From contig JAIXXF010000023.1 of NCBI GenBank assembly GCA_027490925.1, positions 1 to 64,000 on the forward strand: DNA of 64,000 nucleotides, read 5' to 3'. Source of the DNA: Comamonadaceae bacterium. GTDB taxonomy: Bacteria; Pseudomonadota; Gammaproteobacteria; Burkholderiales; Burkholderiaceae_C. Positions 1 to 64,000 of this stretch are shown here, piece after piece; position 1 is the first letter of the stretch; the number at the start of each line of letters is the position of its first letter. The notes below the pieces were generated by a model. It saw nothing but the letters and a program-made list of their open reading frames with translations. It was not told the DNA's origin and ran no database searches. The translations under genes and the position numbers were made by a program.

Positions 1-611
1 CCACTGTGGAAGACGAAACCCCGGGCGACACCGCTGGCATCAAGGGCGCGACCATCAAGATCGAAGGCGAATACGCCTACGGCCTGCTACGTACCGAAGT
101 GGGCGTACACCGCCTGGTGCGCAAGAGCCCCTTCGACAGCTCGGGCGGCCGCCACACCAGCTTTGCCTCGCTGTTCGTCTACCCGGAAGTCGATGACTCG
201 ATCGAGATCGACATCAACCCGGCCGATGTGCGGGTGGACACCTTCCGCGCCAGCGGCGCGGGCGGCCAGCACATCAACAAAACCGACTCCGCCGTGCGCC
301 TGACCCACATCCCGACCGGCATCGTGGTGCAGTGTCAGGACGGGCGCAGCCAGCACAGCAACCGAGACGTGGCTTGGCAACGCCTGCGTTCGCGGCTGTA
401 CGATTTTGAGCTGCGCAAGCAGCAAGAGGCGCAGCAAAAGCTGGAAGACGCCAAGACCGACGTCGGCTGGGGCCACCAGATTCGCAGCTACGTGCTGGAC
501 CAGTCGCGCATCAAGGACCTGCGGACCAACCACGAAACGTCCGCCACCCAAAAGGTGCTGGACGGCGACCTCGACCCCTTCATCGAAGCCAGCCTGAAAC
601 AAGGCGTCTGA
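1..611 (+). CDS. prfB: Peptide chain release factor 2, C-terminal part (cut by window edge)
   Basis: Release factor 2 recognises UGA/UAA stop codons and triggers peptidyl-tRNA hydrolysis on the ribosome. The reading frame is open from the left edge (first full codon at base 3), so only about 202 C-terminal residues are present. The class is set by the SPF tripeptide at bases 126-134, the RF2 stop-codon anticodon motif, and the catalytic GGQ at bases 261-269 inside a SGAGGQHIN context. The N-terminal domain and the programmed frameshift site usual for prfB lie outside the window and cannot be judged. pepN starts 21 bases downstream on the same strand. Confidence 0.97.
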
Positions 612-632
612 TGCCCCACTTGGAGAAACACG

Positions 633-3323
633 ATGCGTGAAGGACAACCGGCCCTGGTCCGCCGCGAGGCGTACACCGCGCCCGCCTATTGGATCGACAC
701 GGTCGAGCTCGGCTTCGACCTGGACCCAGCCAAGACCCGGGTGCTGAACACCATGACGGTGCGCCGCAACCTCGACACCGAGCCCCAGCCCCTGCGCCTG
801 GATGGCGTGGACCTGAACCTCGCGCGGGTGTTGGTCAACGGCCAAGGCAGCTCGTTCAAGATGGACGGCGCGCAGCTGGTGCTGGACAACCTGCCGTCCG
901 ACGGCAGCCCCTTCACGCTGGAGATCTTCACCACCTGTGCACCCATCAAGAACACCCAGCTGATGGGCCTGTACGTCAGCGGCGACTCGTTCTTCACGCA
1001 GTGCGAGGCCGAAGGCTTCCGCCGCATCACGTACTTCTTGGACCGCCCGGACGTGATGTCCAGCTACAGCGTGACGCTGCGGGCCGACAAGGCCAAGTAC
1101 CCGGTGTTGCTGTCCAACGGCAACCTGGTGGCGCAAGGCGACCTGGACGACGGCCGACACTTCGCCCGCTGGGTGGACCCGCACAAAAAGCCGTGCTACC
1201 TGTTCGCGCTGGTGGCGGGCAAGCTGGTGGCGCGCGAGCAGCGCATCACCTCGCGTTTGGGCAAAGACCATTTGCTGCAGGTTTATGTGCGCCCTGGCGA
1301 TCTCGACAAAACCGAGCACGCGATGAACTCGCTGATGGCCAGCGTCGCTTGGGACGAGGCCCGCTTCGGCCTGAGCCTGGACCTGGAACGCTTCATGATC
1401 GTTGCCGTGGGCGACTTCAACATGGGCGCGATGGAGAACAAGGGTCTCAACATTTTCAACACCAAGTACGTGTTGGCCAACCCCGCCACCGCCACCGATG
1501 TGGACTACGCCAACATCGAAAGCGTGGTTGGGCACGAGTACTTCCACAACTGGACCGGCAACCGCGTCACCTGCCGAGACTGGTTCCAGCTGAGCCTGAA
1601 AGAAGGCCTCACCGTCTTCCGCGACCAGGAATTCAGCCAGGACCTGTCGGGCAGCCCGAGCGCGCGCGCGGTGAAACGGATTGAAGACGTGCGCCTGCTG
1701 CGCACCGCCCAGTTCCCAGAAGACGCAGGCCCCATGGCCCACCCGGTGCGGCCCGACAGCTACCTGGAGATCAATAACTTCTACACCGTCACCATCTACG
1801 AAAAAGGCGCCGAGGTGGTCCGCATGATGCAGACCCTGGTCGGCCAGGCGGGGTTCGGTGCGGGCATGAAGCTGTATTTCGACCGGCACGACGGCCAGGC
1901 CGTGACCTGCGACGACTTTGCCCAGGCCATTGCAGACGCCAACCCAGCGTCTGACCTGGCCCGGCTGCTGCCGCAGTTCAAGCGCTGGTACAGCCAGGCG
2001 GGCACACCACGCCTGCAAGCCAATGGCCAATACGACGCCGTGGCACAGACCTACACGCTCACACTGTCGCAGCACTGTGCACCCACGCCGGGGCAACACG
2101 ACAAAGCGCCCATGGTCATACCCATCACGCTCGGGCTGCTCGGTGCAGACGGGCGCGACCTGCCCCTGCAGTTGGCCGGTGAGGCGTCGCCCGGCGCAGG
2201 CACCCGCACCGTCGTGCTGACCGAAGCCAGCCAGCAGCTCGTGTTTGTGAACGTCGCTCAGGCCCCGGTGCCCTCTTTACTGCGTGACTTCTCGGCCCCC
2301 GTCACGCTGGACATGGACCTCAGCGACGGCAACCTGCTCACCCTGCTGGCGCACGACAGCAACGCCTTCAACCGCTGGGAAGCCGGTCAACGTCTGGTGC
2401 TGCGCCAGGCGCTGAACGCGGTGCAGTCCAACGCCGACCTGGCCCACACCCCGGTGCTGGACGACGCCTGCGTCAACGCCCTGCGCGACGTGCTGCGCCA
2501 CCCCGCGTTGGACGCGGCGTTCAAAGAGTTGGTGCTGACCTTGCCGTCTGAGTCTTACATGGCGGAGCAACTGCCGGTGGTGGACCCGCAGCGCATCCAT
2601 GCGGTGCGCGAGGCCATGCGCAGCCAACTCGCGGTGGCCCTGCAGGCCGACTGGCAATGGGCCTTTGAGGCCCACCAAACGCCCGGCGGTTACTCGCCCG
2701 ACGCGGCCTCCAGCGGCCGCCGCGCACTCGCCAACCTGGCCTTGGCCCACCTGTGCCTGGCCGCGCGCCACAGCGCAGACGCGGTCTGGCCCGGTAAGAC
2801 CTACCAGCGCTTCAAAGACGCCACCAACATGACCGACCGGGTTGGCGCCTTGTCGGCCTTGGTGTCCAGTGGCCATGCGCTGGCGGCCGACGCGCTGCAA
2901 CGCTTTCACCACATGTTCCAGGGGGAGGAACTGGTGATCGACAAATGGTTCGCGTTGCAAGCCGGGGCCATTGATCGCGGCGGCGACGTGCTGCCCCGCG
3001 TGCGCCAGCTCATGAAACACGCCGACTTTTCACTGCGCAACCCCAACCGTGCGCGCAGCCTGGTGTCCACCTTCTGCCAAGCCAACCCCGGCGCGTTCCA
3101 CCGCGTGGATGCCTCGGGCTATGTGTTTTGGAGCGAACGCGTGATCGAGCTGGACGGCATCAACGCCCAGGTGGCCGCCCGGCTGGCCCGCGCGCTGGAC
3201 CGTTGGACCCAGCTCGCCGAGCCCTACCGCAGCGCCGCCCGCGAGGCGATTGCCCGCGTGGCGGCCAAGCCCGACCTCAGCAACGACGTGCGCGAGGTCG
3301 TGACGCGCGCCTTGGCCGATTGA
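633..3323 (+). CDS. pepN: Aminopeptidase N (M1 zinc metallopeptidase)
   Basis: Cytoplasmic zinc exopeptidase that removes N-terminal residues from peptides. The 896-residue length is normal for bacterial PepN. The substrate-binding GAMEN motif lies at residues 265-269 and the zinc site HEYFH begins at about residue 301, followed by the downstream glutamate in LKEGLT. The C-terminal half has the all-helical PepN domain character. The ATG at 633 follows prfB closely. fbp begins ten bases after the stop, so pepN and fbp are probably co-transcribed. No frameshift is seen, and family assignment is secure. Confidence 0.98.
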
Positions 3324-3333
3324 AAGACACCCC

Positions 3334-4359
3334 ATGACCCAAAAAATTTCTTTGTCCCGCTACTTGGTGGAGCAGCAGCGCATCGATGGCCGCATTCCAC
3401 CCCAGCTGCGCCTGCTGCTGGAGGTGGTAGCCCGGGCCTGCAAAAGCATCAGCCATGCGGTCAACAAGGGCGCGCTGGGTGGCGTGCTGGGCACAGCCCA
3501 GACCGAAAACGTGCAAGGCGAGGTGCAAAAAAAGCTGGACATCATCGCCAACGAGGTGCTGATCGAAGCCAACGAATGGGGTGGCCACTTGGCCGCCATG
3601 GCGTCTGAAGAAATGGACGGCATCTACGTGGTGCCCAACCGCTACCCGCAAGGCGAATACCTGTTGCTGTTCGACCCGCTCGACGGCTCCAGCAACATCG
3701 ACGTCAACGTCAGCATTGGCACCATCTTCAGCGTGCTCAAAAAGCCCGACGACACCCCCGGTGTGAGCGAGGCCGACTTCCTGCAGCCAGGCAACAAACA
3801 GGTCGCGGCCGGTTACTGCGTGTACGGCCCGCAAACCACCCTGGTGCTGACCGTGGGCGACGGCGTGGCCATGTTCACCCTGGACCGCGAGCAAGGCTCT
3901 TTTGTGCTGTGCGAAGAAAACGTCCGCATCCCCGAAGACACCAAAGAATTCGCCATCAACATGAGCAACATGCGCCACTGGGACACCCCGGTCAAGCGCT
4001 ACATCGACGAGTGCCTGCAAGGCAAAGAAGGCCCACGCGGCAAAGACTTCAACATGCGCTGGATCGCCAGCATGGTGGCCGATGTCCACCGCATCCTGAC
4101 CCGCGGCGGCGTCTTCATGTACCCCTGGGACAAACGCGAGCCCGACAAGCCAGGCAAACTGCGCCTCATGTATGAAGCCAACCCCATGAGCTGGTTGGTG
4201 GAACAGGCCGGTGGCGCCGCCACCAACGGCCATCAACGCATGCTGGACCTGCCGCCCACCAAGCTGCACGAACGGGTCAGCGTGGTGCTCGGTTCCAAGA
4301 ACGAGGTCGAACGCGTCACCCGCTACCACCTTGAGGCAGACCCGACCAACGCCGCCTGA
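3334..4359 (+). CDS. fbp: Fructose-1,6-bisphosphatase class 1
   Basis: Hydrolyses fructose 1,6-bisphosphate to fructose 6-phosphate in gluconeogenesis and, in autotrophs, the Calvin cycle. The protein has 341 residues, a normal class 1 length. The metal-binding signature [13 protein letters not shown] is near residue 112-124, and the C-terminal substrate region includes [20 protein letters not shown] 3334 lies ten bases after the pepN stop. The tRNA-Thr gene starts 23 bases after its stop. Nothing in this single gene tells whether the host fixes CO2; no other Calvin-cycle genes are in the window. Confidence 0.98.
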
Positions 4360-4382
4360 CTGCTGCTAAAATTGTGGTCATT

Positions 4383-4458
4383 GCCGGTGTAGCTCAGTCG
4401 GTAGAGCAGCTCATTCGTAATGAGAAGGTCGGGTGTTCGATTCATCTCTCCGGCACCA
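4383..4458 (+). tRNA. tRNA-Thr (anticodon CGU), target of an integrated element
   Basis: A complete 76-nt cloverleaf with encoded CCA: acceptor 4383-4389, D arm, anticodon loop TTCGTAA with CGT, and T loop TTCGATT. A G27/A43 non-pair in the anticodon stem is also present in E. coli tRNA-Thr(CGU) as I recall it. The acceptor stem shows an unusual U6/U67 mismatch. A possible -10 (TAAAAT, 4367-4372) precedes it. The 3' 49 bases are duplicated at 8868-8916, showing that an element integrated here and rebuilt the gene. E. coli thrW, the orthologous gene, is a known integration site. Confidence 0.96.
4410..4458 (+). repeat. Left attachment-site repeat (49 bp)
   Basis: This stretch, from the anticodon stem to the CCA end of tRNA-Thr, is identical to 8868-8916. 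Identity stops sharply at both sides (G versus T before, T versus A after), which defines the maximal att core. This copy completes the functional tRNA. Confidence 0.95.
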
Positions 4459-4474
4459 TGTAAACAAAGGAAAG

Positions 4475-4507
4475 CCCGCTATCTTTTTGGTAGCGGGTTT
4501 TTTCTTT
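4475..4507 (+). terminator. Rho-independent terminator after tRNA-Thr, supplied by the element
   Basis: Stem CCCGCTA / TAGCGGG (4475-4481 with 4491-4497) is followed by a T-rich run. It lies just inside the element, 16 bases past the tRNA, so it replaces the host terminator that was displaced to 8927-8963. Confidence 0.85.
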
Positions 4508-4514
4508 TTGCGAA

Positions 4515-4543
4515 GTATGTAAGGGCAGATGTAAGACGATTTT
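4515..4543. promoter_or_regulatory. Left arm-type repeat pair (TATGTAAG, GATGTAAG)
   Basis: Two copies of an 8-mer (4516-4523 and 4528-4535) sit in a 26-base block that recurs at 8720-8745 with one mismatch. Location near both ends of the element suggests integrase arm or excisionase binding sites. This is inference from placement and repetition only. Confidence 0.5.
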
Positions 4544-4569
4544 TCGCGTCGCGGCCCTCTGCCGGTCAA

Positions 4570-4593
4570 AAAGAAAACCCGCACATGGCGGGC
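4570..4593 (-). terminator. Probable minus-strand terminator at the end of the element's gene string
   Basis: Read on the minus strand, stem CCCGC / GCGGG with loop CATGT is followed by TTTTCTTTTT. It lies about 210 bases past the last minus-strand gene (stop 4804) and would keep the element's transcript from running antisense into tRNA-Thr. The interval 4594-4803 shows no gene. Confidence 0.65.
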
Positions 4594-4803
4594 TTTACGG
4601 TCTCCGAAAAATCTCGGGGTTAGGACAAGGCAGGCAACACTTGCGCGTATTGCTGTGAAAACGGCTGTAAGGGCCAAGCCACCGGCTCGACACGGCCCGC
4701 CCCCTCATCCGGTTTTCCGGTCCACTTCCCGGCACTGTACCGTCTTGGCACCCGGATTAGGCATAGCCTCAGCCTTTGGGGCTACGGCGTCGGCGGCACT
4801 AGG

Positions 4804-5022
4804 TCACAGCAGATTGGCAGGCAGCTTCCAGCGGTCACGCTTGCCCCACAGGCGGGGCGGTTGCCAGTGGCTTTGCACCAAGGCAGAAAGCCCCGTTATC
4901 ACCAAGCGGTCTATCAATGCTTGGGTACTGTTTTCAGGGTAGTGCGACTGTGCCGCTTTCAGCGCGGCGACAGCGGCAGGGCATGGCAGGTAGTCAACCC
5001 TTACGCGGTCAGTCTTAGGCAT
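4804..5022 (-). CDS. Hypothetical 72-aa protein of the element
   Basis: No family recognised. The ATG at 5022 is preferred over upstream starts because AAGGGA stands about nine bases before it and the residues ahead of it look like leader. The predicted protein begins MPKTDRVRVDYLPCP, has an Ala-rich helix-like middle and a basic, Trp-containing C terminus (WQPPRLWGKRDRWK). It follows the relaxase gene by 49 bases in the same orientation, so it may be a mobilization accessory protein, but nothing in the sequence proves that. It could also be non-coding. Confidence 0.45.
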   Translation of the reverse strand: MPKTDRVRVDYLPCPAAVAALKAAQSHYPENSTQALIDRLVITGLSALVQSHWQPPRLWGKRDRWKLPANLL

Positions 5023-5071
5023 CGTTGGCTTCCCTTTGGTTACTGGCTGTGAATGGTCGCGGGCTTTCGAG

Positions 5072-6112
5072 TTAGTCCCATGCACTCAGGTCGTCGGCGT
5101 ATTCATCGCGAACCCTCGTGATTCCGTCGTCACCCACTCGAATGACCGGGGCGGTGTCTTGCGGTGGGGCTCTGCGCGTAAGCTTTGCCATACCTCGTTG
5201 CTGTGCGGCCCGGGCAATGCTGAGGCGGTCAGGTTGTATGTGCGGTGCGTCGGCGGTCTCGTTGGTAGTGGCAGGTTGGTGGAACCCTACACAGGATAGG
5301 GATTGGTCTTTTGACTGCCTTAGCTCAAACCCTTTAGGGCTTGCATCAAACCCTTTAGGGTTCGGGGTCGGTTGCTCAGTTGTTGCGTCGCCTTTAGGTC
5401 GAATGCTGTTTACGTCAATTTTCAAGGCATGCATGGCGTCGGTCGGGTCTCGCCTTATTGCCCTTTCAAAGACCGGGCGCAGCGCCTCATTCGATTTCAG
5501 GGGATTTGCATCCCATTCGCGTAAAACCGCATCGACCGCCCATGTTTTGTGGACTCCACGTAACTTGGCAGCCTCACGTTTCAAGCCAGCAGGTCCGGCC
5601 ACACACTGGAAATGGGACTCACGCAGTTGCTTGAAATTACCTTTAGCTATCGGCGCACTGCCAACGTATCGACCATCTTTCACCGGCAGCAGCAGGATAT
5701 GCACGTGTGGCGTCGCCTCGTCACGATGAATTACGGCGCTGAGTACGGGTAGCTCCGACTCTTTCTCAAGCCATGCCAAACACGCAGCGAAGTAGCTCTC
5801 ATGGTCGATAGGTGCGTCGTTGGGTAGGCTAAAAACCGCCTCTATGGCTTGGCAATGGTTGCGTTTCAGCTTTGAGGTGTCAACGTTGGCAAGTAACGAT
5901 TTTGCTAACGCTGTGACCCCTTCAGCGGATTCAGGCCCGGCCATGATGCGGTTGTCATTGACACGGAATGGGTCAATGTGACTGTTTGCCCCCAGCTCTG
6001 CCTGAATCTCTCTCAGGTTATGGCGGGCGGCATTCTTCAAGGTGCTTTGTTTCCGGGCTAGGGTCGACTGGCTTATGCTTTTCACAGAAAACATGGCGAT
6101 GCATTCAGCCAT
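5072..6112 (-). CDS. MobV-family relaxase (plasmid recombination/mobilization enzyme, Pre/Mob)
   Basis: Relaxases nick the transferred strand at oriT and start conjugative mobilization. The MobV hallmark is visible: H129-R-D131-E132-A-T-P-H136-V-H138, the HxDExxPHxH motif that binds metal. Start 6112 is chosen because AAGGGGG lies about seven bases upstream; an in-frame start at 6142 is possible. The protein is 346 residues, with the conserved domain in the first 200 and a poorly conserved tail containing a near-duplicate NPKGFDASPKGFE. The start overlaps the upstream gene by eight bases. No oriT could be identified with confidence. Confidence 0.85.
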   Translation of the reverse strand: MAECIAMFSVKSISQSTLARKQSTLKNAARHNLREIQAELGANSHIDPFRVNDNRIMAGPESAEGVTALAKSLLANVDTSKLKRNHCQAIEAVFSLPNDAPIDHESYFAACLAWLEKESELPVLSAVIHRDEATPHVHILLLPVKDGRYVGSAPIAKGNFKQLRESHFQCVAGPAGLKREAAKLRGVHKTWAVDAVLREWDANPLKSNEALRPVFERAIRRDPTDAMHALKIDVNSIRPKGDATTEQPTPNPKGFDASPKGFELRQSKDQSLSCVGFHQPATTNETADAPHIQPDRLSIARAAQQRGMAKLTRRAPPQDTAPVIRVGDDGITRVRDEYADDLSAWD

Positions 6113-6461
6113 TGGTACCCCCTTGGTTCGGGTCGTCGCCACCGCGCTTTCTGGTGGCTTGCCAGCGGTACACCTTGTGGCGGTCAGACTCGGTCAAGAA
6201 ATACACACCAGGGCGGCACACGAAACCGTCACAGTCAACAAAGTTAATGCGCTTACATGGCACCTCTAGCCCCCGTCTGCGAAGCTCGGCTACCAGCTCA
6301 GGCGCATTGCTGCACCCAGCGGCACTATCCAAGCTCTCGCGGGGCATTGGGCGGGTTAGCAGGGAGGCGATAGCCCGAAGGTGTCGCGGGTTGTCAGTTC
6401 CGATAAACTTTGCGCTGTTCGGGGCGCTCGGGTTCTCTTTTGGGGGCTCGGGCGTTTTCAT
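6105..6461 (-). CDS. Winged-helix-like protein of the element, 118 aa
   Basis: Function not established. ATG 6461 is favoured over an upstream start because a GGGGGAC run precedes it and the extra residues are low-quality. The region around residues 22-60 (NPRHLRAIASLL ... AELRRRGLEVPC) resembles the helix-turn-helix modules of small phage and genomic-island proteins that read as 'arrange, split into helices, basic wing'. The C terminus (CRPGVYFLTESDRHKV) fits the same proteins as I recall them. It overlaps the relaxase start by eight bases, so the pair is probably translated together and it may act in mobilization or its control. Confidence 0.6.
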   Translation of the reverse strand: MKTPEPPKENPSAPNSAKFIGTDNPRHLRAIASLLTRPMPRESLDSAAGCSNAPELVAELRRRGLEVPCKRINFVDCDGFVCRPGVYFLTESDRHKVYRWQATRKRGGDDPNQGGTNG

Positions 6462-6516
6462 TTCCCAGTCCCCCGACCGCGTATGCGCAGCAGCAGATAG
6501 ACCAGGGCGGCCAGCA

Positions 6517-6726
6517 TTAGGCCACCCCCAACACACGGCGAAGCTCAGATACCGGCCATGCAAGGCGGCCGTTGATACGGATTGGACGGATTGGACCGTC
6601 GTCGCGACAGGACCAAAGGCGCAGTGTTTGCTGTGCGCGACTCAGATGCCTAGCGGCTTCCTGGGTGGGAATTGCTGCACGTGTTTCCAGCGACAGCGGT
6701 GTAAGTTGAATGGTCTTTTGGGCCAT
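6517..6726 (-). CDS. Small helix-turn-helix protein, candidate excisionase (AlpA/Xis-like)
   Basis: A 69-residue basic protein whose central part IPTQEAARHLSRAQQTLRLW reads as a MerR/Xis-type helix-turn-helix, followed by a short wing (PIRINGRLAWPVSEL). Such proteins beside tyrosine integrases often act as recombination directionality factors or activate integrase genes. Its 3' end lies within open sequence ahead of the 118-aa gene (start 6461). A role as the directionality factor of this element is inference from size, fold and context; a pure transcription regulator is equally possible. Confidence 0.65.
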   Translation of the reverse strand: MAQKTIQLTPLSLETRAAIPTQEAARHLSRAQQTLRLWSCRDDGPIRPIRINGRLAWPVSELRRVLGVA

Positions 6727-6816
6727 GTCGTAAACCTATTGGTTCGTTGAACAAGGCTCCTGATTATTCGCATATCTTTGTGAGTTAATAGACCCCCACC
6801 AATTAATTCCCAGGAA

Positions 6817-7293
6817 TCAATCGGAGGGCTTGATTAAATCAAATGCTCTAGCGTTCCTAACTACCTCTACCCAACGCTCGTCTGCTCCGTAGTAGTGCTT
6901 TGAAATTGCATCAATTTTTTTATTTTTCGTAAGCTCAACCCATCGCTTTTGCCGAATTACGCTACGGATAGCTGCAGCCACCGACGTAGCGGGTTTTCCA
7001 GAGATGTAGTCGTCCACATCGATGCGCAGTTCTGCCTTGTCCACATCGCTCCATTCCGTGGGGCGGCCTGGGGGGTTTGCTAACTTGAAACCCGGTACGT
7101 GGGTACACGCCAGCTTGAAAGCCAGTGCAAACCAATCACCCTCAGTGACCCCGTGCGCCTCTGCCAGTAAGGGCAATTTAGCCATTCGCTCTTTCACTAG
7201 TGATTCCGCGACGGCGCTTAGTTGCTCGTCTGTTAGTAATAAGCCAATAGGCTTTCGTGATATCGGCTTACTCAGCGGCCCGGTATATTTCAT
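6817..7293 (-). CDS. Uncharacterised 158-aa protein of the element
   Basis: No family recognised. Start 7293 has a good GGGAG ribosome site. The protein is hydrophilic with a GRPTEWS turn near residue 76, an acidic stretch (ELRIDVDDYISG), then a basic helix-rich C terminus (RSVIRQKRWVELTKNKKIDAISKHYYG) that could bind DNA. It stands alone between the integrase and the Xis-like gene, where small elements often carry a regulator, replication or defence gene. None of these can be claimed from sequence. Its composition matches the rest of the element rather than the host. Confidence 0.6.
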   Translation of the reverse strand: MKYTGPLSKPISRKPIGLLLTDEQLSAVAESLVKERMAKLPLLAEAHGVTEGDWFALAFKLACTHVPGFKLANPPGRPTEWSDVDKAELRIDVDDYISGKPATSVAAAIRSVIRQKRWVELTKNKKIDAISKHYYGADERWVEVVRNARAFDLIKPSD

Positions 7294-7386
7294 AACACTC
7301 CCTTAGCACATCCCTGAATAAAAGCCCCAACACGCCAACGGGGAAACCCGCTATGCGGCAGATAAATCTAGCTGGGGCTAACTTAT

Positions 7387-8688
7387 TTAAGCCACCGCAC
7401 GCAGCTTGCCCGGCTCCGCCTTTGGGTCGACCTTCACCCCAGCCAGCTTCAAGATGAATGCCTCTATCTGTTCCAGGTAGGGGCGTAGCGCGTCAACACT
7501 GCGCGGCCGATACCCCTCAGCGGTTGCACTCGGCTTGTGGCCCATAACCTGGGCAATAGCCCCGGCAGGGGCTCCGGCGGCTTCCCCGAGTAACGAGAAT
7601 GACCGGCGCAAACCGTGAATAGTCAGACGGTCTATTCCGGCACTTTTCAAAGCCTGGGAATGGCTAGCGCGGGCGTCAGTCAGTCGTCCGGCTTTGCCGG
7701 TACTTGCAAAAACAAAGGTTCCGGTCCTAGGCAACGTCGCCAATAGCTGTGCGAGGTAAGGGCTCAGGGGTATCACGCGGGTGTCGTCCACCTTATCGGC
7801 CAAGGTCAGTTTGCGCCATTGAAAGTCCACGGCATCCCATTTCAGGGCGGCGAGTTCTTCACGGCGGGCACCAGTCACCAACAGGGCGCGCAGGTAAACA
7901 GACGCGGTGCGGTTATGTAGCTGTTCAACGGCGGCCCACCAACCCGGCACCTGGGCGGATTCAAGGGCATCCGTTCGGCGGCTCAGGGTGGGCAAGCTTT
8001 CAACGATGGCAGCGGCGCGGCCCGCGTCTCTATCGGTTAGATTACGATAGCTAGGCTGTGCACTGCACCATCGCAGGAAACCACGAAACATCATCAAAGC
8101 CCGGGCGGCTTGGTGCTTACTCCGCATGGCCTCAGAGTCGAACCAAGCTTTTAGCGTGTCCTCATTCACATCGCTTAACGGTCGCGCTAGCAATGGGAAA
8201 AGCGGGCCCGGCCTCGTCAGTCCCTTCCCTCGTTTCTTTTCTTCACCACCTGGGGCGGCCATTGCTTTGAGGTCGGCGAGATAACCCGGCTTCCATGCGT
8301 CGCGGCGCTTTGGTTTGCCATGTTGCAGATACAACGGCCATACGTCACCGACTGTGAGGGCTTGGGCGCGCTCGTTGGCTCTGCGGGCAGCAGAAACGGC
8401 CAAGGCGTCGCGTTTCAGGTCTCTAGGGTCTTTGCCCTCGTCAATCTGCCTTTGTAGCTCTCGGGCTTTTTCCTGGGCTTTGGGGATGCTCCAAACATCG
8501 GGGCTACCGATTGTCAATCTGAGGTCGCGGCCTTGGTAGACCCCCTGAAACACATAGGCGGGCTTACCGGTCGGCGTGACCCTCAGCCCCAGTCCCGGCG
8601 CGGTCGCGTCCCACATGAATGCTTGCGCCTTTTCAGGCGGGCATCTAAACCCAGTTATGCGGCTAACAGTGAATGCCACCTTTGCCAT
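7387..8688 (-). CDS. Tyrosine-type site-specific integrase, P4/DUF4102 class
   Basis: Catalyses integration into and excision from the tRNA-Thr attachment site. The 433-residue length and the N-terminal DUF4102-type domain (residues 1-95, including PGLGLRVTPTGKPAYVF) are usual for P4-like integrases that target tRNA genes. Catalytic residues are visible: R275 in TGARREEL, H358-G-L-R361, H384 in GHKP, and the nucleophile Y393. The gene reads away from the right end; its start is 180 bases from the right att repeat, and three GATGTAAG motifs lie in between, where P-arm sites would be expected. Confidence 0.95.
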   Translation of the reverse strand: MAKVAFTVSRITGFRCPPEKAQAFMWDATAPGLGLRVTPTGKPAYVFQGVYQGRDLRLTIGSPDVWSIPKAQEKARELQRQIDEGKDPRDLKRDALAVSAARRANERAQALTVGDVWPLYLQHGKPKRRDAWKPGYLADLKAMAAPGGEEKKRGKGLTRPGPLFPLLARPLSDVNEDTLKAWFDSEAMRSKHQAARALMMFRGFLRWCSAQPSYRNLTDRDAGRAAAIVESLPTLSRRTDALESAQVPGWWAAVEQLHNRTASVYLRALLVTGARREELAALKWDAVDFQWRKLTLADKVDDTRVIPLSPYLAQLLATLPRTGTFVFASTGKAGRLTDARASHSQALKSAGIDRLTIHGLRRSFSLLGEAAGAPAGAIAQVMGHKPSATAEGYRPRSVDALRPYLEQIEAFILKLAGVKVDPKAEPGKLRAVA

Positions 8689-8702
8689 GTTGCCCCCTAG
8701 CA

Positions 8703-8745
8703 GTCTTACATCCTGGCCGATGTAAGGGCGGATGTAAGACGATTT
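8703..8745. promoter_or_regulatory. Right arm-type repeats (one inverted, two direct GATGTAAG)
   Basis: CTTACATC at 8705-8712 is an inverted copy; GATGTAAG occurs at 8719-8726 and 8731-8738. Positions 8720-8745 repeat the left-end block 4517-4543 with one mismatch. The block lies in the integrase promoter region, so binding here could couple recombination and integrase expression. Confidence 0.5.
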
Positions 8746-8867
8746 CCCGAATACGGCTCGATGTGAATCAACAGCTAAACTGTTTTTCCGTACAGAAAAA
8801 GCTCGTAAGTTGTTGATTTACATAGATTGTATCAACAGGGGTCAACACAACGAAATTGGGGTTATCT

Positions 8868-8916
8868 CTCATTCGTAATGAGAAGGTCGGGTGTTCGATT
8901 CATCTCTCCGGCACCA
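8868..8916 (+). repeat. Right attachment-site repeat: displaced 3' half of tRNA-Thr
   Basis: Perfect 49-bp copy of 4410-4458 without the 5' half of the tRNA, hence not a tRNA gene. It is the original chromosomal 3' end of tRNA-Thr, still followed by its terminator. Confidence 0.95.
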
Positions 8917-8926
8917 ATAAAGACAA

Positions 8927-8963
8927 GGGTTCGTTGCTATGAAAAACGCAGCGAACCCTTTTT
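8927..8963 (+). terminator. Original tRNA-Thr terminator, now orphaned
   Basis: Eleven-base stem GGGTTCGTTGC / GCAGCGAACCC (8927-8937 with 8948-8958, one G-T pair) followed by TTTTTCTTT. It sits 10 bases past the displaced tRNA 3' end, as expected for the ancestral terminator. Confidence 0.85.
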
Positions 8964-9393
8964 CTTTGGTGGTCATACCTGCGCTATGCCGCCGTCTGCA
9001 CACTCATTCTGGTGTTGACGCTGTCAATCCATGGAGCTCACAGCCGTCAGGGCGACTTGGTCAAGGCGCGAATATCGATCCGAATGGCAGACCGGGGTAG
9101 GGCCACGGATACGTCGGTGAGGACCATGGCCAACACTCCCTTGGGCCAAGGATTTATCTGGTCTTCTTCAGCAGCTTTGACTACCTGCAACAGGCTCAGA
9201 ACCAGTTCCAGCAGCGCTTACCCGGACATTCGGGTATGTCACGGGATCCAGCAATGGACGAGCCGAACCGGCAGGTGTTTCTCGATAAGCCCTCGGTGCG
9301 AGGGATCGGCGTTGGCTTTACGCGCTGGGTAAGCTGTTTAGTGAGAGCGCGGACTTGCCGGGCTGTCGGCTGGTTGGGGCCATCATTGCCACC
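8964..9393. other. Gene-poor scar sequence right of the element
   Basis: Reading frames here are short and match no family I recognise on either strand. The stretch runs from the old tRNA terminator into the truncated zeta-like gene and probably consists of decayed accessory DNA. Confidence 0.5.
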
Positions 9394-9594
9394 ATGGATT
9401 TCCTGCAACTCGATCAGGTGAACGAAGCGATACGGCAGGGCGGACACCATATTCCTGAGGACGTGATTCGACGCCGGTTCATTGCCGGTTTGTACAACTT
9501 TGAGCATGCGTACAAAGGCGCTGCCGATGATTGGGCCGAATTTGACAACGTGGGCGAAGAGCCAATACTTTTGCAGTGGAGTGAGAACACTTGA
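9394..9594 (+). pseudogene. C-terminal fragment of a zeta-like toxin (P-loop kinase)
   Basis: The 66 residues from ATG 9394 match the end of chromosomal zeta-toxin-like P-loop kinases: FLQLDQVNEAIRQGG, then HHIPEDVIRRRFIAGLYNF, then a short tail with DNVGEEP. The Walker A half and catalytic centre, which should precede this, are absent and could not be found in other frames upstream, so the gene is truncated. Known zeta proteins phosphorylate UDP-N-acetylglucosamine precursors; this fragment cannot. The stop overlaps the next start (TTGA), preserving an original operon junction. Confidence 0.7.
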
Positions 9595-9791
9595 ACGCTC
9601 AAGACCTGTCCAAAGCCAAAAACCCGGATGTTCGCGCTGCATTGGGTGCTTTGCGCCGCGCGGCCCAAGCGGCACGCAAGACGGTGATACAGACCAACAC
9701 CCATTTGATCGTGATGAAAGAAGGCCGCTTGCAGCGCATTGCGGCCTCGGAATTGGTGCAGCAAGAGGTCGCCAAAGCAAGAACGACATGA
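9591..9791 (+). CDS. Small 66-aa protein, former partner of the zeta-like toxin
   Basis: TTG start at 9591 overlaps the toxin stop; the TGA stop overlaps the next ATG (ATGA), so three frames were once translated as a coupled set. The protein has a basic, Ala/Arg-rich helix (RAALGALRRAAQAARKTVIQ) and an Asn-Thr-His-Leu-Ile-Val strand. Proteins of this kind follow zeta-like kinases in several proteobacteria as I recall, and may be antitoxin or DNA-binding partners. Its function is not established. It appears intact, but with a dead toxin it may be relict. Confidence 0.55.
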   Translation: MNAQDLSKAKNPDVRAALGALRRAAQAARKTVIQTNTHLIVMKEGRLQRIAASELVQQEVAKARTT

Positions 9792-10039
9792 CCGAGCAAA
9801 ACCAAAAGAAGCTGGGCGCCACCCTGTGGGCCCTTGCCGACCAACTGCGCGGCGCTATGGACGCGGACGATTTCCGCGACTACAGCGGCGACCAGTTGAG
9901 GAAGATCACCAGCCTCATCGAAGCGGGCGCGATCCGGCCTGTGATCGACAAGGTGTTTGCATTTGAGAAAACCAATGACGCCCTCGCCTACGTCGAATCG
10001 GGTCGGGCAAAGGGCAAGGTGGTCATCAGGGTGAAATGA
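9788..10039 (+). pseudogene. Chimeric ORF: start of HsdM fused to end of a quinone oxidoreductase
   Basis: The first 32 residues (MTEQNQKKLGATLWALADQL continuing to DADDFRDY) match the start of type I restriction methyltransferase HsdM. The remaining 51 residues, from SGDQLRKITSLIEAG to the end (YVESGRAKGKVVIRVK), match the C terminus of zinc-free NADPH:quinone oxidoreductases of the MDR family. The join is in frame near base 9884. Neither part can be catalytic alone. The most likely origin is a deletion that removed hsdM, hsdS, hsdR and the start of an oxidoreductase gene. The 83-aa ORF may still be translated. Confidence 0.75.
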
Positions 10040-10073
10040 CGGCACTTTGCGCAGCGTGATTTAACCTAAGCGC

Positions 10074-10883
10074 ATGACACAGAGCCTGATTGCGGTTGAT
10101 TTGCCGTTGGTCTCCCACCAAACGACCCGGAGAAAGTCGCGCGGCCTATTTCTGGCTGCGATGTTTGTCTTTTTCTTTGGCGGCGAGCAGGCGTTTGCGC
10201 AAGATCGGTTCGCACCGCCACAGGGAATGTCCTGTCGAGAAAAGACGCCGGTGGTTCTCATTCACGGCACGTTTGCGAATTTCAATCGCACATTCGCCAC
10301 GCTTGGACCTCTATTGATGTCCCGTGGCCATTGCGTGTTCGGGATCAACTACGGGGCGGTGAAGCAACTGCCCGGCGTGTACGCGACTGGCGACATGGTC
10401 CGATCGGCGGAACAGATTGCAACTTTTGTACGGGAAATCCTCGCCGAAACAGGCCACGAAAAAGTGTCAATGGTTGGCCACTCTCAAGGCGGAACGCTCG
10501 CTTTTTACGTCGCCAATCGCCTGGGACTTGCAGACAGGATCGAGCGACTGGTGGCGATTGCGCCGAGCATTCGGGGCACCCAGGTGGCGAATTGGGCCCC
10601 CACAAGCGGTCCTTGTGCCGCCTGCATTCAGCAGAGCAGCCAGTCAGATTTCATACGCGCCCTGTCCGATGGGGGCTTCAACCCACACAGGCTGAAAACA
10701 CTCGTGATGGCCACTGAAAACGACGCTGTGGTCGTTCCATGGCGACAGCAGTTGATCGATGAGCCGCTGGTCGATAACGTGATCTTGCAGCGAGAAATCG
10801 CGAACGTGCGCGCCACCCATTCCGGCATCATGCGCAACGCTGAGGCGATGCGGTATGTCGCAGACTGGCTTAACAAACAGTGA
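10074..10883 (+). CDS. Exported lipase/esterase, alpha/beta hydrolase
   Basis: Predicted secreted triacylglycerol lipase or esterase of 269 residues. A long basic N region followed by a hydrophobic core (residues 24-37) and AFA cleavage-like site near 42 suggest a Sec signal. The catalytic triad is visible as S137 in GHSQGG, D217 in ATENDA, and H249 in RATHSG; the oxyanion strand is PVVLIHG. No good ribosome site precedes ATG 10074, so a start further inside is possible. It is unrelated in sequence context to the lipase-foldase pair at 30.4 kb and has no foldase gene beside it. Substrate unknown. Confidence 0.8.
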   Translation: MTQSLIAVDLPLVSHQTTRRKSRGLFLAAMFVFFFGGEQAFAQDRFAPPQGMSCREKTPVVLIHGTFANFNRTFATLGPLLMSRGHCVFGINYGAVKQLPGVYATGDMVRSAEQIATFVREILAETGHEKVSMVGHSQGGTLAFYVANRLGLADRIERLVAIAPSIRGTQVANWAPTSGPCAACIQQSSQSDFIRALSDGGFNPHRLKTLVMATENDAVVVPWRQQLIDEPLVDNVILQREIANVRATHSGIMRNAEAMRYVADWLNKQ

Positions 10884-10979
10884 AAACATCGCTCACGATG
10901 CGACGGTGATCTGACACTGCATCGGGTGATTTCCCATAAGCGAGGTAGCCCAATGAGGAGATAGGCGCAAGGTAACCGG

Positions 10980-11320
10980 GCCAACCCGGTGGTGCTGAAG
11001 CTGACTTTTTTGGGGCAGCGCAGGATGCACCACTACGACCAAGGAAGCCAACACGCCAATGAGCTCTTCCAAGGCTTGCGGAAAGAACAGGGCATCACCT
11101 GCAGCATGAGCCGTGCGGGAGATGTCTGGCACAACTCGGCGGTGGAGAGCTTCTTCAGTTCGCTGAAAACAGAAAGAGCTGGAAGAAAGGTCTACCGGAC
11201 GCGAGCAGAGGCGAGGTCTGATGTGTTCGATCACATCGAGCGCTTCTACAACCCTACCCGGTGACATTCGACGCTGGGTTGATCAACCTGACCCAGTTTG
11301 GGGAAGCTATTAAAGCCTAG
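10980..11320 (+). pseudogene. IS3-family transposase OrfB, C-terminal remnant
   Basis: Residues read from about 11020 match the end of an IS3-group OrfB integrase-fold transposase: HHYDQGSQHANELF, GITCSMSRAGDVWHNSAVES, FFSSLKTER, RFYNP. The final acidic catalytic residue (the E of AVESFF) is present, but the upstream two thirds of the gene are gone. A frameshift follows RFYNP; the remaining tail continues in another frame to TAG at 11318. No terminal inverted repeats could be matched. Confidence 0.85.
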
Positions 11321-11440
11321 GGCTGTGACTACGGAACCGGGGCAACCCACTCAGACAAACATTTCGTCGGCTGTATCTCTGCTCGTTGAATACTGCGCAA
11401 TTCTTGGCAGGCTTAGAGGGACGTGCTAGCCCTGTAAAGC

Positions 11441-12133
11441 TCAATGCACAAACCGATATCCGATTCCTGACTCTGTCAATAGATGGCGAGGCATGGACGA
11501 ATTGCCTTCCACCTTTTTACGTAGATTAGCCATGTGTACCCTGACATAGTGAGTGTCCTCGAGATGCCCTGGACCCCAGATCAGCTTGAGTAACTGCTGA
11601 TGGGTGACCACACGGTCGGGTTGCGACGCCAGGTGTGTGAGCAACTTGTACTCGATGGGTGTGAGATGCAGCAGTGTGCCCCCGCGTTCCACGGTACGCC
11701 TAGTCAGGTCGATCCGAATGTCACCAAAGGCGATCTCAGGTTCACCCCCCTGTGTGGGCAACCGGTACCTCCGCAACTGGGCCCGTACCCTAGCAGTCAA
11801 CTCACCAGCACCAAAGGGCTTGACGAGATAGTCGTCTGCGCCGGCATCGAGCGCGGCAATTTTGTCGGTCTCTTGACTGCGTGCCGACAACACGATCACG
11901 GGTGACGCCGACCAGTGGCGCAGCGAGCGAATCAGCTCAATGCCATCGCCATCTGGCAATCCCAAATCCAGTACCAACAGGTCGGGGCGTCTGGTTCCGG
12001 CTTCGATCAGTCCGCGCTGAACGCTGTCCGCCTCGTGCACAGCGTGGCCTTCTGCCTGCAGCGTCATACGCACGAAGCGCCGGATGTCGGCTTCGTCCTC
12101 GACGACCAGGATGTGATGGGGCTTGTCGGTCAT
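11441..12133 (-). CDS. kdpE: Response regulator of potassium uptake, OmpR family
   Basis: DNA-binding regulator phosphorylated by KdpD and activating the kdp operon when potassium is low or osmolarity rises. It has 230 residues: a receiver domain (1-120) with acidic pocket E12-D13 and phospho-acceptor D56, conserved K near 107 in VKPFG, and a C-terminal winged helix (130-228) ending GIGYRF. Its ATG overlaps the kdpD stop (ATGA), so the two are translationally coupled. It is the last gene of the minus-strand kdp block; an IS remnant lies 120 bases beyond its stop. Confidence 0.97.
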   Translation of the reverse strand: MTDKPHHILVVEDEADIRRFVRMTLQAEGHAVHEADSVQRGLIEAGTRRPDLLVLDLGLPDGDGIELIRSLRHWSASPVIVLSARSQETDKIAALDAGADDYLVKPFGAGELTARVRAQLRRYRLPTQGGEPEIAFGDIRIDLTRRTVERGGTLLHLTPIEYKLLTHLASQPDRVVTHQQLLKLIWGPGHLEDTHYVRVHMANLRKKVEGNSSMPRHLLTESGIGYRFVH

Positions 12134-14850
12134 GAATCCACGGCTTCCTCCGGCAGGGCATGGGTACCGTCGTCCTCAGGTGGCGCACCTCGCGCCAGCG
12201 TCATAACAAAATGCGAACCGACGACGCGACCCCCCGCCTGCCGATTGTGTCCGCTGATGCGGCCTCCGTGCGCCGTCATGATGGCGCGGCAAATGGCCAA
12301 CCCCAAGCCCACACCGGGCGTGGCGCTCTCTGGCGTGCCCCGCTCAAATTTCTCAAACACTCGCTCCTCGCGGCCTGCTGGCAAGCCCGGCCCCTGATCA
12401 TCGACCCATAGCAGTACCTCATTGCTGTGGGTCTGCGCACCAATGACGATACTGGTACCGGCGGGTGTGTACTTAGCGGCGTTTTCCAGCAAGTTGACCA
12501 GTACCCGTTCGATCAGTGAGGCGTCCAGATGCAGCAGCGGCAGGTCGTCTGGCAAGCTCACCTCGATGTCGCGACCTTTCAGCACAGACGCGCAGGCCAC
12601 GATGGCGCTGCCCACCACCTCTTCCAGCGGTAACCATTCGCGCCTCAGCGGCACCGCACCCGACTCCAGCCTTGCCATGTCCAGAAGGTTGTTGACGAGC
12701 GCGCTCATGCGTTGTGCCGAAGTCTTGATGGCGTTGGCCACTTCTTGTTGCGCAGCACTTAAGCCTGGGGTGGTCATCCCCAGAGCTTCCGACAGTCCCA
12801 CCAGTGAGGCCAGTGGCGTACGCAGATCGTGCGAGACGGCTGACAGCAGCGAGTTGCGCAGGCGTTCGGACTCGATCTGCACCGTGCTTTTCTGTGCCAC
12901 ATCAATGTAGTGGATACGCTCGAGTGAAATCGCTAGCAGCGACGCACAGGTCTCTAGCAGTTGCATGGGCTCGGGGCCAGGTGGCAGGGTCTCGCCGACT
13001 TCTAGGACCAGTACGCCCCGCACCCGCATGGGTGCCTTCAGTGGCAGCACCAGACAGGGGCTGGCCGGCAGCGTACCGGTGCCGCGCCCGGCAGGCTCCG
13101 CCTTGTCGAAGGCCCACTGGGCCACACCCATGTCCACCGTGGCATCGCCACCGTGCACCGCCACGAGGCGGTTGTGGTCATCGCTGGCCAGCAGGGTTGA
13201 CCGGGCGCGGAACTCAGCGCGCAGAAAACGTGCGCCGATCTCAGCCACCTGCTCTGCCAGCAGCGCAGCGGAGAGGTCGCGCGACATATCGTAGAGACTG
13301 CGCACCCGGTGCTCCCGCTGGGTGGCGGCCTCCGCCTGCACCTTAAGCCCCGCAGTGAGCTGACCTACCACCAGTGCCACCAGCAGCATCACCGCAAAAG
13401 TGACGAGGTATTGCACATCGCTCACCGCAAATGAGAAGCGCGGTGGCACGAAGAAGAAGTCGAACAGACCCACACCGAGGAAGGCCGCCAGCACGGCAGG
13501 CCCGCGCCCGAACAACAGCCCCACGCCCACCACCACCAGCAGGAACAGCATCACGATGTTGCTGAGTTCGAGCACACCAACCAATGGCGTGGTCAACAAG
13601 GCGGTGGCTCCACATGCCAGCGCAGCCGCTCCATAGCCGCGCCACGCCACGGCGTCGGTGGCGACTGTCTCTTGCCGCCGCTGTGCCGCGCGTGTGTGCA
13701 GCAACACGGGCAGTGCAACCTGCAGTACATCGAGATCCTGCGCCTCGCGCGTCAGGCGGTCCGCCAGAGACCGTTGCCAGGGCCAGCGCGCCTGATCGTG
13801 TCGCCCCAGCACCAGGCGCACTAGGTTGTACTCGCGAGCGTAGCGAACCAGGGCGGCCACGGGGTCGGGTGCTGTGAGCGTGGCGGTGGTGGCGCCCAGT
13901 TCCTGCGCCAGCTTGAGTACGCGCTGCGCCTGTTCGCGGTGGGCGGCCCGCTCGCGCAACAGCGCCGGTGTCTCCACAAAGACCGCGTGCCAAGGCGCAT
14001 CCAGCTGGGCGGCCAGTCGGGCGCACGAGCGCACCACCTTCTCACCTGCATCCCCCGCACCTATACAGGCCAACAGGGAGTCGCGGTTGGGCCACACCGG
14101 CTTGACGGCCACTTGGCGTCGGTAGGCCCGCATCTCGTCATCCACCCGGTCGGCAGTACGGCGCAGCGCCAGCTCGCGCAAGGCCAGCAGGTTACCCTTG
14201 CGAAAGAAGTGGGCAGCGGCGCGTTCGGCCTGCTGGGGAAGGTAGACCTTGCCTGCTTTGAGGCGTTCCAGCAGTTCGTCGGGTGGAAGGTCTACCACCA
14301 CCACCTCGTCGGCAGCGTCGAAAAAACGGTCGGGCACAGTTTCCCAGACCCTGATGCCGGTGATGCCGCTGACCACATCGTTGAGGCTCTCAAGATGCTG
14401 CACGTTCATCGTGGTCCAGACATCGATGCCAGCGTCCAGCAGTTCCTCAGCGTCTTGCCAGCGTTTGGGATGGCGCGAGCCCGGTGAGTTGCTGTGCGCC
14501 AGCTCGTCAAGCACCACCAGAGCCTCTGCGTGGGCGGTGCCGAAGGCCAGCGCGGCATCAAGGTCGAATTCATGCAGCGTGCGTTCTTTGTACGGCACCT
14601 GTCGCAGCGCCAAGCGGGGCAGGTCGCGCGCCATGGCTTCGGTATCGGAGCGCCCATGCGTCTCCACCACACCGATAACCAGTGGCGTGCCCTCTGCCTG
14701 CGCCGCGCGTGCGGCGGCGAGCATGGCGTAGGTCTTTCCGACACCGGCATTGGCGCCAAAAAAAATCTTGAGCCGGCCACGCCCGGCCTGTGCCTCCTGC
14801 TGCATCACCCGCGCCAGCAGCGCATCGGGGTCGGGTCGGTCGTCGAACAT
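12130..14850 (-). CDS. kdpD: Sensor histidine kinase of potassium uptake
   Basis: Membrane sensor kinase/phosphatase of 906 residues. The start at 14850 (MFDDRPDPDALL) fits the family; residues upstream of it in frame belong to a corA remnant read out of frame. Domains in order: KdpD N-terminal ATP-binding domain with Walker A GANAGVGKT at 32-40, USP-like domain to about 370, four transmembrane helices near 400-500 (DUF4118), a GAF-like segment, HisKA with H674 in VSHDLRTP, and an HATPase domain with DDQGPGLP. No good ribosome site precedes the start, so coupling with upstream translation is possible. Confidence 0.96.
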   Translation of the reverse strand: MFDDRPDPDALLARVMQQEAQAGRGRLKIFFGANAGVGKTYAMLAAARAAQAEGTPLVIGVVETHGRSDTEAMARDLPRLALRQVPYKERTLHEFDLDAALAFGTAHAEALVVLDELAHSNSPGSRHPKRWQDAEELLDAGIDVWTTMNVQHLESLNDVVSGITGIRVWETVPDRFFDAADEVVVVDLPPDELLERLKAGKVYLPQQAERAAAHFFRKGNLLALRELALRRTADRVDDEMRAYRRQVAVKPVWPNRDSLLACIGAGDAGEKVVRSCARLAAQLDAPWHAVFVETPALLRERAAHREQAQRVLKLAQELGATTATLTAPDPVAALVRYAREYNLVRLVLGRHDQARWPWQRSLADRLTREAQDLDVLQVALPVLLHTRAAQRRQETVATDAVAWRGYGAAALACGATALLTTPLVGVLELSNIVMLFLLVVVGVGLLFGRGPAVLAAFLGVGLFDFFFVPPRFSFAVSDVQYLVTFAVMLLVALVVGQLTAGLKVQAEAATQREHRVRSLYDMSRDLSAALLAEQVAEIGARFLRAEFRARSTLLASDDHNRLVAVHGGDATVDMGVAQWAFDKAEPAGRGTGTLPASPCLVLPLKAPMRVRGVLVLEVGETLPPGPEPMQLLETCASLLAISLERIHYIDVAQKSTVQIESERLRNSLLSAVSHDLRTPLASLVGLSEALGMTTPGLSAAQQEVANAIKTSAQRMSALVNNLLDMARLESGAVPLRREWLPLEEVVGSAIVACASVLKGRDIEVSLPDDLPLLHLDASLIERVLVNLLENAAKYTPAGTSIVIGAQTHSNEVLLWVDDQGPGLPAGREERVFEKFERGTPESATPGVGLGLAICRAIMTAHGGRISGHNRQAGGRVVGSHFVMTLARGAPPEDDGTHALPEEAVDS

Positions 14851-14855
14851 GGGGT

Positions 14856-15250
14856 TCAGAGCCGGCGGGTACGTCTGGAGCGCCAGTACAAGCCGACCGC
14901 CGCGCTGGCAATCGTGATCAGAGCGGCTGGGTAACCGTAGAGCCGCTTGAGCTCGGGCGAGTACTCGAAGTTCATGCCCCTGATTGTCACCAGCGCGGTG
15001 GACACACCGAAAGAATTCATACTTAGAAAAACATGGTGTCGCCGCACTCTTCAATATTGGGGCGCTGGAGGCCGTGGCTGGCATCCTCGGCCGCTAGATT
15101 GTTCATGCTGAATTCTCGCTGCATCTGGCGCAGGCCATACTCGGTCCCATCGCGCAGCACCATCCACGCGAAGCACGCGTGTTCGCCGACTTATTGGGCA
15201 ATGTCAGCGACCTCATGGCCGTCTCGGTAGACCACACAGTTGATGAGCAT
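14856..15250 (-). pseudogene. corA: Decayed corA (Mg/Co channel) inside the kdp locus
   Basis: Two separated pieces of CorA are readable. From ATG 15250 the frame gives MLINCVVYRDGHEVADIAQ, hits TAA, then continues in frame as VGEHACFAWMVLRDG through SHGLQRPNIEECGDTM, the CorA N-terminal domain. After a stop, a different frame gives VTIRGMNFEYSPELKRLYGY with the diagnostic GMN signature and last helix, ending at 14856. About 200 central residues are missing, so a stop codon, a frameshift and a large internal deletion all disable it. It lies five bases upstream of kdpD. Confidence 0.85.
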
Positions 15251-15271
15251 GTCAGTCACCTCCCCTCAACA

Positions 15272-15400
15272 TCAATGCCGCCGGCGGGCAATTTCTTGAA
15301 GCCGGTCGTGACCTCTATCGCGGGACAACAACCAAGCTGCCAGCAACCACGGCAGCACCACGACCGACAGCCCAAGAACAATACCCCAGCGGTGGGTCAT
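15272..15400 (-). CDS. Putative 42-aa single-span membrane protein after kdpC
   Basis: The frame begins with ATG two bases after the kdpC stop and encodes MTHRWGIVLGLSVVVLPWLL followed by AAWLLSRDRGHDRLQEIARRRH. It has one hydrophobic helix (residues 6-24) and a basic, probably cytoplasmic tail. The tight spacing to kdpC, uninterrupted frame and clear topology argue that it is a gene of the kdp operon. I recognise no family. It could be a KdpF-like stabilising peptide or part of a lost larger gene; translation is not proven. Confidence 0.5.
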   Translation of the reverse strand: MTHRWGIVLGLSVVVLPWLLAAWLLSRDRGHDRLQEIARRRH

Positions 15401-15402
15401 GA

Positions 15403-15981
15403 TCAGGGTTGGGCTTCGCGATCGAGCGCCAGGTTGAGCCGCAGGACGTGGACGCGCGGCTCGCCCAAAAAGCCCAGCAACTGGCCTTCAGTGTGGGCTG
15501 ACACCAAGGCCTGTATCTGCTCCAGCGGCAGGTCACGGGCACGTGCCACGCGGGCGGCCTGGTAGTCCGCCGCGGCGCGGCTGATGTGCGGATCGAGGCC
15601 ACTGGCCGAGGCTGTCACCAGGTCCACCGGCACCGGTGCGGTGTTGCCCGGATCGGCGGCGCGCAGCGCGTCAATGCGGGTCTGAACCGCCTCGGTCAAC
15701 GCAGGGTTGAGCGGACCGAGGTTGGAGCCGCCTGAGGCGGCTGCGTTGTGGCTTGTAGGCGCTGTGGCCGAAGGCCGGGCCCAGAAGTGGCCGGGCTGGA
15801 CGAACGTCTGGCCGATGAGATCGGAGCCCACCACCTTGCTGCGATGGGTGATCAGACTGCCGTTGGCTTGGTGACCAAACAGCGCCTGTGCTGCCGCAGT
15901 GACCAGCAGCGGATAGGCCAGGCCGGTGAGCAGCGACAGCAGAACGAACAGCGCGAGCGCGGGACGAAGCAGTTGGTTCAT
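15403..15981 (-). CDS. kdpC: Potassium-transporting ATPase subunit C
   Basis: KdpC is the single-span periplasmic-facing subunit needed for assembly and ATP affinity of the KdpFABC pump. The protein has 192 residues starting at ATG 15981, which has AAGGAG upstream; the longer frame start is not supported. The N-terminal helix [20 protein letters not shown] is followed by the family signatures GSLI, RPSAT and SGSNLGP-like NLGPLNP, and the C-terminal [21 protein letters not shown]. It follows kdpB by 16 bases. Confidence 0.97.
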
Positions 15982-15997
15982 GAGGAACTCCTTGTAA

Positions 15998-18064
15998 TCA
16001 GGTCCAGCCGAGCGCGACCAGTGCAAGGTCGATCAGTTTGATGCCGATGAAGGGCACGACGACACCGCCTAGGCCATAGATGGCCAGGTTGCGCCGCAGC
16101 AGTGCGGCCGCTCCGACCGCGCGGTAGGGCACACCCTTGAGCGCCAGCGGAATCAGGAAAACGATGATGAGGGCGTTGAACACCACCGCTGACAGGATGG
16201 CTGAGTTCGGACTGGCCAGGCCCATCAAATTGAGCGCCGCCAACTGAGGGTAGGTGCCCACAAACGCGGCCGGCACGATGGCGAAGTATTTGGCGAGGTC
16301 GTTGGCGATGCTGAAGGTGGTCAGTGACCCTCGTGTCATCAGCATCTGCTTGCCGGTCTCTACGATCTCGATCAACTTGGTGGGGTTGCTGTCGAGGTCG
16401 ACCATATTGCCCGCCTCCTTGGCAGCCTGGGTGCCGGTGTTCATAGCCACCGCCACGTCGGCCTGTGCCAGCGCCGGGGCGTCGTTGGTGCCGTCGCCGG
16501 CCATCGCCACCAGCCGGCCGGCGGCCTGGTGCTCGCGGATCAGCGCCAGCTTGGCTTCGGGCGTGGCCTCGGCCAAGAAGTCATCCACACCGGCTTCGGC
16601 TGCGATGGCTGCAGCCGTGAGGCGGTTGTCGCCCGTGACCATCACCGTCCTGATGCCCATGCGGCGCAATTCGGCAAAGCGCTCTTTGATGCCGCCTTTG
16701 ACGATGTCCTTCAGTTCCACTACTCCAAGCACGTGCGTGCCTTCGGCCACCACCAGCGGCGTGCTACCTCGGCGTGCGGTGTCGTCGACTACCGTCTGCA
16801 GCGCTGCGGGGAAGCTGCCGCCCAGGGCTTCGACATACCGCCGTATCGCATCGGCTGCCCCCTTTCGCAGCACGCGGCCGTCTGCCAGGTCTACCCCGCT
16901 CATACGGGTCTGTGCGGTGAAATGCACGAACTGCGCCCCCAGCGCCGCCACATCGCGCTCGCGCAACTGGAAACGCTGTTTAGCCAGCACCACGATGCTG
17001 CGGCCTTCGGGTGTTTCGTCGGCCAGCGAGGCCAGCTGGGCCGCATCAGCCAGATCGGCCTCCTTGAGGCCTGGTGCGGGAAGAAAGTCGCTGGCCTGCC
17101 GATTGCCCAGCGTGATGGTGCCGGTCTTATCGAGCAGCAGTACGTCCACATCGCCGGCCGCTTCCACCGCGCGGCCCGAGGTGGCGATCACGTTGGCCTG
17201 CATCATGCGGCTCATGCCGGCCACTCCGATAGCGCTGAGCAGTCCGGCAATGGTGGTGGGGATCAGGCAGACCAGCAGTGCGACCAGCACCACAAGGCTC
17301 ACAGGCTCAGCCGTGCCTGTTGCTTTCGCGCCGAAGGTCGAGAAGGGCAGCAGCGTCACCACCACAACGAGGAACACGATGGTCAGTGCTACCAGTAGGA
17401 TGGTCAGCGCGATCTCGTTGGGTGTCTTTTGTCGCTTGGCGTTTTCCACCATGGCGATCATGCGGTCTACGAAGGTCTCACCAGGGTTGACGCTGATACG
17501 CGCCACGATCCAGTCGGACAGCACACGGGTACCGCCAGTGACTGCGCTGAAGTCGCCTCCGGCCTCGCGGATCACCGGTGCCGATTCACCGGTGATAGCA
17601 CTTTCATCCACCGATGCCACGCCATGGATCACCTCACCGTCAGCAGGTACGGTATCACCGGCTTCGATCAGCACCACATCACCCTTGCGCAGCAGTTCCG
17701 CCTCCAGCGGCCGCCAGGTCATGCGCTTGCGCGGCGTCGCACGGTCGTAACTGCCATCGAGCTTTTTCGACCAGGTTTTCTTCTTGAGACCTCGCAGCGA
17801 CGCGGCCTGCGCTTTGCTGCGCCCCTCCGCCAGCGCCTCGGCAAAGTTGGCGAACAGCACCGTGAACCACAGCCAGATGGCCACGGCCGTGGTGAAGGCC
17901 GTCGGCTCGGCCAGGGCCAGTGCGGTGGTGAAGGCGCTGCCCACATAGACCACGAACATCACCGGGTTGCGCCATTGCACACGCGGATCCAGTTTTCGGA
18001 AGGCGCCCATCAGCGCTGGCTGCGCCAGCGCGGGGTCGAATAAAGTTAAAGTCTGGCGCTTCAT
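15998..18064 (-). CDS. kdpB: Potassium-transporting ATPase subunit B (P-type ATPase)
   Basis: Catalytic P-type ATPase subunit that hydrolyses ATP to drive potassium import. With start ATG 18064 it has 688 residues. The phosphorylation site DKTGT is in [13 protein letters not shown], the actuator loop TGES is in AITGESAPV, and the hinge [11 protein letters not shown] is near the C terminus; all are intact. It starts one base after the kdpA stop, and kdpC follows after 16 bases. Full length and conserved motifs argue for a working pump. Confidence 0.98.
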
Positions 18065-18065
18065 G

Positions 18066-19772
18066 TCAGCGGCTCCACAGCATGAGGTGCTCGACAACCG
18101 GCCCCAGGGCCAGTGCCGGCACATAATTCAAAAGGCCCACCAGCAGCACCGTGCCGACCAGCAGTGCCACGAACAGCGGGCTGTGGGTGGGCAAGGTGCC
18201 CGGCGTGGCGGCCGCGCGTTTCTTGGTGGCCAGCGACCCGGCCATGGCCAGCACCGGCACGATGACGCCGAAACGGCCGAACCACATCGCCACGGCGAGC
18301 AGCACGTTGTAGAAAGGGGTGTTGGCCGACAGGCCTGCGAAGGCACTGCCGTTGTTATTGGCGGCCGAACTCAGCGCGTACAGGATCTCGCTGAAGCCGT
18401 GCGGGCCGGGGTTGAGAATGCCCGCACGCCCGGCCTCAGTGCTCACGGCCACGGCCGTGCCCAGCAGCACCAGCAGCGGCGTGACCAGGATGGCGATGGA
18501 CACCATCTTCATCTCGCGTGCCTCGATCTTCTTGCCCAGGTACTCGGGCGTGCGGCCGATCATCAGCCCCGCGATGAACACCGCCAGAATGGCAAACACC
18601 AGCATGCCGTACAGGCCCGCGCCTACGCCGCCGAACACCACCTCGCCCAACTGTATAAGCACCAGCGGAACCGCGCCACCCAAGGGCGTGAAGCTGTCGT
18701 GCATCGCATTCACCGCCCCGCAGCTGGCCGCCGTGGTGATGACCGCGAACAGGGTGGAGGCGTTGATGCCAAAGCGCGCTTCCTTGCCCTCCATGTTGCC
18801 GCCCGGTTGGGTGGCGCTGGCGGTCTGATCCACCCCGAGCGCGGTCAGTGCCGGGTTACCTTGCTGTTCGGCCAGGGCGGCGGGAATGGCGAACGCCACA
18901 AACAGCACCGTCATCGCGGCAAGCACCGCCCAGCCTTGGCGGCGGTCGTCCACCATGCGGCCGAAGACGAAACACAGCGCCGCCGGAATCACGAAAATGG
19001 CCAGCATCTGCAGCAGGTTACTGATGGCGTTGGGGTTCTCAAACGGATGGGCCGAGTTGGCATTGAAGAAGCCGCCGCCGTTGGTGCCCAGCACTTTGAT
19101 GGCCAGTTGGGATGCAACCGGCCCCATGGCGATGTCGGTCTTCGCACCTTCGAGGCCCACTGCGCTCACATAAGGGGAGAGGTTCTGCGCCACGCCCAGC
19201 CCGGCAAACGCCAATGCCAGTACCAGCGACAGCGGCAGCAAAACCCACAGCGTGACCCTCGTCAGGTCCACCCATACGTTGCCGATGGCCTGCGCACTGT
19301 GGCGCGCGAAGCCGCGCACCAGCGCGATCATCACCACGATGCCGGTGGCGGCCGACAGGAAGTTCTGCACCGTCAGGCCAAGCATCTGCGTGAGATAACT
19401 CATGGTGAACTCGCCGCCATAGCCTTGCCAGTTGGTGTTGGTCACAAAACTGATGGCAGTATTGAAGGCCGAGTCGGGCGTGACCGCACCGAAGCCCTGC
19501 GGGTTCCAGGGCAGACCGCCCTGCAGGCGCTGCAAGGCATAGACCGCCAGCACGCCCAGACCGTTGAAGACCAGCAGGCCCAGCGCATACCGCGCCCAAC
19601 CGCTTTCCTGCAGAGGGTCCACACCAGCGAGGCGCCACAGCGGCGCCTCCAGCTTGTGTCCGAGGCGGAAACGGCCCTCCATGACGGCGTCGATGGCACC
19701 GGCCAGGGGCCAGGCCAGCACCAGCAGCAGACCGAGAAAAACCGCGAGTTGAATCCAGGCGGCAGCGGTCAT
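18066..19772 (-). CDS. kdpA: Potassium-transporting ATPase subunit A (potassium channel subunit)
   Basis: The ion-selecting membrane subunit, related to potassium channels, with four pore-like repeats. It has 568 residues with about ten transmembrane helices. Recognisable family segments include [13 protein letters not shown] (first selectivity region), [19 protein letters not shown] and [13 protein letters not shown]. The ATG overlaps the kdpF stop (ATGA), which indicates translational coupling. The stop is one base ahead of kdpB. No damage is visible. Confidence 0.98.
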
Positions 19773-19861
19773 GAGTAGTCCTCCGGCCGCAACAGCACAG
19801 CGATCAGATACAGGAACAAGCCGCCCGACAAGGTGACGGCGAGCAAGAGCCAGCCGTTCAT
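19769..19861 (-). CDS. kdpF: KdpF, small stabilising subunit
   Basis: A 30-residue single-span peptide, [20 protein letters not shown] followed by [10 protein letters not shown]. The ending LLRPEDY or LLKPERF is typical of KdpF, which stabilises the KdpABC complex in the inner membrane. The start overlaps the stop of an upstream 33-aa frame and the stop overlaps the kdpA start, each through ATGA. A longer in-frame start is only leader read-through. Confidence 0.92.
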
Positions 19862-19959
19862 GACTGGCTCTCCTTGGCGTGAAGCTGGGCGAAGCCCTGG
19901 ATCAGCGCAAAGATCATGAGCCAGAAAAGCCCCGAAAGGGCCAGGTAGATAAAGTCCAT
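19858..19959 (-). CDS. Putative 33-aa membrane peptide, first frame of the kdp operon
   Basis: ATG 19959 has GGAG seven bases upstream and begins [20 protein letters not shown], followed by [13 protein letters not shown]. It is one hydrophobic helix with a short polar tail. The TGA stop overlaps the kdpF ATG (ATGA), the same coupling seen at kdpF-kdpA, so it is very probably translated. It is too short for usual gene callers. Possible roles are a second KdpF-like accessory subunit or a translational leader; neither is shown. I recall similar short frames ahead of kdpF in relatives but cannot verify. Confidence 0.65.
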
Positions 19960-19996
19960 GTGCTTCTCCAGTTGACACGGACCCATGCTAGGAATT

Positions 19997-20052
19997 GCCC
20001 CATTAAGCCTGTGCAAAGATTTATGGGGCGCACATCAAGAAATCATCAAGAA
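19997..20052 (-). promoter_or_regulatory. Candidate kdp control region
   Basis: A perfect 7-bp inverted repeat GCCCCAT / ATGGGGC (19997-20003 and 20023-20029) lies 38-70 bases upstream of the first kdp frame. Behind it is a direct repeat CATCAAGAA with an 11-bp period (20033-20052), i.e. one helical turn. Both could bind KdpE or RNA polymerase; no clear -35/-10 pair was found. Confidence 0.4.
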
Positions 20053-20532
20053 TCGGTGTGACTGCGACGTCCACCCATCTTCAGCAGCACAGGGTTTCGG
20101 GAAAGCATTGATCCACCCAAATATGGGAAATCTATTTTTTTGAACGCCCGGATTCTTAAGCTCAGTGAGCCACGCCTTGAGATTCTGGATTTCGCTGTCT
20201 TTCGCCGACTGACCCCATTCACCAAGGGCTGCCCGTTTTATTCGCTGCCTGACGGGCCAGGAACTTGTCCACGAGCCGAGGCCATATGACCTCGAGCTCC
20301 CAGCCAATTCACTGTCGATTCCCGCGCAATCTCGACATCCACTTCCATCGGATCGAATCCCGGTCGTTTCGCATGACGCCGATCGCGAATTTTTATGGTT
20401 GTCAAGCCCGCGCCCGTGTGACCGCATGCGTGGGCGCACACCCTGAGGCACGGTCGCTAGGCCGCTGGCCTGACAGCGGAGGCACTTGAATGCAGCGCGT
20501 GCAGCTCGACAGAGCGGAATATTCACGGTGTC
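20053..20532. other. Stretch without a recognisable gene
   Basis: Between the kdp control region and the DUF2946 gene. An open minus-strand frame crosses it but has no ribosome site, no family resemblance and unusual composition. It may be a decayed gene; nothing can be assigned. Confidence 0.5.
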
Positions 20533-20538
20533 TATAAT
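20533..20538 (+). promoter_or_regulatory. Consensus -10 (TATAAT) directly ahead of the DUF2946 gene
   Basis: TATAAT ends six bases before the ATG at 20545, so transcription would begin at or next to the start codon. No matching -35 is obvious. Confidence 0.4.
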
Positions 20539-20544
20539 TTTTGG

Positions 20545-20958
20545 ATGTACCCAGTGTCTCGTCGCAACCGCCATATCACTTGGTTTGCCACGATATTGCT
20601 GGTGTTGAATGCGCTGCTTCCGACGGCAGCGCTGGCAAACATGGACCGCCAGCAGGCGGTACTTTGGCACCAGATCTGCACGGCCACTGGCACGGTGTTC
20701 GTGGCAACAGACCCCGAACAGGCTGCTGCCACAGTGCTGGCAGACGCGCCCGATTCAGACCCTCCCCACGCCGTCGGTTCAACCAAAAAATGTGCAGTTT
20801 GCTGGCTCCACGGGGGCTTGGCGATGGTGCTGCCGCAGGACGCCACGACGTTTTTTCCTCCTGCCAAGACCCACCGGACCACGACGTTTCTGAACAGCTT
20901 CGCTGAGCCTGTCGCTTGGTCCACGGCCCAGCCACGCGCACCACCCGAGCTCGACTGA
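20545..20958 (+). CDS. DUF2946-type exported protein
   Basis: A 137-residue protein with a signal peptide (hydrophobic core about residues 12-29, ending ALA-NM). The mature part contains CAVCWLHGG near residue 83-91, the Cys-x2-Cys plus His pattern of DUF2946 proteins, and a Cys at about 45. As I recall, DUF2946 genes commonly sit beside TonB-dependent metal receptors, sometimes copper receptors; the receptor gene follows here on the same strand. Function is unknown; metal or heme binding in the periplasm is a reasonable guess. A consensus -10 almost touches its ATG. Confidence 0.7.
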   Translation: MYPVSRRNRHITWFATILLVLNALLPTAALANMDRQQAVLWHQICTATGTVFVATDPEQAAATVLADAPDSDPPHAVGSTKKCAVCWLHGGLAMVLPQDATTFFPPAKTHRTTTFLNSFAEPVAWSTAQPRAPPELD

Positions 20959-21160
20959 CCCCATCCCCGGGGTATTTCACTTCCCACGCCAACCTTGTGG
21001 ATCTTTTGCCCGCGCCTTGAATGCCGGGCATACGGCCCTGGGTTCCGCCTGTCGACCGCGACGCTGCGGCCGTTAGGCATTGGTGTGGCGATTTCCCCCA
21101 CGTATGTCGTGTTTTCGATCCGCACCGCATCGGCGGGCAAACATCCATCTTGTGAAGAAA

Positions 21161-23284
21161 ATGAAACTGAATCCGCTGACCCCATTGGCCACCGCTGTGT
21201 TGCTGCTCTCACAGTCTGCTGCGTTGGCTCAAAACACTGAAAATGACACCCTCAAAACCGTCACTATCAAGGCGGACAAGGAGGAGGCATACACCCCAAA
21301 GGACACCAGCGCTGGCACACGCACGGACACGCCCCTGGCGAATGTCCCACAGTCGGTGATCGTTGTACCAAAAAGTCTCTTGGAAGATCAGGACAGCAAA
21401 ACTGTTTCTGACGCACTCCGCAACGTGAGCAATGTCAACGCGATTGATCCGCGCGACACCAACAACGTCAGCTTCAAGGTACGTGGCTTCAATGCTGCTA
21501 CCGTGGTGGACGGGGTTTCCGCACCCGGCTATTTCTCCAATGCTGAAAGCGTGGTCAACATCCAGCGCATTGACGTGGTGAAGGGCCCGTCGGGTGGTTT
21601 GTTCGGCAGTGGCCAGTCGGGCGGCTCTTACGCCTCAGCGGGTGGGACAGTGGCCATCACCACCTTGTCCCCAGAATCCACCCCCTCACGCCAGATCGGG
21701 CTGAGGGTCGGCACTTTCGGCGAGCGTGGTGCATCGTTCGACCTCAATCAGCCAATCAATAGCAATTGGGCCGTACGTTTGGTGGGCGATGTGTCGCGCA
21801 ACGAGAGCGAAAGCGATGGCATTTTCTTCAAACGAACCGCCCTGTTCCCCAGCATTTCATGGACACCCAGCAGCGACACCAAAGTCGTGCTCAAGCTGCG
21901 TTACCAAGAAAACACCACGCCCGACTACTCTGGTTTGCCGACAAAGGGAACGCTGGACACCAGCGCTTTCCGCCTGCCCCGCAGTTTGAACATCACCGCC
22001 ACGGGGCTTCCCGACACCGTGCAAAAGTCGAACGGCGCGAACATTCGTTGGGATCAGCGCCTCGATGACACGTGGAGCTTCCAATTGCTGGCCGCTCGCA
22101 ATACGGCTTCCATTGATCAACGTGGCGCTTTCGTTTCACCTTTTGGCATCGCGCCCATCACTGGTAGCACGGTCAGCATTGCAGGTGTTCGATTGTTCGA
22201 CGACTTCGGCACCACCACTTTGTCGCCCAGCCTGACGGCCAAGTTCGCCACAGGCGCCGCTAGACACACTGTCAATCTGGGCGTCGACTACGAAAAAACG
22301 ACCGACGACGCGTTCCTGGCGTTTTCCAACGGCTTTGGCGGCAGCTTGGGCATGGTCGACTTGTTGGCCCCCCGCTTTCCGGCTTGGGTCGAAGCGCCCA
22401 CGCCGTCGCTGGCTGAAAACCAACAGAATGTCTACAAGTCCACGGTGCTGTACCTGCAAGATCAACTTGACATTGGCTCGTGGCACTTGCTGGGCAGCGT
22501 AAGACACACCCGAATTGATGTGAACGATATCAACCCGGCGTTTGCTTACAACAACATATCCAGCAACACCAAGACAACCCCACGTGTGGGTGCTGTCTAC
22601 GACATCACGCCGCAGGTGTCTTTGTTTGCGGGCCATAGCCAGGCGATCAAGGTGCCATTGTTTGGCTACTACCTCACTCCTCCGAAGCCAGAGGAGTTCA
22701 GGCAGACCGAAGTGGGTCTCCGCCTCAATGGTCTCCAGGGTGTGTCAGCGACCTTGGCCTTGTTTGACTTGGTGCGACGCAACGCTACCATCACCGACCC
22801 CGCAACCTTTGCCGCATTCCAGACGGGTAAGCAGCGCTCCAAAGGTGTGGATGTCGATGTGCGCTGGCAAGCCACGCCGTCTCTGGTGTGGCTTGCTGCA
22901 TTCACCCGTCAATCGGCGAAGATCACAGAAGATGCCTTTGCCACCAACTTGGTCGGCAAGCAACTTTTTAACGTCCCGGAGCAGCAGATCCGTTTGGCCG
23001 CGCGCTATGACATCCGCCAGGGGGATTGGGCGGGCTGGGGCGCTGGCCTTGGCCTGACACGTCACAGCCAGCTGCCCGGTAATGCCGCAAACGCCTTCTT
23101 TACACCGGCAGCCACTGTGTTTGATGGCCAGGTGTCCTACCGCACCAAAGACGCGCGCTACGCACTTTCAATCGGTAACCTAACCGACAAGAAATACTTC
23201 ATCCCCGCGGCTTACTTCAGCGGTGGACAGGTGATCCCGGCGTTACCGCGCACGGTGTCGGCATCGGCCCAGTTCAACTTCTGA
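21161..23284 (+). CDS. TonB-dependent siderophore-type outer membrane receptor
   Basis: Energised outer-membrane transporter for a metal chelate. ATG 21161 starts a signal peptide (MKLNPLTPLATAVLLLSQSA, cleavage after ALA near residue 23). The mature protein has a TonB-box-like stretch (KTVTIKA), a plug domain from about 55 (TPLANVPQSVIVVPKSLLED to RIDVVKGPSGGLFGSGQSGG), then a beta-barrel ending in NF with terminal Phe. The length of 707 residues is normal for FhuA/FecA-like receptors. Its substrate is not readable from sequence. A GC-rich inverted repeat at 23294-23315 follows the stop. Confidence 0.93.
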   Translation: MKLNPLTPLATAVLLLSQSAALAQNTENDTLKTVTIKADKEEAYTPKDTSAGTRTDTPLANVPQSVIVVPKSLLEDQDSKTVSDALRNVSNVNAIDPRDTNNVSFKVRGFNAATVVDGVSAPGYFSNAESVVNIQRIDVVKGPSGGLFGSGQSGGSYASAGGTVAITTLSPESTPSRQIGLRVGTFGERGASFDLNQPINSNWAVRLVGDVSRNESESDGIFFKRTALFPSISWTPSSDTKVVLKLRYQENTTPDYSGLPTKGTLDTSAFRLPRSLNITATGLPDTVQKSNGANIRWDQRLDDTWSFQLLAARNTASIDQRGAFVSPFGIAPITGSTVSIAGVRLFDDFGTTTLSPSLTAKFATGAARHTVNLGVDYEKTTDDAFLAFSNGFGGSLGMVDLLAPRFPAWVEAPTPSLAENQQNVYKSTVLYLQDQLDIGSWHLLGSVRHTRIDVNDINPAFAYNNISSNTKTTPRVGAVYDITPQVSLFAGHSQAIKVPLFGYYLTPPKPEEFRQTEVGLRLNGLQGVSATLALFDLVRRNATITDPATFAAFQTGKQRSKGVDVDVRWQATPSLVWLAAFTRQSAKITEDAFATNLVGKQLFNVPEQQIRLAARYDIRQGDWAGWGAGLGLTRHSQLPGNAANAFFTPAATVFDGQVSYRTKDARYALSIGNLTDKKYFIPAAYFSGGQVIPALPRTVSASAQFNF

Positions 23285-23337
23285 TCTTGAATCATGGGCG
23301 GGCCACTGGCTCGCCCGCATCAACTTAGGGAGCGCAT

Positions 23338-24213
23338 ATGCAACGCCGTCATTTCACTCGAGGTATCGCCTGGCTGGCCGCGATGACATCCACTGCTTCT
23401 GGCCACACACAAACGGCTACGCGAGCGACAGAGCCCACCAAGGAAAGTGCGGACGCCCACCATTTAGAAACGCTGCGCCGCTACGACAGTCTCACTGGAG
23501 GAGACAAAGTGGTCATCGGAATGTTGGTCTACCCCGGCATGTTTCTACAAGACCTCGTGGGTCCCCTCACAGTTTTCGAATCCATGATGAACAAGGAGAT
23601 CCACCTGCTCTGGAAGGACACCGAACCAGTTGGAAACGAAGAGGGGCAGCCCAAAGCGCTGATTCCTGTCAAGCCAACGACCCGCTTTCAAGATTGCCCA
23701 GAGCGGCTAGACGTGCTCTTTGTGCCTGGTGGTGTCCCAGGCACTTTGACCATGATGGAGGATCCAGAAGTACTTGCCTTCTTAGCCAAATACGGATCGA
23801 CCGCACGCTATGTGACCAGCGTCTGTACCGGTTCTCTGATTTTGGGCGCTGCAGGTTTGCTCAAGGGCTACCGTGCAACCAGTTACTGGGCCACGGTGAA
23901 TCTGCTCAAAGAGTTGGGCGCCACGCCTTCGCGTCGGCGCGTGGTGGTGGACCGCAACCGGATCACGGGTGGCGGTGTGACCGCTGGGATTGATTTTGGT
24001 CTGCACCTTGTTGCTTTGCTTCGCAGTCCGGCGTACGCCAAAGCGGTGCAGTTGTATTTGGAGTACGACCCGGCTCCTCCATTCAATGCCGGAAACCCAA
24101 AAACCGCCCCCAAACTGGCGGTTGACTTCCTGACAGAGATGTATGCGGGTATGGTGGATGCGACACGGGCCATCGCACAGCGGGCATGGGTTCGTCTCAA
24201 TACAAAGGGATAA
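23338..24213 (+). CDS. Exported DJ-1/PfpI family protein, isonitrile hydratase-like
   Basis: A 291-residue DJ-1/PfpI superfamily enzyme. It resembles Pseudomonas isonitrile hydratase InhA: an Asp in QDLVGPLTVFE (D72) and the nucleophile C163-T164 in SVCTGS, then GLLKGYRATSYWA. The N terminus, with RRHFTRG and a weak hydrophobic stretch, looks like a Tat-type or lipoprotein-less export signal; InhA itself is cytoplasmic. TAGGGAG precedes ATG 23338. It follows the TonB receptor by 53 bases and probably belongs to the same unit. The reaction is inferred from family, not shown. Confidence 0.75.
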   Translation: MQRRHFTRGIAWLAAMTSTASGHTQTATRATEPTKESADAHHLETLRRYDSLTGGDKVVIGMLVYPGMFLQDLVGPLTVFESMMNKEIHLLWKDTEPVGNEEGQPKALIPVKPTTRFQDCPERLDVLFVPGGVPGTLTMMEDPEVLAFLAKYGSTARYVTSVCTGSLILGAAGLLKGYRATSYWATVNLLKELGATPSRRRVVVDRNRITGGGVTAGIDFGLHLVALLRSPAYAKAVQLYLEYDPAPPFNAGNPKTAPKLAVDFLTEMYAGMVDATRAIAQRAWVRLNTKG

Positions 24214-24688
24214 GCCGACTGTGGCGACCATGTCCGTTATGGCTCATGATTAACCAGCGTTGAGACTGTGAGAGGCTGTAGATCAGGCCGAGCGGATGGC
24301 TACACAGGGATTGATAATCGCCCTCACCGTGGAAGGCCAAGGAGTCAGCGGAACCGGCTACCCTTAATAGATGTCCAAATTCTGAGGGTCAGTTCAAACC
24401 CGGGACGGTTCAAACTGCAGTCGATTACTTCATCGCATTCCGCCCCGTGCAGATCAAGTTCAACACTGGCAGCAACGGCGAGTTCGGCCTAGATAACGCG
24501 GGCGTTGGTCTTTACCGGTCCACTGGCGCCATGATCCCAGAAGCCATCCAGACCCAGGTGACCGATGCGTTCCCGAAATTGAGTAAAGACTTACTCTGGA
24601 GTCCAATCCCAAGCAAGCGGAGATTGGACGAGAAGAAGCGATTCAAGGAGGAGCGAATCATCGGCTTCCTGTCCGCTTCCTTCAGCTT
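24214..24688. other. Gene-poor scar with an IS3-family OrfA fragment
   Basis: No complete gene is visible. At 24633-24671 the plus strand encodes KKRFKEERIIGFL, the conserved start of IS407-type OrfA proteins (KKRFTEEQIIGFL), with an abrupt end after it. The rest matches nothing I recognise. Confidence 0.55.
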
Positions 24689-25522
24689 TCAGCGAACTAA
24701 AGATTCCTCCCTCTCCGAGTTGGCCCGGACCTCACCCCGCGGGTACACGCATCGAAAGCCGATGTAGACCGCGTAGAAGTCGGCTTCTTTCCAGGCGTCT
24801 ACCTCGGCCTGCATTTGGGCGGGGCCGTACCACCAGGAGCCGCCCAGGGTGCGGCGTTCGGTACCACGGGCGTCGGCGGCCCATTCCCACACGTTGCCAC
24901 CCATGTCGTAAAGCCCATTGACGCCGGGGCGGGTGGCGCCTGCGGGGGCGGCGCGGGGCCAGGGGTCGGGGTCGCTGGTGTTGGCGCCTTCGGGGGTGTG
25001 GCCGGTGGGCCAGCGGTAGCGCTGGCCGTGCACCCAACCGGCGGGGGGTGAGGCCCGCTGTTCGGTGTAGGCGGCGCTTTGCCACTCTTGCGCGGTGGGC
25101 AGGCGGCCCCCCGCCCAGGCGCAGAACGCGGCGGCCTCGGCGTGGGTGAGGTGCACGGCGGGCGATTGGGCGTGGCGTGCCGGGTCTGCCGGGGCCGGGC
25201 CGTTGGGCGAGCGCCAGGTCCAGCCGGGGCGGCGCTGCCAACCGGCCACGTACTCGAAGCCACCGCCTTCGCGTTCGGCGCGGGTGACGGTGCCCGTGGC
25301 GCGTGCGAACTCGGCAAAGCGCTGGATGGTGACTTCGGTCTGGTCAATGGCGAAGCGGTCCAATTCCACCCGCACATTGGTATTGGAATTGGTATTGGCG
25401 TTGGCGCTGGCCAGCGTGCAGACCAGGCCAAGGGCCAAGGCGCACAAAGCGGTGGCCGCTGCGCGGTGGCGGGGGTGGCGTGAACGCGATGCGCGGGTGG
25501 GGTGGGCTCGGAAACGGCTCAT
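24689..25522 (-). CDS. Exported SUMF1/formylglycine-generating-enzyme-like protein
   Basis: A 277-residue protein of the FGE-sulfatase (SUMF1) fold. ATG 25522 begins a basic N region and signal peptide (ALCALALGLVCTLASA); the mature part starts with an Asn/Thr-rich linker. Family signatures are DQTEVT, FCAWAGGRLPTAQEWQ, NGLYDMGGNVWEWAAD and the C-terminal GFRCV. The two active-site cysteines of true sulfatase-activating enzymes are not evident, and no sulfatase is nearby, so it is probably a non-FGE member of the fold, such as a ligand-binding or regulatory protein. It is convergent with IS debris. Confidence 0.85.
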   Translation of the reverse strand: MSRFRAHPTRASRSRHPRHRAAATALCALALGLVCTLASANANTNSNTNVRVELDRFAIDQTEVTIQRFAEFARATGTVTRAEREGGGFEYVAGWQRRPGWTWRSPNGPAPADPARHAQSPAVHLTHAEAAAFCAWAGGRLPTAQEWQSAAYTEQRASPPAGWVHGQRYRWPTGHTPEGANTSDPDPWPRAAPAGATRPGVNGLYDMGGNVWEWAADARGTERRTLGGSWWYGPAQMQAEVDAWKEADFYAVYIGFRCVYPRGEVRANSEREESLVR

Positions 25523-25579
25523 GACGGCAGGGTAGCGCGGCATTGGGGCCACTGCCTGGTGTGACTCAGATATCCATAC

Positions 25580-25596
25580 GCTACATATTTCATAGC
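25580..25596. repeat. 17-nt palindrome copy 1 (GCTA-N9-TAGC)
   Basis: GCTACATATTTCATAGC in the intergenic space between the SUMF1-like and CNNM genes. It belongs to the six-copy set described in the findings. Confidence 0.7.
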
Positions 25597-25745
25597 AAAT
25601 CAAGCCCTGTCAACGGGGGCCAGGTCCGATTCTTGGTAACAAAACCACCCCAGAGGAGGAAGGAGGGCCAAAAAAGCGCGTTTTCTGCTTCTTAGGGATC
25701 GATGGCCGGTGTGTTGCGTGGGGCCGTTCCATCCCGCTGCCAAGC

Positions 25746-27074
25746 TCAGGCGTCTGCCGCTTCCAGCGGTTGGTTCGGGTCTTCCGCCGGGGTGGGCGAG
25801 GCCACCACCTTGTCGATGCGCTTGCCGTCCAGGTCCACCACCTCAAACCGCCACCCGGCGCAGGCGATGGCTTCACCGGTGACGGGCAAATGGCCGCTGA
25901 CGGCCATGAGCAGCCCAGCCAGGGTGTTGTAGCGGCGGCGGTCTTCGTCGGGCAACTCGCCGATGTGCAGGCGGTCTTTGAGCTCAGACACCGGCATGAG
26001 CCCGTCCAGCAACCAGGAACCGTCTTCGCGTTGTGTGGCCCAGGCGTCGGCCGGGGTGCCGGGCTGCAGCTCGCCGGTGATGGCTTCCAGCAGGTCGTGC
26101 GGGGTCAGAAGGCCCTGAACGACGCCGTACTCGTCCACCACAAACGCGAGGCGGATCGAGCGCTCCCGGAACTGAGTGAGCAGCTCCATGCCACTCAGGG
26201 TTTCGGGCACAAAGGTGGCGGCTTGGGCGTGCCGCTCGATGCTGCCGCTGTGGTCTGCGCCCAGGTCCAGCAGGCGCGCCACGCTGATCACACCCACCAC
26301 GTCGTCCAGCCCGCCACGGCACACGGGGTACCAGGAGTGCGCGCCGTGCGGGCCGGGCCGCCCCGCCACCTTCAGCGATGCGGCCACGGTCTGGGTGGCG
26401 TCCAGCCACGCCACGTCGGCGCGCGGCACCATGAGCGAGGTGAGCGGCCGGTCGTCCAGTCGGAATACGTTTTGCACCATCTGGTGCTCGTGGTGCTCGA
26501 TCAGCCCGGCGTCGCGGCCTTCGGCCAGGCTGGCGTTGATTTCTTCTTCGGTCACCGCGCGACCGGCGTCGTTGTCGATGCGCAGCAGCGTCAAGACCGC
26601 GTGGGTGCTGAAAGACAGCAATCGCACAAAGGGCTTGGCGATGGTCGCCACCCAGGTCATGGGTCGCGACACCCAGCGCGCCACCCGCTCAGGGTACAAC
26701 TGCCCAATTCGCTTGGGCACCAGCTCGCCGAACACGATGGTGACGAACGTGATGGTGGTGACCACACAGGCCGTGGCGGTGAGGTCGGCCGCCCCCTCGG
26801 CCAGCCCCAGCCCCTGCAACCAGACCGAGACGCCCGCGCTGAACGCCGCCTCGCCCACAATGCCGTTCATCACGCCAATGGACGTGATGCCCACCTGCAC
26901 CGACGACAAAAACTGCGTGGGGTGGTCCAGCAAATCCAGCGCGGCCTGAGCGCCTTTGTCGCCCCCCTCGGCCATGGCCGTCAAACGCGCTTTGCGGCTT
27001 GAAGCGAGCGCCAGCTCCGACATGGCGAACACGCCATTGAGCAGGGTCAAGAAACCGATCAGCAAAAATTCCAT
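25746..27074 (-). CDS. CNNM/CBS-domain membrane protein (hemolysin C/CorC-like)
   Basis: A 442-residue inner-membrane protein. Domains in order: CNNM transmembrane domain (residues 1-190, with SELALASSRKARL), a CBS pair (about 205-330, LTSLMVPRADVAW and DEYGVVQGLLTPHDLLEAITGEL), and a C-terminal CorC_HlyC domain (about 345-430, GWRFEVVDLDGKRID). Family members have been linked to magnesium/cobalt efflux or ion homeostasis; 'hemolysin' is a historical name. ATG 27074 stands only 23 bases from the divergent apaH start, so the two promoters must extend into coding sequence. Confidence 0.92.
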   Translation of the reverse strand: MEFLLIGFLTLLNGVFAMSELALASSRKARLTAMAEGGDKGAQAALDLLDHPTQFLSSVQVGITSIGVMNGIVGEAAFSAGVSVWLQGLGLAEGAADLTATACVVTTITFVTIVFGELVPKRIGQLYPERVARWVSRPMTWVATIAKPFVRLLSFSTHAVLTLLRIDNDAGRAVTEEEINASLAEGRDAGLIEHHEHQMVQNVFRLDDRPLTSLMVPRADVAWLDATQTVAASLKVAGRPGPHGAHSWYPVCRGGLDDVVGVISVARLLDLGADHSGSIERHAQAATFVPETLSGMELLTQFRERSIRLAFVVDEYGVVQGLLTPHDLLEAITGELQPGTPADAWATQREDGSWLLDGLMPVSELKDRLHIGELPDEDRRRYNTLAGLLMAVSGHLPVTGEAIACAGWRFEVVDLDGKRIDKVVASPTPAEDPNQPLEAADA

Positions 27075-27097
27075 GGGGCCAGAGGCAAAATCGTCAC

Positions 27098-27928
27098 ATG
27101 GCACTTTACTTGATCGGTGATGTCCAGGGCTGTGATGTCGCGCTGGGCCAGTTGCTGGAGAAGATCGACTTTTCACCCAGCCGCGACACCCTTTACCTGC
27201 TGGGCGACCTGGTCAATCGCGGGCCCGCATCGGAAGCCACCCTTCGCCGCCTGATGGCGTTGGGCGACGCTGCGCAGTGCCTGCTGGGCAACCACGACCT
27301 GCACCTGCTGGCCATCCACCACGGCGTGCGGCCCGCGCTCAAACACGACACCGTCCACGGCATCTTGCAGGCCCCTGACCGCGCCGCCTTGATGGACTGG
27401 CTGCGCCACCGGCGCATGGCGCTGTGGGCACACGGCTGCCTGATGGTGCACGCCGGTGTGCTGCCCAGTTGGACGGCCGAAACCACCCTGGCCCTGGCGG
27501 CCGAAGTGGAAGCGGTGCTGCGCGGGAACGCGTTGGCCGACTTCCTGCACCACATGTACGGCAACGAGCCACGGGCCTGGTCACCGCAGTTGCAAGGCGC
27601 GGCGCGGTGGCGGGTGATCGTCAATGCGCTCACGCGCCTGCGCTTTTGCACGCCCGACGGCGTGATGGAATTCACCGCCAAGGAAGCGGCAGGCAAAGCG
27701 CCAGACGGTCATGTGCCGTGGTTCGATGCGCCCCACCGCCAAACCGACGGCGTGACCGTGGCCTTTGGGCATTGGTCCACCCTGGGGCCCACCCGGCGCA
27801 GCAACTTGTTGGCGCTCGACACCGGCTGTGTCTGGGGCGGCTGCCTGAGCGCCTGGCGGCTGGGGGACTCGCCCACCCGAGGCGAGCTGATCCAGGTCAA
27901 GTGCCCGCAGGCCCAGAAGCCCGGCTGA
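27098..27928 (+). CDS. apaH: Bis(5'-nucleosyl)-tetraphosphatase, symmetrical
   Basis: Hydrolyses diadenosine tetraphosphate to two ADP and can decap Np4-capped RNA. It is a calcineurin-like metallophosphatase of 276 residues. The metal motifs are visible: GDVQGC near residue 7, GDLVNRGP near 36-43, GNHDLHLL near 65-72, and the later VHAG and GHW motifs. Length is normal. It is transcribed away from the CNNM gene and toward rhlE; just after its stop are tandem 9-bp TGACGCGGG repeats (27926-27952). Confidence 0.96.
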   Translation: MALYLIGDVQGCDVALGQLLEKIDFSPSRDTLYLLGDLVNRGPASEATLRRLMALGDAAQCLLGNHDLHLLAIHHGVRPALKHDTVHGILQAPDRAALMDWLRHRRMALWAHGCLMVHAGVLPSWTAETTLALAAEVEAVLRGNALADFLHHMYGNEPRAWSPQLQGAARWRVIVNALTRLRFCTPDGVMEFTAKEAAGKAPDGHVPWFDAPHRQTDGVTVAFGHWSTLGPTRRSNLLALDTGCVWGGCLSAWRLGDSPTRGELIQVKCPQAQKPG

Positions 27929-27955
27929 CGCGGGTGACGCGGGTGACGCAGCCGT

Positions 27956-29413
27956 TCAGGGCGTGCTGGCGGTGAACAGCGCCGCGACCTTTTTCTTCGG
28001 CTTGATGTTGGCCGAAATGCCCCGTGGGCCGCGCGACTTGGCCTCCACCTCCCAGGCGGGCTTGGCCTCTGCAACGGGGGCCTCGTAGGGCTGGTCAAAA
28101 AATGGGTCGCGCGGGGCGGCCGGGCGGGCGGGTTCCCGGCGTGGGGGGCGGGCCTCGCGCGCAGACAAGGCATCTCGCGGGTCGCCCAGCTCCCCGGCGT
28201 CGCGCCAGGCGCGGCGACCGTCGTTCAGGCGGCCTTGTTCGCGGATGCGGGGCGTGTCTTCTTCAAACTCGACCGGCTCCAAATCCAGCTTTGTTTTGAT
28301 CAGCTTTTCAATGTCGGCCACCAGCCGGGCGTCTTTGGCCGAGACGAAGCTCACCGCTAGGCCCGACGCGCCCGCCCGGCCGGTGCGGCCAATGCGGTGC
28401 ACATAGTCTTCGGCGTTGAACGGGATGTCGAAGTTGAACACCGCGGGCACGTCTTTGATGTCCAGGCCACGGGCAGCCACGTCGGTGCACACCAGCAGAT
28501 CGACCTCGCCTTTCTTGAACGCGTCCAGCGCCTTCAAGCGCTCGTCCTGGCTTTTGTCGCCGTGCAGCGCGGCGGTCTTCAAGCCCTCTCGCTCCAGCGA
28601 ACGTGCCAACCGGGCGCAACCCAACTTGCTGTTGACGAACACAAAGGCTTGCTTCATCCCGCGCTGGCGAAGGATCTGGTGCAGCGCGCGGCGCTTGTCG
28701 TCGTCGCCCACGCTGTAGAAATGCTGCTCCACGGTGGACGCGGTGGCGTTGGACCGGGCCACCTCGATGGTCACCGGGTCTTGCAGGTAGCTGCTGGCCA
28801 GCTTCTTGATCTCGGGCGAGAACGTGGCGGAAAACAGCAAGGTGGTGCGCTGCTTGGGCAGGTAACTCAAGATGCGCTGCAGGTCAGGCAGAAAGCCGAT
28901 GTCCAGCATGCGGTCGGCCTCGTCCAGCACCACGTATTCCACCTGGTTGAGCACCGCGTTCTTGGCCTCGATGTGGTCCAGCAAACGGCCCGGCGTGGCC
29001 ACCAGCACCTCGACGCCTTTTTTCAATTCCAGCGTCTGCGGCTTCATGTCCATGCCGCCGAACACCACCGCGCTGCGCAGGTGGGTGTATTTGGCGTAGA
29101 GCTTGACCTGCTGGGCCACTTGATCGGCCAATTCGCGGGTGGGCAGCAGCACCAGAGCGCGCACCGGGTGGCGTGCTGGGGAGGTCGATGCGTTTTCGTG
29201 CTTCATCATCCGCTGCAACAAGGGCAGCGAGAACGCGGCGGTTTTGCCGGTGCCCGTCTGCGCGGCGCCCATCACGTCGCGCCCTTGCAGCACCACGGGG
29301 ATCGCCTGCGCCTGGATCGGTGTCATGGACTGGTAGCCCATTTCTGCCACTGCGCGCGACAGCGGCTCGGCGAGTTGCAGTTGTGAAAAAGAATCGGTGC
29401 GCGGATCGGTCAT
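27956..29413 (-). CDS. rhlE: DEAD-box ATP-dependent RNA helicase
   Basis: RNA helicase of the RhlE group, acting in ribosome maturation or mRNA decay. The protein has 485 residues. Motifs in order: Q motif (MTPIQAQAIP), Walker A AQTGTGKTA, PTRELA, DEAD box VLDEADRM, SAT, the helicase C motifs TDVAARGLDI and HRIGRTGRAG. Residues after about 380 form an Arg/Pro-rich disordered tail typical of RNA-binding extensions. ATG 29413 is followed upstream by a short palindrome and the divergent pcp gene. The gene is convergent with apaH with only 27 bases between stops. Confidence 0.95.
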   Translation of the reverse strand: MTDPRTDSFSQLQLAEPLSRAVAEMGYQSMTPIQAQAIPVVLQGRDVMGAAQTGTGKTAAFSLPLLQRMMKHENASTSPARHPVRALVLLPTRELADQVAQQVKLYAKYTHLRSAVVFGGMDMKPQTLELKKGVEVLVATPGRLLDHIEAKNAVLNQVEYVVLDEADRMLDIGFLPDLQRILSYLPKQRTTLLFSATFSPEIKKLASSYLQDPVTIEVARSNATASTVEQHFYSVGDDDKRRALHQILRQRGMKQAFVFVNSKLGCARLARSLEREGLKTAALHGDKSQDERLKALDAFKKGEVDLLVCTDVAARGLDIKDVPAVFNFDIPFNAEDYVHRIGRTGRAGASGLAVSFVSAKDARLVADIEKLIKTKLDLEPVEFEEDTPRIREQGRLNDGRRAWRDAGELGDPRDALSAREARPPRREPARPAAPRDPFFDQPYEAPVAEAKPAWEVEAKSRGPRGISANIKPKKKVAALFTASTP

Positions 29414-29430
29414 CTATACATCAGGCTGGT

Positions 29431-29447
29431 GCTATCAAACCGATAGC
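29431..29447. repeat. 17-nt palindrome copy 2
   Basis: GCTATCAAACCGATAGC lies between the divergent rhlE and pcp genes, preceded by ATCAGGCT as in copy 4. Confidence 0.75.
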
Positions 29448-29560
29448 TGGCTGTGCCCATCGCTCAAGGGCAAAGCCCAATTATCGCCGATTGTTTGGCG
29501 GGGCCATAGGGTACACGGCAGGCGGGCACGGCGCGCACCGCGCTGCGCTACAGTCCCGCC

Positions 29561-30229
29561 ATGACCGACCCTGCACCCGGCCACGCGGCCTTGCGCCATG
29601 TGCTGTTGACCGGCTTTGAGCCCTTTGGCGGCGACGCGGTCAACCCCAGCGGCGCGGTGGCACAGGCGCTGAACGGCACACCCCTGGCCGGTCATCTGCT
29701 GGTGGGGGTGACCTTGCCCACGGCGTTTGCCGCCTCGGTAGAGCGCCTGCACCAGCTGCTGGGCCAAATTCAGCCGGTGCTGGTGGTCTGCACCGGCGTG
29801 GCCAAAGGCCGAACCGGTCTGGCGCTGGAGCGGGTGGCCCTCAACCTGCTGGACGCACCACTGCCCGACAACGCGGGCCAGCAGCCGGTGGACCAACCGG
29901 TGCGGCCGGGCGCGCCACCCGCCCACTTCAGTGGCTTGCCGGTCAAGGCTATGCAGCGCGCTCTGCACGCCCATGGGCACGCCGCAGAGCTGTCCCTGTC
30001 GGCGGGCAGTTACGTCTGCAACGCGGTGTTTTTTGAGCTGATGGAGGCACTCGCCACCCGGCCAGAGCACCGGGGCGTGGTGGGCGGCTTCATCCACCTC
30101 CCTGCCCTGCCGGCGCAGCACCCGACCGGCCCGTCGATGGCGCTGGCCGACCAGGTGGCTGCGGTGGCGGTGGCGATCGAGGCGGCCCTTGCTCACGCCC
30201 AGCCGTCCGTGCCCGGGGGTGCACGCTAG
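29561..30229 (+). CDS. pcp: Pyrrolidone-carboxylate peptidase
   Basis: Cysteine peptidase (family C15) that removes N-terminal pyroglutamate. The 222-residue protein starts with the family sequence VLLTGFEPFGG and has the three catalytic residues in recognisable settings: Glu in LERVALNL, Cys in SAGSYVCN, and His in GGFIHLPALPAQ. Length is normal. No good ribosome site precedes ATG 29561. It stands alone between rhlE and the lipase gene, and its downstream 190-base gap contains no recognised feature. Confidence 0.93.
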   Translation: MTDPAPGHAALRHVLLTGFEPFGGDAVNPSGAVAQALNGTPLAGHLLVGVTLPTAFAASVERLHQLLGQIQPVLVVCTGVAKGRTGLALERVALNLLDAPLPDNAGQQPVDQPVRPGAPPAHFSGLPVKAMQRALHAHGHAAELSLSAGSYVCNAVFFELMEALATRPEHRGVVGGFIHLPALPAQHPTGPSMALADQVAAVAVAIEAALAHAQPSVPGGAR

Positions 30230-30421
30230 GCATAGCCCGCCCCGTCCTGGCCGCCCCACGACCAGCGCCCCCCCTCCACGCTTTTGCACCCGGTAATTTG
30301 TCACACTTCGCCCGGGTTTTCACTAGGACGCCAAAGGGACGCTTCAGGGAGGATGCGCATCTGACAAGCCGCCGTGTCTATTCATGGCGGTGACCTTCAA
30401 TCGACGACCTCCTGCCTGACC

Positions 30422-31381
30422 ATGCGATTTTTTTCCCGTTGCCTGACCACCCTGGCCATTGCCTTCGCCGCTTGGGGCCCTGTGGCGACTTCTGCCCAGA
30501 CCCAACCCACCCAGTACACCCAAACCAAATACCCCATCGTGCTGGCGCACGGGCTGCTGGGCTTTGACCGCATCCTGGGCAGCTTCGATTACTGGTACCA
30601 GATTCCCCAAGCCCTGCGGCAAGGCGGCGCGACCGTGTACGTGACCCAGCAATCGTCCGCCAACCAAAGCGAGCTTCGCGGGGAGCAATTGCTGGCCACC
30701 TTGAAAGAATTGAAGGCGAAGCACGGCCATGAGAAGTTCAACCTGATCGGCCACAGCCACGGCGGGCAAACCGTTCGCTATGTGGCGGGGGTAGCGCCCG
30801 AGTTGGTGGCGTCTGCCACCAGCATCGGCACGCCGCACACGGGTACCGAATTTGCCGAGACGCTGATGGGCGTGACCAAAGCGACCGGCACCACGGCTCT
30901 GGTAGCCACTGGCGTCAACGGGCTCACCACCTTGATCGACCTGTTGTCGAGTGGCGGCCTGCCCCAAGACAGCTTGGCCGCGCTGAACTCGCTCACCTTC
31001 GAAGGCGCCGCCAAATTCAATGCGAAGTTCCCCGCTGGCAAGCCCACCAGCACCACCTGCGGCACTGGCCCAGGCGCGGCCGGGCCCGAATTGGTCGGCG
31101 GCGTGCGTTATTTCTCTCTGAGCGGCTCGTCGGTGCTGACCAACCCGCTGGACCTGCTGGACCTGGCACTGGTGGCCGGTTCACTGTCGTTCAAAGGTGC
31201 GGCCAACGACGGGCTGGTGAGCCGCTGCTCCTCGCGCTGGGGCACCGTGGTCCGTGACGACTTTCCCTGGAACCATCTGGACGAAGTCAACCAAGCGTTT
31301 GGCCTGCGCGGCCTGATGAGCCCCAACCCGCTGTCGGTGTACCGGGCCCATGCCAACCGGCTGAAAGCCCTGGGCCTGTGA
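30422..31381 (+). CDS. lip: Secreted triacylglycerol lipase, family I (Burkholderia/Pseudomonas type)
   Basis: Secreted lipase of 319 residues. ATG 30422 opens a signal peptide (hydrophobic residues 8-19, cleavage after SAQ near 26). The catalytic triad is S112 in GHSHGG, D263 in NDGLVS and H285 in WNHLDEVN. Cys213 and Cys269 match the disulfide pair of this family, and D263/D287-area residues the calcium site. The next gene encodes the matching membrane foldase, as is standard for families I.1/I.2, so folding in the periplasm and type II secretion are expected. Confidence 0.95.
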   Translation: MRFFSRCLTTLAIAFAAWGPVATSAQTQPTQYTQTKYPIVLAHGLLGFDRILGSFDYWYQIPQALRQGGATVYVTQQSSANQSELRGEQLLATLKELKAKHGHEKFNLIGHSHGGQTVRYVAGVAPELVASATSIGTPHTGTEFAETLMGVTKATGTTALVATGVNGLTTLIDLLSSGGLPQDSLAALNSLTFEGAAKFNAKFPAGKPTSTTCGTGPGAAGPELVGGVRYFSLSGSSVLTNPLDLLDLALVAGSLSFKGAANDGLVSRCSSRWGTVVRDDFPWNHLDEVNQAFGLRGLMSPNPLSVYRAHANRLKALGL

Positions 31382-31405
31382 ATCTGAACGCATAAAGCCC
31401 GCGCC

Positions 31406-32395
31406 ATGCGCCGCCCCGCCGCGCCACCCCGCGCCACTCACCGCGCCGCCAACAGCGCCCGCAACGGCCCCACCACCTCCGGCCCCACCACCTACGAGCC
31501 CACCACCTCCCCCCCGAATGCCCCCTGGCGGGCCACCAAGACCGTGTGGGCGGCCCTCGCCACCCTGGCTGCGCTGCTCGGTGCTGCAGGGTGGTGGGCG
31601 GCGCAGCCGGGGCAGCCGCCCGGCACCCACCCGCCCGTGGCATCCACCAGTGCCACGTCAGGTGACACCGGCACAGGCACTGAGACCCAAGGCGCGGCAG
31701 ACCGTGCAGCAGCCACCATCGCACCAGCTCTGGCGTTGGCCGGTACGTCGCTGCGCGGCACAGAAATGGACGGGGACTGGGGCATCGACGCCAACGGCCG
31801 CTTTCGGCCCACGCTGGCGCTGCGCCAGCGCTTTGACTACCACCTGTCCCTGCAGGGCGAGCTCAGCACTCCAGAGATCACCCGCTTGGTGGCCGACACC
31901 CTGCGCCGCAGCCACGTCGACCCCGCGGCCAGCGAGGTGATGGCCCTGTGGTCACGCTACGTGGAGCTGCAGCAACACGCCTGGCGCGTGGTGGCCGACC
32001 CGCGCGACCCGGCCACGCTCGGCGCCGCGCTGGCCGAGCGGGTTCCGGTGCGGCGGGCCTACCTGGGCGCCGTCGCGGCCGACGCGTTTTACAAAGAAGA
32101 AGAAGACGAGTTCCGGGACCGTGTGTCTCGCATGAACGCGGGGCTGCCTGCCGCACCGCCCAAAGAAGCGACCGACCCCCCACTGAGGCCCGACGCCGAC
32201 GCCCGCCTGGCCGCGCTGCGTGCCGAGCAGTCGGCCTGGGAACAGCGCCTGGCCGCCAGCCGCGCGGCGTTGCAACGAATTGAACGCAATCCAGCGCTAT
32301 CGCCCGCACAGCGCGAAGCCGAGGCCAATGCGCACTTCGCACAACACTACGCCGCGTCAGAGCAACTCCGGGCGCGGGTGTTGCTGGGACAGTGA
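31406..32395 (+). CDS. lifO: Lipase-specific foldase (steric chaperone)
   Basis: Inner-membrane anchored chaperone that folds the upstream lipase in the periplasm. The 329-residue protein has a long Ala/Pro/Thr-rich N-terminal cytoplasmic segment, a transmembrane helix near residues 47-66, a variable linker, and the diagnostic Lif motif RQRFDYHLSLQGE near residue 140, matching R-x2-FDY-x-L-S. The C-terminal region is highly helical with Arg/Glu-rich repeats, as expected for the extended chaperone arms. It starts 24 bases after the lipase stop, in the same transcript. Confidence 0.93.
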   Translation: MRRPAAPPRATHRAANSARNGPTTSGPTTYEPTTSPPNAPWRATKTVWAALATLAALLGAAGWWAAQPGQPPGTHPPVASTSATSGDTGTGTETQGAADRAAATIAPALALAGTSLRGTEMDGDWGIDANGRFRPTLALRQRFDYHLSLQGELSTPEITRLVADTLRRSHVDPAASEVMALWSRYVELQQHAWRVVADPRDPATLGAALAERVPVRRAYLGAVAADAFYKEEEDEFRDRVSRMNAGLPAAPPKEATDPPLRPDADARLAALRAEQSAWEQRLAASRAALQRIERNPALSPAQREAEANAHFAQHYAASEQLRARVLLGQ

Positions 32396-32444
32396 ACGCG
32401 CCTGGCACGCCACAGCCCGTAAAGCACGGCACCAGGCCGCGACC

Positions 32445-33011
32445 TCAGGCTTTGGGCAAGGTCACCCCACGCTGGCCTTGGTACTTGCCACCCCGGTCCT
32501 TGTAGCTGGTGGCGCAGACCTCGTCACTCTCGAAAAACAACACCTGCGCGCAGCCTTCCCCGGCGTAAATTTTGGCGGGCAGGGGCGTGGTGTTGGAGAA
32601 CTCCAGCGTCACGTAGCCTTCCCACTCGGGCTCAAATGGGGTCACATTGACGATGATGCCGCAGCGTGCGTAGGTGCTCTTGCCCAGGCAGATGGTCAGC
32701 ACGTTGCGCGGGATGCGGAAGTACTCGACCGTGCGGGCCAGCGCGAAGCTGTTGGGCGGGATGATGCAGCTGTCGCCGTGGAAGTCGACAAAGCTCTTTT
32801 CGTCGAAATTCTTTGGGTCCACCACCGTGCTGTGGATGTTGGTGAAGACCTTGAATTCGGGCGCGCAGCGGATGTCGTAACCGTAGCTGCTGGTGCCGTA
32901 GCTGATGATCTTGTGGCCCTCGCGCTCGCGTATCTGCCCCGGCTCGAAGGGCTCGATCATGCCGGTGCTTTCGGCCATGCGGCGGATCCATCGGTCGCTC
33001 TTGATGCTCAT
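32445..33011 (-). CDS. dcd: dCTP deaminase
   Basis: Converts dCTP to dUTP in pyrimidine deoxynucleotide synthesis. The protein has 188 residues with start ATG 33011, preceded by a strong GGAGG. Family motifs include [29 protein letters not shown] with the catalytic Glu/Arg region later ([27 protein letters not shown]). The length is normal for the bacterial trimeric enzyme. It is the last of a dcd-queD-queE minus-strand group; the foldase gene converges from the other side. Confidence 0.97.
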
Positions 33012-33034
33012 GGGTCTACCTCCTGAAGATGGGG

Positions 33035-33412
33035 TTAAGTCGTGCGGCGCAGCGTGCAGCCGTCGCCCGTGGAGTCGCGCCACACACGCACCGCCACCAG
33101 GGCGGGCAAATCGGCCTGCAACTGGGTCAGGATGAAGCTGCACAGGTTCTCCAGCGTGGGCTGGCCCAGGCCGGGCAATTCGTCCAAGAAGGCGTGGTCC
33201 AGGCGGGTGCGCAGCCGCTCGATGTGCTGGCGCACCAGGCCGAGGTCCACCACCATCCCGGTGTGGGCGTCTGGCTCGCCTTCGAGCAGCAGTTCGGCCC
33301 AGTAGGTGTGGCCGTGGATGCGCTGGCTGCTGCGGGCCTCGTCGGCCGGGCGGCTGGCGCGGTTCAGCGTGTGGGCGGCGTCGAAATAAAAGCGCTGGCT
33401 GAGCTGGTGCAT
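33035..33412 (-). CDS. queD: 6-carboxy-5,6,7,8-tetrahydropterin synthase
   Basis: Second enzyme of the 7-deazaguanine (queuosine) pathway; converts 7,8-dihydroneopterin triphosphate to 6-carboxytetrahydropterin. The 125-residue protein shows the zinc ligands in FDAAHTLN and HGHTY, and the catalytic Cys-containing or Asp/His/Glu residues in LDHAFLDEL and [12 protein letters not shown] 33412 with upstream GAAGG is preferred to the TTG one codon earlier. It starts ten bases after queE, so the two are co-transcribed, with dcd downstream. Confidence 0.94.
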
Positions 33413-33422
33413 CAAGAGGCCT

Positions 33423-34058
33423 TCAACGGATGCCGGTGATTTTGTGGGTTTGCAGGCTCAGGCGCCACGCGGGGCGCGCCAGGCACAGCGCGATGCTGGC
33501 TTCTGTGTGCTGGGCCCGCAGCGGCCCGTCCATGGGCTGCAGGTAGCGGTGGCTGAAGCGGGCCGATTCCAGCTCGGCCCAATCCAGGCCGGGCTGGGGC
33601 CACACCACCTTGAGTTCCTGGCCTTCGCGCTGCACCCAATCGGCACCGGCTTTGGGACTGACGCACAGCCAGTCGATGCCTGCGGGCGCGGCGATGGTGC
33701 CGTTGGTTTCCACCGCGATGCCAAAGCCCTGGGCGTGCAACGCGGCCACCAGCGCGTCGTCCACCTGCAGCAAAGGTTCGCCGCCGGTGAGCACCGCAAA
33801 GCGGTGGTCGTGCGAGCCGCTGGGCCACAGCGAGGCGACGGTGTCGGCCAGGGCGGTGGCGCTGGTGTACTTGCCGCCCAGGGTGCCGTTGGTGCCCACA
33901 AAGTCGGTGTCGCAGAAACGGCACACCGCCTGGGCGCGGTCTTCTTCCCGACCGCTCCAGAGGTTGCACCCGGCGAAGCGGCAAAACACCGCTGGCCGCC
34001 CCGCATTGGCGCCCTCGCCTTGCAGGGTGTAGAAAATTTCTTTGACTTGGTAACTCAT
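33423..34058 (-). CDS. queE: 7-carboxy-7-deazaguanine synthase (radical SAM)
   Basis: Radical SAM enzyme converting 6-carboxytetrahydropterin to 7-carboxy-7-deazaguanine. The 211-residue protein starts MSYQVKEIFYTLQGEG, the canonical QueE opening. The iron-sulfur cysteines lie in CNLWSG...VCRFCDT, the expanded C-x14-C-x2-C arrangement known for a subset of QueE proteins, rather than C-x3-C-x2-C. The GGEP motif (VLTGGEPLLQ) is present. Start 34058 is chosen because of this family opening; extra in-frame residues upstream are Pro-rich leader. Confidence 0.94.
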   Translation of the reverse strand: MSYQVKEIFYTLQGEGANAGRPAVFCRFAGCNLWSGREEDRAQAVCRFCDTDFVGTNGTLGGKYTSATALADTVASLWPSGSHDHRFAVLTGGEPLLQVDDALVAALHAQGFGIAVETNGTIAAPAGIDWLCVSPKAGADWVQREGQELKVVWPQPGLDWAELESARFSHRYLQPMDGPLRAQHTEASIALCLARPAWRLSLQTHKITGIR

Positions 34059-34190
34059 GGCGTCCGGTGGGGGGCTTGGGCAGAACGGCGCTGGCGCCAC
34101 CGGCGGTCACTGGGGGGCACGTCTGCGGACGGTGCTTCATTTTAGGGGCGTCAGCGGCGCGGCCCATGTGCCCAGCAGACGCGCGGAGAA

Positions 34191-34210
34191 AACTGTATAT
34201 TTAATCAGTC
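34191..34210. promoter_or_regulatory. LexA box ahead of the Y-family polymerase gene
   Basis: ACTG-TATATTTAAT-CAGT (34192-34209) is a perfect inverted repeat with the ten-base AT-rich centre of the E. coli SOS consensus TACTG(TA)5CAGTA. It lies about 105 bases upstream of the polymerase ATG. Repression by LexA and induction by DNA damage are expected. Confidence 0.75.
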
Positions 34211-34236
34211 ATTGGTGCCCAAATGAAAGGTGAAAT

Positions 34237-34253
34237 GCTATGTTTTGCATAGC
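34237..34253. repeat. 17-nt palindrome copy 3
   Basis: GCTATGTTTTGCATAGC lies between queE and the polymerase gene, 28 bases past the LexA box. Confidence 0.75.
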
Positions 34254-34314
34254 AGACAAACGCCTTATTCCGTGGGCCAAGGCCATGTTTGACTGATTTT
34301 TCTCGTCCGCCGCC

Positions 34315-35715
34315 ATGTTGCACACGCTTTTTGTCGATTTCAACTCGTTTTTCGCCTCGGTGGAGCAACAGCTCCAGCCGCATTTGCGCGGCCGGCCAGT
34401 GGGGGTGGTGCCGGTGGTGGCGGAGTCGACCTGCTGCATCGCCGCCAGCGTGGAGGCCAAGGCCTACGGGGTGACCACGGGCACACCGGTGTACGAGGCG
34501 CGGCGACGCTGCCCCGAGATCGTGTTCGTGTTGGCCGAACACGCCAAGTACGTGGAGGTGCACCAGCGCGCGATCGCGGTCATCGACCAGGTGGTGCCGG
34601 TGCAAGACGTGATGTCGATCGACGAGATGGCCTGCGGCCTGACCGGGCGCTGGCGCGAGCGGTCCCAGGCCGAACGCCTGGCCAGGCAGGTGAAGGCGGC
34701 GTTGCGGCAACAGTTGGGCGAATGCCTGACCTGCTCGATCGGTATTGCGCCCAACACGCTGCTGGCCAAGCTGGCGTCCAACATGCACAAGCCCGACGGG
34801 CTCACTGTTTTGGAGGCGGCCGACCTGCCGTCCAAGCTGCTGCACCTGCCCCCGGCGGCGCTCTACGGCGTCGGCCCGCGCATGGTGGAGCGGCTGGCGC
34901 GGGTGGGCATCACCACCATGGCCGAGCTCTACGCCGCGCCACGCGAGTTGTTGCGCACCGCCTGGGGCGGTGTGGCGGGCGACGAAATGCACGACAAGCT
35001 GCGCGGCCTGCCTTACGCGCCCCGCGCCCACGCCACCCGCTCGCTCGGGCATTCCCATGTGCTGCCCCCGGCGCTGCGGCACCCGGAGGGCGCGTTCAGC
35101 GTGCTGAACCGCCTGACCCACAAAGCGGCGATGCGCCTGCGCAAACAAGGCTTCTACGCCACGGGCATGTCGCTGAGCGTGCGTTGTGGCCCCCGTTCGG
35201 GCGAACGCGTCGGGGGCGGGTTGGACACCCGGTTTGGCGAGACACAAGACACCGCGTTCTTGCTCCAGACCCTGCACACGCTGTGGCACAGCGGCTTGCA
35301 CCGGCTGCAGCAGCCCAAGGCGGTGGGCATCACGCTGCAGGGCTTGGTGCCCGCCGACCGGCACACCCTGTCGCTGTTCGACGCCGCGCCGCTGGACACT
35401 GAACGCACCCCGCTCGGTCGCTGTGACGCGCAACGCCTGGCCTTGCCAAGTGACACGCGTTCCGACGCGTTGTCTGCCGAGTGGTTAGATTCGCCGTCCG
35501 ATGCGCCTTCCGATGCGCACCCTGAGACGCGTGCCGTTGCCCGCGCAGCGCCACGCCCCGCCCGCGACCGAAGCCGCTTGGACGCCGCCATGGACCGCAT
35601 CAACCAGACCTACGGCAAAAACGCGCTGTACTACGCGAGCGCTCACGCGGCCCGGAACGAAGCCCCCATGCGGATCGCCTTCCACCGCATTCCCGACCTG
35701 GACACCGAACGCTGA
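34315..35715 (+). CDS. Y-family DNA polymerase (DinB/UmuC-like)
   Basis: Translesion DNA polymerase of 466 residues. Catalytic features are visible: the first metal Asp in LFVDFNSFFASVEQ (residues 5-18) and SIDEM near residue 102-106; then the helix-hairpin-helix region (YGVGPRMVERLARVGI) and a little-finger domain to about 380. The tail after 380 is Asp/Ser/Arg-rich and ends with a DRINQTYGKNALYYAS block seen in a subgroup of DinB-like enzymes. No canonical C-terminal beta-clamp motif was clear. A LexA box precedes it. dinB is the nearest name, but orthology to E. coli dinB is uncertain. Confidence 0.88.
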   Translation: MLHTLFVDFNSFFASVEQQLQPHLRGRPVGVVPVVAESTCCIAASVEAKAYGVTTGTPVYEARRRCPEIVFVLAEHAKYVEVHQRAIAVIDQVVPVQDVMSIDEMACGLTGRWRERSQAERLARQVKAALRQQLGECLTCSIGIAPNTLLAKLASNMHKPDGLTVLEAADLPSKLLHLPPAALYGVGPRMVERLARVGITTMAELYAAPRELLRTAWGGVAGDEMHDKLRGLPYAPRAHATRSLGHSHVLPPALRHPEGAFSVLNRLTHKAAMRLRKQGFYATGMSLSVRCGPRSGERVGGGLDTRFGETQDTAFLLQTLHTLWHSGLHRLQQPKAVGITLQGLVPADRHTLSLFDAAPLDTERTPLGRCDAQRLALPSDTRSDALSAEWLDSPSDAPSDAHPETRAVARAAPRPARDRSRLDAAMDRINQTYGKNALYYASAHAARNEAPMRIAFHRIPDLDTER

Positions 35716-35800
35716 CCCCGCACGGGTTGGCAGGCGGCCCCGGCCCGAAAACGCGCCACCGTGCCACGCAGCACCGCGCGCAGTGGAACCTGTGGGCCGC

Positions 35801-36625
35801 TCACACGGCGGTGACGATCCAGCCTTCCAACGGGTCCATCTGCGCGGGCAGACCGTAGCGCGGTGCGCCCTGCCCTTGGGCCCACGCGGCCTGGATCAGG
35901 CACAGCACCGCGTCCAGGCTGTCACCGCTGGCATCGTCGACCAGCGCGTCGCGTTGGGCATGGCTCAGTTTGAGGCGCAGCCCCAAACGGGTCTGGCCGT
36001 TCTCCAGCGCGGTGATCAGGTCTTTGCGGGCGATCAGCCGTTCGGGCGTCTGTTTGGCCTTGTTGTCGCTTTTGTAGCTGCGGTTGGCCAACACCTCCCG
36101 GGCCAACAAGCCGGGGTAGGCTTCCAGCGCCACACGCTTGGTGTCGCCCGTGTGCAGACCGGGCAAGTGCACGCCCGCGCCCAGCAGCGCGGGCACACCG
36201 GCGTGCATCATGTATGCCACCGGCGGGTTGACCCACTTCATGCTGGGGCTGGACCCGGCGGGGCCATCGGCCGCACGGTGCGCGAACTTGCCACCCACGG
36301 GCCGGGCGTTGCAGAACGCGGCGAACGTGGTGCGGATCGCCTCGCGGCTGAGGCCGGTGTAGTGCGTCACGCAGGCCAACCAGTCGGTCGGCCAACCCAG
36401 GGTGGTGACCAGCTCGCGCGGCAGACCAAAGGGGAAGTCGAATGCGCCCACCCAGGGCTGGGGCTCGGCCAAATGCGCGGCAAACTCGGGCAGCGACGCC
36501 AGCCGGTCCAGGTGGGACAACACCACCCGGCCACTGCGTTGGTGGCCCCACGCGAGCACGATGGGCTTGCGGCGTGTGGGTGCGCTGGAGAAGTCGCACC
36601 CGAGAAGTGGGGCGTCTGGGGCCAC
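35801..36625 (-). CDS. DUF429 family protein, predicted nuclease-like
   Basis: A 274-residue protein of the DUF429 family, predicted to have an RNase H-like fold with conserved acidic residues but no proven activity. Conserved segments are GCDFSSAPTRRKPI at the N terminus, GAFDFPFGLPRELV, and EAYPGLLAREVL, DSLDAVLC near the C terminus. A GTG at 36625, with GAGAAGG about ten bases upstream, is the best start; open frame further upstream belongs to the next gene read in another frame. It follows the thioesterase gene by 16 bases, suggesting co-transcription. Confidence 0.8.
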   Translation of the reverse strand: MAPDAPLLGCDFSSAPTRRKPIVLAWGHQRSGRVVLSHLDRLASLPEFAAHLAEPQPWVGAFDFPFGLPRELVTTLGWPTDWLACVTHYTGLSREAIRTTFAAFCNARPVGGKFAHRAADGPAGSSPSMKWVNPPVAYMMHAGVPALLGAGVHLPGLHTGDTKRVALEAYPGLLAREVLANRSYKSDNKAKQTPERLIARKDLITALENGQTRLGLRLKLSHAQRDALVDDASGDSLDAVLCLIQAAWAQGQGAPRYGLPAQMDPLEGWIVTAV

Positions 36626-36641
36626 AGCGGTCAGGCCCTTC

Positions 36642-37061
36642 TCAACTGCCAAGCGCGGTTTTGAGCGCCACCGGCACCGGGCCGCTGCGCAAGGGGGTGC
36701 CTGGCCCCGCCTCGTACCGGCACCACACGCGGGTTTCGCTGCCTTCTGCAAGCAGGCGGCCATCGGCATGCACGATGCGGTGGCCCACCACGAACGACGA
36801 GCGGCCCCAGCGGGTGACCTGGGCTTCCACCGTGCAGCGGTCGCCATGGGTGGGCGACGCGACAAAGCGGCATTGGGTGTCGACCGTAGGCATGGTCCAG
36901 CCCTCGGCCCGGATGCGCGCGGCAGGGTAGCCGACTTGCTCCAGCAGCGCCCAAGTGGCCGTGTCCATCCAGTGGTAGTAGGTGGGGTAGTAGATGATCC
37001 CCGCCGGGTCGCACTCACCCCAGGCGACCTGCCGCGGCAGGCGGCACACCACCGAGGCCAA
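36642..37061 (-). CDS. Acyl-CoA thioesterase, 4-hydroxybenzoyl-CoA thioesterase (hotdog) family
   Basis: A hotdog-fold thioesterase of 139 residues. The family active-site pattern WGECDPAGIIYYPTYYHWMD, with the catalytic Asp in ECDPAGI, is at residues 13-32. The substrate CoA ester cannot be told. The start is uncertain: the frame opens with TTG at 37061, GTG codons follow at 37052 and 37049, and none has a strong ribosome site. It lies four bases after the BLUF stop, so coupling with the BLUF gene is likely. Confidence 0.85.
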   Translation of the reverse strand: MASVVCRLPRQVAWGECDPAGIIYYPTYYHWMDTATWALLEQVGYPAARIRAEGWTMPTVDTQCRFVASPTHGDRCTVEAQVTRWGRSSFVVGHRIVHADGRLLAEGSETRVWCRYEAGPGTPLRSGPVPVALKTALGS

Positions 37062-37065
37062 GGCG

Positions 37066-37488
37066 TCAGGCTCGCCCGATGATGGACGCGGTGGCCATCA
37101 GCTCTTCGAGCAGCGCCAGCGACACCTTGCCCGACACCGAGTACGGGTCCAGCTCTGGCTTTTCCGCATACTTCAGCAAAATGCTGGTGTTGATCTTGGA
37201 CATGTTGACCTGCCCCATGGTCCAGCCACCGAAACGGCGTTCGCTGATTTCTTCGTAGTGCAGCAGAACCACGTCTTTGTGTCGCGGGTCGCGCTGGATG
37301 TGGCCATACAGGTCACTCACGGGCATGCGGCCGCCCTCGATGGCTTGCAAAAAAATGCCGCCGCCGTAGCACAAGATGCCGGTGATGCCGGTCAATGGGT
37401 TGAACTGGCGCGACTGCGCGAGGATGGCGTCGATGGCACCCGCACTCGGATCCACGGCGCGGCTGGCGTAAAGAAGGCGTACCAACAT
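37066..37488 (-). CDS. BLUF-domain blue-light photoreceptor
   Basis: Flavin-based blue-light sensor of 140 residues with no attached output domain. The residues of the BLUF photocycle are all present: Y7 in LLYAS, N30 in NPLTGITG, Q48 in IFLQAIEG, and W89-x-M91 in FGGWTMG. Short BLUF proteins signal by protein contact rather than a fused enzyme. It sits between folE and the thioesterase gene, with stop-to-start distances of 4 and 13 bases on either side, so it looks like part of that transcript. Its partner is unknown. Confidence 0.94.
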   Translation of the reverse strand: MLVRLLYASRAVDPSAGAIDAILAQSRQFNPLTGITGILCYGGGIFLQAIEGGRMPVSDLYGHIQRDPRHKDVVLLHYEEISERRFGGWTMGQVNMSKINTSILLKYAEKPELDPYSVSGKVSLALLEELMATASIIGRA

Positions 37489-37501
37489 GGTGGGTCTCGA
37501 T

Positions 37502-38221
37502 TCAGGCTTTGTTGGGGATCAGCGACAAGAACTCGCGCCGCAGGTTGGGGTCTTTCAAGAACACGCCGCGCATGACGGAATTGATCATGCGGCTGTCCAT
37601 GTCTTTCACACCGCGCCAGGCCATGCAGTAATGGCTGGCTTCCATCACGATGGCCAAGCCGTCGGGCTGGGTTTTCTCCTGGATCAGGTCGGCCAGTTGC
37701 ACCACCGCCTCTTCCTGGATTTGCGGCCGGCCCATGACCCATTCGGCCAGGCGGGCGTACTTGGACAGGCCGATCACGTTGGTGTGCTCGTTGGGCATCA
37801 CGCCGATCCAGATCTTGCCGATGACCGGGCAGAAGTGGTGGCTGCAGGCGCTGCGCACCGTGATCGGGCCCACGATCATCAGCTCATTGAGGTGACCCAC
37901 ATTGGGGAACTCGGTGATGGTGGGGGCCTGCACGTAGCGGCCACGAAACACCTCGTTCAGGTACATCTTGGCCACGCGGCGGGCGGTGTCGCCCGTGTTG
38001 TGGTCGTTCTCGGTGTCGATCACCAGGCTGTCGAGCACACCTGACATCTTGCTGGAGACCTCGTCCAGCAGCTTCTCCAGCTCGCCCGGCTCAATGAAAC
38101 CCGCGATGTTGTCGTTGGCGTGGAAGCGTTTGCGGGCCGCGGCCAGGCGCTCGCGGATCTTGACGGAAACGGGTACGCCGTCGTCGGTGTCGGCTGGGGT
38201 CATGGGGGATTTCTTGGTCAT
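37502..38221 (-). CDS. folE: GTP cyclohydrolase I
   Basis: Converts GTP to 7,8-dihydroneopterin triphosphate, the entry step to folate, queuosine and other pterins. The 239-residue protein has the zinc ligands in SACSHHFCPVIGK and VMEASHYCM(A)WRG, and the catalytic region (R)VAKMYLNEVF and SKYARL. Start ATG 38221 removes an implausible leader. An N-terminal extension of about 45 residues precedes the core. It heads the folE-BLUF-thioesterase-DUF429 run. The ligase gene lies upstream across a short palindrome. Confidence 0.97.
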   Translation of the reverse strand: MTKKSPMTPADTDDGVPVSVKIRERLAAARKRFHANDNIAGFIEPGELEKLLDEVSSKMSGVLDSLVIDTENDHNTGDTARRVAKMYLNEVFRGRYVQAPTITEFPNVGHLNELMIVGPITVRSACSHHFCPVIGKIWIGVMPNEHTNVIGLSKYARLAEWVMGRPQIQEEAVVQLADLIQEKTQPDGLAIVMEASHYCMAWRGVKDMDSRMINSVMRGVFLKDPNLRREFLSLIPNKA

Positions 38222-38296
38222 TTGCAGTCCGCATCCTACCAGTGAATACTTCTTAGAGAATTTTGGCACTCAGCCCACAAGAAATCAGGCTTTTTA

Positions 38297-38313
38297 GCTA
38301 CTGATTTAATAGC
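38297..38313. repeat. 17-nt palindrome copy 4, overlapping the ligase stop codon
   Basis: GCTACTGATTTAATAGC; its minus strand supplies the last codons and the TAG stop of the ligase gene. Confidence 0.75.
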
Positions 38314-39989
38314 AATTCAAGGTCGCAAAGGGCGTTGGCTTCGTGCAGCGGTTTGTCCCAGCGAATGCGCAACATCCGCGGAAAGCGCACCGCGACACCG
38401 CTCTTGTGTCGCGCGCTGCGCTGTATGCCCTCAAAGCCCAGTTCAAACACCAGCGACGGGCGCACCGAACGCACCGGGCCAAATTTTTCCAGGGTGCTTT
38501 TGCGCACCACCGCGTCGACCCGCTTGAACTCCTCGTCGGTCAGGCCAGAGTAGGCCTTGGTGAACGCCACCAACTGCAGCTCACCCGGCTGGGCAGGGCG
38601 CTTGGCGGCGATGGCGTCCAGCACCGCCTGCGCCTCTGCCGCGTCCACGGGCGGTCGGCTCCACACCGCGAAGGTGTAGTCGGTGTAGACCGAGGCGCGG
38701 CGGCCATGACCGGCTTGCGCGTAAATCAACACGCCATCGATGGTCATCGGATCGACCTTCCATTTCCACCACAGGCCGTCGGCCTTGCTGCGGCCCACGC
38801 CGTAGGCAGCGTCGCGCCGCTTGAGCATGAAGCCCTCCACGCCGCGGGCTCGGGACTCTGCGCGCAAGGCGGCGCACTCGGCCCAGGTGGCACAGCCCAC
38901 TGTCGGGGAGATGGGGATGGCGGTGGCCGACAACGCGTCCACCAGACGCTGCCGCCGCTCGCCCTGAGGCAGGCCGCGCTGGTCAACCCCGCCCTGCTCC
39001 AGCAGGTCGTAGGCCATGAAGGTCACCGGCGCGCTGGCCAGCAGCGCTTTGCCCAGCGTTTTGCGGCCGATGCGTTGCTGCAGCAGCGCGAACGGGGCCG
39101 GTCGGTGGTCTTTCCACACCAGCAGCTCGCCGTCGAGCACGGTGCCATCGGGCAGGGTCTGGGCCAGCGCCGCAACTTCCGGGAACCGGTCGGTGACCAG
39201 TTCCTCGCCACGCGACCAGATCCACACCTGACCGGCGCGCTTGACCACCTGTCCGCGAATGCCGTCGTACTTCCATTCCACTTGCCAGTGGGCCAACTCG
39301 CCCAGGGCGTGCGGCAAGTCCTGGGTGGTGTCCAGCGGGTGGGCCAGGAAAAAAGGGTAAGGCTGGCCCGGGTCTTGGCTGGGCCCGCCGGTGTCGGACG
39401 CGGGCGCCACCAGCGCGGCAAAGTCTTGGGCCGTGGGGCGGCGCTGGCCGTCGGTGTAACCCATCATGCGCTGCGCGATGCGTTTGGCATCGACCCCGCT
39501 GTGGGTGGCCAAAGCGCGTTGCACCAGCAGTTTGCTCACCCCGACCCGGAATCCCCCGCCCACCAACTTGACCAGCAGGAAACGCCCCTGCGGGTCCAAT
39601 TCGCGCCAGTAGGCGGTGATGCGTTCGGCCACCTCTGGCTCCGGTAACCCGCGCAGGGGCAGCAGGCGCTCGGTCACCCACTGGGACAGGCGCAGGTCGC
39701 TGGGCTGGCTGGCCAGCGGCAAGATGTGGGCGATGGTCTCGGCCAGGTCGCCGACGGCCTGGTAGGCGGCTTCGAACAGCCAGTCGTCCAGGCCCGCCAC
39801 CTCACAGGCCAGCGCCCGGAGCTGGGCGGTCTTGACCACCTGCCGCGGTTTACCGCCCGACAAAAAGTACACCGCCCAGGCGGCGTCCGACGGCTCGGCA
39901 TTGGCGAAGTAACGCACCAGCGCTTCCACCTTGGCCGACGTCGCGGTGGTGCTGTCCAGCTCGGTGAACAAACGGGCAAAGGCCTTCAT
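38298..39989 (-). CDS. ATP-dependent DNA ligase (LigB-type, Lhr-cluster associated)
   Basis: ATP-dependent ligase of 563 residues, distinct from the NAD-dependent LigA. Order: an N-terminal DNA-binding domain (1-200), the adenylation domain with nucleophile K240 in EWKYDGIRGQ, motif III VLDGELLVW, motif IV EGFMLKRRDAAY, motif V WWKWKVD, and an OB-fold domain. The start overlaps the MBL exonuclease stop (ATGA). In many bacteria this pair travels with an Lhr helicase and a phosphoesterase; neither is here. The C terminus LLLNQ is encoded by an intergenic-type repeat. Confidence 0.93.
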   Translation of the reverse strand: MKAFARLFTELDSTTATSAKVEALVRYFANAEPSDAAWAVYFLSGGKPRQVVKTAQLRALACEVAGLDDWLFEAAYQAVGDLAETIAHILPLASQPSDLRLSQWVTERLLPLRGLPEPEVAERITAYWRELDPQGRFLLVKLVGGGFRVGVSKLLVQRALATHSGVDAKRIAQRMMGYTDGQRRPTAQDFAALVAPASDTGGPSQDPGQPYPFFLAHPLDTTQDLPHALGELAHWQVEWKYDGIRGQVVKRAGQVWIWSRGEELVTDRFPEVAALAQTLPDGTVLDGELLVWKDHRPAPFALLQQRIGRKTLGKALLASAPVTFMAYDLLEQGGVDQRGLPQGERRQRLVDALSATAIPISPTVGCATWAECAALRAESRARGVEGFMLKRRDAAYGVGRSKADGLWWKWKVDPMTIDGVLIYAQAGHGRRASVYTDYTFAVWSRPPVDAAEAQAVLDAIAAKRPAQPGELQLVAFTKAYSGLTDEEFKRVDAVVRKSTLEKFGPVRSVRPSLVFELGFEGIQRSARHKSGVAVRFPRMLRIRWDKPLHEANALCDLELLLNQ

Positions 39990-41071
39990 ATCGCAGCGGT
40001 CGCGGGCTCGGCCACCCCGTCTTCGGCCGCGTCGTCCCCGTACTCGGTCTCAAAGGCTTCGGCCTGCAGGCCCTGGTCAGTCAGGTAGCGCACCATCACT
40101 GGCACGCTGCCATGGGTGACGATGACCCGCTGCGCGCCGGTCGCACCGATGGCGCCCAGCAAGCCCGGCCAGTCGGCGTGATCGCTCAGCACAAACCCCC
40201 TGTCGTGCCCCCCCCGCCGCCTGGCCCCGCGCAGCTGCATCCAGCCGCTGGCAAACGCGTCGCTGAAGTCGCCAAACCGTTTGGCCCATGGCCCTGCCGC
40301 CGCGCTGGGCGGGCACAACACCAACGCGCGGTGGAAGTCAGAGGGGTCGCTGACCTCACTCACCGTGCGGGTGTCGGGCAGGGCCACGCCCGCCGCGCGG
40401 TAGGCGCGGTTCAGCGGTTCGACCGCGCTGTGCACGACGATGGGACCAATCGACGGATCGACCCCGCTCAAGAGGCGCTGCGCCTTGCCAAAGCTGTAGC
40501 ACATCAGCAGGCTGGCCCGGCCCACGGCCGCGTTGGCCTGCCACCAGGCGTTGATGTCGGCGAACACCTCGGCGTCGGGCCGCCAGCGGTAGATCGGCAG
40601 ACCAAAGGTGGACTCGGTGATGAACACGTCGCAGCGCACCGGCTCGAACGGCGTGCATGTGGCATCGGGCGCGACCTTGTAGTCGCCGCTGGCCACCCAC
40701 ACCTGCCCGCCGTGCTGGAGCCGCACCTGCGCCGAGCCGAGCACATGGCCCGCCGGGTGCAAAGACACCGCCACACCGTGATGCACCACGGTGTCGCCAT
40801 AGGCCAGCGTTTGCAGGGCGATGTCGCCCAGCCGCGCGCGCAGCACACCTTCGGCCGGAGCGGCGGCCAGGTAGTGTCGGTGGCCCGTGCGCGCGTGGTC
40901 GGCGTGGGCGTGGGTGATCACCGCGCGGTCCACCGGACGCCAAGGGTCGATGTAGAAGTCGCCCGCCGGGCAGTACAGGCCTTCGGGCCGCTGCACCACC
41001 AGGTCTTTTGCGGTTCGCAGCCCACCGGTGGCCTGCGAACCCGGCGCTGTGGGGTCTGTCGCGTCGGTCAT
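39986..41071 (-). CDS. Ligase-associated metallo-beta-lactamase-fold DNA exonuclease
   Basis: A 361-residue MBL-fold protein of the class annotated as ligase-associated DNA exonuclease, related to SNM1/CPSF nucleases. The zinc motif HAHADH is in VITHAHADHARTGH, and later motifs include HPAGHVLGSAQV, ASGDYK, TESTFG, and a C-terminal LSDHADW. It overlaps the ligase start by four bases, so the two are co-translated, which argues for a shared repair function such as end cleaning before ligation. The biochemical activity is inferred from family. Confidence 0.9.
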   Translation of the reverse strand: MTDATDPTAPGSQATGGLRTAKDLVVQRPEGLYCPAGDFYIDPWRPVDRAVITHAHADHARTGHRHYLAAAPAEGVLRARLGDIALQTLAYGDTVVHHGVAVSLHPAGHVLGSAQVRLQHGGQVWVASGDYKVAPDATCTPFEPVRCDVFITESTFGLPIYRWRPDAEVFADINAWWQANAAVGRASLLMCYSFGKAQRLLSGVDPSIGPIVVHSAVEPLNRAYRAAGVALPDTRTVSEVSDPSDFHRALVLCPPSAAAGPWAKRFGDFSDAFASGWMQLRGARRRGGHDRGFVLSDHADWPGLLGAIGATGAQRVIVTHGSVPVMVRYLTDQGLQAEAFETEYGDDAAEDGVAEPATAAI

Positions 41072-41073
41072 GC

Positions 41074-42306
41074 TCAGTACCGCTTGCCTTGCACGAACAG
41101 CGCCACACTCATCACCATCAAGGCCAAACGCTCCTTGAAGCGCTGCGTCCAGGGGCGGTTGGCGTAGTCCGCCACATCCACCGGCTGCCCATCGTTCGCC
41201 ATGGCTTGCAGCAGGCGGTGGCGCAGTTGCTGGGCGAACGCGCGGTCTTCGATCAGCAGGTTGGCCTCACGGGCCAGCAGCAAGCTCAACGGGTCAAGGT
41301 TGGACGAGCCCACCGTGGCCCAGGCGCGGTCGCTGTCGCCGTCCACCACCGCCACCTTGGCGTGCAAAAAGCTCGCCGCGTATTCATGGATCTCCACCCC
41401 GGCTTTGAGCAATGCGCCGTACACCGGGCGCGCTGCGTGGTACTGCATGAAGTACTCGTATTTGCCTTGCAACAACAGCCGCACCTTCACACCACGCCGC
41501 GCGGCCAGCTCCAGCGCCCGCCGCAGTTTGCGGCCCGGCAGAAAGTAGGCGTTGGCGATCACGACCTCGCTGTGAGCGCTGGCGATCGCCTTGCGGTACG
41601 CGCGTTCGATGCGGGTGCGATGGCGAAAGTTGTCGCGCAGCACCAGCCCGGCCCGCGCGGTCCCCGGCGCCGACCCGCACACGCGATCGGCAGCGGACAC
41701 AGGCGCTGCGGCGGTGGCCGCGCGGAAGCTGCGCACCGCCCCCTTGAAGTCGCGCTGCCGAATGTCGCGCAGGCCCTGAAGTTGCAGCCAGAGTTGCCGC
41801 ATGGTGGTCTGGATGTCGGCCACCAACGGCCCGCTCACCCGCACCGCGAAGTCGAACCGGGGGGCTGCGAGCGCGCCGTGGTTGGGGTCGTGAAAATCAT
41901 CGAGCAGGTTGATGCCACCGCAAAACGCGACCGCGCCGTCCACCACACACAGCTTGCGGTGCAAGCGGCGCCACTGGCGTGGCCACAACAGACCGAAGCG
42001 GCCCAGCGGCGAGTACACCCGCCAAGCCACGCCCGCAGCGTCGAACAGCAGTCGCCAGGTGTCGGGCAACGCACCGGTGCCCACGCCATCCACCACCAGC
42101 CGCACGGCCACGCCACGGCGCGCGGTGCGAACCAGTGCGTCGGCGATGCGGGCACCGTCGCCGGTGAAATCGAAGATGTAGGTTTCCAGCCACACCTCGC
42201 GCTCGGCCTGGTCCATCGCCTCGGTCAGCGCGGTGAAATATCGGGCGCTGCCTTCCAGCAGCGACAGGCGGTGGCCGCCTTGAAGTGGCGGGTCAGGCTG
42301 TGCCAT
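41074..42306 (-). CDS. clsB: Cardiolipin synthase B-like phospholipase D protein
   Basis: Cardiolipin synthase of the ClsB type, 410 residues, inner-membrane associated. Two HKD motifs are intact: H-R-K in RLHRKLCVVDG-A near residue 113-121, and H-A-K in SFLHAKVAVVDGDSD, followed by GSSNLDPLS. No N-terminal membrane helices are visible, unlike ClsA. Its start overlaps the end of the EEP gene by 14 bases; the order EEP-clsB matches the ymdB/ybhP-clsB pairing known in enterobacteria, which supports the name. The C-terminal segment RFKERLALMVMSVALFV is hydrophobic. Confidence 0.92.
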   Translation of the reverse strand: MAQPDPPLQGGHRLSLLEGSARYFTALTEAMDQAEREVWLETYIFDFTGDGARIADALVRTARRGVAVRLVVDGVGTGALPDTWRLLFDAAGVAWRVYSPLGRFGLLWPRQWRRLHRKLCVVDGAVAFCGGINLLDDFHDPNHGALAAPRFDFAVRVSGPLVADIQTTMRQLWLQLQGLRDIRQRDFKGAVRSFRAATAAAPVSAADRVCGSAPGTARAGLVLRDNFRHRTRIERAYRKAIASAHSEVVIANAYFLPGRKLRRALELAARRGVKVRLLLQGKYEYFMQYHAARPVYGALLKAGVEIHEYAASFLHAKVAVVDGDSDRAWATVGSSNLDPLSLLLAREANLLIEDRAFAQQLRHRLLQAMANDGQPVDVADYANRPWTQRFKERLALMVMSVALFVQGKRY

Positions 42307-43036
42307 CGGGCAACTCGAACTCGGCGATCAGCGGCAGGTGGTCGGACATGCGGCCCCAGATCGGACCGCGCGGCACCTCGGCGCGCAGCGGCATGAGGCC
42401 GCGGACGTACACGTAGTCCAGTTGGGCCAGCGGCAACCGCGCCGGGTAGGTGGCCAGGCGCTCACTGACGAGGTCCATCAGGCCCATCTCCCGCATGGCG
42501 GGGCGCAGGCGCGCGTTCCAGTCGTTGAAATCGCCAGCCACCAGCAGCGGGGCGGCCGGGGGCACCTCGCGGTCGATGAACTGCGCCAGCTGGGCGACCT
42601 GCCGACTGCGGCTTGCCGGGATCAGCCCCAGGTGCAGCACCACGGCGTGCACCACCTGCGACCCCACCGCCACCTGCACATGCAGCAGGCCGCGCTGCTC
42701 AAACCGGTGGTCCGACATGTCTTCGTGGGCGTGGGACTGGACCGGCCAGCGCGACAGCAGCGCATTGCCATGCTCGCCATGGCGGGTCACAGCGTTGGTC
42801 TGGTAGACCGCCTCGTAGCCCTCTGGCGCCAAAAAGTCGGCCTGCGGCAAATCGGGCCAGCGCGAAAAATGGCCCTGCTCCCGGCGGTGCATCTTGCGCA
42901 CTTCTTGCAGGCACACGATGTCGGCGTCGAGTTGCTCCACCGCGTGTCCAATGTTGTGGATCTCCAGCCGCCGCCGCGGCCCGAGGCCCTGTACGCCCTT
43001 GTGGATGTTGTAGGTGGCCACTCGCAAAACGCCCAT
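42293..43036 (-). CDS. Endonuclease/exonuclease/phosphatase family protein (YbhP-like)
   Basis: A 247-residue member of the EEP superfamily. Metal and catalytic residues are visible: N and H in ATYNIHKGV, E in CLQEVR, H in VVLHLGLI, D/N in GDFNDWN and H in SDHLPLIAE. Substrates in this superfamily range from DNA to phospholipids; overlap of 14 bases with clsB, as in E. coli ybhP-ybhO, suggests a lipid-related role, which is inference. No signal peptide is visible. nudB lies nine bases upstream in the same direction. Confidence 0.9.
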   Translation of the reverse strand: MGVLRVATYNIHKGVQGLGPRRRLEIHNIGHAVEQLDADIVCLQEVRKMHRREQGHFSRWPDLPQADFLAPEGYEAVYQTNAVTRHGEHGNALLSRWPVQSHAHEDMSDHRFEQRGLLHVQVAVGSQVVHAVVLHLGLIPASRSRQVAQLAQFIDREVPPAAPLLVAGDFNDWNARLRPAMREMGLMDLVSERLATYPARLPLAQLDYVYVRGLMPLRAEVPRGPIWGRMSDHLPLIAEFELPDGTA

Positions 43037-43045
43037 GGCACGACC

Positions 43046-43504
43046 TTACTTTAAAAACCTCGGCAACATCAAAATGGCTTCAGCGTTGGAGGGGGAAAAA
43101 CAGGCTGCGGCCGCGTCGCGCCAGGGCAGCCAGCGCCAGGCGGTGTGCTCGCGCGGGTTCAGGCGCACCGAAGTGCCTGGGTCCACCCGCAGACCGAACA
43201 GGCGCTCGGTGTTGCGCGTCACGCCAGGCGGGTAACGGTGCCGCCAATGGGGGTAGATGTCGTAGACGTTGTCCAGCCGCCAGTCCACCAAGTGGTCGGC
43301 CAGCGCGGTGCCGGGACGGCAATCGATGCCCGTTTCTTCCCACACCTCGCGCGCGGCGGTGGCGGACCAGTCTTCTGCCAAGTGGTCTTTGCTGCCGGTC
43401 ACCGACTGCCAAAAGTCCACCGCATCGGTGCGTTGGATCAGCAACACCTCCAGCGCGGGCGTGTGGATCACCACCAACACAGACTGCGGGATCTTGAAGG
43501 TCAC
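43046..43504 (-). CDS. nudB: Dihydroneopterin triphosphate diphosphatase (Nudix)
   Basis: Nudix hydrolase removing pyrophosphate from dihydroneopterin triphosphate in folate synthesis. The 152-residue protein starts at GTG 43504, with AGGA five bases upstream; the TTG one codon earlier is too close to it. The Nudix box is complete as G-x5-E...AAREVWEETGI (residues 39-61). The opening KIPQSVLVVIHT and FWQSVTGS match NudB of proteobacteria. It is followed by the EEP gene at nine bases and preceded by aspS at 149. Confidence 0.88.
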   Translation of the reverse strand: MTFKIPQSVLVVIHTPALEVLLIQRTDAVDFWQSVTGSKDHLAEDWSATAAREVWEETGIDCRPGTALADHLVDWRLDNVYDIYPHWRHRYPPGVTRNTERLFGLRVDPGTSVRLNPREHTAWRWLPWRDAAAACFSPSNAEAILMLPRFLK

Positions 43505-43652
43505 CAACGTCCTTTGGTCAACCGCCCGCGGGGGCAGGCCTTTGGCTCAAGGCCACTGCACCGCGAAGGTCATGGATGGGAAAGGTCAAAACCCGACCGA
43601 CGCCGTCCTGATCCACCGCGCCGGGGCGGTGCAGAACTGGCGGCGGGCACCC

Positions 43653-45449
43653 TCACGCGGCCGGTGCGGGCGTACGCAGGCGGATGTGCAACTCGCGCAA
43701 TTGCTTTTCATCGACCGGGCTGGGCGCCTGGGTCAACAAACACTGGGCACGCTGGGTCTTTGGGAAAGCGATCACGTCGCGGATGGACTCGGCACCGGTC
43801 ATCAGCGTCACGATGCGGTCCAAACCAAAAGCCAGGCCCCCGTGCGGCGGCGCCCCATACTGCAGAGCGTCCAGCAAGAAGCCGAACTTGAGTTGAGCTT
43901 CTTCGGGGGTGATCTTCAGCGCGTCGAACACCTTTTGCTGGACGTCGGCGCGGTGGATGCGCACCGAGCCACCGCCCATTTCCCAGCCGTTCAACACCAT
44001 GTCGTAGCCCTTGGAGATGCATTTCTCCGGCGCGGTGACCATCCAGTCCTCATGGCCGTCTTTGGGCGCGGTGAAGGGGTGGTGCGTGGCGGTGTAACGC
44101 TGGGCTTCGTCGTCATACTCGAACATGGGGAAGTCGACCACCCACATCGGGCGCCAGCCCTTCTCAAAAAGGCCCGTCTTCTTGCCGAAATCGCTGTGGC
44201 CAATCTTGACCCTCAAAGCGCCAATGGCGTCGTTGACGATCTTGGCCTTGTCGGCGCCAAAGAACAACAAATCCCCGTCCTGGGCGCCGGTGCGCGCGAG
44301 GATGGCGTTCAGGGCTTCGTCGTGGATGTTCTTCACGATCGGGCTTTGCAGGCCGTCGCGGCCCTTGGCCAGCTCGTTGACCTTGATGTAGGCCAGGCCC
44401 TTGGCACCATAGATCTTCACGAACTCGGTGTAGGCGTCGATCTCACTGCGGGTCATTTCGGCGGCGCCCGGCACGCGCAGGGCCACCACGCGGCCACCCT
44501 TGGTGGTGGCGGGGCCAGAAAACACCTTGAAGTCCACCGTGGCCATCACGTCGGTCAGCTCGGTGAACTGCATTTTCACGCGCAGGTCGGGCTTGTCTGA
44601 ACCGTACTGGTGCATGGCGTCGGCGTAAGTCATCACCGGGAACTCACCCAAGTACACGTCCAGCGTGTTCTTGAACACGGTGGTGATCATGCCCTGGAAC
44701 ATGTCGCGGATTTCCTCCTCGCTGAGGAACGAGGTTTCAATGTCGACCTGGGTGAATTCGGGCTGGCGATCGGCGCGCAGGTCTTCGTCGCGGAAGCACT
44801 TGGTGATTTGGTAGTAGCGGTCAAAGCCGGCCACCATCAGCAGCTGCTTGAACAGTTGCGGCGACTGCGGCAGCGCGAAGAACTGGCCGTCGTGGACCCG
44901 GCTGGGTACCAGGTAGTCGCGGGCGCCCTCGGGGGTGCTCTTGGTGAGCATCGGGGTTTCAATGTCCACGAAGCCGTTGGCGTCCAGGAACTTGCGCACT
45001 TCCATGGCCACGCGGTAGCGAAGCATCAGGTTGTTCTGCATGTAAGGGCGGCGCAGGTCCAGCACGCGGTGCGTGAGGCGGGTGGTCTCGGACAGGTTGT
45101 CGTCGTCCAGCTGGAACGGCGGAGTGACAGACGGGTTCAGCACCGCGATCTCATGGCACAACACCTCGATCTTGCCGCTCTTGAGCTGGGCGTTGACGGT
45201 GCCCTCGGGGCGCGCGCGCACCAGGCCCTTGATTTGCACGCAAAACTCGTTGCGCACGTCTTCGGCCACTTTGAACATGTCGGCGCGGTCGGGGTCACAG
45301 ACCACCTGTACGTAGCCTTCGCGGTCGCGCAAGTCGATGAAGATCACGCCACCGTGGTCGCGCCGCCGGTTGACCCAGCCACAGAGGGAAACGGTTTGCC
45401 CCAACAGGGCTTCGGTCACCAGACCGCAATAGTGGGAACGCATGGACAT
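43653..45449 (-). CDS. aspS: Aspartyl-tRNA synthetase
   Basis: Charges tRNA-Asp (and in many betaproteobacteria also tRNA-Asn, being non-discriminating; not decided here). The 598-residue protein has the anticodon-binding OB domain at the N terminus ([15 protein letters not shown]), class II motif 2 in [18 protein letters not shown], the bacterial GAD insertion around 290-410, and motif 3 in [15 protein letters not shown]. Length is normal. DUF502 and fmdB lie upstream in the same direction, a standard Burkholderiales order. Confidence 0.98.
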
Positions 45450-45474
45450 GTGGGTACGGCGCCGACGGGCGCCC

Positions 45475-46125
45475 TCATTGAACAGGTGAAGAACGGGGGG
45501 GCAAGGGTGCGGGACGGTCGGGGGCGACCACCCCCATGGAAATGATGTACTTCAGCGCCTCGTCCACGCTCATGTCCAACTCAACCACCTGATCGCGCGG
45601 GAGCATGAGGAAAAAGCCCGATGTCGGGTTGGGTGTGGTGGGCACATACACGCTGACATGTTCTCCCGGCAGGTGGTTGGCCACCTCGCCGCTGGGCACG
45701 CCGGTCAGGAAGGCGATGGTCCACGAGCCGGCCCGGGGGTACTGCACGAGCAGGGCCTTGCGGAACGCGTTGCCGTTGCTGGAAAACAGCGTGTCCGACA
45801 CCTGCTTCACGCTGGAGTAGATGGACTTGACGATGGGGATGTTGGTCAACACCCGGTCGGACTGGCTCAGGGCCCAGCGGCCAAAAATGTTGGCGGCGAA
45901 CATGCCCGTCAAGAAAATGACCAGCAAAACCAACGCCACCCCCAGACCAGGGATGTTTCGGAAGTCGGCCAGGGCCGGTCGCAGCGCATCCGGCATGACC
46001 GCGATGATCGCGCCCATGACCGAACCAAACACACCGTCCAGCGCGCCGAGGCCCCATGTGATCACCCAGATGGTGATCGCCAACGGCGCCCAGACCAGCA
46101 GGCCGGTGAGGAAGTATTTGCGCAT
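45475..46125 (-). CDS. DUF502 family membrane protein
   Basis: A 216-residue inner-membrane protein of the DUF502 family; function unknown. ATG 46125 ([20 protein letters not shown]) is the natural start because a transmembrane helix begins at residue 8; a longer open frame upstream is read out of the fmdB tail. A second helix runs near 65-88 ([23 protein letters not shown]). Conserved segments are [14 protein letters not shown] and [11 protein letters not shown](F)LML. It starts four bases after the fmdB stop and lies 25 bases upstream of aspS. Confidence 0.93.
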
Positions 46126-46129
46126 GTGG

Positions 46130-46477
46130 TCAACTGCCCGTGGAAGGCGTGGCCTTGGGTTTGTCTGTCGAGGCGGTGGCTGGCGCAGCGGCCGGTGCAG
46201 GCGCAGCGGCTGGCGCAGGTGCGGCCAACGCGTTGTCGGCACCCGCGGCGCTGGGTGCCGCATCGGCAGCAGCGGCTGGTGCGGCGCTGGCGTTTCCGCC
46301 ACGGAAATCGGTCACGTACCAGCCGGACCCCTTGAGCTGAAAACCCGCAGCAGTCACTTGCTTGCGAAACGCCGATGCGCCGCAACTGGGGCAATCGGTC
46401 AGGGGCGGGTCGGACATCTTTTGCAGAACGTCCTTGCTGTGCCCGCAGGATTCGCATTTGTAAGCGTAAATTGGCAT
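46130..46477 (-). CDS. FmdB-type zinc-ribbon protein with Ala/Pro tail
   Basis: Small regulatory-type protein with an N-terminal zinc ribbon: MPIYAYKCESCGHSKDVLQ and CPSCGA give two Cys-x2-Cys pairs within residues 8-33. The common core ends near residue 60 (FRGG). The remaining half is a low-complexity Ala/Pro tail (about residues 64-105). The biological role of FmdB proteins is poorly known. A TATAAT reading on the minus strand (46511-46516) and a 7-bp inverted repeat GAAGGTT/AACCTTC (46487-46509) precede the gene. Confidence 0.92.
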   Translation of the reverse strand: MPIYAYKCESCGHSKDVLQKMSDPPLTDCPSCGASAFRKQVTAAGFQLKGSGWYVTDFRGGNASAAPAAAADAAPSAAGADNALAAPAPAAAPAPAAAPATASTDKPKATPSTGS

Positions 46478-46566
46478 GGCTGTTCAGAAGGTTGAAACGC
46501 AAAACCTTCAATTATAGGTGGCCGTGCCCATCTCAAGCCCGCGCTGGCCCGCTCGGGCGGGCCGAA

Positions 46567-48012
46567 TCAGTCCAGGCCCGCCACGTGCTGGTGGGGGGTC
46601 CGTGTATCGGCCAGCCACTGAGGCAGCAACGACCCCGCCAGCATGCCGCCGAGCGCCGCCAACACGCCCGCCAGTTGGGCCGGGAACACCTCGCCCCAGG
46701 GGGTGGCCAGACACACCAGCCACGCAAACAGGCCAGCGGCAATGGAAGCAATGGCCCCTTGTGTGGTCGCCCGCGACCAGTACAAACCAAAGACCAACGG
46801 AATGAATGCCCCGACCAAGGTGACCTGGTAGGCGCCCGACACCAACTCGTAGATCGGGGTGCCCTGGCTCGCGATCGCGTAGACCAGCACAAAAGCAGAA
46901 AACACCAACACGGTGATGCGCATGGTTTTGAGCTGTTGGCGGTCGTCCATGTCGGGGTTGAACTGGCGCCAGATGTTTTCCACAAAGGTCACACTGGGCG
47001 CCAGCAAAGTGGCCGACGCGGCCGATTTGATGGCCGACAGCAGCGCCCCAAAAAACAGCACCTGCATCACGAACGGCATTTTCTCCAGCACCAGCACCGG
47101 CAGGATTTTTTGTGGGTCTTCCTGAAGCAGCGAGGCGGTCTGCTCCGGCATGATGATCAGCGCGCTGGCGATGATGAACATCGGCACGAAAGCGAACAAG
47201 ATGTAGCACACGCCGCCGATCACCGGGCCACGGGTCGCCGCTGTGTGGCTGTTGGCAGACATCACACGCTGGAAAACGTCTTGCTGCGGGATAGACCCGA
47301 ACATGATGGTGATGGCCGCAGCGAAGAAAAACAGCATGTCTTTCACGCTGGGCTCGGGCCAAAACCGGAACAGGTCTTTGCTCATCGCCAACGCCACCAC
47401 CTGGTCTGCCCCCCCTGCCAGGTTGGCCGCGAACACCGCAATGGTGCCCAAGCCAACGACCAAGATGATCATCTGCACAAAGTCGGTGAGCGCCACCGAC
47501 CACATGCCGCCAAACATGGTGTAGGCCAGGATGGACACCACGCCAATCACCATGCCCACCGGGATGCTGATCGCCCCGCCCGACAGCACGTTGAACACCA
47601 AGCCCAAAGCAGTCACTTGGGCGGACACCCAGCCCAGGTAACTCACCATGATGATCAGCGAGCAAACGATTTCGACCTTGCGGCCGTAGCGCTCGCGGTA
47701 ATAGTCGCTGATGGTCAGCAAGGTCATGCGGTACAGCTTGCCCGCGATGAACAGACCCACCAGGATCAAGCAGCTGCCCGCGCCAAAGGGGTCTTCGACC
47801 ACGCCCTTGAGGCCGTTTTCAATGAACTTGGCGGGGATCCCTAGCACCGTCTCTGAACCGAACCAAGTGGCGAAGGTGGTGGTCACGATCATGACCAATG
47901 GCAAGTGGCGTCCTGCGATCGCGAAATCGGCGGTGTTCTTGACGCGCTTGGCCGCATACAGACCGATCGCAATGGTCACCAACAGGTACAGAACAACGAG
48001 GGTCAACAGCAC
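46567..48012 (-). CDS. Sodium:solute symporter (SSS family)
   Basis: A 481-residue inner-membrane symporter with about 13 transmembrane helices. It opens with GTG 48012, supported by AGGAG eight bases upstream. Family features are the GRHLPL/TFATWFGSETVLG region in helix 2-3, FGGMWSVALTDFVQM, and the sodium-binding stretch SAIKSAASATLLAPSVTF. The substrate is not determinable from sequence; proline/pantothenate-type relatives carry metabolites with sodium. It stands between ubiB and fmdB, which are unrelated in function. Confidence 0.9.
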   Translation of the reverse strand: MLLTLVVLYLLVTIAIGLYAAKRVKNTADFAIAGRHLPLVMIVTTTFATWFGSETVLGIPAKFIENGLKGVVEDPFGAGSCLILVGLFIAGKLYRMTLLTISDYYRERYGRKVEIVCSLIIMVSYLGWVSAQVTALGLVFNVLSGGAISIPVGMVIGVVSILAYTMFGGMWSVALTDFVQMIILVVGLGTIAVFAANLAGGADQVVALAMSKDLFRFWPEPSVKDMLFFFAAAITIMFGSIPQQDVFQRVMSANSHTAATRGPVIGGVCYILFAFVPMFIIASALIIMPEQTASLLQEDPQKILPVLVLEKMPFVMQVLFFGALLSAIKSAASATLLAPSVTFVENIWRQFNPDMDDRQQLKTMRITVLVFSAFVLVYAIASQGTPIYELVSGAYQVTLVGAFIPLVFGLYWSRATTQGAIASIAAGLFAWLVCLATPWGEVFPAQLAGVLAALGGMLAGSLLPQWLADTRTPHQHVAGLD

Positions 48013-48113
48013 AACGCACTCCTGAATGTGGGCTGGATTATGGACAACGGTAGGGCTTTGGCGGCACGGTCAAAGGTGGGCTTGGCACGGCTTCGGTGCG
48101 TTTTGGTGCCGGG

Positions 48114-49700
48114 TCAATGCAAGTTCAGCCGGAGCAGCAGCACCATGGCGACCAGACCCAAGACAAAACCCAATCCCCCGTAGACCAGACTTTGGAGCAG
48201 CCGGTTTGTGCGCTGCTGCTCCCGCAGCAAGGCCTGCAATGCCCGCTGGTCGCTGCTGCGGGGTTGGCGCAGGTAGTCGTGCAGCAGCCGGGGCAGCTCG
48301 GGGATCAGCTGGGCGTAGCGTGGCGCTTCGGCCTTGAATTGCTCGAGCAAGCGCTGCGGGCCGACCTGGTCGCGCATCCATTTCTCAAGGAAGGGTTTGG
48401 CCGTGCTCCAGAGGTCAAGCTCGGGGTCCAGCTCGCGGCCCAGGCCTTCGATGTTGAGCAGGGTTTTCTGAAGCAGCACCAGCTGCGGCTGGATCTCCAC
48501 ATGGAAACGCCGAGAGGTTTGAAACAGCCGCAGCAACACCATGCCCAGGGAGATTTCTTTCAGCGGCCGGTCAAAGTACGGCTCGCACACGGTGCGGATC
48601 GCCGACTCCAGTTCGTCCACCCGGGTGCTCGCGGGCACCCACCCCGACTCGATGTGCAATTGGGCCACGCGCTTGTAGTCGCGTCGGAAAAAAGCGATGA
48701 AATTTTGCGCGAGATAGTCTTTATCCACCTCGGTCAGCGTGCCCACGATGCCGAAGTCAAGCGAGATGTAGCGGCCAAACGTGGCTGGGTCCAGACTCAC
48801 TTGGATGTTGCCCGGGTGCATGTCGGCGTGGAAAAAGCCGTCGCGGAACACTTGGGTGAAAAACAGCGTCACGCCGTCGCGCGCCAGCTTGCGGATGTCG
48901 ACCCCGGCGTCCCGCAGGCGTTGCACCTGACTGATGGGCACGCCCTTCATGCGCTCCATGACCATGACCTCGGTGTGGCAGTGGTCCCAGAACATTTCGG
49001 GGATCAGAACCAGGTCCAACCCGGCCATATTGCGCCGAAGCTGCGCGGCGCTGGCGGCCTCGTGCACCAGGTCCAGCTCATCGTGGAGGTACTTGTCGAA
49101 CTCGGCCACCACCTCGCGCGGCTTGAGCCGCTTGCCATCGGCGCTGAGCCACTCCAGCCAGCCCGCCATCATGCGCATCAGGCTGAGGTCTTTGTCGATG
49201 GCGGGCAGCATGTTGGGGCGCAGCACTTTGACGGCCACCTCGCGCAATTGACCCGAGCGCTCGCGCAGCGTCGCGAAATGCACCTGCGCAATGGACGCAC
49301 TGGCCACCGGGGTGTGGTCAAAACTGACGAACACTTCATTGAGCGGGCGCTTGAAAGCACGTTCAATCGATGCGATGGCGACCTCGGTGGGGAACGGCGG
49401 CACACGGTCTTGCAGCCGGGCCAACTCGTCGGCCACGTCGGGCGGCAACAGGTCGCGCCGGGTGGACAGCACCTGCCCGAACTTCACAAAGATCGGGCCC
49501 AACTGCTCGAGCGCTTCGCGCAGCCGCTGGCCGCGTGGCGCATCGAGCTTGCGCCCCAAAAACAGCAGCCTGGCGAGCAGGTGGAGCCCCGGCCGGTTGA
49601 AACTGGTCAATACCAGCTCGTCCAGGCCGTGCCGCAGCACGACCCAAACGATGGTGGTGCCGCGCGTGATGCGGCCCAGGCCGCCGCTCAGCCAGCCCAT
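48114..49700 (-). CDS. ubiB: Ubiquinone biosynthesis regulatory kinase-like protein UbiB
   Basis: Membrane-anchored ABC1/ADCK-type atypical kinase needed for ubiquinone synthesis. ATG 49700 gives 528 residues; it shares one base with the ubiJ stop (TGATG). Visible features are the KxGQ motif in [11 protein letters not shown], the Ala-rich loop variant ASASIAQVH, the ATP-binding K in VAVKVLRP, the HADMHPGN catalytic loop, DFG in SLDFGIVG, and two C-terminal membrane helices near 500-526. All ABC1-family specific features are present. Confidence 0.96.
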
Positions 49701-50260
49701 CACTGGGCGGGCTTTCCACCGGCCAGCGGGGCGCGGCGGGCAATGAACTCGCGCAGCGCCGCGGCGGCGCGGCGGGCGGTGTCGCACACGGTGTGGGCGG
49801 GCGCGTCGCCGATCAGGCGCGACAGGTCTTCCTCCACATCCCACCGCACGTGGTCCACCAGCCACCCCACTTCGGCTGCGAGCTGCACGTCGCCTTCGAT
49901 CTTGATCGGTGGCTTGTCGCCGCGCAGTGCGGTTTGGGCGAGCGCCACCGGCGAGTCTTCCTGCACGGTGAGGCGCAGGTCGGGCGAACGGGTCGGTGCA
50001 ACGCCCACCGGCAAACGGTCCAGCAGACCCGCAGGCGTAGCCACGAGTTGCAACGTCAGTTGACGCCAGGCCACTTGCACCGTGCGGCCTTGCTGACGGG
50101 CCAGGCGCGCTTGGGCTTCGGGCTCCTGCATCAACACGTGGTTAAGCAACAGCACTGCCCGGTGTTGGACCTCGTCGACGAGCCAGGCGGGCGGCTGGAT
50201 CTGGTGCGCCAAGCGGTCAAACAAACCGTTCAGAAGGATTGCGGCGGATCGTGTCTGCAT
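49700..50260 (-). CDS. ubiJ: Ubiquinone biosynthesis accessory factor UbiJ (SCP2 domain)
   Basis: Lipid-binding accessory protein that, with UbiK, supports the ubiquinone biosynthetic complex. The 186-residue protein starts at ATG 50260. An SCP2-like lipid-binding region spans residues 15-120 ([24 protein letters not shown] and [20 protein letters not shown]), with a C-terminal helix containing [12 protein letters not shown]. Sequence conservation in this family is low, so the name rests on the SCP2 pattern and the one-base overlap with ubiB, the usual partner order ubiE-ubiJ-ubiB. Confidence 0.9.
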
Positions 50261-50299
50261 GGGCCGATTATCGGGGCGAAAAGTCGGTGTCACGGGCAA

Positions 50300-50335
50300 C
50301 AAAAAGCCCGACCGAGTGGGGCACTCGGCCGGGCT
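50300..50335 (-). terminator. Rho-independent terminator after the Tim44-like gene
   Basis: On the minus strand the stem AGCCCGGCCGAGTG / CACTCGGTCGGGCT (one mismatch) is followed by TTTTT. It lies 33 bases past the Tim44-like stop and 40 bases before ubiJ, so it separates the two. Confidence 0.85.
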
Positions 50336-50368
50336 TGACGGGGTGTCAGCGCGCTTGGCTGACGCGCG

Positions 50369-51379
50369 TCACTGGAGCGCCTGCACCCCAGCGACCAGCC
50401 AACCGGCCGAGCCGTCTTTGGGTTTGGTCATGTTCCACACCTCGCGGAACGGGCTGGGGCCTGCAGAGGGCTCTTCGCGGATCATGCCGGAGAACTCGAC
50501 GCTGGCCATGTAACCCGGGCCCACGTCTTCAATGCCCAGCAACTGCGCATTCAGCATCACCACATCGGTCTGATTGGTACCGCCGCCGGTGTGTGTCTCG
50601 CGGTCGGCCAACTGCTGACGAATTTCGCTGAGCATGTCGTCGGTCATCATGGCCCGCAAAGACGGAATATCCGACGCGTCCCATGCCGCCTGCAATCGGA
50701 TGAAATTGGCCTTGGCCTGGCTGAGGAAGGTGTCGGCGTCGAACTCGGCGGGTATCTGCCAGGCGCCAGCGGCTGCACCGCCGGCCAGCGCGGAACCAAT
50801 GACCACGCCGCCGCCGGCTTGCGCCGCAGGTGTGTCGGACGGAAAGCGGGAGCTTTCAAACGACATGCTTTGGCGTTCCCAGGGTCGGGCCGAGGCGTCG
50901 TTGCCCACGTTGTTGGGGCTGTACCCTCCGGGCGACTGGGCAGAAGCGGCCGCGCCTTGGTACGCCAACCCGCCGCTCGGCGCGGCATTCTTCCGCGCGC
51001 GCATCACCATGCCCACCACCAGCATGATCGCCAAGGCGAGCAGGCCAAACAGCAGAATTTGGCCGAACGCTTCGCCCAAGCCCAGCGAACTGGCGAGCCA
51101 CGCAAGGCCCAGACCAGCCGCCAAGCCGCCCAACATCGCTCCCCAAGGCCGTTTGGGCGCCGCAGCAGCAGGGGCGGCGGCAGGCGCGGCCGGTTTGGCG
51201 GCGGCGGTGGCCGCTGCGGGTTGACCCGGTGTCGGTGCGCTCGGGGGGGCGGCCTCTCGTTGCGTCACGTTGCTCGATTGCCGGCCCATGGACTTGCCTC
51301 CACCGAGCCGCTTCGCCTCAGCGTCGAACCCGGTGGCAACCAAAGTGGCCGCCAGCAATACCACCGCAAAAATCTTCAT
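50369..51379 (-). CDS. Tim44-like domain protein
   Basis: A 336-residue inner-membrane protein. ATG 51379 starts a signal-like helix (IFAVVLLAATLVATGF), then a Ser/Ala/Pro-rich linker, two adjacent hydrophobic segments (about residues 78-125), another Gly/Ala-rich linker and a C-terminal Tim44-like domain from about 205 (FLSQAKANFIRLQAAWDASD, LRAMMTDDMLSEI). Bacterial Tim44-like proteins are of unknown role; the mitochondrial relative binds membranes during import. It lies between ubiE and ubiJ in the same direction. Confidence 0.9.
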   Translation of the reverse strand: MKIFAVVLLAATLVATGFDAEAKRLGGGKSMGRQSSNVTQREAAPPSAPTPGQPAAATAAAKPAAPAAAPAAAAPKRPWGAMLGGLAAGLGLAWLASSLGLGEAFGQILLFGLLALAIMLVVGMVMRARKNAAPSGGLAYQGAAASAQSPGGYSPNNVGNDASARPWERQSMSFESSRFPSDTPAAQAGGGVVIGSALAGGAAAGAWQIPAEFDADTFLSQAKANFIRLQAAWDASDIPSLRAMMTDDMLSEIRQQLADRETHTGGGTNQTDVVMLNAQLLGIEDVGPGYMASVEFSGMIREEPSAGPSPFREVWNMTKPKDGSAGWLVAGVQALQ

Positions 51380-51445
51380 GTCGTCTCCAAAAAAGCGCGG
51401 TTGCAAAACTTGTGTCTATGTCAGCGCAAAGTGTCCCATAGGAGG

Positions 51446-52177
51446 TCAGCAACGGATGCCGACGTGCAATGCCACCACGCCGCCAGAAAGGTTGTGGTAG
51501 TCCACGTGCCCAAACCCGTTGGTTTGCATCAGCGCCTTCAGGGTGCCCTGGTCGGGGTGCATGCGGATCGACTCAGCGAGGTAGCGGTAGCTGGCGTCGT
51601 CGCCCGCCACCCACTTGCCCAATCGTGGCAAAACGCTGAAGGAATACCAGTCGTAGACCTTTTCAAGCGGCTTGGCCACCTTGGAGAATTCAAGCACCAA
51701 CAGTTTGCCGCCCGGCTTCAGCACGCGGGCCATCTCGGCCAGCGCCGCGTCTTTGTGCGTCATGTTGCGCAGGCCGAACGCCACGCTGACCAAGTCGAAG
51801 TGGCCTGTGGGAAAAGGCAACTTTTCAGCGTCACACACCAGGGTGGGGAGCGCGAGGCCCGCGTCGATCAATCGGTCGCGGCCGTTGCGGAGCATGGCCT
51901 CGTTGATGTCCGTGTGGACCACGGTGCCGCTGGGGCCGACGCGCTTCGCAAAGGCCTCGGAGAGGTCTCCGGTGCCTCCCGCAATATCCAGCACCCGGTT
52001 GCCGGGTTGCAGGTTGGCCACCATCACGGTGTAAGCCTTCCAGGCTCGGTGCAACCCCAGGGACATCAGGTCGTTCATCAGGTCGTACTTGGGCGCGACC
52101 GAGTCAAACACCCCGCGCACGCGGCTGGCTTTGTCGCGCTCGTCGACCGACTGGAAACCGAAGTGGGTGGTGCTCAT
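51446..52177 (-). CDS. ubiE: Ubiquinone/menaquinone methyltransferase
   Basis: SAM-dependent C-methyltransferase of ubiquinone (and menaquinone) synthesis. The 243-residue protein shows the UbiE signatures [17 protein letters not shown], the SAM-binding DIAGGTGDL near residue 64-72, [20 protein letters not shown], and [16 protein letters not shown]. Length is normal. It opens the ubiE / Tim44-like / ubiJ-ubiB run. The 198 bases upstream hold a short palindrome and separate it from the DUF971 gene. Confidence 0.97.
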
Positions 52178-52289
52178 GTACAGATGTTAGGTGGAAACCG
52201 GCAAATCACAGAAAAGACCCCAAAGACCAGCAGATTTATCAGATTTCAAGCGAAATCGCCTGTTGGCCCTTGCGAAATCTTCATCTTTT

Positions 52290-52306
52290 GCTATTAAATT
52301 GGTAGC
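52290..52306. repeat. 17-nt palindrome copy 5
   Basis: GCTATTAAATTGGTAGC lies in the ubiE upstream region between ubiE and the DUF971 gene. Confidence 0.75.
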
Positions 52307-52375
52307 GAAAAGTGGGCGTATCTGGGTATGCCACTGGCGCTCTGGCGCTGTGTGGCAGGGCGAGCGGAGCGTCGG

Positions 52376-52789
52376 TCAGTGGCTGCTGCAGCTTGAACCA
52401 GCCTTGGTGGGCATGGGCGCGTCCCGGTCGGTGCCAACGGCTTTCAGGCGCGCTTCGTACTCGGCCCAAAGGCGGTCTTGGTCGGCGCCCAAGGTGTACA
52501 GCAAGTCCCAGGAAAAAATGCCGCTGTCGTGCCCGTCAGAAAACGTCGGCTGCACCGCGTAGTTGCCCACTGGCGCGAGCGCGGTGATGCCCACCCCGCG
52601 TTTGCCGGTTTGCAACACCTCTTGCCCAGGCCCGTGGCCTTGCACCTCGGCAGACGGCGAACACACGCGCATCAGCTCGAACGGGATGCGGAAGGTCTTG
52701 CCATCTGAAAAGGACACTTCGAGCACTTTGGATGCGCTGTGCACCGTGATGTCTTGGGGCGTTGGCGCCCCGGCTTGCAAGCCGGCCAT
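52376..52789 (-). CDS. DUF971 domain protein
   Basis: A 137-residue protein with a DUF971 domain (gamma-butyrobetaine hydroxylase-like N-terminal domain). ATG 52789 opens MAGLQAGAPTPQDITVHSAS; longer frames upstream have no family resemblance. Conserved segments are VLEVSFSDGKTFRIPFELMRVCSPSAEVQGHG and VGNYAVQPTFSDGHDSGIFSWDLLY. The role is uncertain; the domain has been linked to iron-sulfur cluster carriers. The C-terminal tail after residue 118 is variable and ends CSSH. Confidence 0.93.
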   Translation of the reverse strand: MAGLQAGAPTPQDITVHSASKVLEVSFSDGKTFRIPFELMRVCSPSAEVQGHGPGQEVLQTGKRGVGITALAPVGNYAVQPTFSDGHDSGIFSWDLLYTLGADQDRLWAEYEARLKAVGTDRDAPMPTKAGSSCSSH

Positions 52790-52833
52790 GGGGTTCTTCC
52801 TGCGCACGCGGCGCGGTGGTGGCGATGTGACAA

Positions 52834-53268
52834 TTATCGGGTGGCACCCACCGCTGACACCGCGGCTGCGACCGCCTGGTCCAGCGAGGGCAAGCGTGCC
52901 CGCAGCGCTGCCAGCGCTGCCACGTCGACCGCTCGGCGTGGCGCGGCCCACACGGGGTCGGGGAAATGGCTGTCGCTGGCGAAGCGGGCAATCACGTGCC
53001 AATGCAGGTGCGGCACCACGTTGCCCAGCGCAGCCAGGTTGACTTTGGTTGGGCCGAGTTGCACACGAAGCACGCGCTCCACCTCGACAACCACCGCCAG
53101 GCACTCAGCCCGGTCGGCATCCGACAGGTCGGAGAGTTCGGCCACATGGTCGTGCCAGACCACACGGTAGAAGGCGGGGAAGCTGGCCTCCTCGGCGCGG
53201 ATCACCCGCCAGCGCGTGGCCCGGTGGACCAACACGCCGCCGTCGGCCTCGCACAGCGGGCAGGCCAT
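52834..53268 (-). CDS. HIT family hydrolase
   Basis: Histidine-triad protein of 144 residues that probably hydrolyses nucleotide phosphoramidates or dinucleoside polyphosphates. The triad appears as HLHWHVIARF with His at alternate positions (residue 85-90), following VNLAALGNVVP. The opening CPLCEADGG has a Cys-x2-Cys pair typical of this branch. It starts three bases after the large oxidoreductase gene stop, so the two are probably co-transcribed, with the DUF971 gene following. Confidence 0.92.
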   Translation of the reverse strand: MACPLCEADGGVLVHRATRWRVIRAEEASFPAFYRVVWHDHVAELSDLSDADRAECLAVVVEVERVLRVQLGPTKVNLAALGNVVPHLHWHVIARFASDSHFPDPVWAAPRRAVDVAALAALRARLPSLDQAVAAAVSAVGATR

Positions 53269-53271
53269 GGT

Positions 53272-56200
53272 TCAGACCAGCACGCGCTCGATGCCGCCGT
53301 TGTTGGCCGACGCGATGTAGCTGGGCATCCACTCAGTGCCGAGGATCTGGTTGGCCATCTCGACCACGATGTAGTCGGCTTCCAACAGACCGTTGTTCAG
53401 GTCGTTGCCGTAGCGCGTCAGGCCCTGCAAGCAGCTGGGGCAGCTGGTCAGGATCTTGATGTTGTCGTTGGCGCCGACCGAACCGGTGGCGCGCAGCGCG
53501 GCCTCGTCCTTCTTCAGCTCTTCTTCCTTGCGGAAACGCACCTGCGTGGAGATGTCAGGCCGGGTCACACCCAGCGTGCCGGACTCGCCGCAGCATCGCT
53601 CGCTTTTCTTCACGTTGTCCCCCACCAGCGCCTTGACCGTTTTCATCGGGTCCTGCAGCTTCATGGGCGTGTGGCAGGGGTCGTGATAGAGGTAACCGCC
53701 CTGCCCCGCCGGGAGCGTGATGCCCTTTTCCAGCAAGAACTCATGGATGTCGATGATGCGGCAGCCCGGGAAGATCTTGTCGAACTCGTAACCCTGCAGT
53801 TGGTCGTAGCAGGTGCCACAACTCACCACGACGGTCTTGATGTCGAGGTAGTTCAGGGTGTTGGCCACGCGGTGGAACAACACCCGGTTGTCGGTAATGA
53901 TTTTCTCGGCTTTGTCGAACTGGCCCGAGCCCTTTTGCGGATAGCCGCAGCACAAATAGCCCGGTGGCAACACGGTCTGCACCCCGGCGTGCCAGAGCAT
54001 GGCCTGGGTGGCCAGACCCACCTGGCTGAACAGCCGCTCCGAGCCGCAGCCCGGGAAATAAAACACCGCTTCCGACTCGGTGGTCGTCGCCTGCGGGTTA
54101 CGGATGATGGGCACGTAGTCGGCGTTCTCAATGTCCAGCAAGGCACGCGCCGTCTTCTTGGGCAGGCCGCCCGGCATCTTCTTGTTAATGAAGTGGATCA
54201 CCTGCTCTTTGATGGGCGCGGTGCCCAGCGTGGCCGGGGGTTTGGCGGTCTGCTTCTTGGCGAAGGTGCGCAGCAGGTCGTTGGCCAGCCGCTGGGCCTT
54301 GAATCCCACGTCCACCATGGCCGAGCGCATGAACTTGATGGTCTCGGGGTTGGTCGCGTTCAGGAAGAACATGGCCGCCGCGTTACCGGGTCGGAAGCTC
54401 TTTTGCCCCATCTTGCGCAGCAGGTTGCGCATGTTCATCGACACATTGCCAAAGTCGATGTCGACCGGGCAAGGTGTCAAACACTTGTGGCACACCGTGC
54501 AGTGGTCGGCCACATCCTCGAACTCTTCCCAGTGCTTGATGCTGATGCCCCGCCGGGTTTGCTCTTCGTACAGAAACGCCTCGACCAGCAGCGAGGTGGC
54601 CAGGATCTTGTTGCGCGGGCTGTAGAGCAGGTTCGCGCGCGGCACGTGGGTGGCGCACACCGGCTTGCACTTGCCGCAACGCAAGCAGTCTTTGACCGAG
54701 TCGGCAATGGCACCGATGTCGCTCTGCTGCATGATCAGCGACTCGTGTCCCATCAGGCCAAAACTCGGCGTGTAGGCATTGGTCAGGTCCGCGTGCAGGG
54801 CCGGGCCGGCACCGTTGGGAGCGCGCAGCAGCTTGCCTTTGTTGAAGCGGCCTTCCGGGTCGACGCGGCGTTTGTAGTCGGTGAAGGGCTGCAACTCACC
54901 GTCGCTCAGAAATTCGAGCTTGGTGATACCGATGCCGTGTTCGCCCGAGATCACGCCGTCAAGACTGCGCGCCAAAGCCATGATGCGCTTGACCGCACCG
55001 TGCGCGGTTTGCAGCATCTCGTAGTCGTCGCTGTTGACCGGCAGGTTGGTGTGCACATTGCCGTCACCAGCGTGCATGTGCAACGCCGCCCAGACGCGGC
55101 CTTTCAACACCCGTTGGTGGATGGCACTGCACTCGTCCAGCAAGGGTTTGAACGCCGCGCCGGTAAAGATGCCTTGTAACGGTGCCCGCAGTTGGGTTTT
55201 CCAGCTGGCGCGCACGGTGTGGTCCTGCAATTGCGGAAACAGTGACTCGGCCTGGTCCAGCCAACCCTGCCACAACCCACGCACCTCGCGCACCACCGAC
55301 AGCGCCTGGGCCACGCGGTCTTCCAGCAGTTCGGCGGAGGGGATATCACCCGCTTCGTCGGCCTTGCCCAGAGGCAGGTTGCCCTGGGTGAAAAAGACGT
55401 CCAGCTCGTCGCACAACTTAATTTTGTTCTGCAGGCTGAGTTCGATGTTGATGCGCTCGATGCCATCGGTGTACTCAGCCATGCGCGGCAGCGGGATCAC
55501 CACGTCTTCGTTGATCTTGAAGGCGTTGGTGTGCTTGCTGATGGCTGCCGTTTTCTTGCGGTCGAGCCAAAATTTCTTGCGCGCCTCCGGGCTGATGGCA
55601 ACAAAGCCTTCGCCGCTGCGCGAGTTGGCAATGCGCACCACCTCGCTGGTGGCGCGGGCCACCGCGTCGGCATCGTCGCCAGCGATGTCGCCGAACAACA
55701 CCATTTTGGGCAAGCCCGAGGTGGCGCCAGCGGTCAAAGCGCGCTTGGACTTGGTGGCGTAACCCACCGCTTTCAGGTAGCGGTCGTCCAAATGTTCCAG
55801 ACCGGCCAGCAGCGTGCCCGAGCGCTTTTGCTCGGCGAACATGAAGTCCTTGATCTCCACGATGCTGGGCACCGCATCACGGGCGTTGCCAAAGAACTCC
55901 AGACACACGGTGCGGGTGTGCGCCGGCATGCGGTGCACCACCCAGCGGGCGCTGGTGATCAAACCGTCGGTGCCCTCCTTCTGGATACCGGGCAAGCCAC
56001 TCAGAAACTTGTCGGTGACGTCTTTGCCCAGTCCTTCCTTGCGGAAGGTGTTGCCAGGGATCACCAGCGTCTGCACCGCCTGGCCCTTGCGCAGTGGCGT
56101 CTTGCCATCGGCCTCGAAATAACGCAGCTCAAAGGTGGCGACCTCGGCATCATGGATCTTGCCCAGGTTGTGGTCCATGCGCACCACGTCGAGCCACTTG

Positions 56201-57177
56201 GCGTCGGGCGTGACCATGCGCCAGCTGGCCAGGTTGTCCAGCGCGGTGCCCCACAGCACCGCTTTTTTGCCGCCTGCATTCATCGCGATGTTGCCGCCAA
56301 TGCACGACGCTTCGGCCGACGTGGGGTCCACGGCAAACACAAAACCGCCGCGCTCGGCAGCGTCGGCCACGCGCTGCGTCACCACGCCGGCCTCGGTCCA
56401 CACCGTGGCCACGGGCTGGGTGTGGCCGGGCAAGGCGACCATTTCGACCTCGGTCATGGCCTCGAGTTTTTCGGTGTTGATGACCGCACTACGCCACGTC
56501 AGAGGCACAGCGCCACCGGTGTAGCCGGTGCCGCCCCCGCGCGGAATGATGGTCAGCCCGAGGTCGATGCAGCCCTTCACCAGACCCGCCATTTCCTGCT
56601 CGGTGTCGGGGGTCAGCACCACAAAGGGGTACTCCACCCGCCAGTCGGTGGCGTCGGTCACGTGGCTGACGCGGCTGAGGCCGTCGAACTTGATGTTGTC
56701 CTTGGCGGTGTACTTGCCCAGCAGGCGCTGGGTTTGCCGCCGCAGCTGCGCGGCCTCGGTGAACATCGCGTCAAACGCTTGAATGGCTTGACTGGCCATG
56801 CCCAACAGTTGGCCCACCGCAGCGTCGCGTTCGCGGTCGGCATCAGGGGTGCGACGCTTTCCCACCTCGCCCAAACGGTGTTGCAGCGCATCCACCAGCT
56901 GTTTGCGGCGCTTTGGGTTGTCCAGCAGGTCGTCTTGTAAGTAGGGGTTGCGTTGCACCACCCAGATGTCGCCCAACACCTCATACAACATGCGGGCCGA
57001 CCGGCCCGTGCGGCGCTCCTCGCGCAATTGGGTCAACAGCGCCCAGGCCGGCTCCCCCAGCAGACGGATCACGATCTCCCGGTCGGAGAACGAGGTGTAG
57101 TTGTAGGGAATTTCGCGCAAGCGCGGCTGCTCGGCGGTGGCGGCCAGCAGTTGGGTGAGTGGTGTGGGGGCGTTCAT
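53272..57177 (-). CDS. Large FAD / iron-sulfur oxidoreductase (DUF3683-GlcD-GlpC-like fusion)
   Basis: A 1301-residue fusion. Order: a DUF3683 domain at residues 1-150; an FAD-binding (GlcD/VAO type) domain with [17 protein letters not shown] near 215; an FAD-oxidase C-terminal domain ([21 protein letters not shown] near 700-770); two ferredoxin motifs, [11 protein letters not shown] and [13 protein letters not shown] (about 835-920); then two CCG domains with [10 protein letters not shown] and CCGESGTLG. Relatives oxidise D-lactate, glycolate or related 2-hydroxy acids. The substrate is unknown here. ATG 57177 is chosen over an earlier start. Confidence 0.92.
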
Positions 57178-57267
57178 GGTGGTTTGAACCAGCGGCGACC
57201 GCAGGGCCACGCCGGGCATCAATTTTACCGCGCCGCAACAAAACCACGCGGCTCAGAGGCCGCGTTC

Positions 57268-57549
57268 CTAGCGCCTGGGTCGGTGACCGCTCACCACCGC
57301 TTGGGTGGTGCCGCAGGCCAGCACCAGCAAAGCGTAGCTGGCCAGCTTGCCGTCCACCCCAAAGGCCCACAGCCCGGCGAACAGCCCAGCGCTGCCCGCC
57401 ACGCTCACGCACACCCACCGCACCGTGCCGCGCCGCCATGACCAAGCCAGTGGCCGGTCCAGCCAAGACATCAGGCCGAACACGGTGGCCAGAAAGCAGG
57501 CCGGGGCAACGAAGTTGAGGAGGTGGTTGAGGCTGCTGAACGTGTCCAT
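57268..57549 (-). CDS. Small three-span membrane protein
   Basis: A 93-residue hydrophobic protein with three likely membrane helices (about residues 10-30, 44-62 and 68-88) separated by short basic loops (LDRPLAWSWRRGTVRW). No named family is recognised. ATG 57549 has no strong ribosome site visible. It is divergent from hemA, 71 bases away, and precedes the large oxidoreductase gene by 90 bases in the same direction, so it may be the first gene of that unit. Function unknown. Confidence 0.75.
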   Translation of the reverse strand: MDTFSSLNHLLNFVAPACFLATVFGLMSWLDRPLAWSWRRGTVRWVCVSVAGSAGLFAGLWAFGVDGKLASYALLVLACGTTQAVVSGHRPRR

Positions 57550-57608
57550 GGGGTGGGGGCCACCCCGCTTGCGGTGGACGCGGTACCTGCCTAGGATGGT
57601 GCTGATTT

Positions 57609-57614
57609 TATAAT
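57609..57614 (+). promoter_or_regulatory. Consensus -10 (TATAAT) directly ahead of hemA
   Basis: TATAAT ends six bases before the hemA ATG (57621), which has no Shine-Dalgarno sequence. Transcription from it would start at or beside the start codon. Confidence 0.4.
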
Positions 57615-57620
57615 CACGCC

Positions 57621-58904
57621 ATGACTGTTTGGGCCTTGGGCATCAACCACACGACCGCACCGCTCGACCTGCGCGGCCGTTTCGCGTTTGCCTTGGACCA
57701 ACTGCAACCCACACTGCGTGAGCTGCAGGCGGCTTGGGCCACCCGCAGTGCCTACCGGGCCGAAGCCACCATTTTGTCCACCTGCAACCGCACCGAGATC
57801 TATGGTGCCGGTGGTCAACCGCACATCGACCACACCATCGACTGGCTGGCGCGCAGCGGCGGCGTGGCCCCTGAGGTGCTGCGCAGCCACACCTACACGC
57901 TTCACGACGGCCTGGCCGCGCGCCACGCCTTCCGTGTGGCCAGCGGGCTGGACTCCATGGTGCTGGGCGAGCCCCAGATCCTTGGCCAGCTCAAAGACGC
58001 GGTGCGCGTCGCAGACGAGGCCGGCGCTTTGGGCAGCACCCTCAACCAGCTGTTTCAGCGGTCGTTCGCCGTGGCGAAAGAAGTGCGCAGCTCCACAGAA
58101 ATCGGCGCCCATTCCATCAGCATGGCGGCGGCGGCTGTGCGACTGGCGGGCCAGTTGTTTGAAGACCTGAGCCGAATCCGCGTGTTGTTCGTGGGTGCGG
58201 GCGAAATGGTGGAACTCGCGGCGACACACTTTGCCGCCAAATCGCCAAAGTCCATTGCCATCGCGAACCGCACGCTGGAGCGTGGCGAAAAACTGGCGGG
58301 CCGCTTCGGCGGTGAAGTGATGCGCCTGGCCGACCTGCCCGAGCGGCTGCACGAATTCGATGCGGTGGTGAGCTGCACCGCGAGCACCCTGCCCATCATC
58401 GGCTTGGGCGCGGTGGAACGCGCGGTGAAGCGGCGCAAACACCGCCCGATCTTCATGGTGGATTTGGCGGTACCCCGCGACATCGAGCCCGAGGTCAAAT
58501 CGCTGGAAGACGTCTACCTCTATACGGTGGACGATTTGGCCAACGTGGTGCAGTCGGGCAAAGACAATCGGCAGGCGGCTGTGGCGCAAGCCGAGGTCAT
58601 CATCGATGCCGGGGTGCAGAGCTTCATGCATTGGCTGGACCAGCGCGACCCGGTGCGGGGCACCGTGCCCCTGATCCAGCAACTCAACGCGCAGGCAGAC
58701 GCCTGGCGCGAGGCCGAGCTGGCGCGGGCTCGCAAACTGCTCGCCAAAGGCGAAGACGTCGGCGCGGTGCTGGAGGCCTTGTCCCGCGGGCTGACCCAAA
58801 AAATGTTGCACGGCGCACTGGCCGAGTTGCACGCCGCCGACCCCGCCACCCGCGACCACACCGCACAGGCCATTTCGCGCCTGTTCCTGCGCAAAGACCG
58901 TTAG
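57621..58904 (+). CDS. hemA: Glutamyl-tRNA reductase
   Basis: First committed enzyme of the C5 tetrapyrrole pathway; reduces glutamyl-tRNA to glutamate-1-semialdehyde with NADPH. The 427-residue protein has the nucleophile C55 in [26 protein letters not shown], the NADPH-binding region [14 protein letters not shown], and a C-terminal dimerisation domain. It heads the hemA-prfA-prmC-grxD plus-strand run. A TATAAT sits immediately ahead of its ATG and no ribosome site is visible. Confidence 0.97.
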
Positions 58905-58985
58905 CGTCGCCCTGCGGTGCGCTCGCCGCACCACGTGCCGACCAGGGCCAAGGCCCGGGTCTTGTCTGCTCCACCCGTTCACCGC

Positions 58986-60074
58986 ATGAAACCCTTTCTT
59001 CGCCAGCAGCTGGAACGCAGCCAGAACCGTTTGTCAGAGTTGGACTTTTTGCTGTCGCGCGAAGACATCATGGGCGACATGGTGCAGTACCGCTCCCTGG
59101 CCCGCGAGCACGCCGACGTGACCGCGCTCACCAGTCGCTTCGCCCGTTGGCAACAATGCGAACGGGATCTGGCGGGCGCACAGGACATGCTCGCCGATCC
59201 CGACATGGCCGAGCTGGCGGCGGACGAGATCGCGGCAACCCAGGAGGAAATGGCGCGCCTGGAAGCCGAGCTCCAGCGCCTGCTGCTGCCCAAAGACCCA
59301 GACGACGCGCGGCCGGCCTTCATTGAAATCCGTGCGGGCACCGGCGGGGACGAGTCGGCGTTGTTCGCTGGCGACCTGCTGCGCATGTACTCTCGGTACG
59401 CTGAACAACAAGGCTGGCAAAAAGAGATCGTCAGCGAGTCGCCAAGCGACCTGGGTGGCTACAAGGAAGTGGTGCTGCGTTTGGCGGGCGAGAACGTGTA
59501 CGGGGCGCTGCGGTTCGAGTCGGGCGGCCACCGGGTGCAACGGGTGCCCGCAACGGAAACGCAAGGCCGCATCCACACCAGCGCCTGCACGGTGGCAGTG
59601 ATGCCCGAGCCCGATGAGGCCGAGGCCGTCAAACTCAACCCGGCCGACCTGCGCATCGACACCTTCCGCGCCAGCGGCGCGGGCGGTCAGCACATCAACA
59701 AAACAGACTCCGCTGTGCGGGTGGTGCACCTGCCCACCGGCATCGTGGCGGAATGCCAGGACGGACGCAGCCAACACAGCAACAAAGCCAAGGCGCTGCA
59801 GGTGTTGCAAGCCCGCATCCAGGAGAAAGAGCGCAGCGAGCGCGCAGCCAAAGAGGCGGCGCTGCGCAAGGGCCTGGTTGGCAGCGGCGACCGCAGCGAC
59901 CGCATCCGCACCTACAACTTCCCCCAAGGGCGACTGACCGACCACCGCATCAACCTCACGCTCTACAAGCTGCTGGCCATCATGGAGGGCGACTTGGGCG
60001 ATGTGGTGAACGCGTTGCAGGCCGAACGGGCGGCCGAACAGCTGGCGGCGCTGGAATTGGGCACGCTGGGCTGA
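58986..60074 (+). CDS. prfA: Peptide chain release factor 1
   Basis: Recognises UAG/UAA. With start ATG 58986 the protein has 362 residues. The PxT anticodon motif appears as PAT in [15 protein letters not shown], and GGQ is at residues 233-235. Together with prfB at the left edge, both release factors are present in this window about 60 kb apart. It follows hemA by 81 bases. prmC, which methylates the GGQ glutamine of both factors, comes next. Confidence 0.97.
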
Positions 60075-60130
60075 CGTGGCTTCGCCACTCGCCAAATCGC
60101 GCACCAGCCCTTTCAAATATTCGCTTTTCA

Positions 60131-60147
60131 GCTATTTCTTTCATAGC
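60131..60147. repeat. 17-nt palindrome copy 6, abutting the prmC start
   Basis: GCTATTTCTTTCATAGC ends at the base before the prmC ATG, in the place where a ribosome site would normally lie. Confidence 0.75.
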
Positions 60148-60975
60148 ATGATAACCCTCGCCAACGCCCTGATGCGCGCCGCCCGAGCGGGCCTGTCGCG
60201 GATGGACGCGCAGTGGCTGCTGCTGCACCTGCTCGGTCGACCGCTGCACGACCGCGCTTGGTTGCTCACCCACGACCAAGACACGCTGCCTGCCGATGCC
60301 GAGCAGGCGCTGGCGCCACTGCTTCTGCGCGCTGCGGGCGGCGAGCCCGTGGGCTACCTGGTGGGGTCGCAGGCGTTCTTCGGGCTGGAGCTGCAAGTGG
60401 ACGCCCGGGTGCTGCTGCCCAGGCCGGACACCGAGACCTTGGTGCGATGGGCGCTCGACCTGCTGCCGCACCGGCCCGACGTGCAGGCGTTGGACCTCGG
60501 TACCGGCAGCGGCGCGGTGGCACTGGCCATTCAACACCAGCGGCCCGACGCCCGCGTGACCGCCACCGACGCGAGCGTCGACGCGCTGGCGGTGGCCCGC
60601 GCCAACGCCACCCGGCTGGGCTTGCCAGTTCAGTTCTTGCATGGCGATTGGTTCATGCCAGTGTCCGGTCAGTTCGACGTGATCGCCGCCAACCCGCCCT
60701 ACATCAGCGACGACGATCCCCACCTGGCGGGTCTGACCCACGAGCCAATGAGCGCCCTGACCGCTGGACCGGATGGCCTGGCCGACCTGCGACGCATTGT
60801 GGGCGGCGCGCCTGCCCATCTGCGACCGGGCGCTTGGCTGGTGATGGAACACGGCCACGACCAAGCCGAGGCGGTGCGCACGCTGTTGGGTACCGCGGGC
60901 TTTCAACAGGTCGCCAGCCGACGCGACTTGGCGGGCACAGAGCGCTGCACGGGCGGACGCTGGCCCACCACCTGA
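60148..60975 (+). CDS. prmC: Release-factor glutamine methyltransferase
   Basis: Methylates the glutamine of the GGQ motif of RF1 and RF2 with SAM. The 275-residue protein starts MITLANALMRAARAGL, the normal PrmC opening; a longer in-frame start at 60076 exists but its residues are unlike the family. SAM-binding ALDLGTGSGAVALA lies near residue 115-128 and the catalytic NPPY near 184-187. No Shine-Dalgarno sequence precedes ATG 60148, since a 17-nt palindrome fills that space. Confidence 0.95.
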   Translation: MITLANALMRAARAGLSRMDAQWLLLHLLGRPLHDRAWLLTHDQDTLPADAEQALAPLLLRAAGGEPVGYLVGSQAFFGLELQVDARVLLPRPDTETLVRWALDLLPHRPDVQALDLGTGSGAVALAIQHQRPDARVTATDASVDALAVARANATRLGLPVQFLHGDWFMPVSGQFDVIAANPPYISDDDPHLAGLTHEPMSALTAGPDGLADLRRIVGGAPAHLRPGAWLVMEHGHDQAEAVRTLLGTAGFQQVASRRDLAGTERCTGGRWPTT

Positions 60976-61057
60976 ACGCACCCAATGGGCCCACGCGGGC
61001 GCCTGCGGCCGTGGCGGTGAAATAATCTCAATATTTAGACACTTCAGGAGCAGCGCC

Positions 61058-61384
61058 ATGAGCGACGTGAACCAACGGATTGACGAACTGGTCAAAGGCA
61101 ATGACCTTGTGCTTTTCATGAAAGGCAGCGCCAGTTTTCCCATGTGCGGCTTCTCCGGCCGCGCCATCCAGATCCTCAAGGCGTGCGGTGTGGACCCCAA
61201 GTCGGTGAAAACCGTCAACGTGTTGGACGACGACGAAATCCGCCAAGGGATCAAGGGATACAGCAACTGGCCCACCATCCCCCAGCTCTACGTGAAGGGC
61301 GAGTTCATCGGTGGTTCGGACATCATGATGGAGATGTACGAGTCGGGCGAACTCGCTCAAGTGCTCGGCAAGCCTGCCAACTGA
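61058..61384 (+). CDS. grxD: Monothiol glutaredoxin
   Basis: Iron-sulfur-cluster-carrying glutaredoxin of 108 residues. The monothiol active site CGFS is at residues 30-33 in SFPMCGFSGRA; the cluster- and glutathione-binding motifs WPTIPQLYVKGEFIGGSDI follow. The ribosome site CAGGAG is ten bases upstream of ATG 61058. It ends the hemA-prfA-prmC-grxD run, with a strong terminator 24 bases beyond its stop. Confidence 0.97.
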   Translation: MSDVNQRIDELVKGNDLVLFMKGSASFPMCGFSGRAIQILKACGVDPKSVKTVNVLDDDEIRQGIKGYSNWPTIPQLYVKGEFIGGSDIMMEMYESGELAQVLGKPAN

Positions 61385-61407
61385 GCGGCTCACCGCCCCA
61401 CGCAAAC

Positions 61408-61431
61408 GCCGGGCATCGCCCGGCTTTTTTG
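61408..61431 (+). terminator. Rho-independent terminator after grxD
   Basis: Stem GCCGGGC / GCCCGGC with loop ATC (61408-61424), followed by TTTTTT. Clear end of the hemA-grxD unit. Confidence 0.92.
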
Positions 61432-61624
61432 GGTCCACGCGCACCTCACCGGTTGGGGCGCCCAGCGCGGCCCAGCACCGCACACCACGATAGCCCGCCA
61501 CATTCCGCACTGGCAGCCGCAGCCGCAGAGTGCCAGCAGGAAATTCCCTGAAAGCCGGTCAGTTTTTTCTTTCACGCGGGCACGGCTCATGCTTGAATAA
61601 AAGTGTTGCATTCAGGAGTCGCGC

Positions 61625-62632
61625 ATGGCATCCACCGGTTTGGTCCCGCACAACCCCCACTTCCAGCTGCCCGTGGCGCAGGTGCGCAGCGTGTTCCAGC
61701 GGGACGACGTGGCCCGCAAACTGGCCAAACTGCAAAGCAGTGGCGACCAGCGCGAGCACGAAAGCCTGCGCCACACCTACGAGCGCATGCTCGAACGCGG
61801 ACCCGACCGTTTTCAGGTCAAGCCTTCAGGTGTGCCAGACATGTCCCGCCTCTACGACACGCTTCCCAACTTCACCGACGCGCTGGACGATGTGAAGCGG
61901 CACGTCGCGCTGGCGCAAGACTGCCCCGATGGCATCGAGATCACCCCCATGCTGCTGCTGGGACCACCCGGCATAGGCAAAACCCATTTCGCGCGGCAGT
62001 TGGCAGACCTGTTGGGCACAGGCATGAACCTTGTACCGATGAGCTCCATGACGGCGGGCTGGCTGCTGTCGGGCTCATCGTCGCAGTGGAAAGGCGCCAA
62101 GCCGGGCAAGGTGTTCGAAGCCTTGGTGGACGGCCAGTATGCCAACCCGGTGATTGTGGTGGACGAGATCGACAAGGCCAGCGCCGACGCGCAGTACGAC
62201 CCGCTGGGCGCGCTCTACGGTCTGCTGGAACACGACACGGCCCAGCGCTTCACCGACGAATTCGCCGACGTGGCGATCGACGCCAGCCAGGTGATCTGGA
62301 TCACCACCGCCAACGACGCACGCGCGATCCCCGAGCCCATCCTGAACCGGATGAACGTGTTCGAGATCGAACCTCCCTCGCCCGACGCGGCCCGTCAGAT
62401 CGCGCGGCACCTGTACCAGGGCATCCGGCAAGAACACGGATGGGGCGCACGATTCGGTGCTGAACCCGACAGCGGTGTGCTGGACGTCCTGGCCGAGATG
62501 CCCCCCAGGGAAATGCGGCGGGCCCTGATGACTGGCTTTGGCAATGCGCGGTTGAACCGGCGCGACGAGGTGAAGGCCGAAGACCTGCCCAAACCCGGCT
62601 CCAGCCGCACCCGCATCGGCTTCCTGCAATGA
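61625..62632 (+). CDS. AAA+ ATPase (Lon-ATPase-like, no protease domain)
   Basis: A 335-residue AAA+ protein. An N-terminal segment with EH...LRHTYERMLERG precedes the ATPase core: Walker A LLGPPGIGKT at 111-120, Walker B VIVVDEID at 176-183, and the sensor/arginine-finger region ITTANDARAIPEPILNRM near 224-241. The core reads like the Lon ATPase domain, but the C terminus (residues 310-335) holds no serine-lysine protease domain. Its client is unknown. AGGAG lies eight bases upstream of ATG 61625. It is convergent with a lytic transglycosylase gene. Confidence 0.88.
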   Translation: MASTGLVPHNPHFQLPVAQVRSVFQRDDVARKLAKLQSSGDQREHESLRHTYERMLERGPDRFQVKPSGVPDMSRLYDTLPNFTDALDDVKRHVALAQDCPDGIEITPMLLLGPPGIGKTHFARQLADLLGTGMNLVPMSSMTAGWLLSGSSSQWKGAKPGKVFEALVDGQYANPVIVVDEIDKASADAQYDPLGALYGLLEHDTAQRFTDEFADVAIDASQVIWITTANDARAIPEPILNRMNVFEIEPPSPDAARQIARHLYQGIRQEHGWGARFGAEPDSGVLDVLAEMPPREMRRALMTGFGNARLNRRDEVKAEDLPKPGSSRTRIGFLQ

Positions 62633-62660
62633 CCGCGTGGTGCGGCCAGGGTGCTGGGCG

Positions 62661-63326
62661 TCAACCCGAAGCCACGGGTGCCTGGAATTCCCAGCTTCGC
62701 CTGGCAGAGAACACCGCTTCAGGGTAAGCGGACTGGCCACGGCTGCCGTTGTACCGACCAAGTCCCATGAACAGGTCGCCGCGCTCGCGGTCCAGGTAGT
62801 GGCGCAGAATGACGCAACCGAAGCGCAGGTTGGTCTGCATGTGGAACAGACGAGACGGGTCGCCATCGCCGATCACCCGGGTCCAAAACGGCATGACCTG
62901 CATGTAGCCCCGGGCCCCCGCCACACTGATGGCAAATTTGCGGAACGCGCTCTCCACTTGGATCAAGCCCAACACCAGCGACACGTCCAAGCCCGCCCGA
63001 CGGCTCTCGTACCACACGGTTTGCAGGAACTCGGTGCGTTCGAGCAAGTCGGCTTTACGTCGCTGCAAACGGCCACTTTGGGTGCCCAGCCAGCGCAGAT
63101 AGAACAGGCGCTCTTCGGTGGTAGCGAACTCTGGAATGGGCGGCGCGCGGTTGGCGATCGCCGAACTGAGCGCGCTGCGCACCGAATCGGCCAATGGCTC
63201 TTCCAATTGCGCGCCCGCATGGGCGGGGTTAGACCACGTCACCCCGGTGCATACCAGCGGCGCCAGCACCGCCGCGCCGACCAGGCGCCTGCGCTGCAAG
63301 CCCTGCGCCACCCGCACGGTACTCAC
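62661..63326 (-). CDS. Lytic transglycosylase (SLT domain)
   Basis: Periplasmic peptidoglycan lytic transglycosylase of 221 residues. The signal peptide spans about residues 1-38 ([22 protein letters not shown]). The SLT domain from about 112 carries the catalytic E125 in [14 protein letters not shown], then [11 protein letters not shown] and the C-terminal GRYNGS motif ([14 protein letters not shown]). The GTG start at 63326 overlaps the proS stop (GTGA), so translation is coupled to proS. Confidence 0.92.
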
Positions 63327-64000
63327 CGAACCAAGCGGCCCCGCAAAAAGCCCAGGATGTCGGTCGCTGCGACCTTGGTGGCTTCGTTGTCACGGCGGTG
63401 CTGGTACTCCACCACGCCCTCTTTCAGGCCACGGTCGCCGATCACCACCCGGTGCGGCACGCCGATCAGTTCCCAATCAGCGAACATCGCACCCGGGCGC
63501 TCGCCCCGGTCGTCGAGCAGAACATCCACCCCCTCGGCCAGCAGTTGCTCGTACAGGCTTTCCACCGTCGCCTTGACGTCGGGACTGCCGTCCAAGCCCT
63601 TGCCGCTGACGATGGGGCACAGCACCACTGCGAACGGCGCCAACGCGTCGGGCCAGATGATGCCGCGCTCGTCGTGGTTTTGCTCGATGGCGGCGGCTGC
63701 CAATCGGGTGATGCCAATGCCGTAGCAACCCATGTCGAGGAACTGCGGCTTGCCGTTCACGTCCAGGAAGGTGGCGTTCATCGCCTGGCTGTATTTGGTA
63801 CCGAGGTAGAACACGTGGCCCACCTCGATGCCGCGCTCGATCGCCAACACACCCCGACCGTCGGGCGAAGGGTCGCCCGCCACCACATTGCGGAGGTCGG
63901 CCACCAGGTCGGGCTCTGGCAGGTCGCGGCCCCAGTTGACGCCGGTCGTGTGGAAGTCCACCGCGTTGGCGCCACACACCCAGTCGGCCAGCACCGCGAC
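63323..64000 (-). CDS. proS: Prolyl-tRNA synthetase, C-terminal part (cut by window edge)
   Basis: The frame is open to the right edge, so only the last ~226 residues are visible. They include class II motif 3 in [18 protein letters not shown], the bacterial-type segment [18 protein letters not shown] of the substrate pocket, and the anticodon-binding domain ([29 protein letters not shown]). The N-terminal catalytic half and the editing (INS) domain lie outside. It is transcribed leftward into the overlapping lytic transglycosylase gene. Confidence 0.97.

Follow-up and report, generated by a model that had tools for sequence, protein, structure and literature searches.

A probable very small integrative and mobilizable element at tRNA-Thr(CGU), with a candidate oriT inside its MOBV-like relaxase gene

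Described mobilizable elements and the layout of the new locus

The oriT of Tn5520 lies upstream of its mob gene, and NBU1, an element of the MOBV class, occupies a tRNA-Leu site and is larger than the element described here. Outside conjugation, gene A of phage phiX174 and gene A of phage P2 each contain the replication origin on which their product acts. There, as would be the case at our locus, an HUH initiator gene holds its own target site, but it serves replication rather than conjugation, and the likeness meant here is one of layout.

The part of a 2017 review that treats Tn5520 (Bacteroides fragilis) gives it a MobV relaxase, one integrase and one mobilization gene, with a title that calls it the 'smallest' mobilizable transposon (PMC5704250). 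Our element resembles it in its MobV-type relaxase, single tyrosine integrase and minimal gene set, whereas Tn5520, in the same account, inserts with low specificity and prefers AT-rich DNA, and ours sits at a tRNA gene (PMC5704250). NBU1 of Bacteroides is outlined there as an IME with a tyrosine integrase, an RDF, a relaxase and an oriT, which is also the set proposed here (PMC5704250); its host belongs to another phylum. IMESag-rpsI and pMV158 (MOBV1), in the descriptions available for them, share with our element an HUH relaxase, a hairpin-forming oriT and a G/T nick (the latter two being a candidate and a prediction in our case), but they live in Gram-positive hosts and their oriT lies upstream of the relaxase gene, overlapping its promoters in pMV158. 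According to the review, Proteobacteria had not yet contributed any of the canonical IMEs known at that time (PMC5704250). Relaxase-bearing IMEs at tRNA genes were later described in Mesorhizobium; as far as that account details them, they resemble our element in being proteobacterial, in having their own relaxase and in lying, many of them, at tRNA genes, and they differ in their MOBF or MOBQ relaxases, their larger size (5,814 bp upward) and their alphaproteobacterial hosts (PMC8627217). A 2024 plasmid survey, by its stated selection of cases, left out those with an oriT wholly within the relaxase gene, so that matches of this kind were already known but filtered out (PMC11541004).

In the window, that is, the whole 64,000-nucleotide stretch analysed, the only tRNA gene is tRNA-Thr(cgt) at 4383-4458 (ARAGORN; also Rfam over 3000-12000). 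The features around it are as follows.

4383-4458, plus strand: gene of tRNA-Thr(CGU), used as integration target and restored by an att copy that the element carries (ARAGORN, Rfam)
4410-4458, plus strand: att direct repeat, tRNA-side copy (49-bp perfect repeat)
4469-4503, plus strand: intrinsic-terminator-like stem directly 3' of the tRNA, element-borne, of presumed function (terminator scan)
4517-4542, plus strand: putative integrase arm-type site, ATGTAAG...ATGTAAG (26-bp repeat, 25/26 identical to 8720-8745)
4804-5022, minus strand: small protein P0006, with its likely start inside a 93-aa ORF, 4804-5085 (ORF)
5072-6112, minus strand: MOBV-like (MobM-fold) relaxase P0002 (Pfam Mob_Pre; structure model)
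6105-6461, minus strand: P0004, small winged-helix-like protein, overlapping the relaxase gene start (ORF; relatives; model)
6517-6726, minus strand: AlpA/Xis-like excisionase P0005 (PHROG 66, 4.4e-4; conserved position)
6817-7293, minus strand: P0003, protein of unknown function in a variable slot between integrase and xis (ORF)
7387-8688, minus strand: tyrosine integrase with arm-binding domain, P0001 (family profiles)
8720-8745, plus strand: putative integrase arm-type site at the other end (26-bp repeat)
8868-8916, plus strand: att direct repeat, distal copy (49-bp perfect repeat)

A first-pass annotation, made from the letters alone, had seen here perfect 49-bp repeats of the tRNA 3' half bracketing about 4.5 kb, and this is exact: the copies at 4410-4458 and 8868-8916 are 4458 bp apart. 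When up to three mismatches were allowed, the last 32 bases of the repeat occurred exactly twice in the window and never in 100 shuffles. The number of terminator-like stems was not above chance (6 found vs 6.5 expected from shuffles). Paired repeats comparable to the arm-type sites, which that annotation had overlooked, lie inside both ends of some sister elements too. Its description of the element as AT-richer holds toward the left (56.2% GC vs 64.7% in the left flank) but not toward the right, where the flank up to 12000 has 56.7%; the right edge is therefore not marked by composition.

The P4-type call for the integrase was supported. P0001 matched Pfam Phage_integrase (1.1e-14) and Arm-DNA-bind_3 (1.4e-10), each above the cut-off, and a catalytic domain, an N-terminal arm-binding domain and putative arm repeats at the element ends together suggest a P4-like enzyme. 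For the Xis-like protein, profile support was weak (HTH_17 at E 0.023, below the cut-off; PHROG 66 excisionase at 4.4e-4), while its position recurs: in 19 of the 47 relaxase loci examined, a homologue precedes the relaxase gene. Family profile searches recognised no replication gene among the six proteins, as had been claimed, and gave no match to mating-pore or coupling-protein families among these six proteins between the att copies. The locus combines its own integrase and att sites with its own relaxase and no recognised mating-pore or coupling-protein gene between the att copies, all of them features of a canonical IME or iMOB; for the oriT that such an element also carries there is a candidate with strong comparative evidence.

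The relaxase and its family

P0002 matched Pfam Mob_Pre above the cut-off (2.3e-13). Against the NCBIfam MobV model it reached 1.5e-14 and 54.5 bits, below the equivalog cut-off of 100 bits, and we therefore class it as MOBV-like. The predicted fold is that of MobM: seven of the eight structural matches of the model at E <= 0.001 were MobM chains, from entries 4lvi-4lvm and 5n2q and with TM-scores of 0.70-0.75 when normalised by target length, and MobM of pMV158 was the best match, at 14-18% identity in structural alignments. The HxDExxPHxH motif is intact, as reported (H129-x-D131-E132-xxP-H136-x-H138), and its H129, D131, E132, H136 and H138 are invariant across a 14-row relaxase alignment.

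Relaxases of this family occur in many Betaproteobacteria. We assembled 47 relaxase loci, 27 chosen by protein and 20 by a DNA pattern (see below); L119 (no relaxase ORF), L150 (no relaxase) and the N-terminal fragment L077 lie outside this set. An integrase was found upstream on the same strand in 35 loci (17/27 protein-chosen, 18/20 pattern-chosen), with integrases from nine of the 47 loci among the queries; five of the 12 loci in which it was not found have less than 1 kb of upstream sequence. Seventeen of the 47 loci lie between repeats of 25 bp or longer at tRNA genes, which represent 10 anticodons, and these elements measure 4.46-11.3 kb. The homologues thus do co-occur, although the tRNA-Thr target named for this element is one of many in the family. 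The window element is the smallest of the 17. For a minimal element as such, Tn5520 is a precedent.

The gene order integrase, variable gene, xis, P0004, mobV was kept in relatives that retain these genes. Integrase, Xis, P0004 and relaxase recur as a core, so that four of the six proteins proposed as a set stand and the other two do not. P0004 was detected in 15 of the 47 loci; its model (pLDDT 79) had many DNA-binding regulators among its structural matches, none at E <= 0.001. P0003 and P0006 gave no convincing match in family profile searches; a stretch of P0003 is 30% identical in locus L079, and a copy of P0006, 83% identical, adjoins the relaxase in a Hydrogenophaga locus. A retron lies beside one relaxase gene of the family and a type I-G CRISPR-Cas locus beside another.

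A plasmid origin was considered and rejected: the relaxase matched in 230 of 72,556 plasmid records, but no match reached 60% identity and none had 80% coverage.

An empty tRNA-Thr site in relatives had been named as a check. The tRNA-Thr(cgt) gene is unoccupied in each of the two genus mates compared, so that neither outcome named beforehand as refuting the interpretation was observed and the interpretation is supported. On the right-hand side, however, these genomes lack synteny with the window, and this comparison therefore gives no exact two-sided empty site. A search with the window's right flank gave matches in 18 genomes out of 298 in the family, its own among them, and in 15 of the 18 the match was limited to some 100 bases of a dehydrogenase-like fragment that lies well away from the att copy. 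When the joined flanks of an Acidovorax sister element (L106) were searched in the 47 genomes of its genus, that of L106 among them, no match among those listed covered both flanks in one piece; the longest of the listed matches span 131 to 455 of 455 and so extend about 40 bases past the att copy on the other side. In genome G716 the two flanks lie about 6 kb apart, and no relaxase of this family was found between them.

A candidate oriT at the 3' end of the relaxase gene

The element's most unusual feature, also overlooked at first, is an oriT candidate inside the relaxase gene.

5285-5301, minus strand: oriT candidate, hairpin CCCTA-TCCTGTG-TAGGG (comparative sequence evidence)
5330-5339, either strand: palindrome that reads CCCTAAAGGG on the minus strand, where relatives have CCCTATAGGG; a putative relaxosome-binding repeat (repeat search, relatives)
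5351-5360, either strand: second palindrome, 21 bp from the first (repeat search, relatives)

On the minus strand the two palindromes precede the hairpin within the 3' end of the gene. The end of the loop, TG/TA, is similar to the G/T nick of MobM, and by analogy with MOBV nicking we would place the nick between 5290 and 5289. Whereas MOBV1 (pMV158)-type oriTs precede the relaxase gene, the candidate was found within or behind the 3' end of that gene, in a search that covered the gene and 2.2 kb downstream at each locus.

Among the 27 protein-selected loci, 16 (window included) have the hairpin with at most two mismatches. L044 has three, L061 and L072 have stems altered on both sides with complementarity kept, and L033 retains just the loop and right arm. 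The motif is absent in seven (L043, L045, L047, L048, L065, L075 and L074, whose 4-mismatch match is counted as chance); with L033 partial, the hairpin therefore marks a subclade. It was also not found in the weak relaxase matches L016-L023 and L028, nor, at up to four mismatches, in the plasmid stretches L151 and L152; plasmid records held no match to the window oriT stretch.

A pattern built from the relatives' palindrome and hairpin, which does not fit the window itself exactly since its palindromes read CCCTAAAGGG, matched 27 stretches in a collection of 84,980 genomes, two of them in one genome, and none in viral contigs. Six of these loci were already in the profile set (L030, L035, L036, L039, L062 and L067), leaving 21 new ones. 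The ORF of a P0002-type relaxase holds 26 of the 27. The remaining one, in Duganella (L087/L119), was the sole match without a relaxase ORF; we considered an oriT-only satellite and rejected it in favour of a relaxase 3' remnant cut by IS66, whose transposase gene ends just ahead of it.

Conservation of the hairpin as DNA was examined in several ways. The codons CTA-TCC-TGT-GTA-GGG, or a CTA-TGC-TCT / CTA-TCT-TGT variant, recur in homologues 29-54% identical to P0002. Synonymous shuffles were run on 10 protein-selected genes whose ORF contains the motif with two mismatches at most; in each gene they reached the observed match 0-5 times per 1000. Codon choice departed from the genes' own usage with a median p of 7e-5, in a set of 27 genes to which the DNA pattern had contributed 19. 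In an alignment of 19 protein-selected rows, from which L072 (two extra loop bases), L074 (chance-like match) and the pattern-chosen loci were left out, five of eight stem pairs change on both sides. The covariation score of 0.281 (shuffled mean 0.115) was reached by 0 of 500 shuffles and every slid control was lower, while the measure of further pair types was reached by 17 of 500. Folding in the window is weak (-3 kcal/mol and z -0.38 for the 35-nt hairpin; an unremarkable z of -1.69 for the 111-nt stretch); L062, L061 and L105 reach z -3.5 to -2.9.

Weighing the readings, and what the element may mean

Overall, sequence comparison makes it very probable that the locus is a complete integrative and mobilizable element of very small size, from a MOBV-like clade in which the oriT follows the relaxase gene or is overprinted by it. 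One objection is decay: the element could be a remnant or a fixed genomic island with no present mobility. Gene fragments lie in the AT-rich right flank (8917-12000), and insertion sequences cut some sister relaxase genes. The window copy, however, has six open genes, att copies identical over 49 bp and arm repeats differing at one of 26 positions, and we regard decay as unlikely.

The hairpin could also be an operator or a terminator rather than an oriT, with binding by the relaxase or P0004 controlling transcription of mobV or a downstream gene. The terminator scan lists 5285-5301 as a terminator-like site on the plus strand, and P0004, whose model resembles a DNA-binding regulator, may be a binder. 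Against this role, the hairpin lies near the 3' end or 3' of the gene, away from the promoter, no conserved T tract follows it by eye, and all 19 rows share TGTAG, which runs from the end of the loop into the right arm. We think such a function quite improbable as a replacement for oriT. The two are compatible, since in pMV158, as far as it is described, the oriT overlaps the mobM promoters and a single site does both jobs, so that a MOBV oriT may double in autoregulation. Selection on the peptide is a further reading, in which the C-terminal repeats (PIGF, LSCVG) would be kept, for example as a coupling-protein signal, with DNA conservation as a by-product. Copies of the motif inside the ORF mostly share one frame, and conservation reaches 90% or more at P259, I260, G261, L272, V275 and G276, in an alignment whose rows except the window were chosen by DNA pattern. 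Yet the motif lies in another frame in L030 and L122 and 3' of the stop codon in six loci (L037, L063, L066, L070, L073 and L076). The translated stretch links the catalytic domain to a short C-terminal helix and is predicted to be disordered, and the rarity of matches among synonymous shuffles, the codon choice and the stem covariation also speak against a peptide signal, which we consider very unlikely.

Under the preferred reading of a mobile element with an oriT in its relaxase gene, integrase and Xis would excise it as a circle, leaving the tRNA gene intact. The relaxase would bind the CCCTAAAGGG palindromes and the hairpin, nick the minus (mobV coding) strand after CCCTATCCTGTG, and travel with the nicked strand through the coupling protein and mating pore of a co-resident plasmid or ICE. 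P0006 would be the first gene into the recipient, with the tRNA-side end, and the main part of the relaxase gene the last. The strand would then be rejoined and integrate at the recipient's tRNA-Thr gene. The relaxase ORF would read through its own oriT.

More broadly, we consider it likely that a betaproteobacterial clade of MOBV-like IMEs has its oriT behind the relaxase gene and that, in most members seen, the relaxase ORF runs through it. The family adds MOBV-like members to the proteobacterial IMEs, smaller ones and at many tRNA genes, and the oriT candidate offers a short DNA signature for finding such elements genome-wide. If this is true, pipelines that drop oriTs wholly inside a relaxase gene would overlook these elements. 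The origin would be physically tied to its own enzyme, and a copied relaxase gene would carry the oriT along. On the transferred strand the nick would sever the relaxase gene, and the incoming DNA could yield full-length relaxase only once that strand is rejoined.

Boundaries and genes of the element

The window holds a single tRNA gene, tRNA-Thr(cgt) at 4383-4458, and its 49-bp 3' end recurs as an identical copy at 8868-8916, an offset of 4458 bp. No third att copy with up to 3 mismatches was found within the window, and none was found in shuffled sequence. The first-pass annotation had proposed a small element at tRNA-Thr with perfect 49-bp repeats, an integrase, an Xis-like protein and a relaxase, and the 4458-bp att spacing together with the gene calls bears this out. 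All six element genes lie on the minus strand between the att copies.

Genes of the element (window coordinates)
7387-8688, minus strand: integrase (P0001), arm-binding and catalytic domains both above Pfam cut-offs
6817-7293, minus strand: P0003, no convincing match in family searches
6517-6726, minus strand: P0005, Xis-like
6105-6461, minus strand: P0004, no convincing match in family searches
5072-6112, minus strand: relaxase (P0002), above the Mob_Pre cut-off
4804-5022, minus strand: P0006, no convincing match in family searches

Against the NCBIfam MobV model the relaxase scored 54.5 bits, the cut-off being 100. Each end of the element carries a 26-bp repeat containing the word ATGTAAG twice, 58 bp inward of the tRNA-side att and 122 bp inward of the distal att. 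Sister elements are arranged likewise with words of their own, for example TTGCCTACAGATTGCCTACA in three Acidovorax loci (L105, L106 and L107) and in the uncultured beta proteobacterium of L115, or CGTAGCCACATCGTAGCCAC in the equivalent repeats of L064. This arrangement fits a reading of the 26-bp repeats as putative integrase arm sites.

A terminator scan gave a terminator-like stem at 4469-4503, after the tRNA and within the element, and a second stem was seen by eye at about 8926-8966, after the distal att copy. It is as if the element substituted its own terminator for that of the tRNA gene. The right flank (8917-12000) is AT-rich, with 56.7% GC, and contains gene fragments: a zinc-dehydrogenase tail (about 9760-10036), for which 15 family genomes have stretches 76-88% identical, then an ORF for an alpha/beta hydrolase (10074-10883) and part of an rve-type transposase gene (10989-11264). 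These may be remains of an older island at the same tRNA.

The gene preceding tRNA-Thr encodes fructose-1,6-bisphosphatase, and tRNA-Thr(cgt) follows the same gene in two other genomes of the genus. Within about 8 kb of the tRNA gene, neither genus mate has a second att copy, an integrase or a convincing relaxase; a marginal relaxase match (L058, E 0.006) was taken as chance. The expectation of an empty tRNA-Thr site in close relatives held in part: the target tRNA is free in both, but their downstream DNA has no match to the right flank of the window, so that these are free targets rather than exact empty sites.

Relatives at tRNA genes

A search of 299 family genomes (E <= 0.001) found relaxase homologues in 23, and an alignment query under a stricter limit found them in 9 of 399 order genomes; the element's own genome is included in both counts. 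We compared 47 relaxase loci, 27 chosen by protein (window included) and 20 by DNA pattern (palindrome plus hairpin). That homologues should co-occur, as had been anticipated, is upheld by an integrase upstream on the same strand in 35 of the 47 (17 protein-chosen, 18 pattern-chosen) and by repeats of at least 25 bp bracketing the element at a tRNA gene in 17 (8 and 9). Xis homologues were present at 19 loci (7 and 12) and P0004 homologues at 15 (6 and 9). The bracketed elements use tRNA-Thr(cgt), Met(cat), Val(gac), Val(cac), Phe(gaa), Lys(ttt), Lys(ctt), His(gtg), Arg(tct) and Arg(ccg). They range from 4458 to 11,336 bp; the smallest is the window element, followed by L145 (4546 bp, tRNA-Phe).

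Variable genes occupy two slots, the integrase-xis interval and the region downstream of mobV. At L119 3562-5388 (Duganella), the reverse transcriptase of a type I-C retron, which has a Toprim domain, adjoins an IS66-cut relaxase remnant and its oriT candidate, and type I-G CRISPR-Cas genes lie downstream of the relaxase at L124 11061-18365 (Rhodocyclaceae), neither locus being delimited at both ends by tRNA repeats. The Cas genes encode a protein matching Cas3g and Cas8g, a Cas7g and a GSU0054-family Cas protein, and there may be a CRISPR array, to judge from a translated GLVAPAGATTLQ repeat. At L061 5104-19103, a 75-bp repeat lies 10.8 kb downstream of tRNA-Thr(cgt), with a family relaxase further out, apparently tandem elements sharing one tRNA. 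Transposase genes (DDE_Tnp_1 type, IS1595 and IS66) cut or abut relaxase genes at L063 15059-16402, L064 9042-9998 and L119 3-1643.

An oriT candidate at the end of the relaxase gene

The relaxases have C-terminal peptides in common, PIGF or PKGF plus LSCVG, and the DNA behind them comprises CCTATAGGG palindromes and the hairpin CCCTA-TCCTGTG-TAGGG.

Parts of the oriT candidate in the window
5285-5301, minus strand: hairpin
5330-5339 and 5351-5360: palindromes, reading CCCTAAAGGG on the minus strand

Five observations, on frame, codon choice, covariation, exclusivity and disorder, indicate that conservation acts on the DNA and not on the peptide alone. The hairpin motif stands in a different reading frame in L030 and L122, and downstream of the stop codon in L037, L063, L066, L070, L073 and L076, in L063 beyond a transposase gene inserted there. 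Synonymous shuffles of 10 protein-selected genes reached the observed match in at most 5 of 1000 cases. Across 19 protein-selected sequences, 88.8% of cells pair and 5 of 8 stem pairs change on both sides. The covariation score was reached by 0 of 500 shuffles, a figure that is not a probability because the sequences are related; sliding the partner reduces every measure, and for the measure of further pair types 17 of 500 shuffles attain the observed value.

A collection of 84,980 genomes contains 27 occurrences of palindrome plus hairpin, 26 of them inside an ORF of this relaxase (6 of these being profile loci already); pattern-found loci carry the motif by construction and were counted for this association only, not for conservation. 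The remaining occurrence, L119, has no relaxase ORF and proved to be the IS66-cut remnant. All 27 records are titled as betaproteobacterial taxa. Read backwards, the pattern had 0 occurrences in 21 genomes checked. In the predicted relaxase model, the motif-encoded stretch (about residues 252-277) falls almost entirely in segments with pLDDT < 50 (250-256 and 258-292), with the MobM-like domain on one side and a helix (296-312) on the other. The predicted fold gave eight PDB matches at E <= 0.001, seven of them MobM (TM 0.70-0.75 by target length).

Among the 27 protein-selected loci, the hairpin is present with at most 2 mismatches in 16 and with 3 in L044, its stems are compensated in L061 and L072, half is kept in L033, and it is absent in 7. 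The stability of the window hairpin alone is not unusual.

The motif lies 29-123 bases past the stop of short relaxases of about 245-270 codons (L037, L066, L070, L073 and, in changed form, L072); at most remaining loci the ORF reads through it. In the simplest account, oriT originally lay downstream and was probably overprinted later as the ORF lengthened. A longer ORF may instead have been truncated, leaving the motif outside, and profile matches extending beyond in-frame stops in genomes G114, G326, G412 and G531 are compatible with this course.

Relation to known systems

The MOBV1 systems considered have oriT upstream of the relaxase gene, whereas in the present family the candidate lies inside or after its 3' end. 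MobM is described as cleaving a G/T bond that has to be single-stranded, and by analogy a nick position can be predicted for our candidate. According to a 2017 review, IMEs with MobV are found in Bacteroidetes, Firmicutes and Actinobacteria, and no canonical IME described by then came from Proteobacteria (PMC5704250). Mesorhizobium IMEs reported in 2021 have MOBF or MOBQ relaxases, use tRNA genes and start at 5.8 kb (PMC8627217). Cases of an oriT lying wholly within a relaxase gene are mentioned in a 2024 survey, which leaves them out (PMC11541004), so that this arrangement is not unheard of. Titles and abstracts of the open-access literature yielded no description of this family under MobV in Burkholderiales, IMEs of Comamonadaceae or Betaproteobacteria, or oriT within or downstream of a relaxase gene. 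The element is an IME of a MOBV-like clade, and the oriT candidate inside its relaxase gene adds to its interest.
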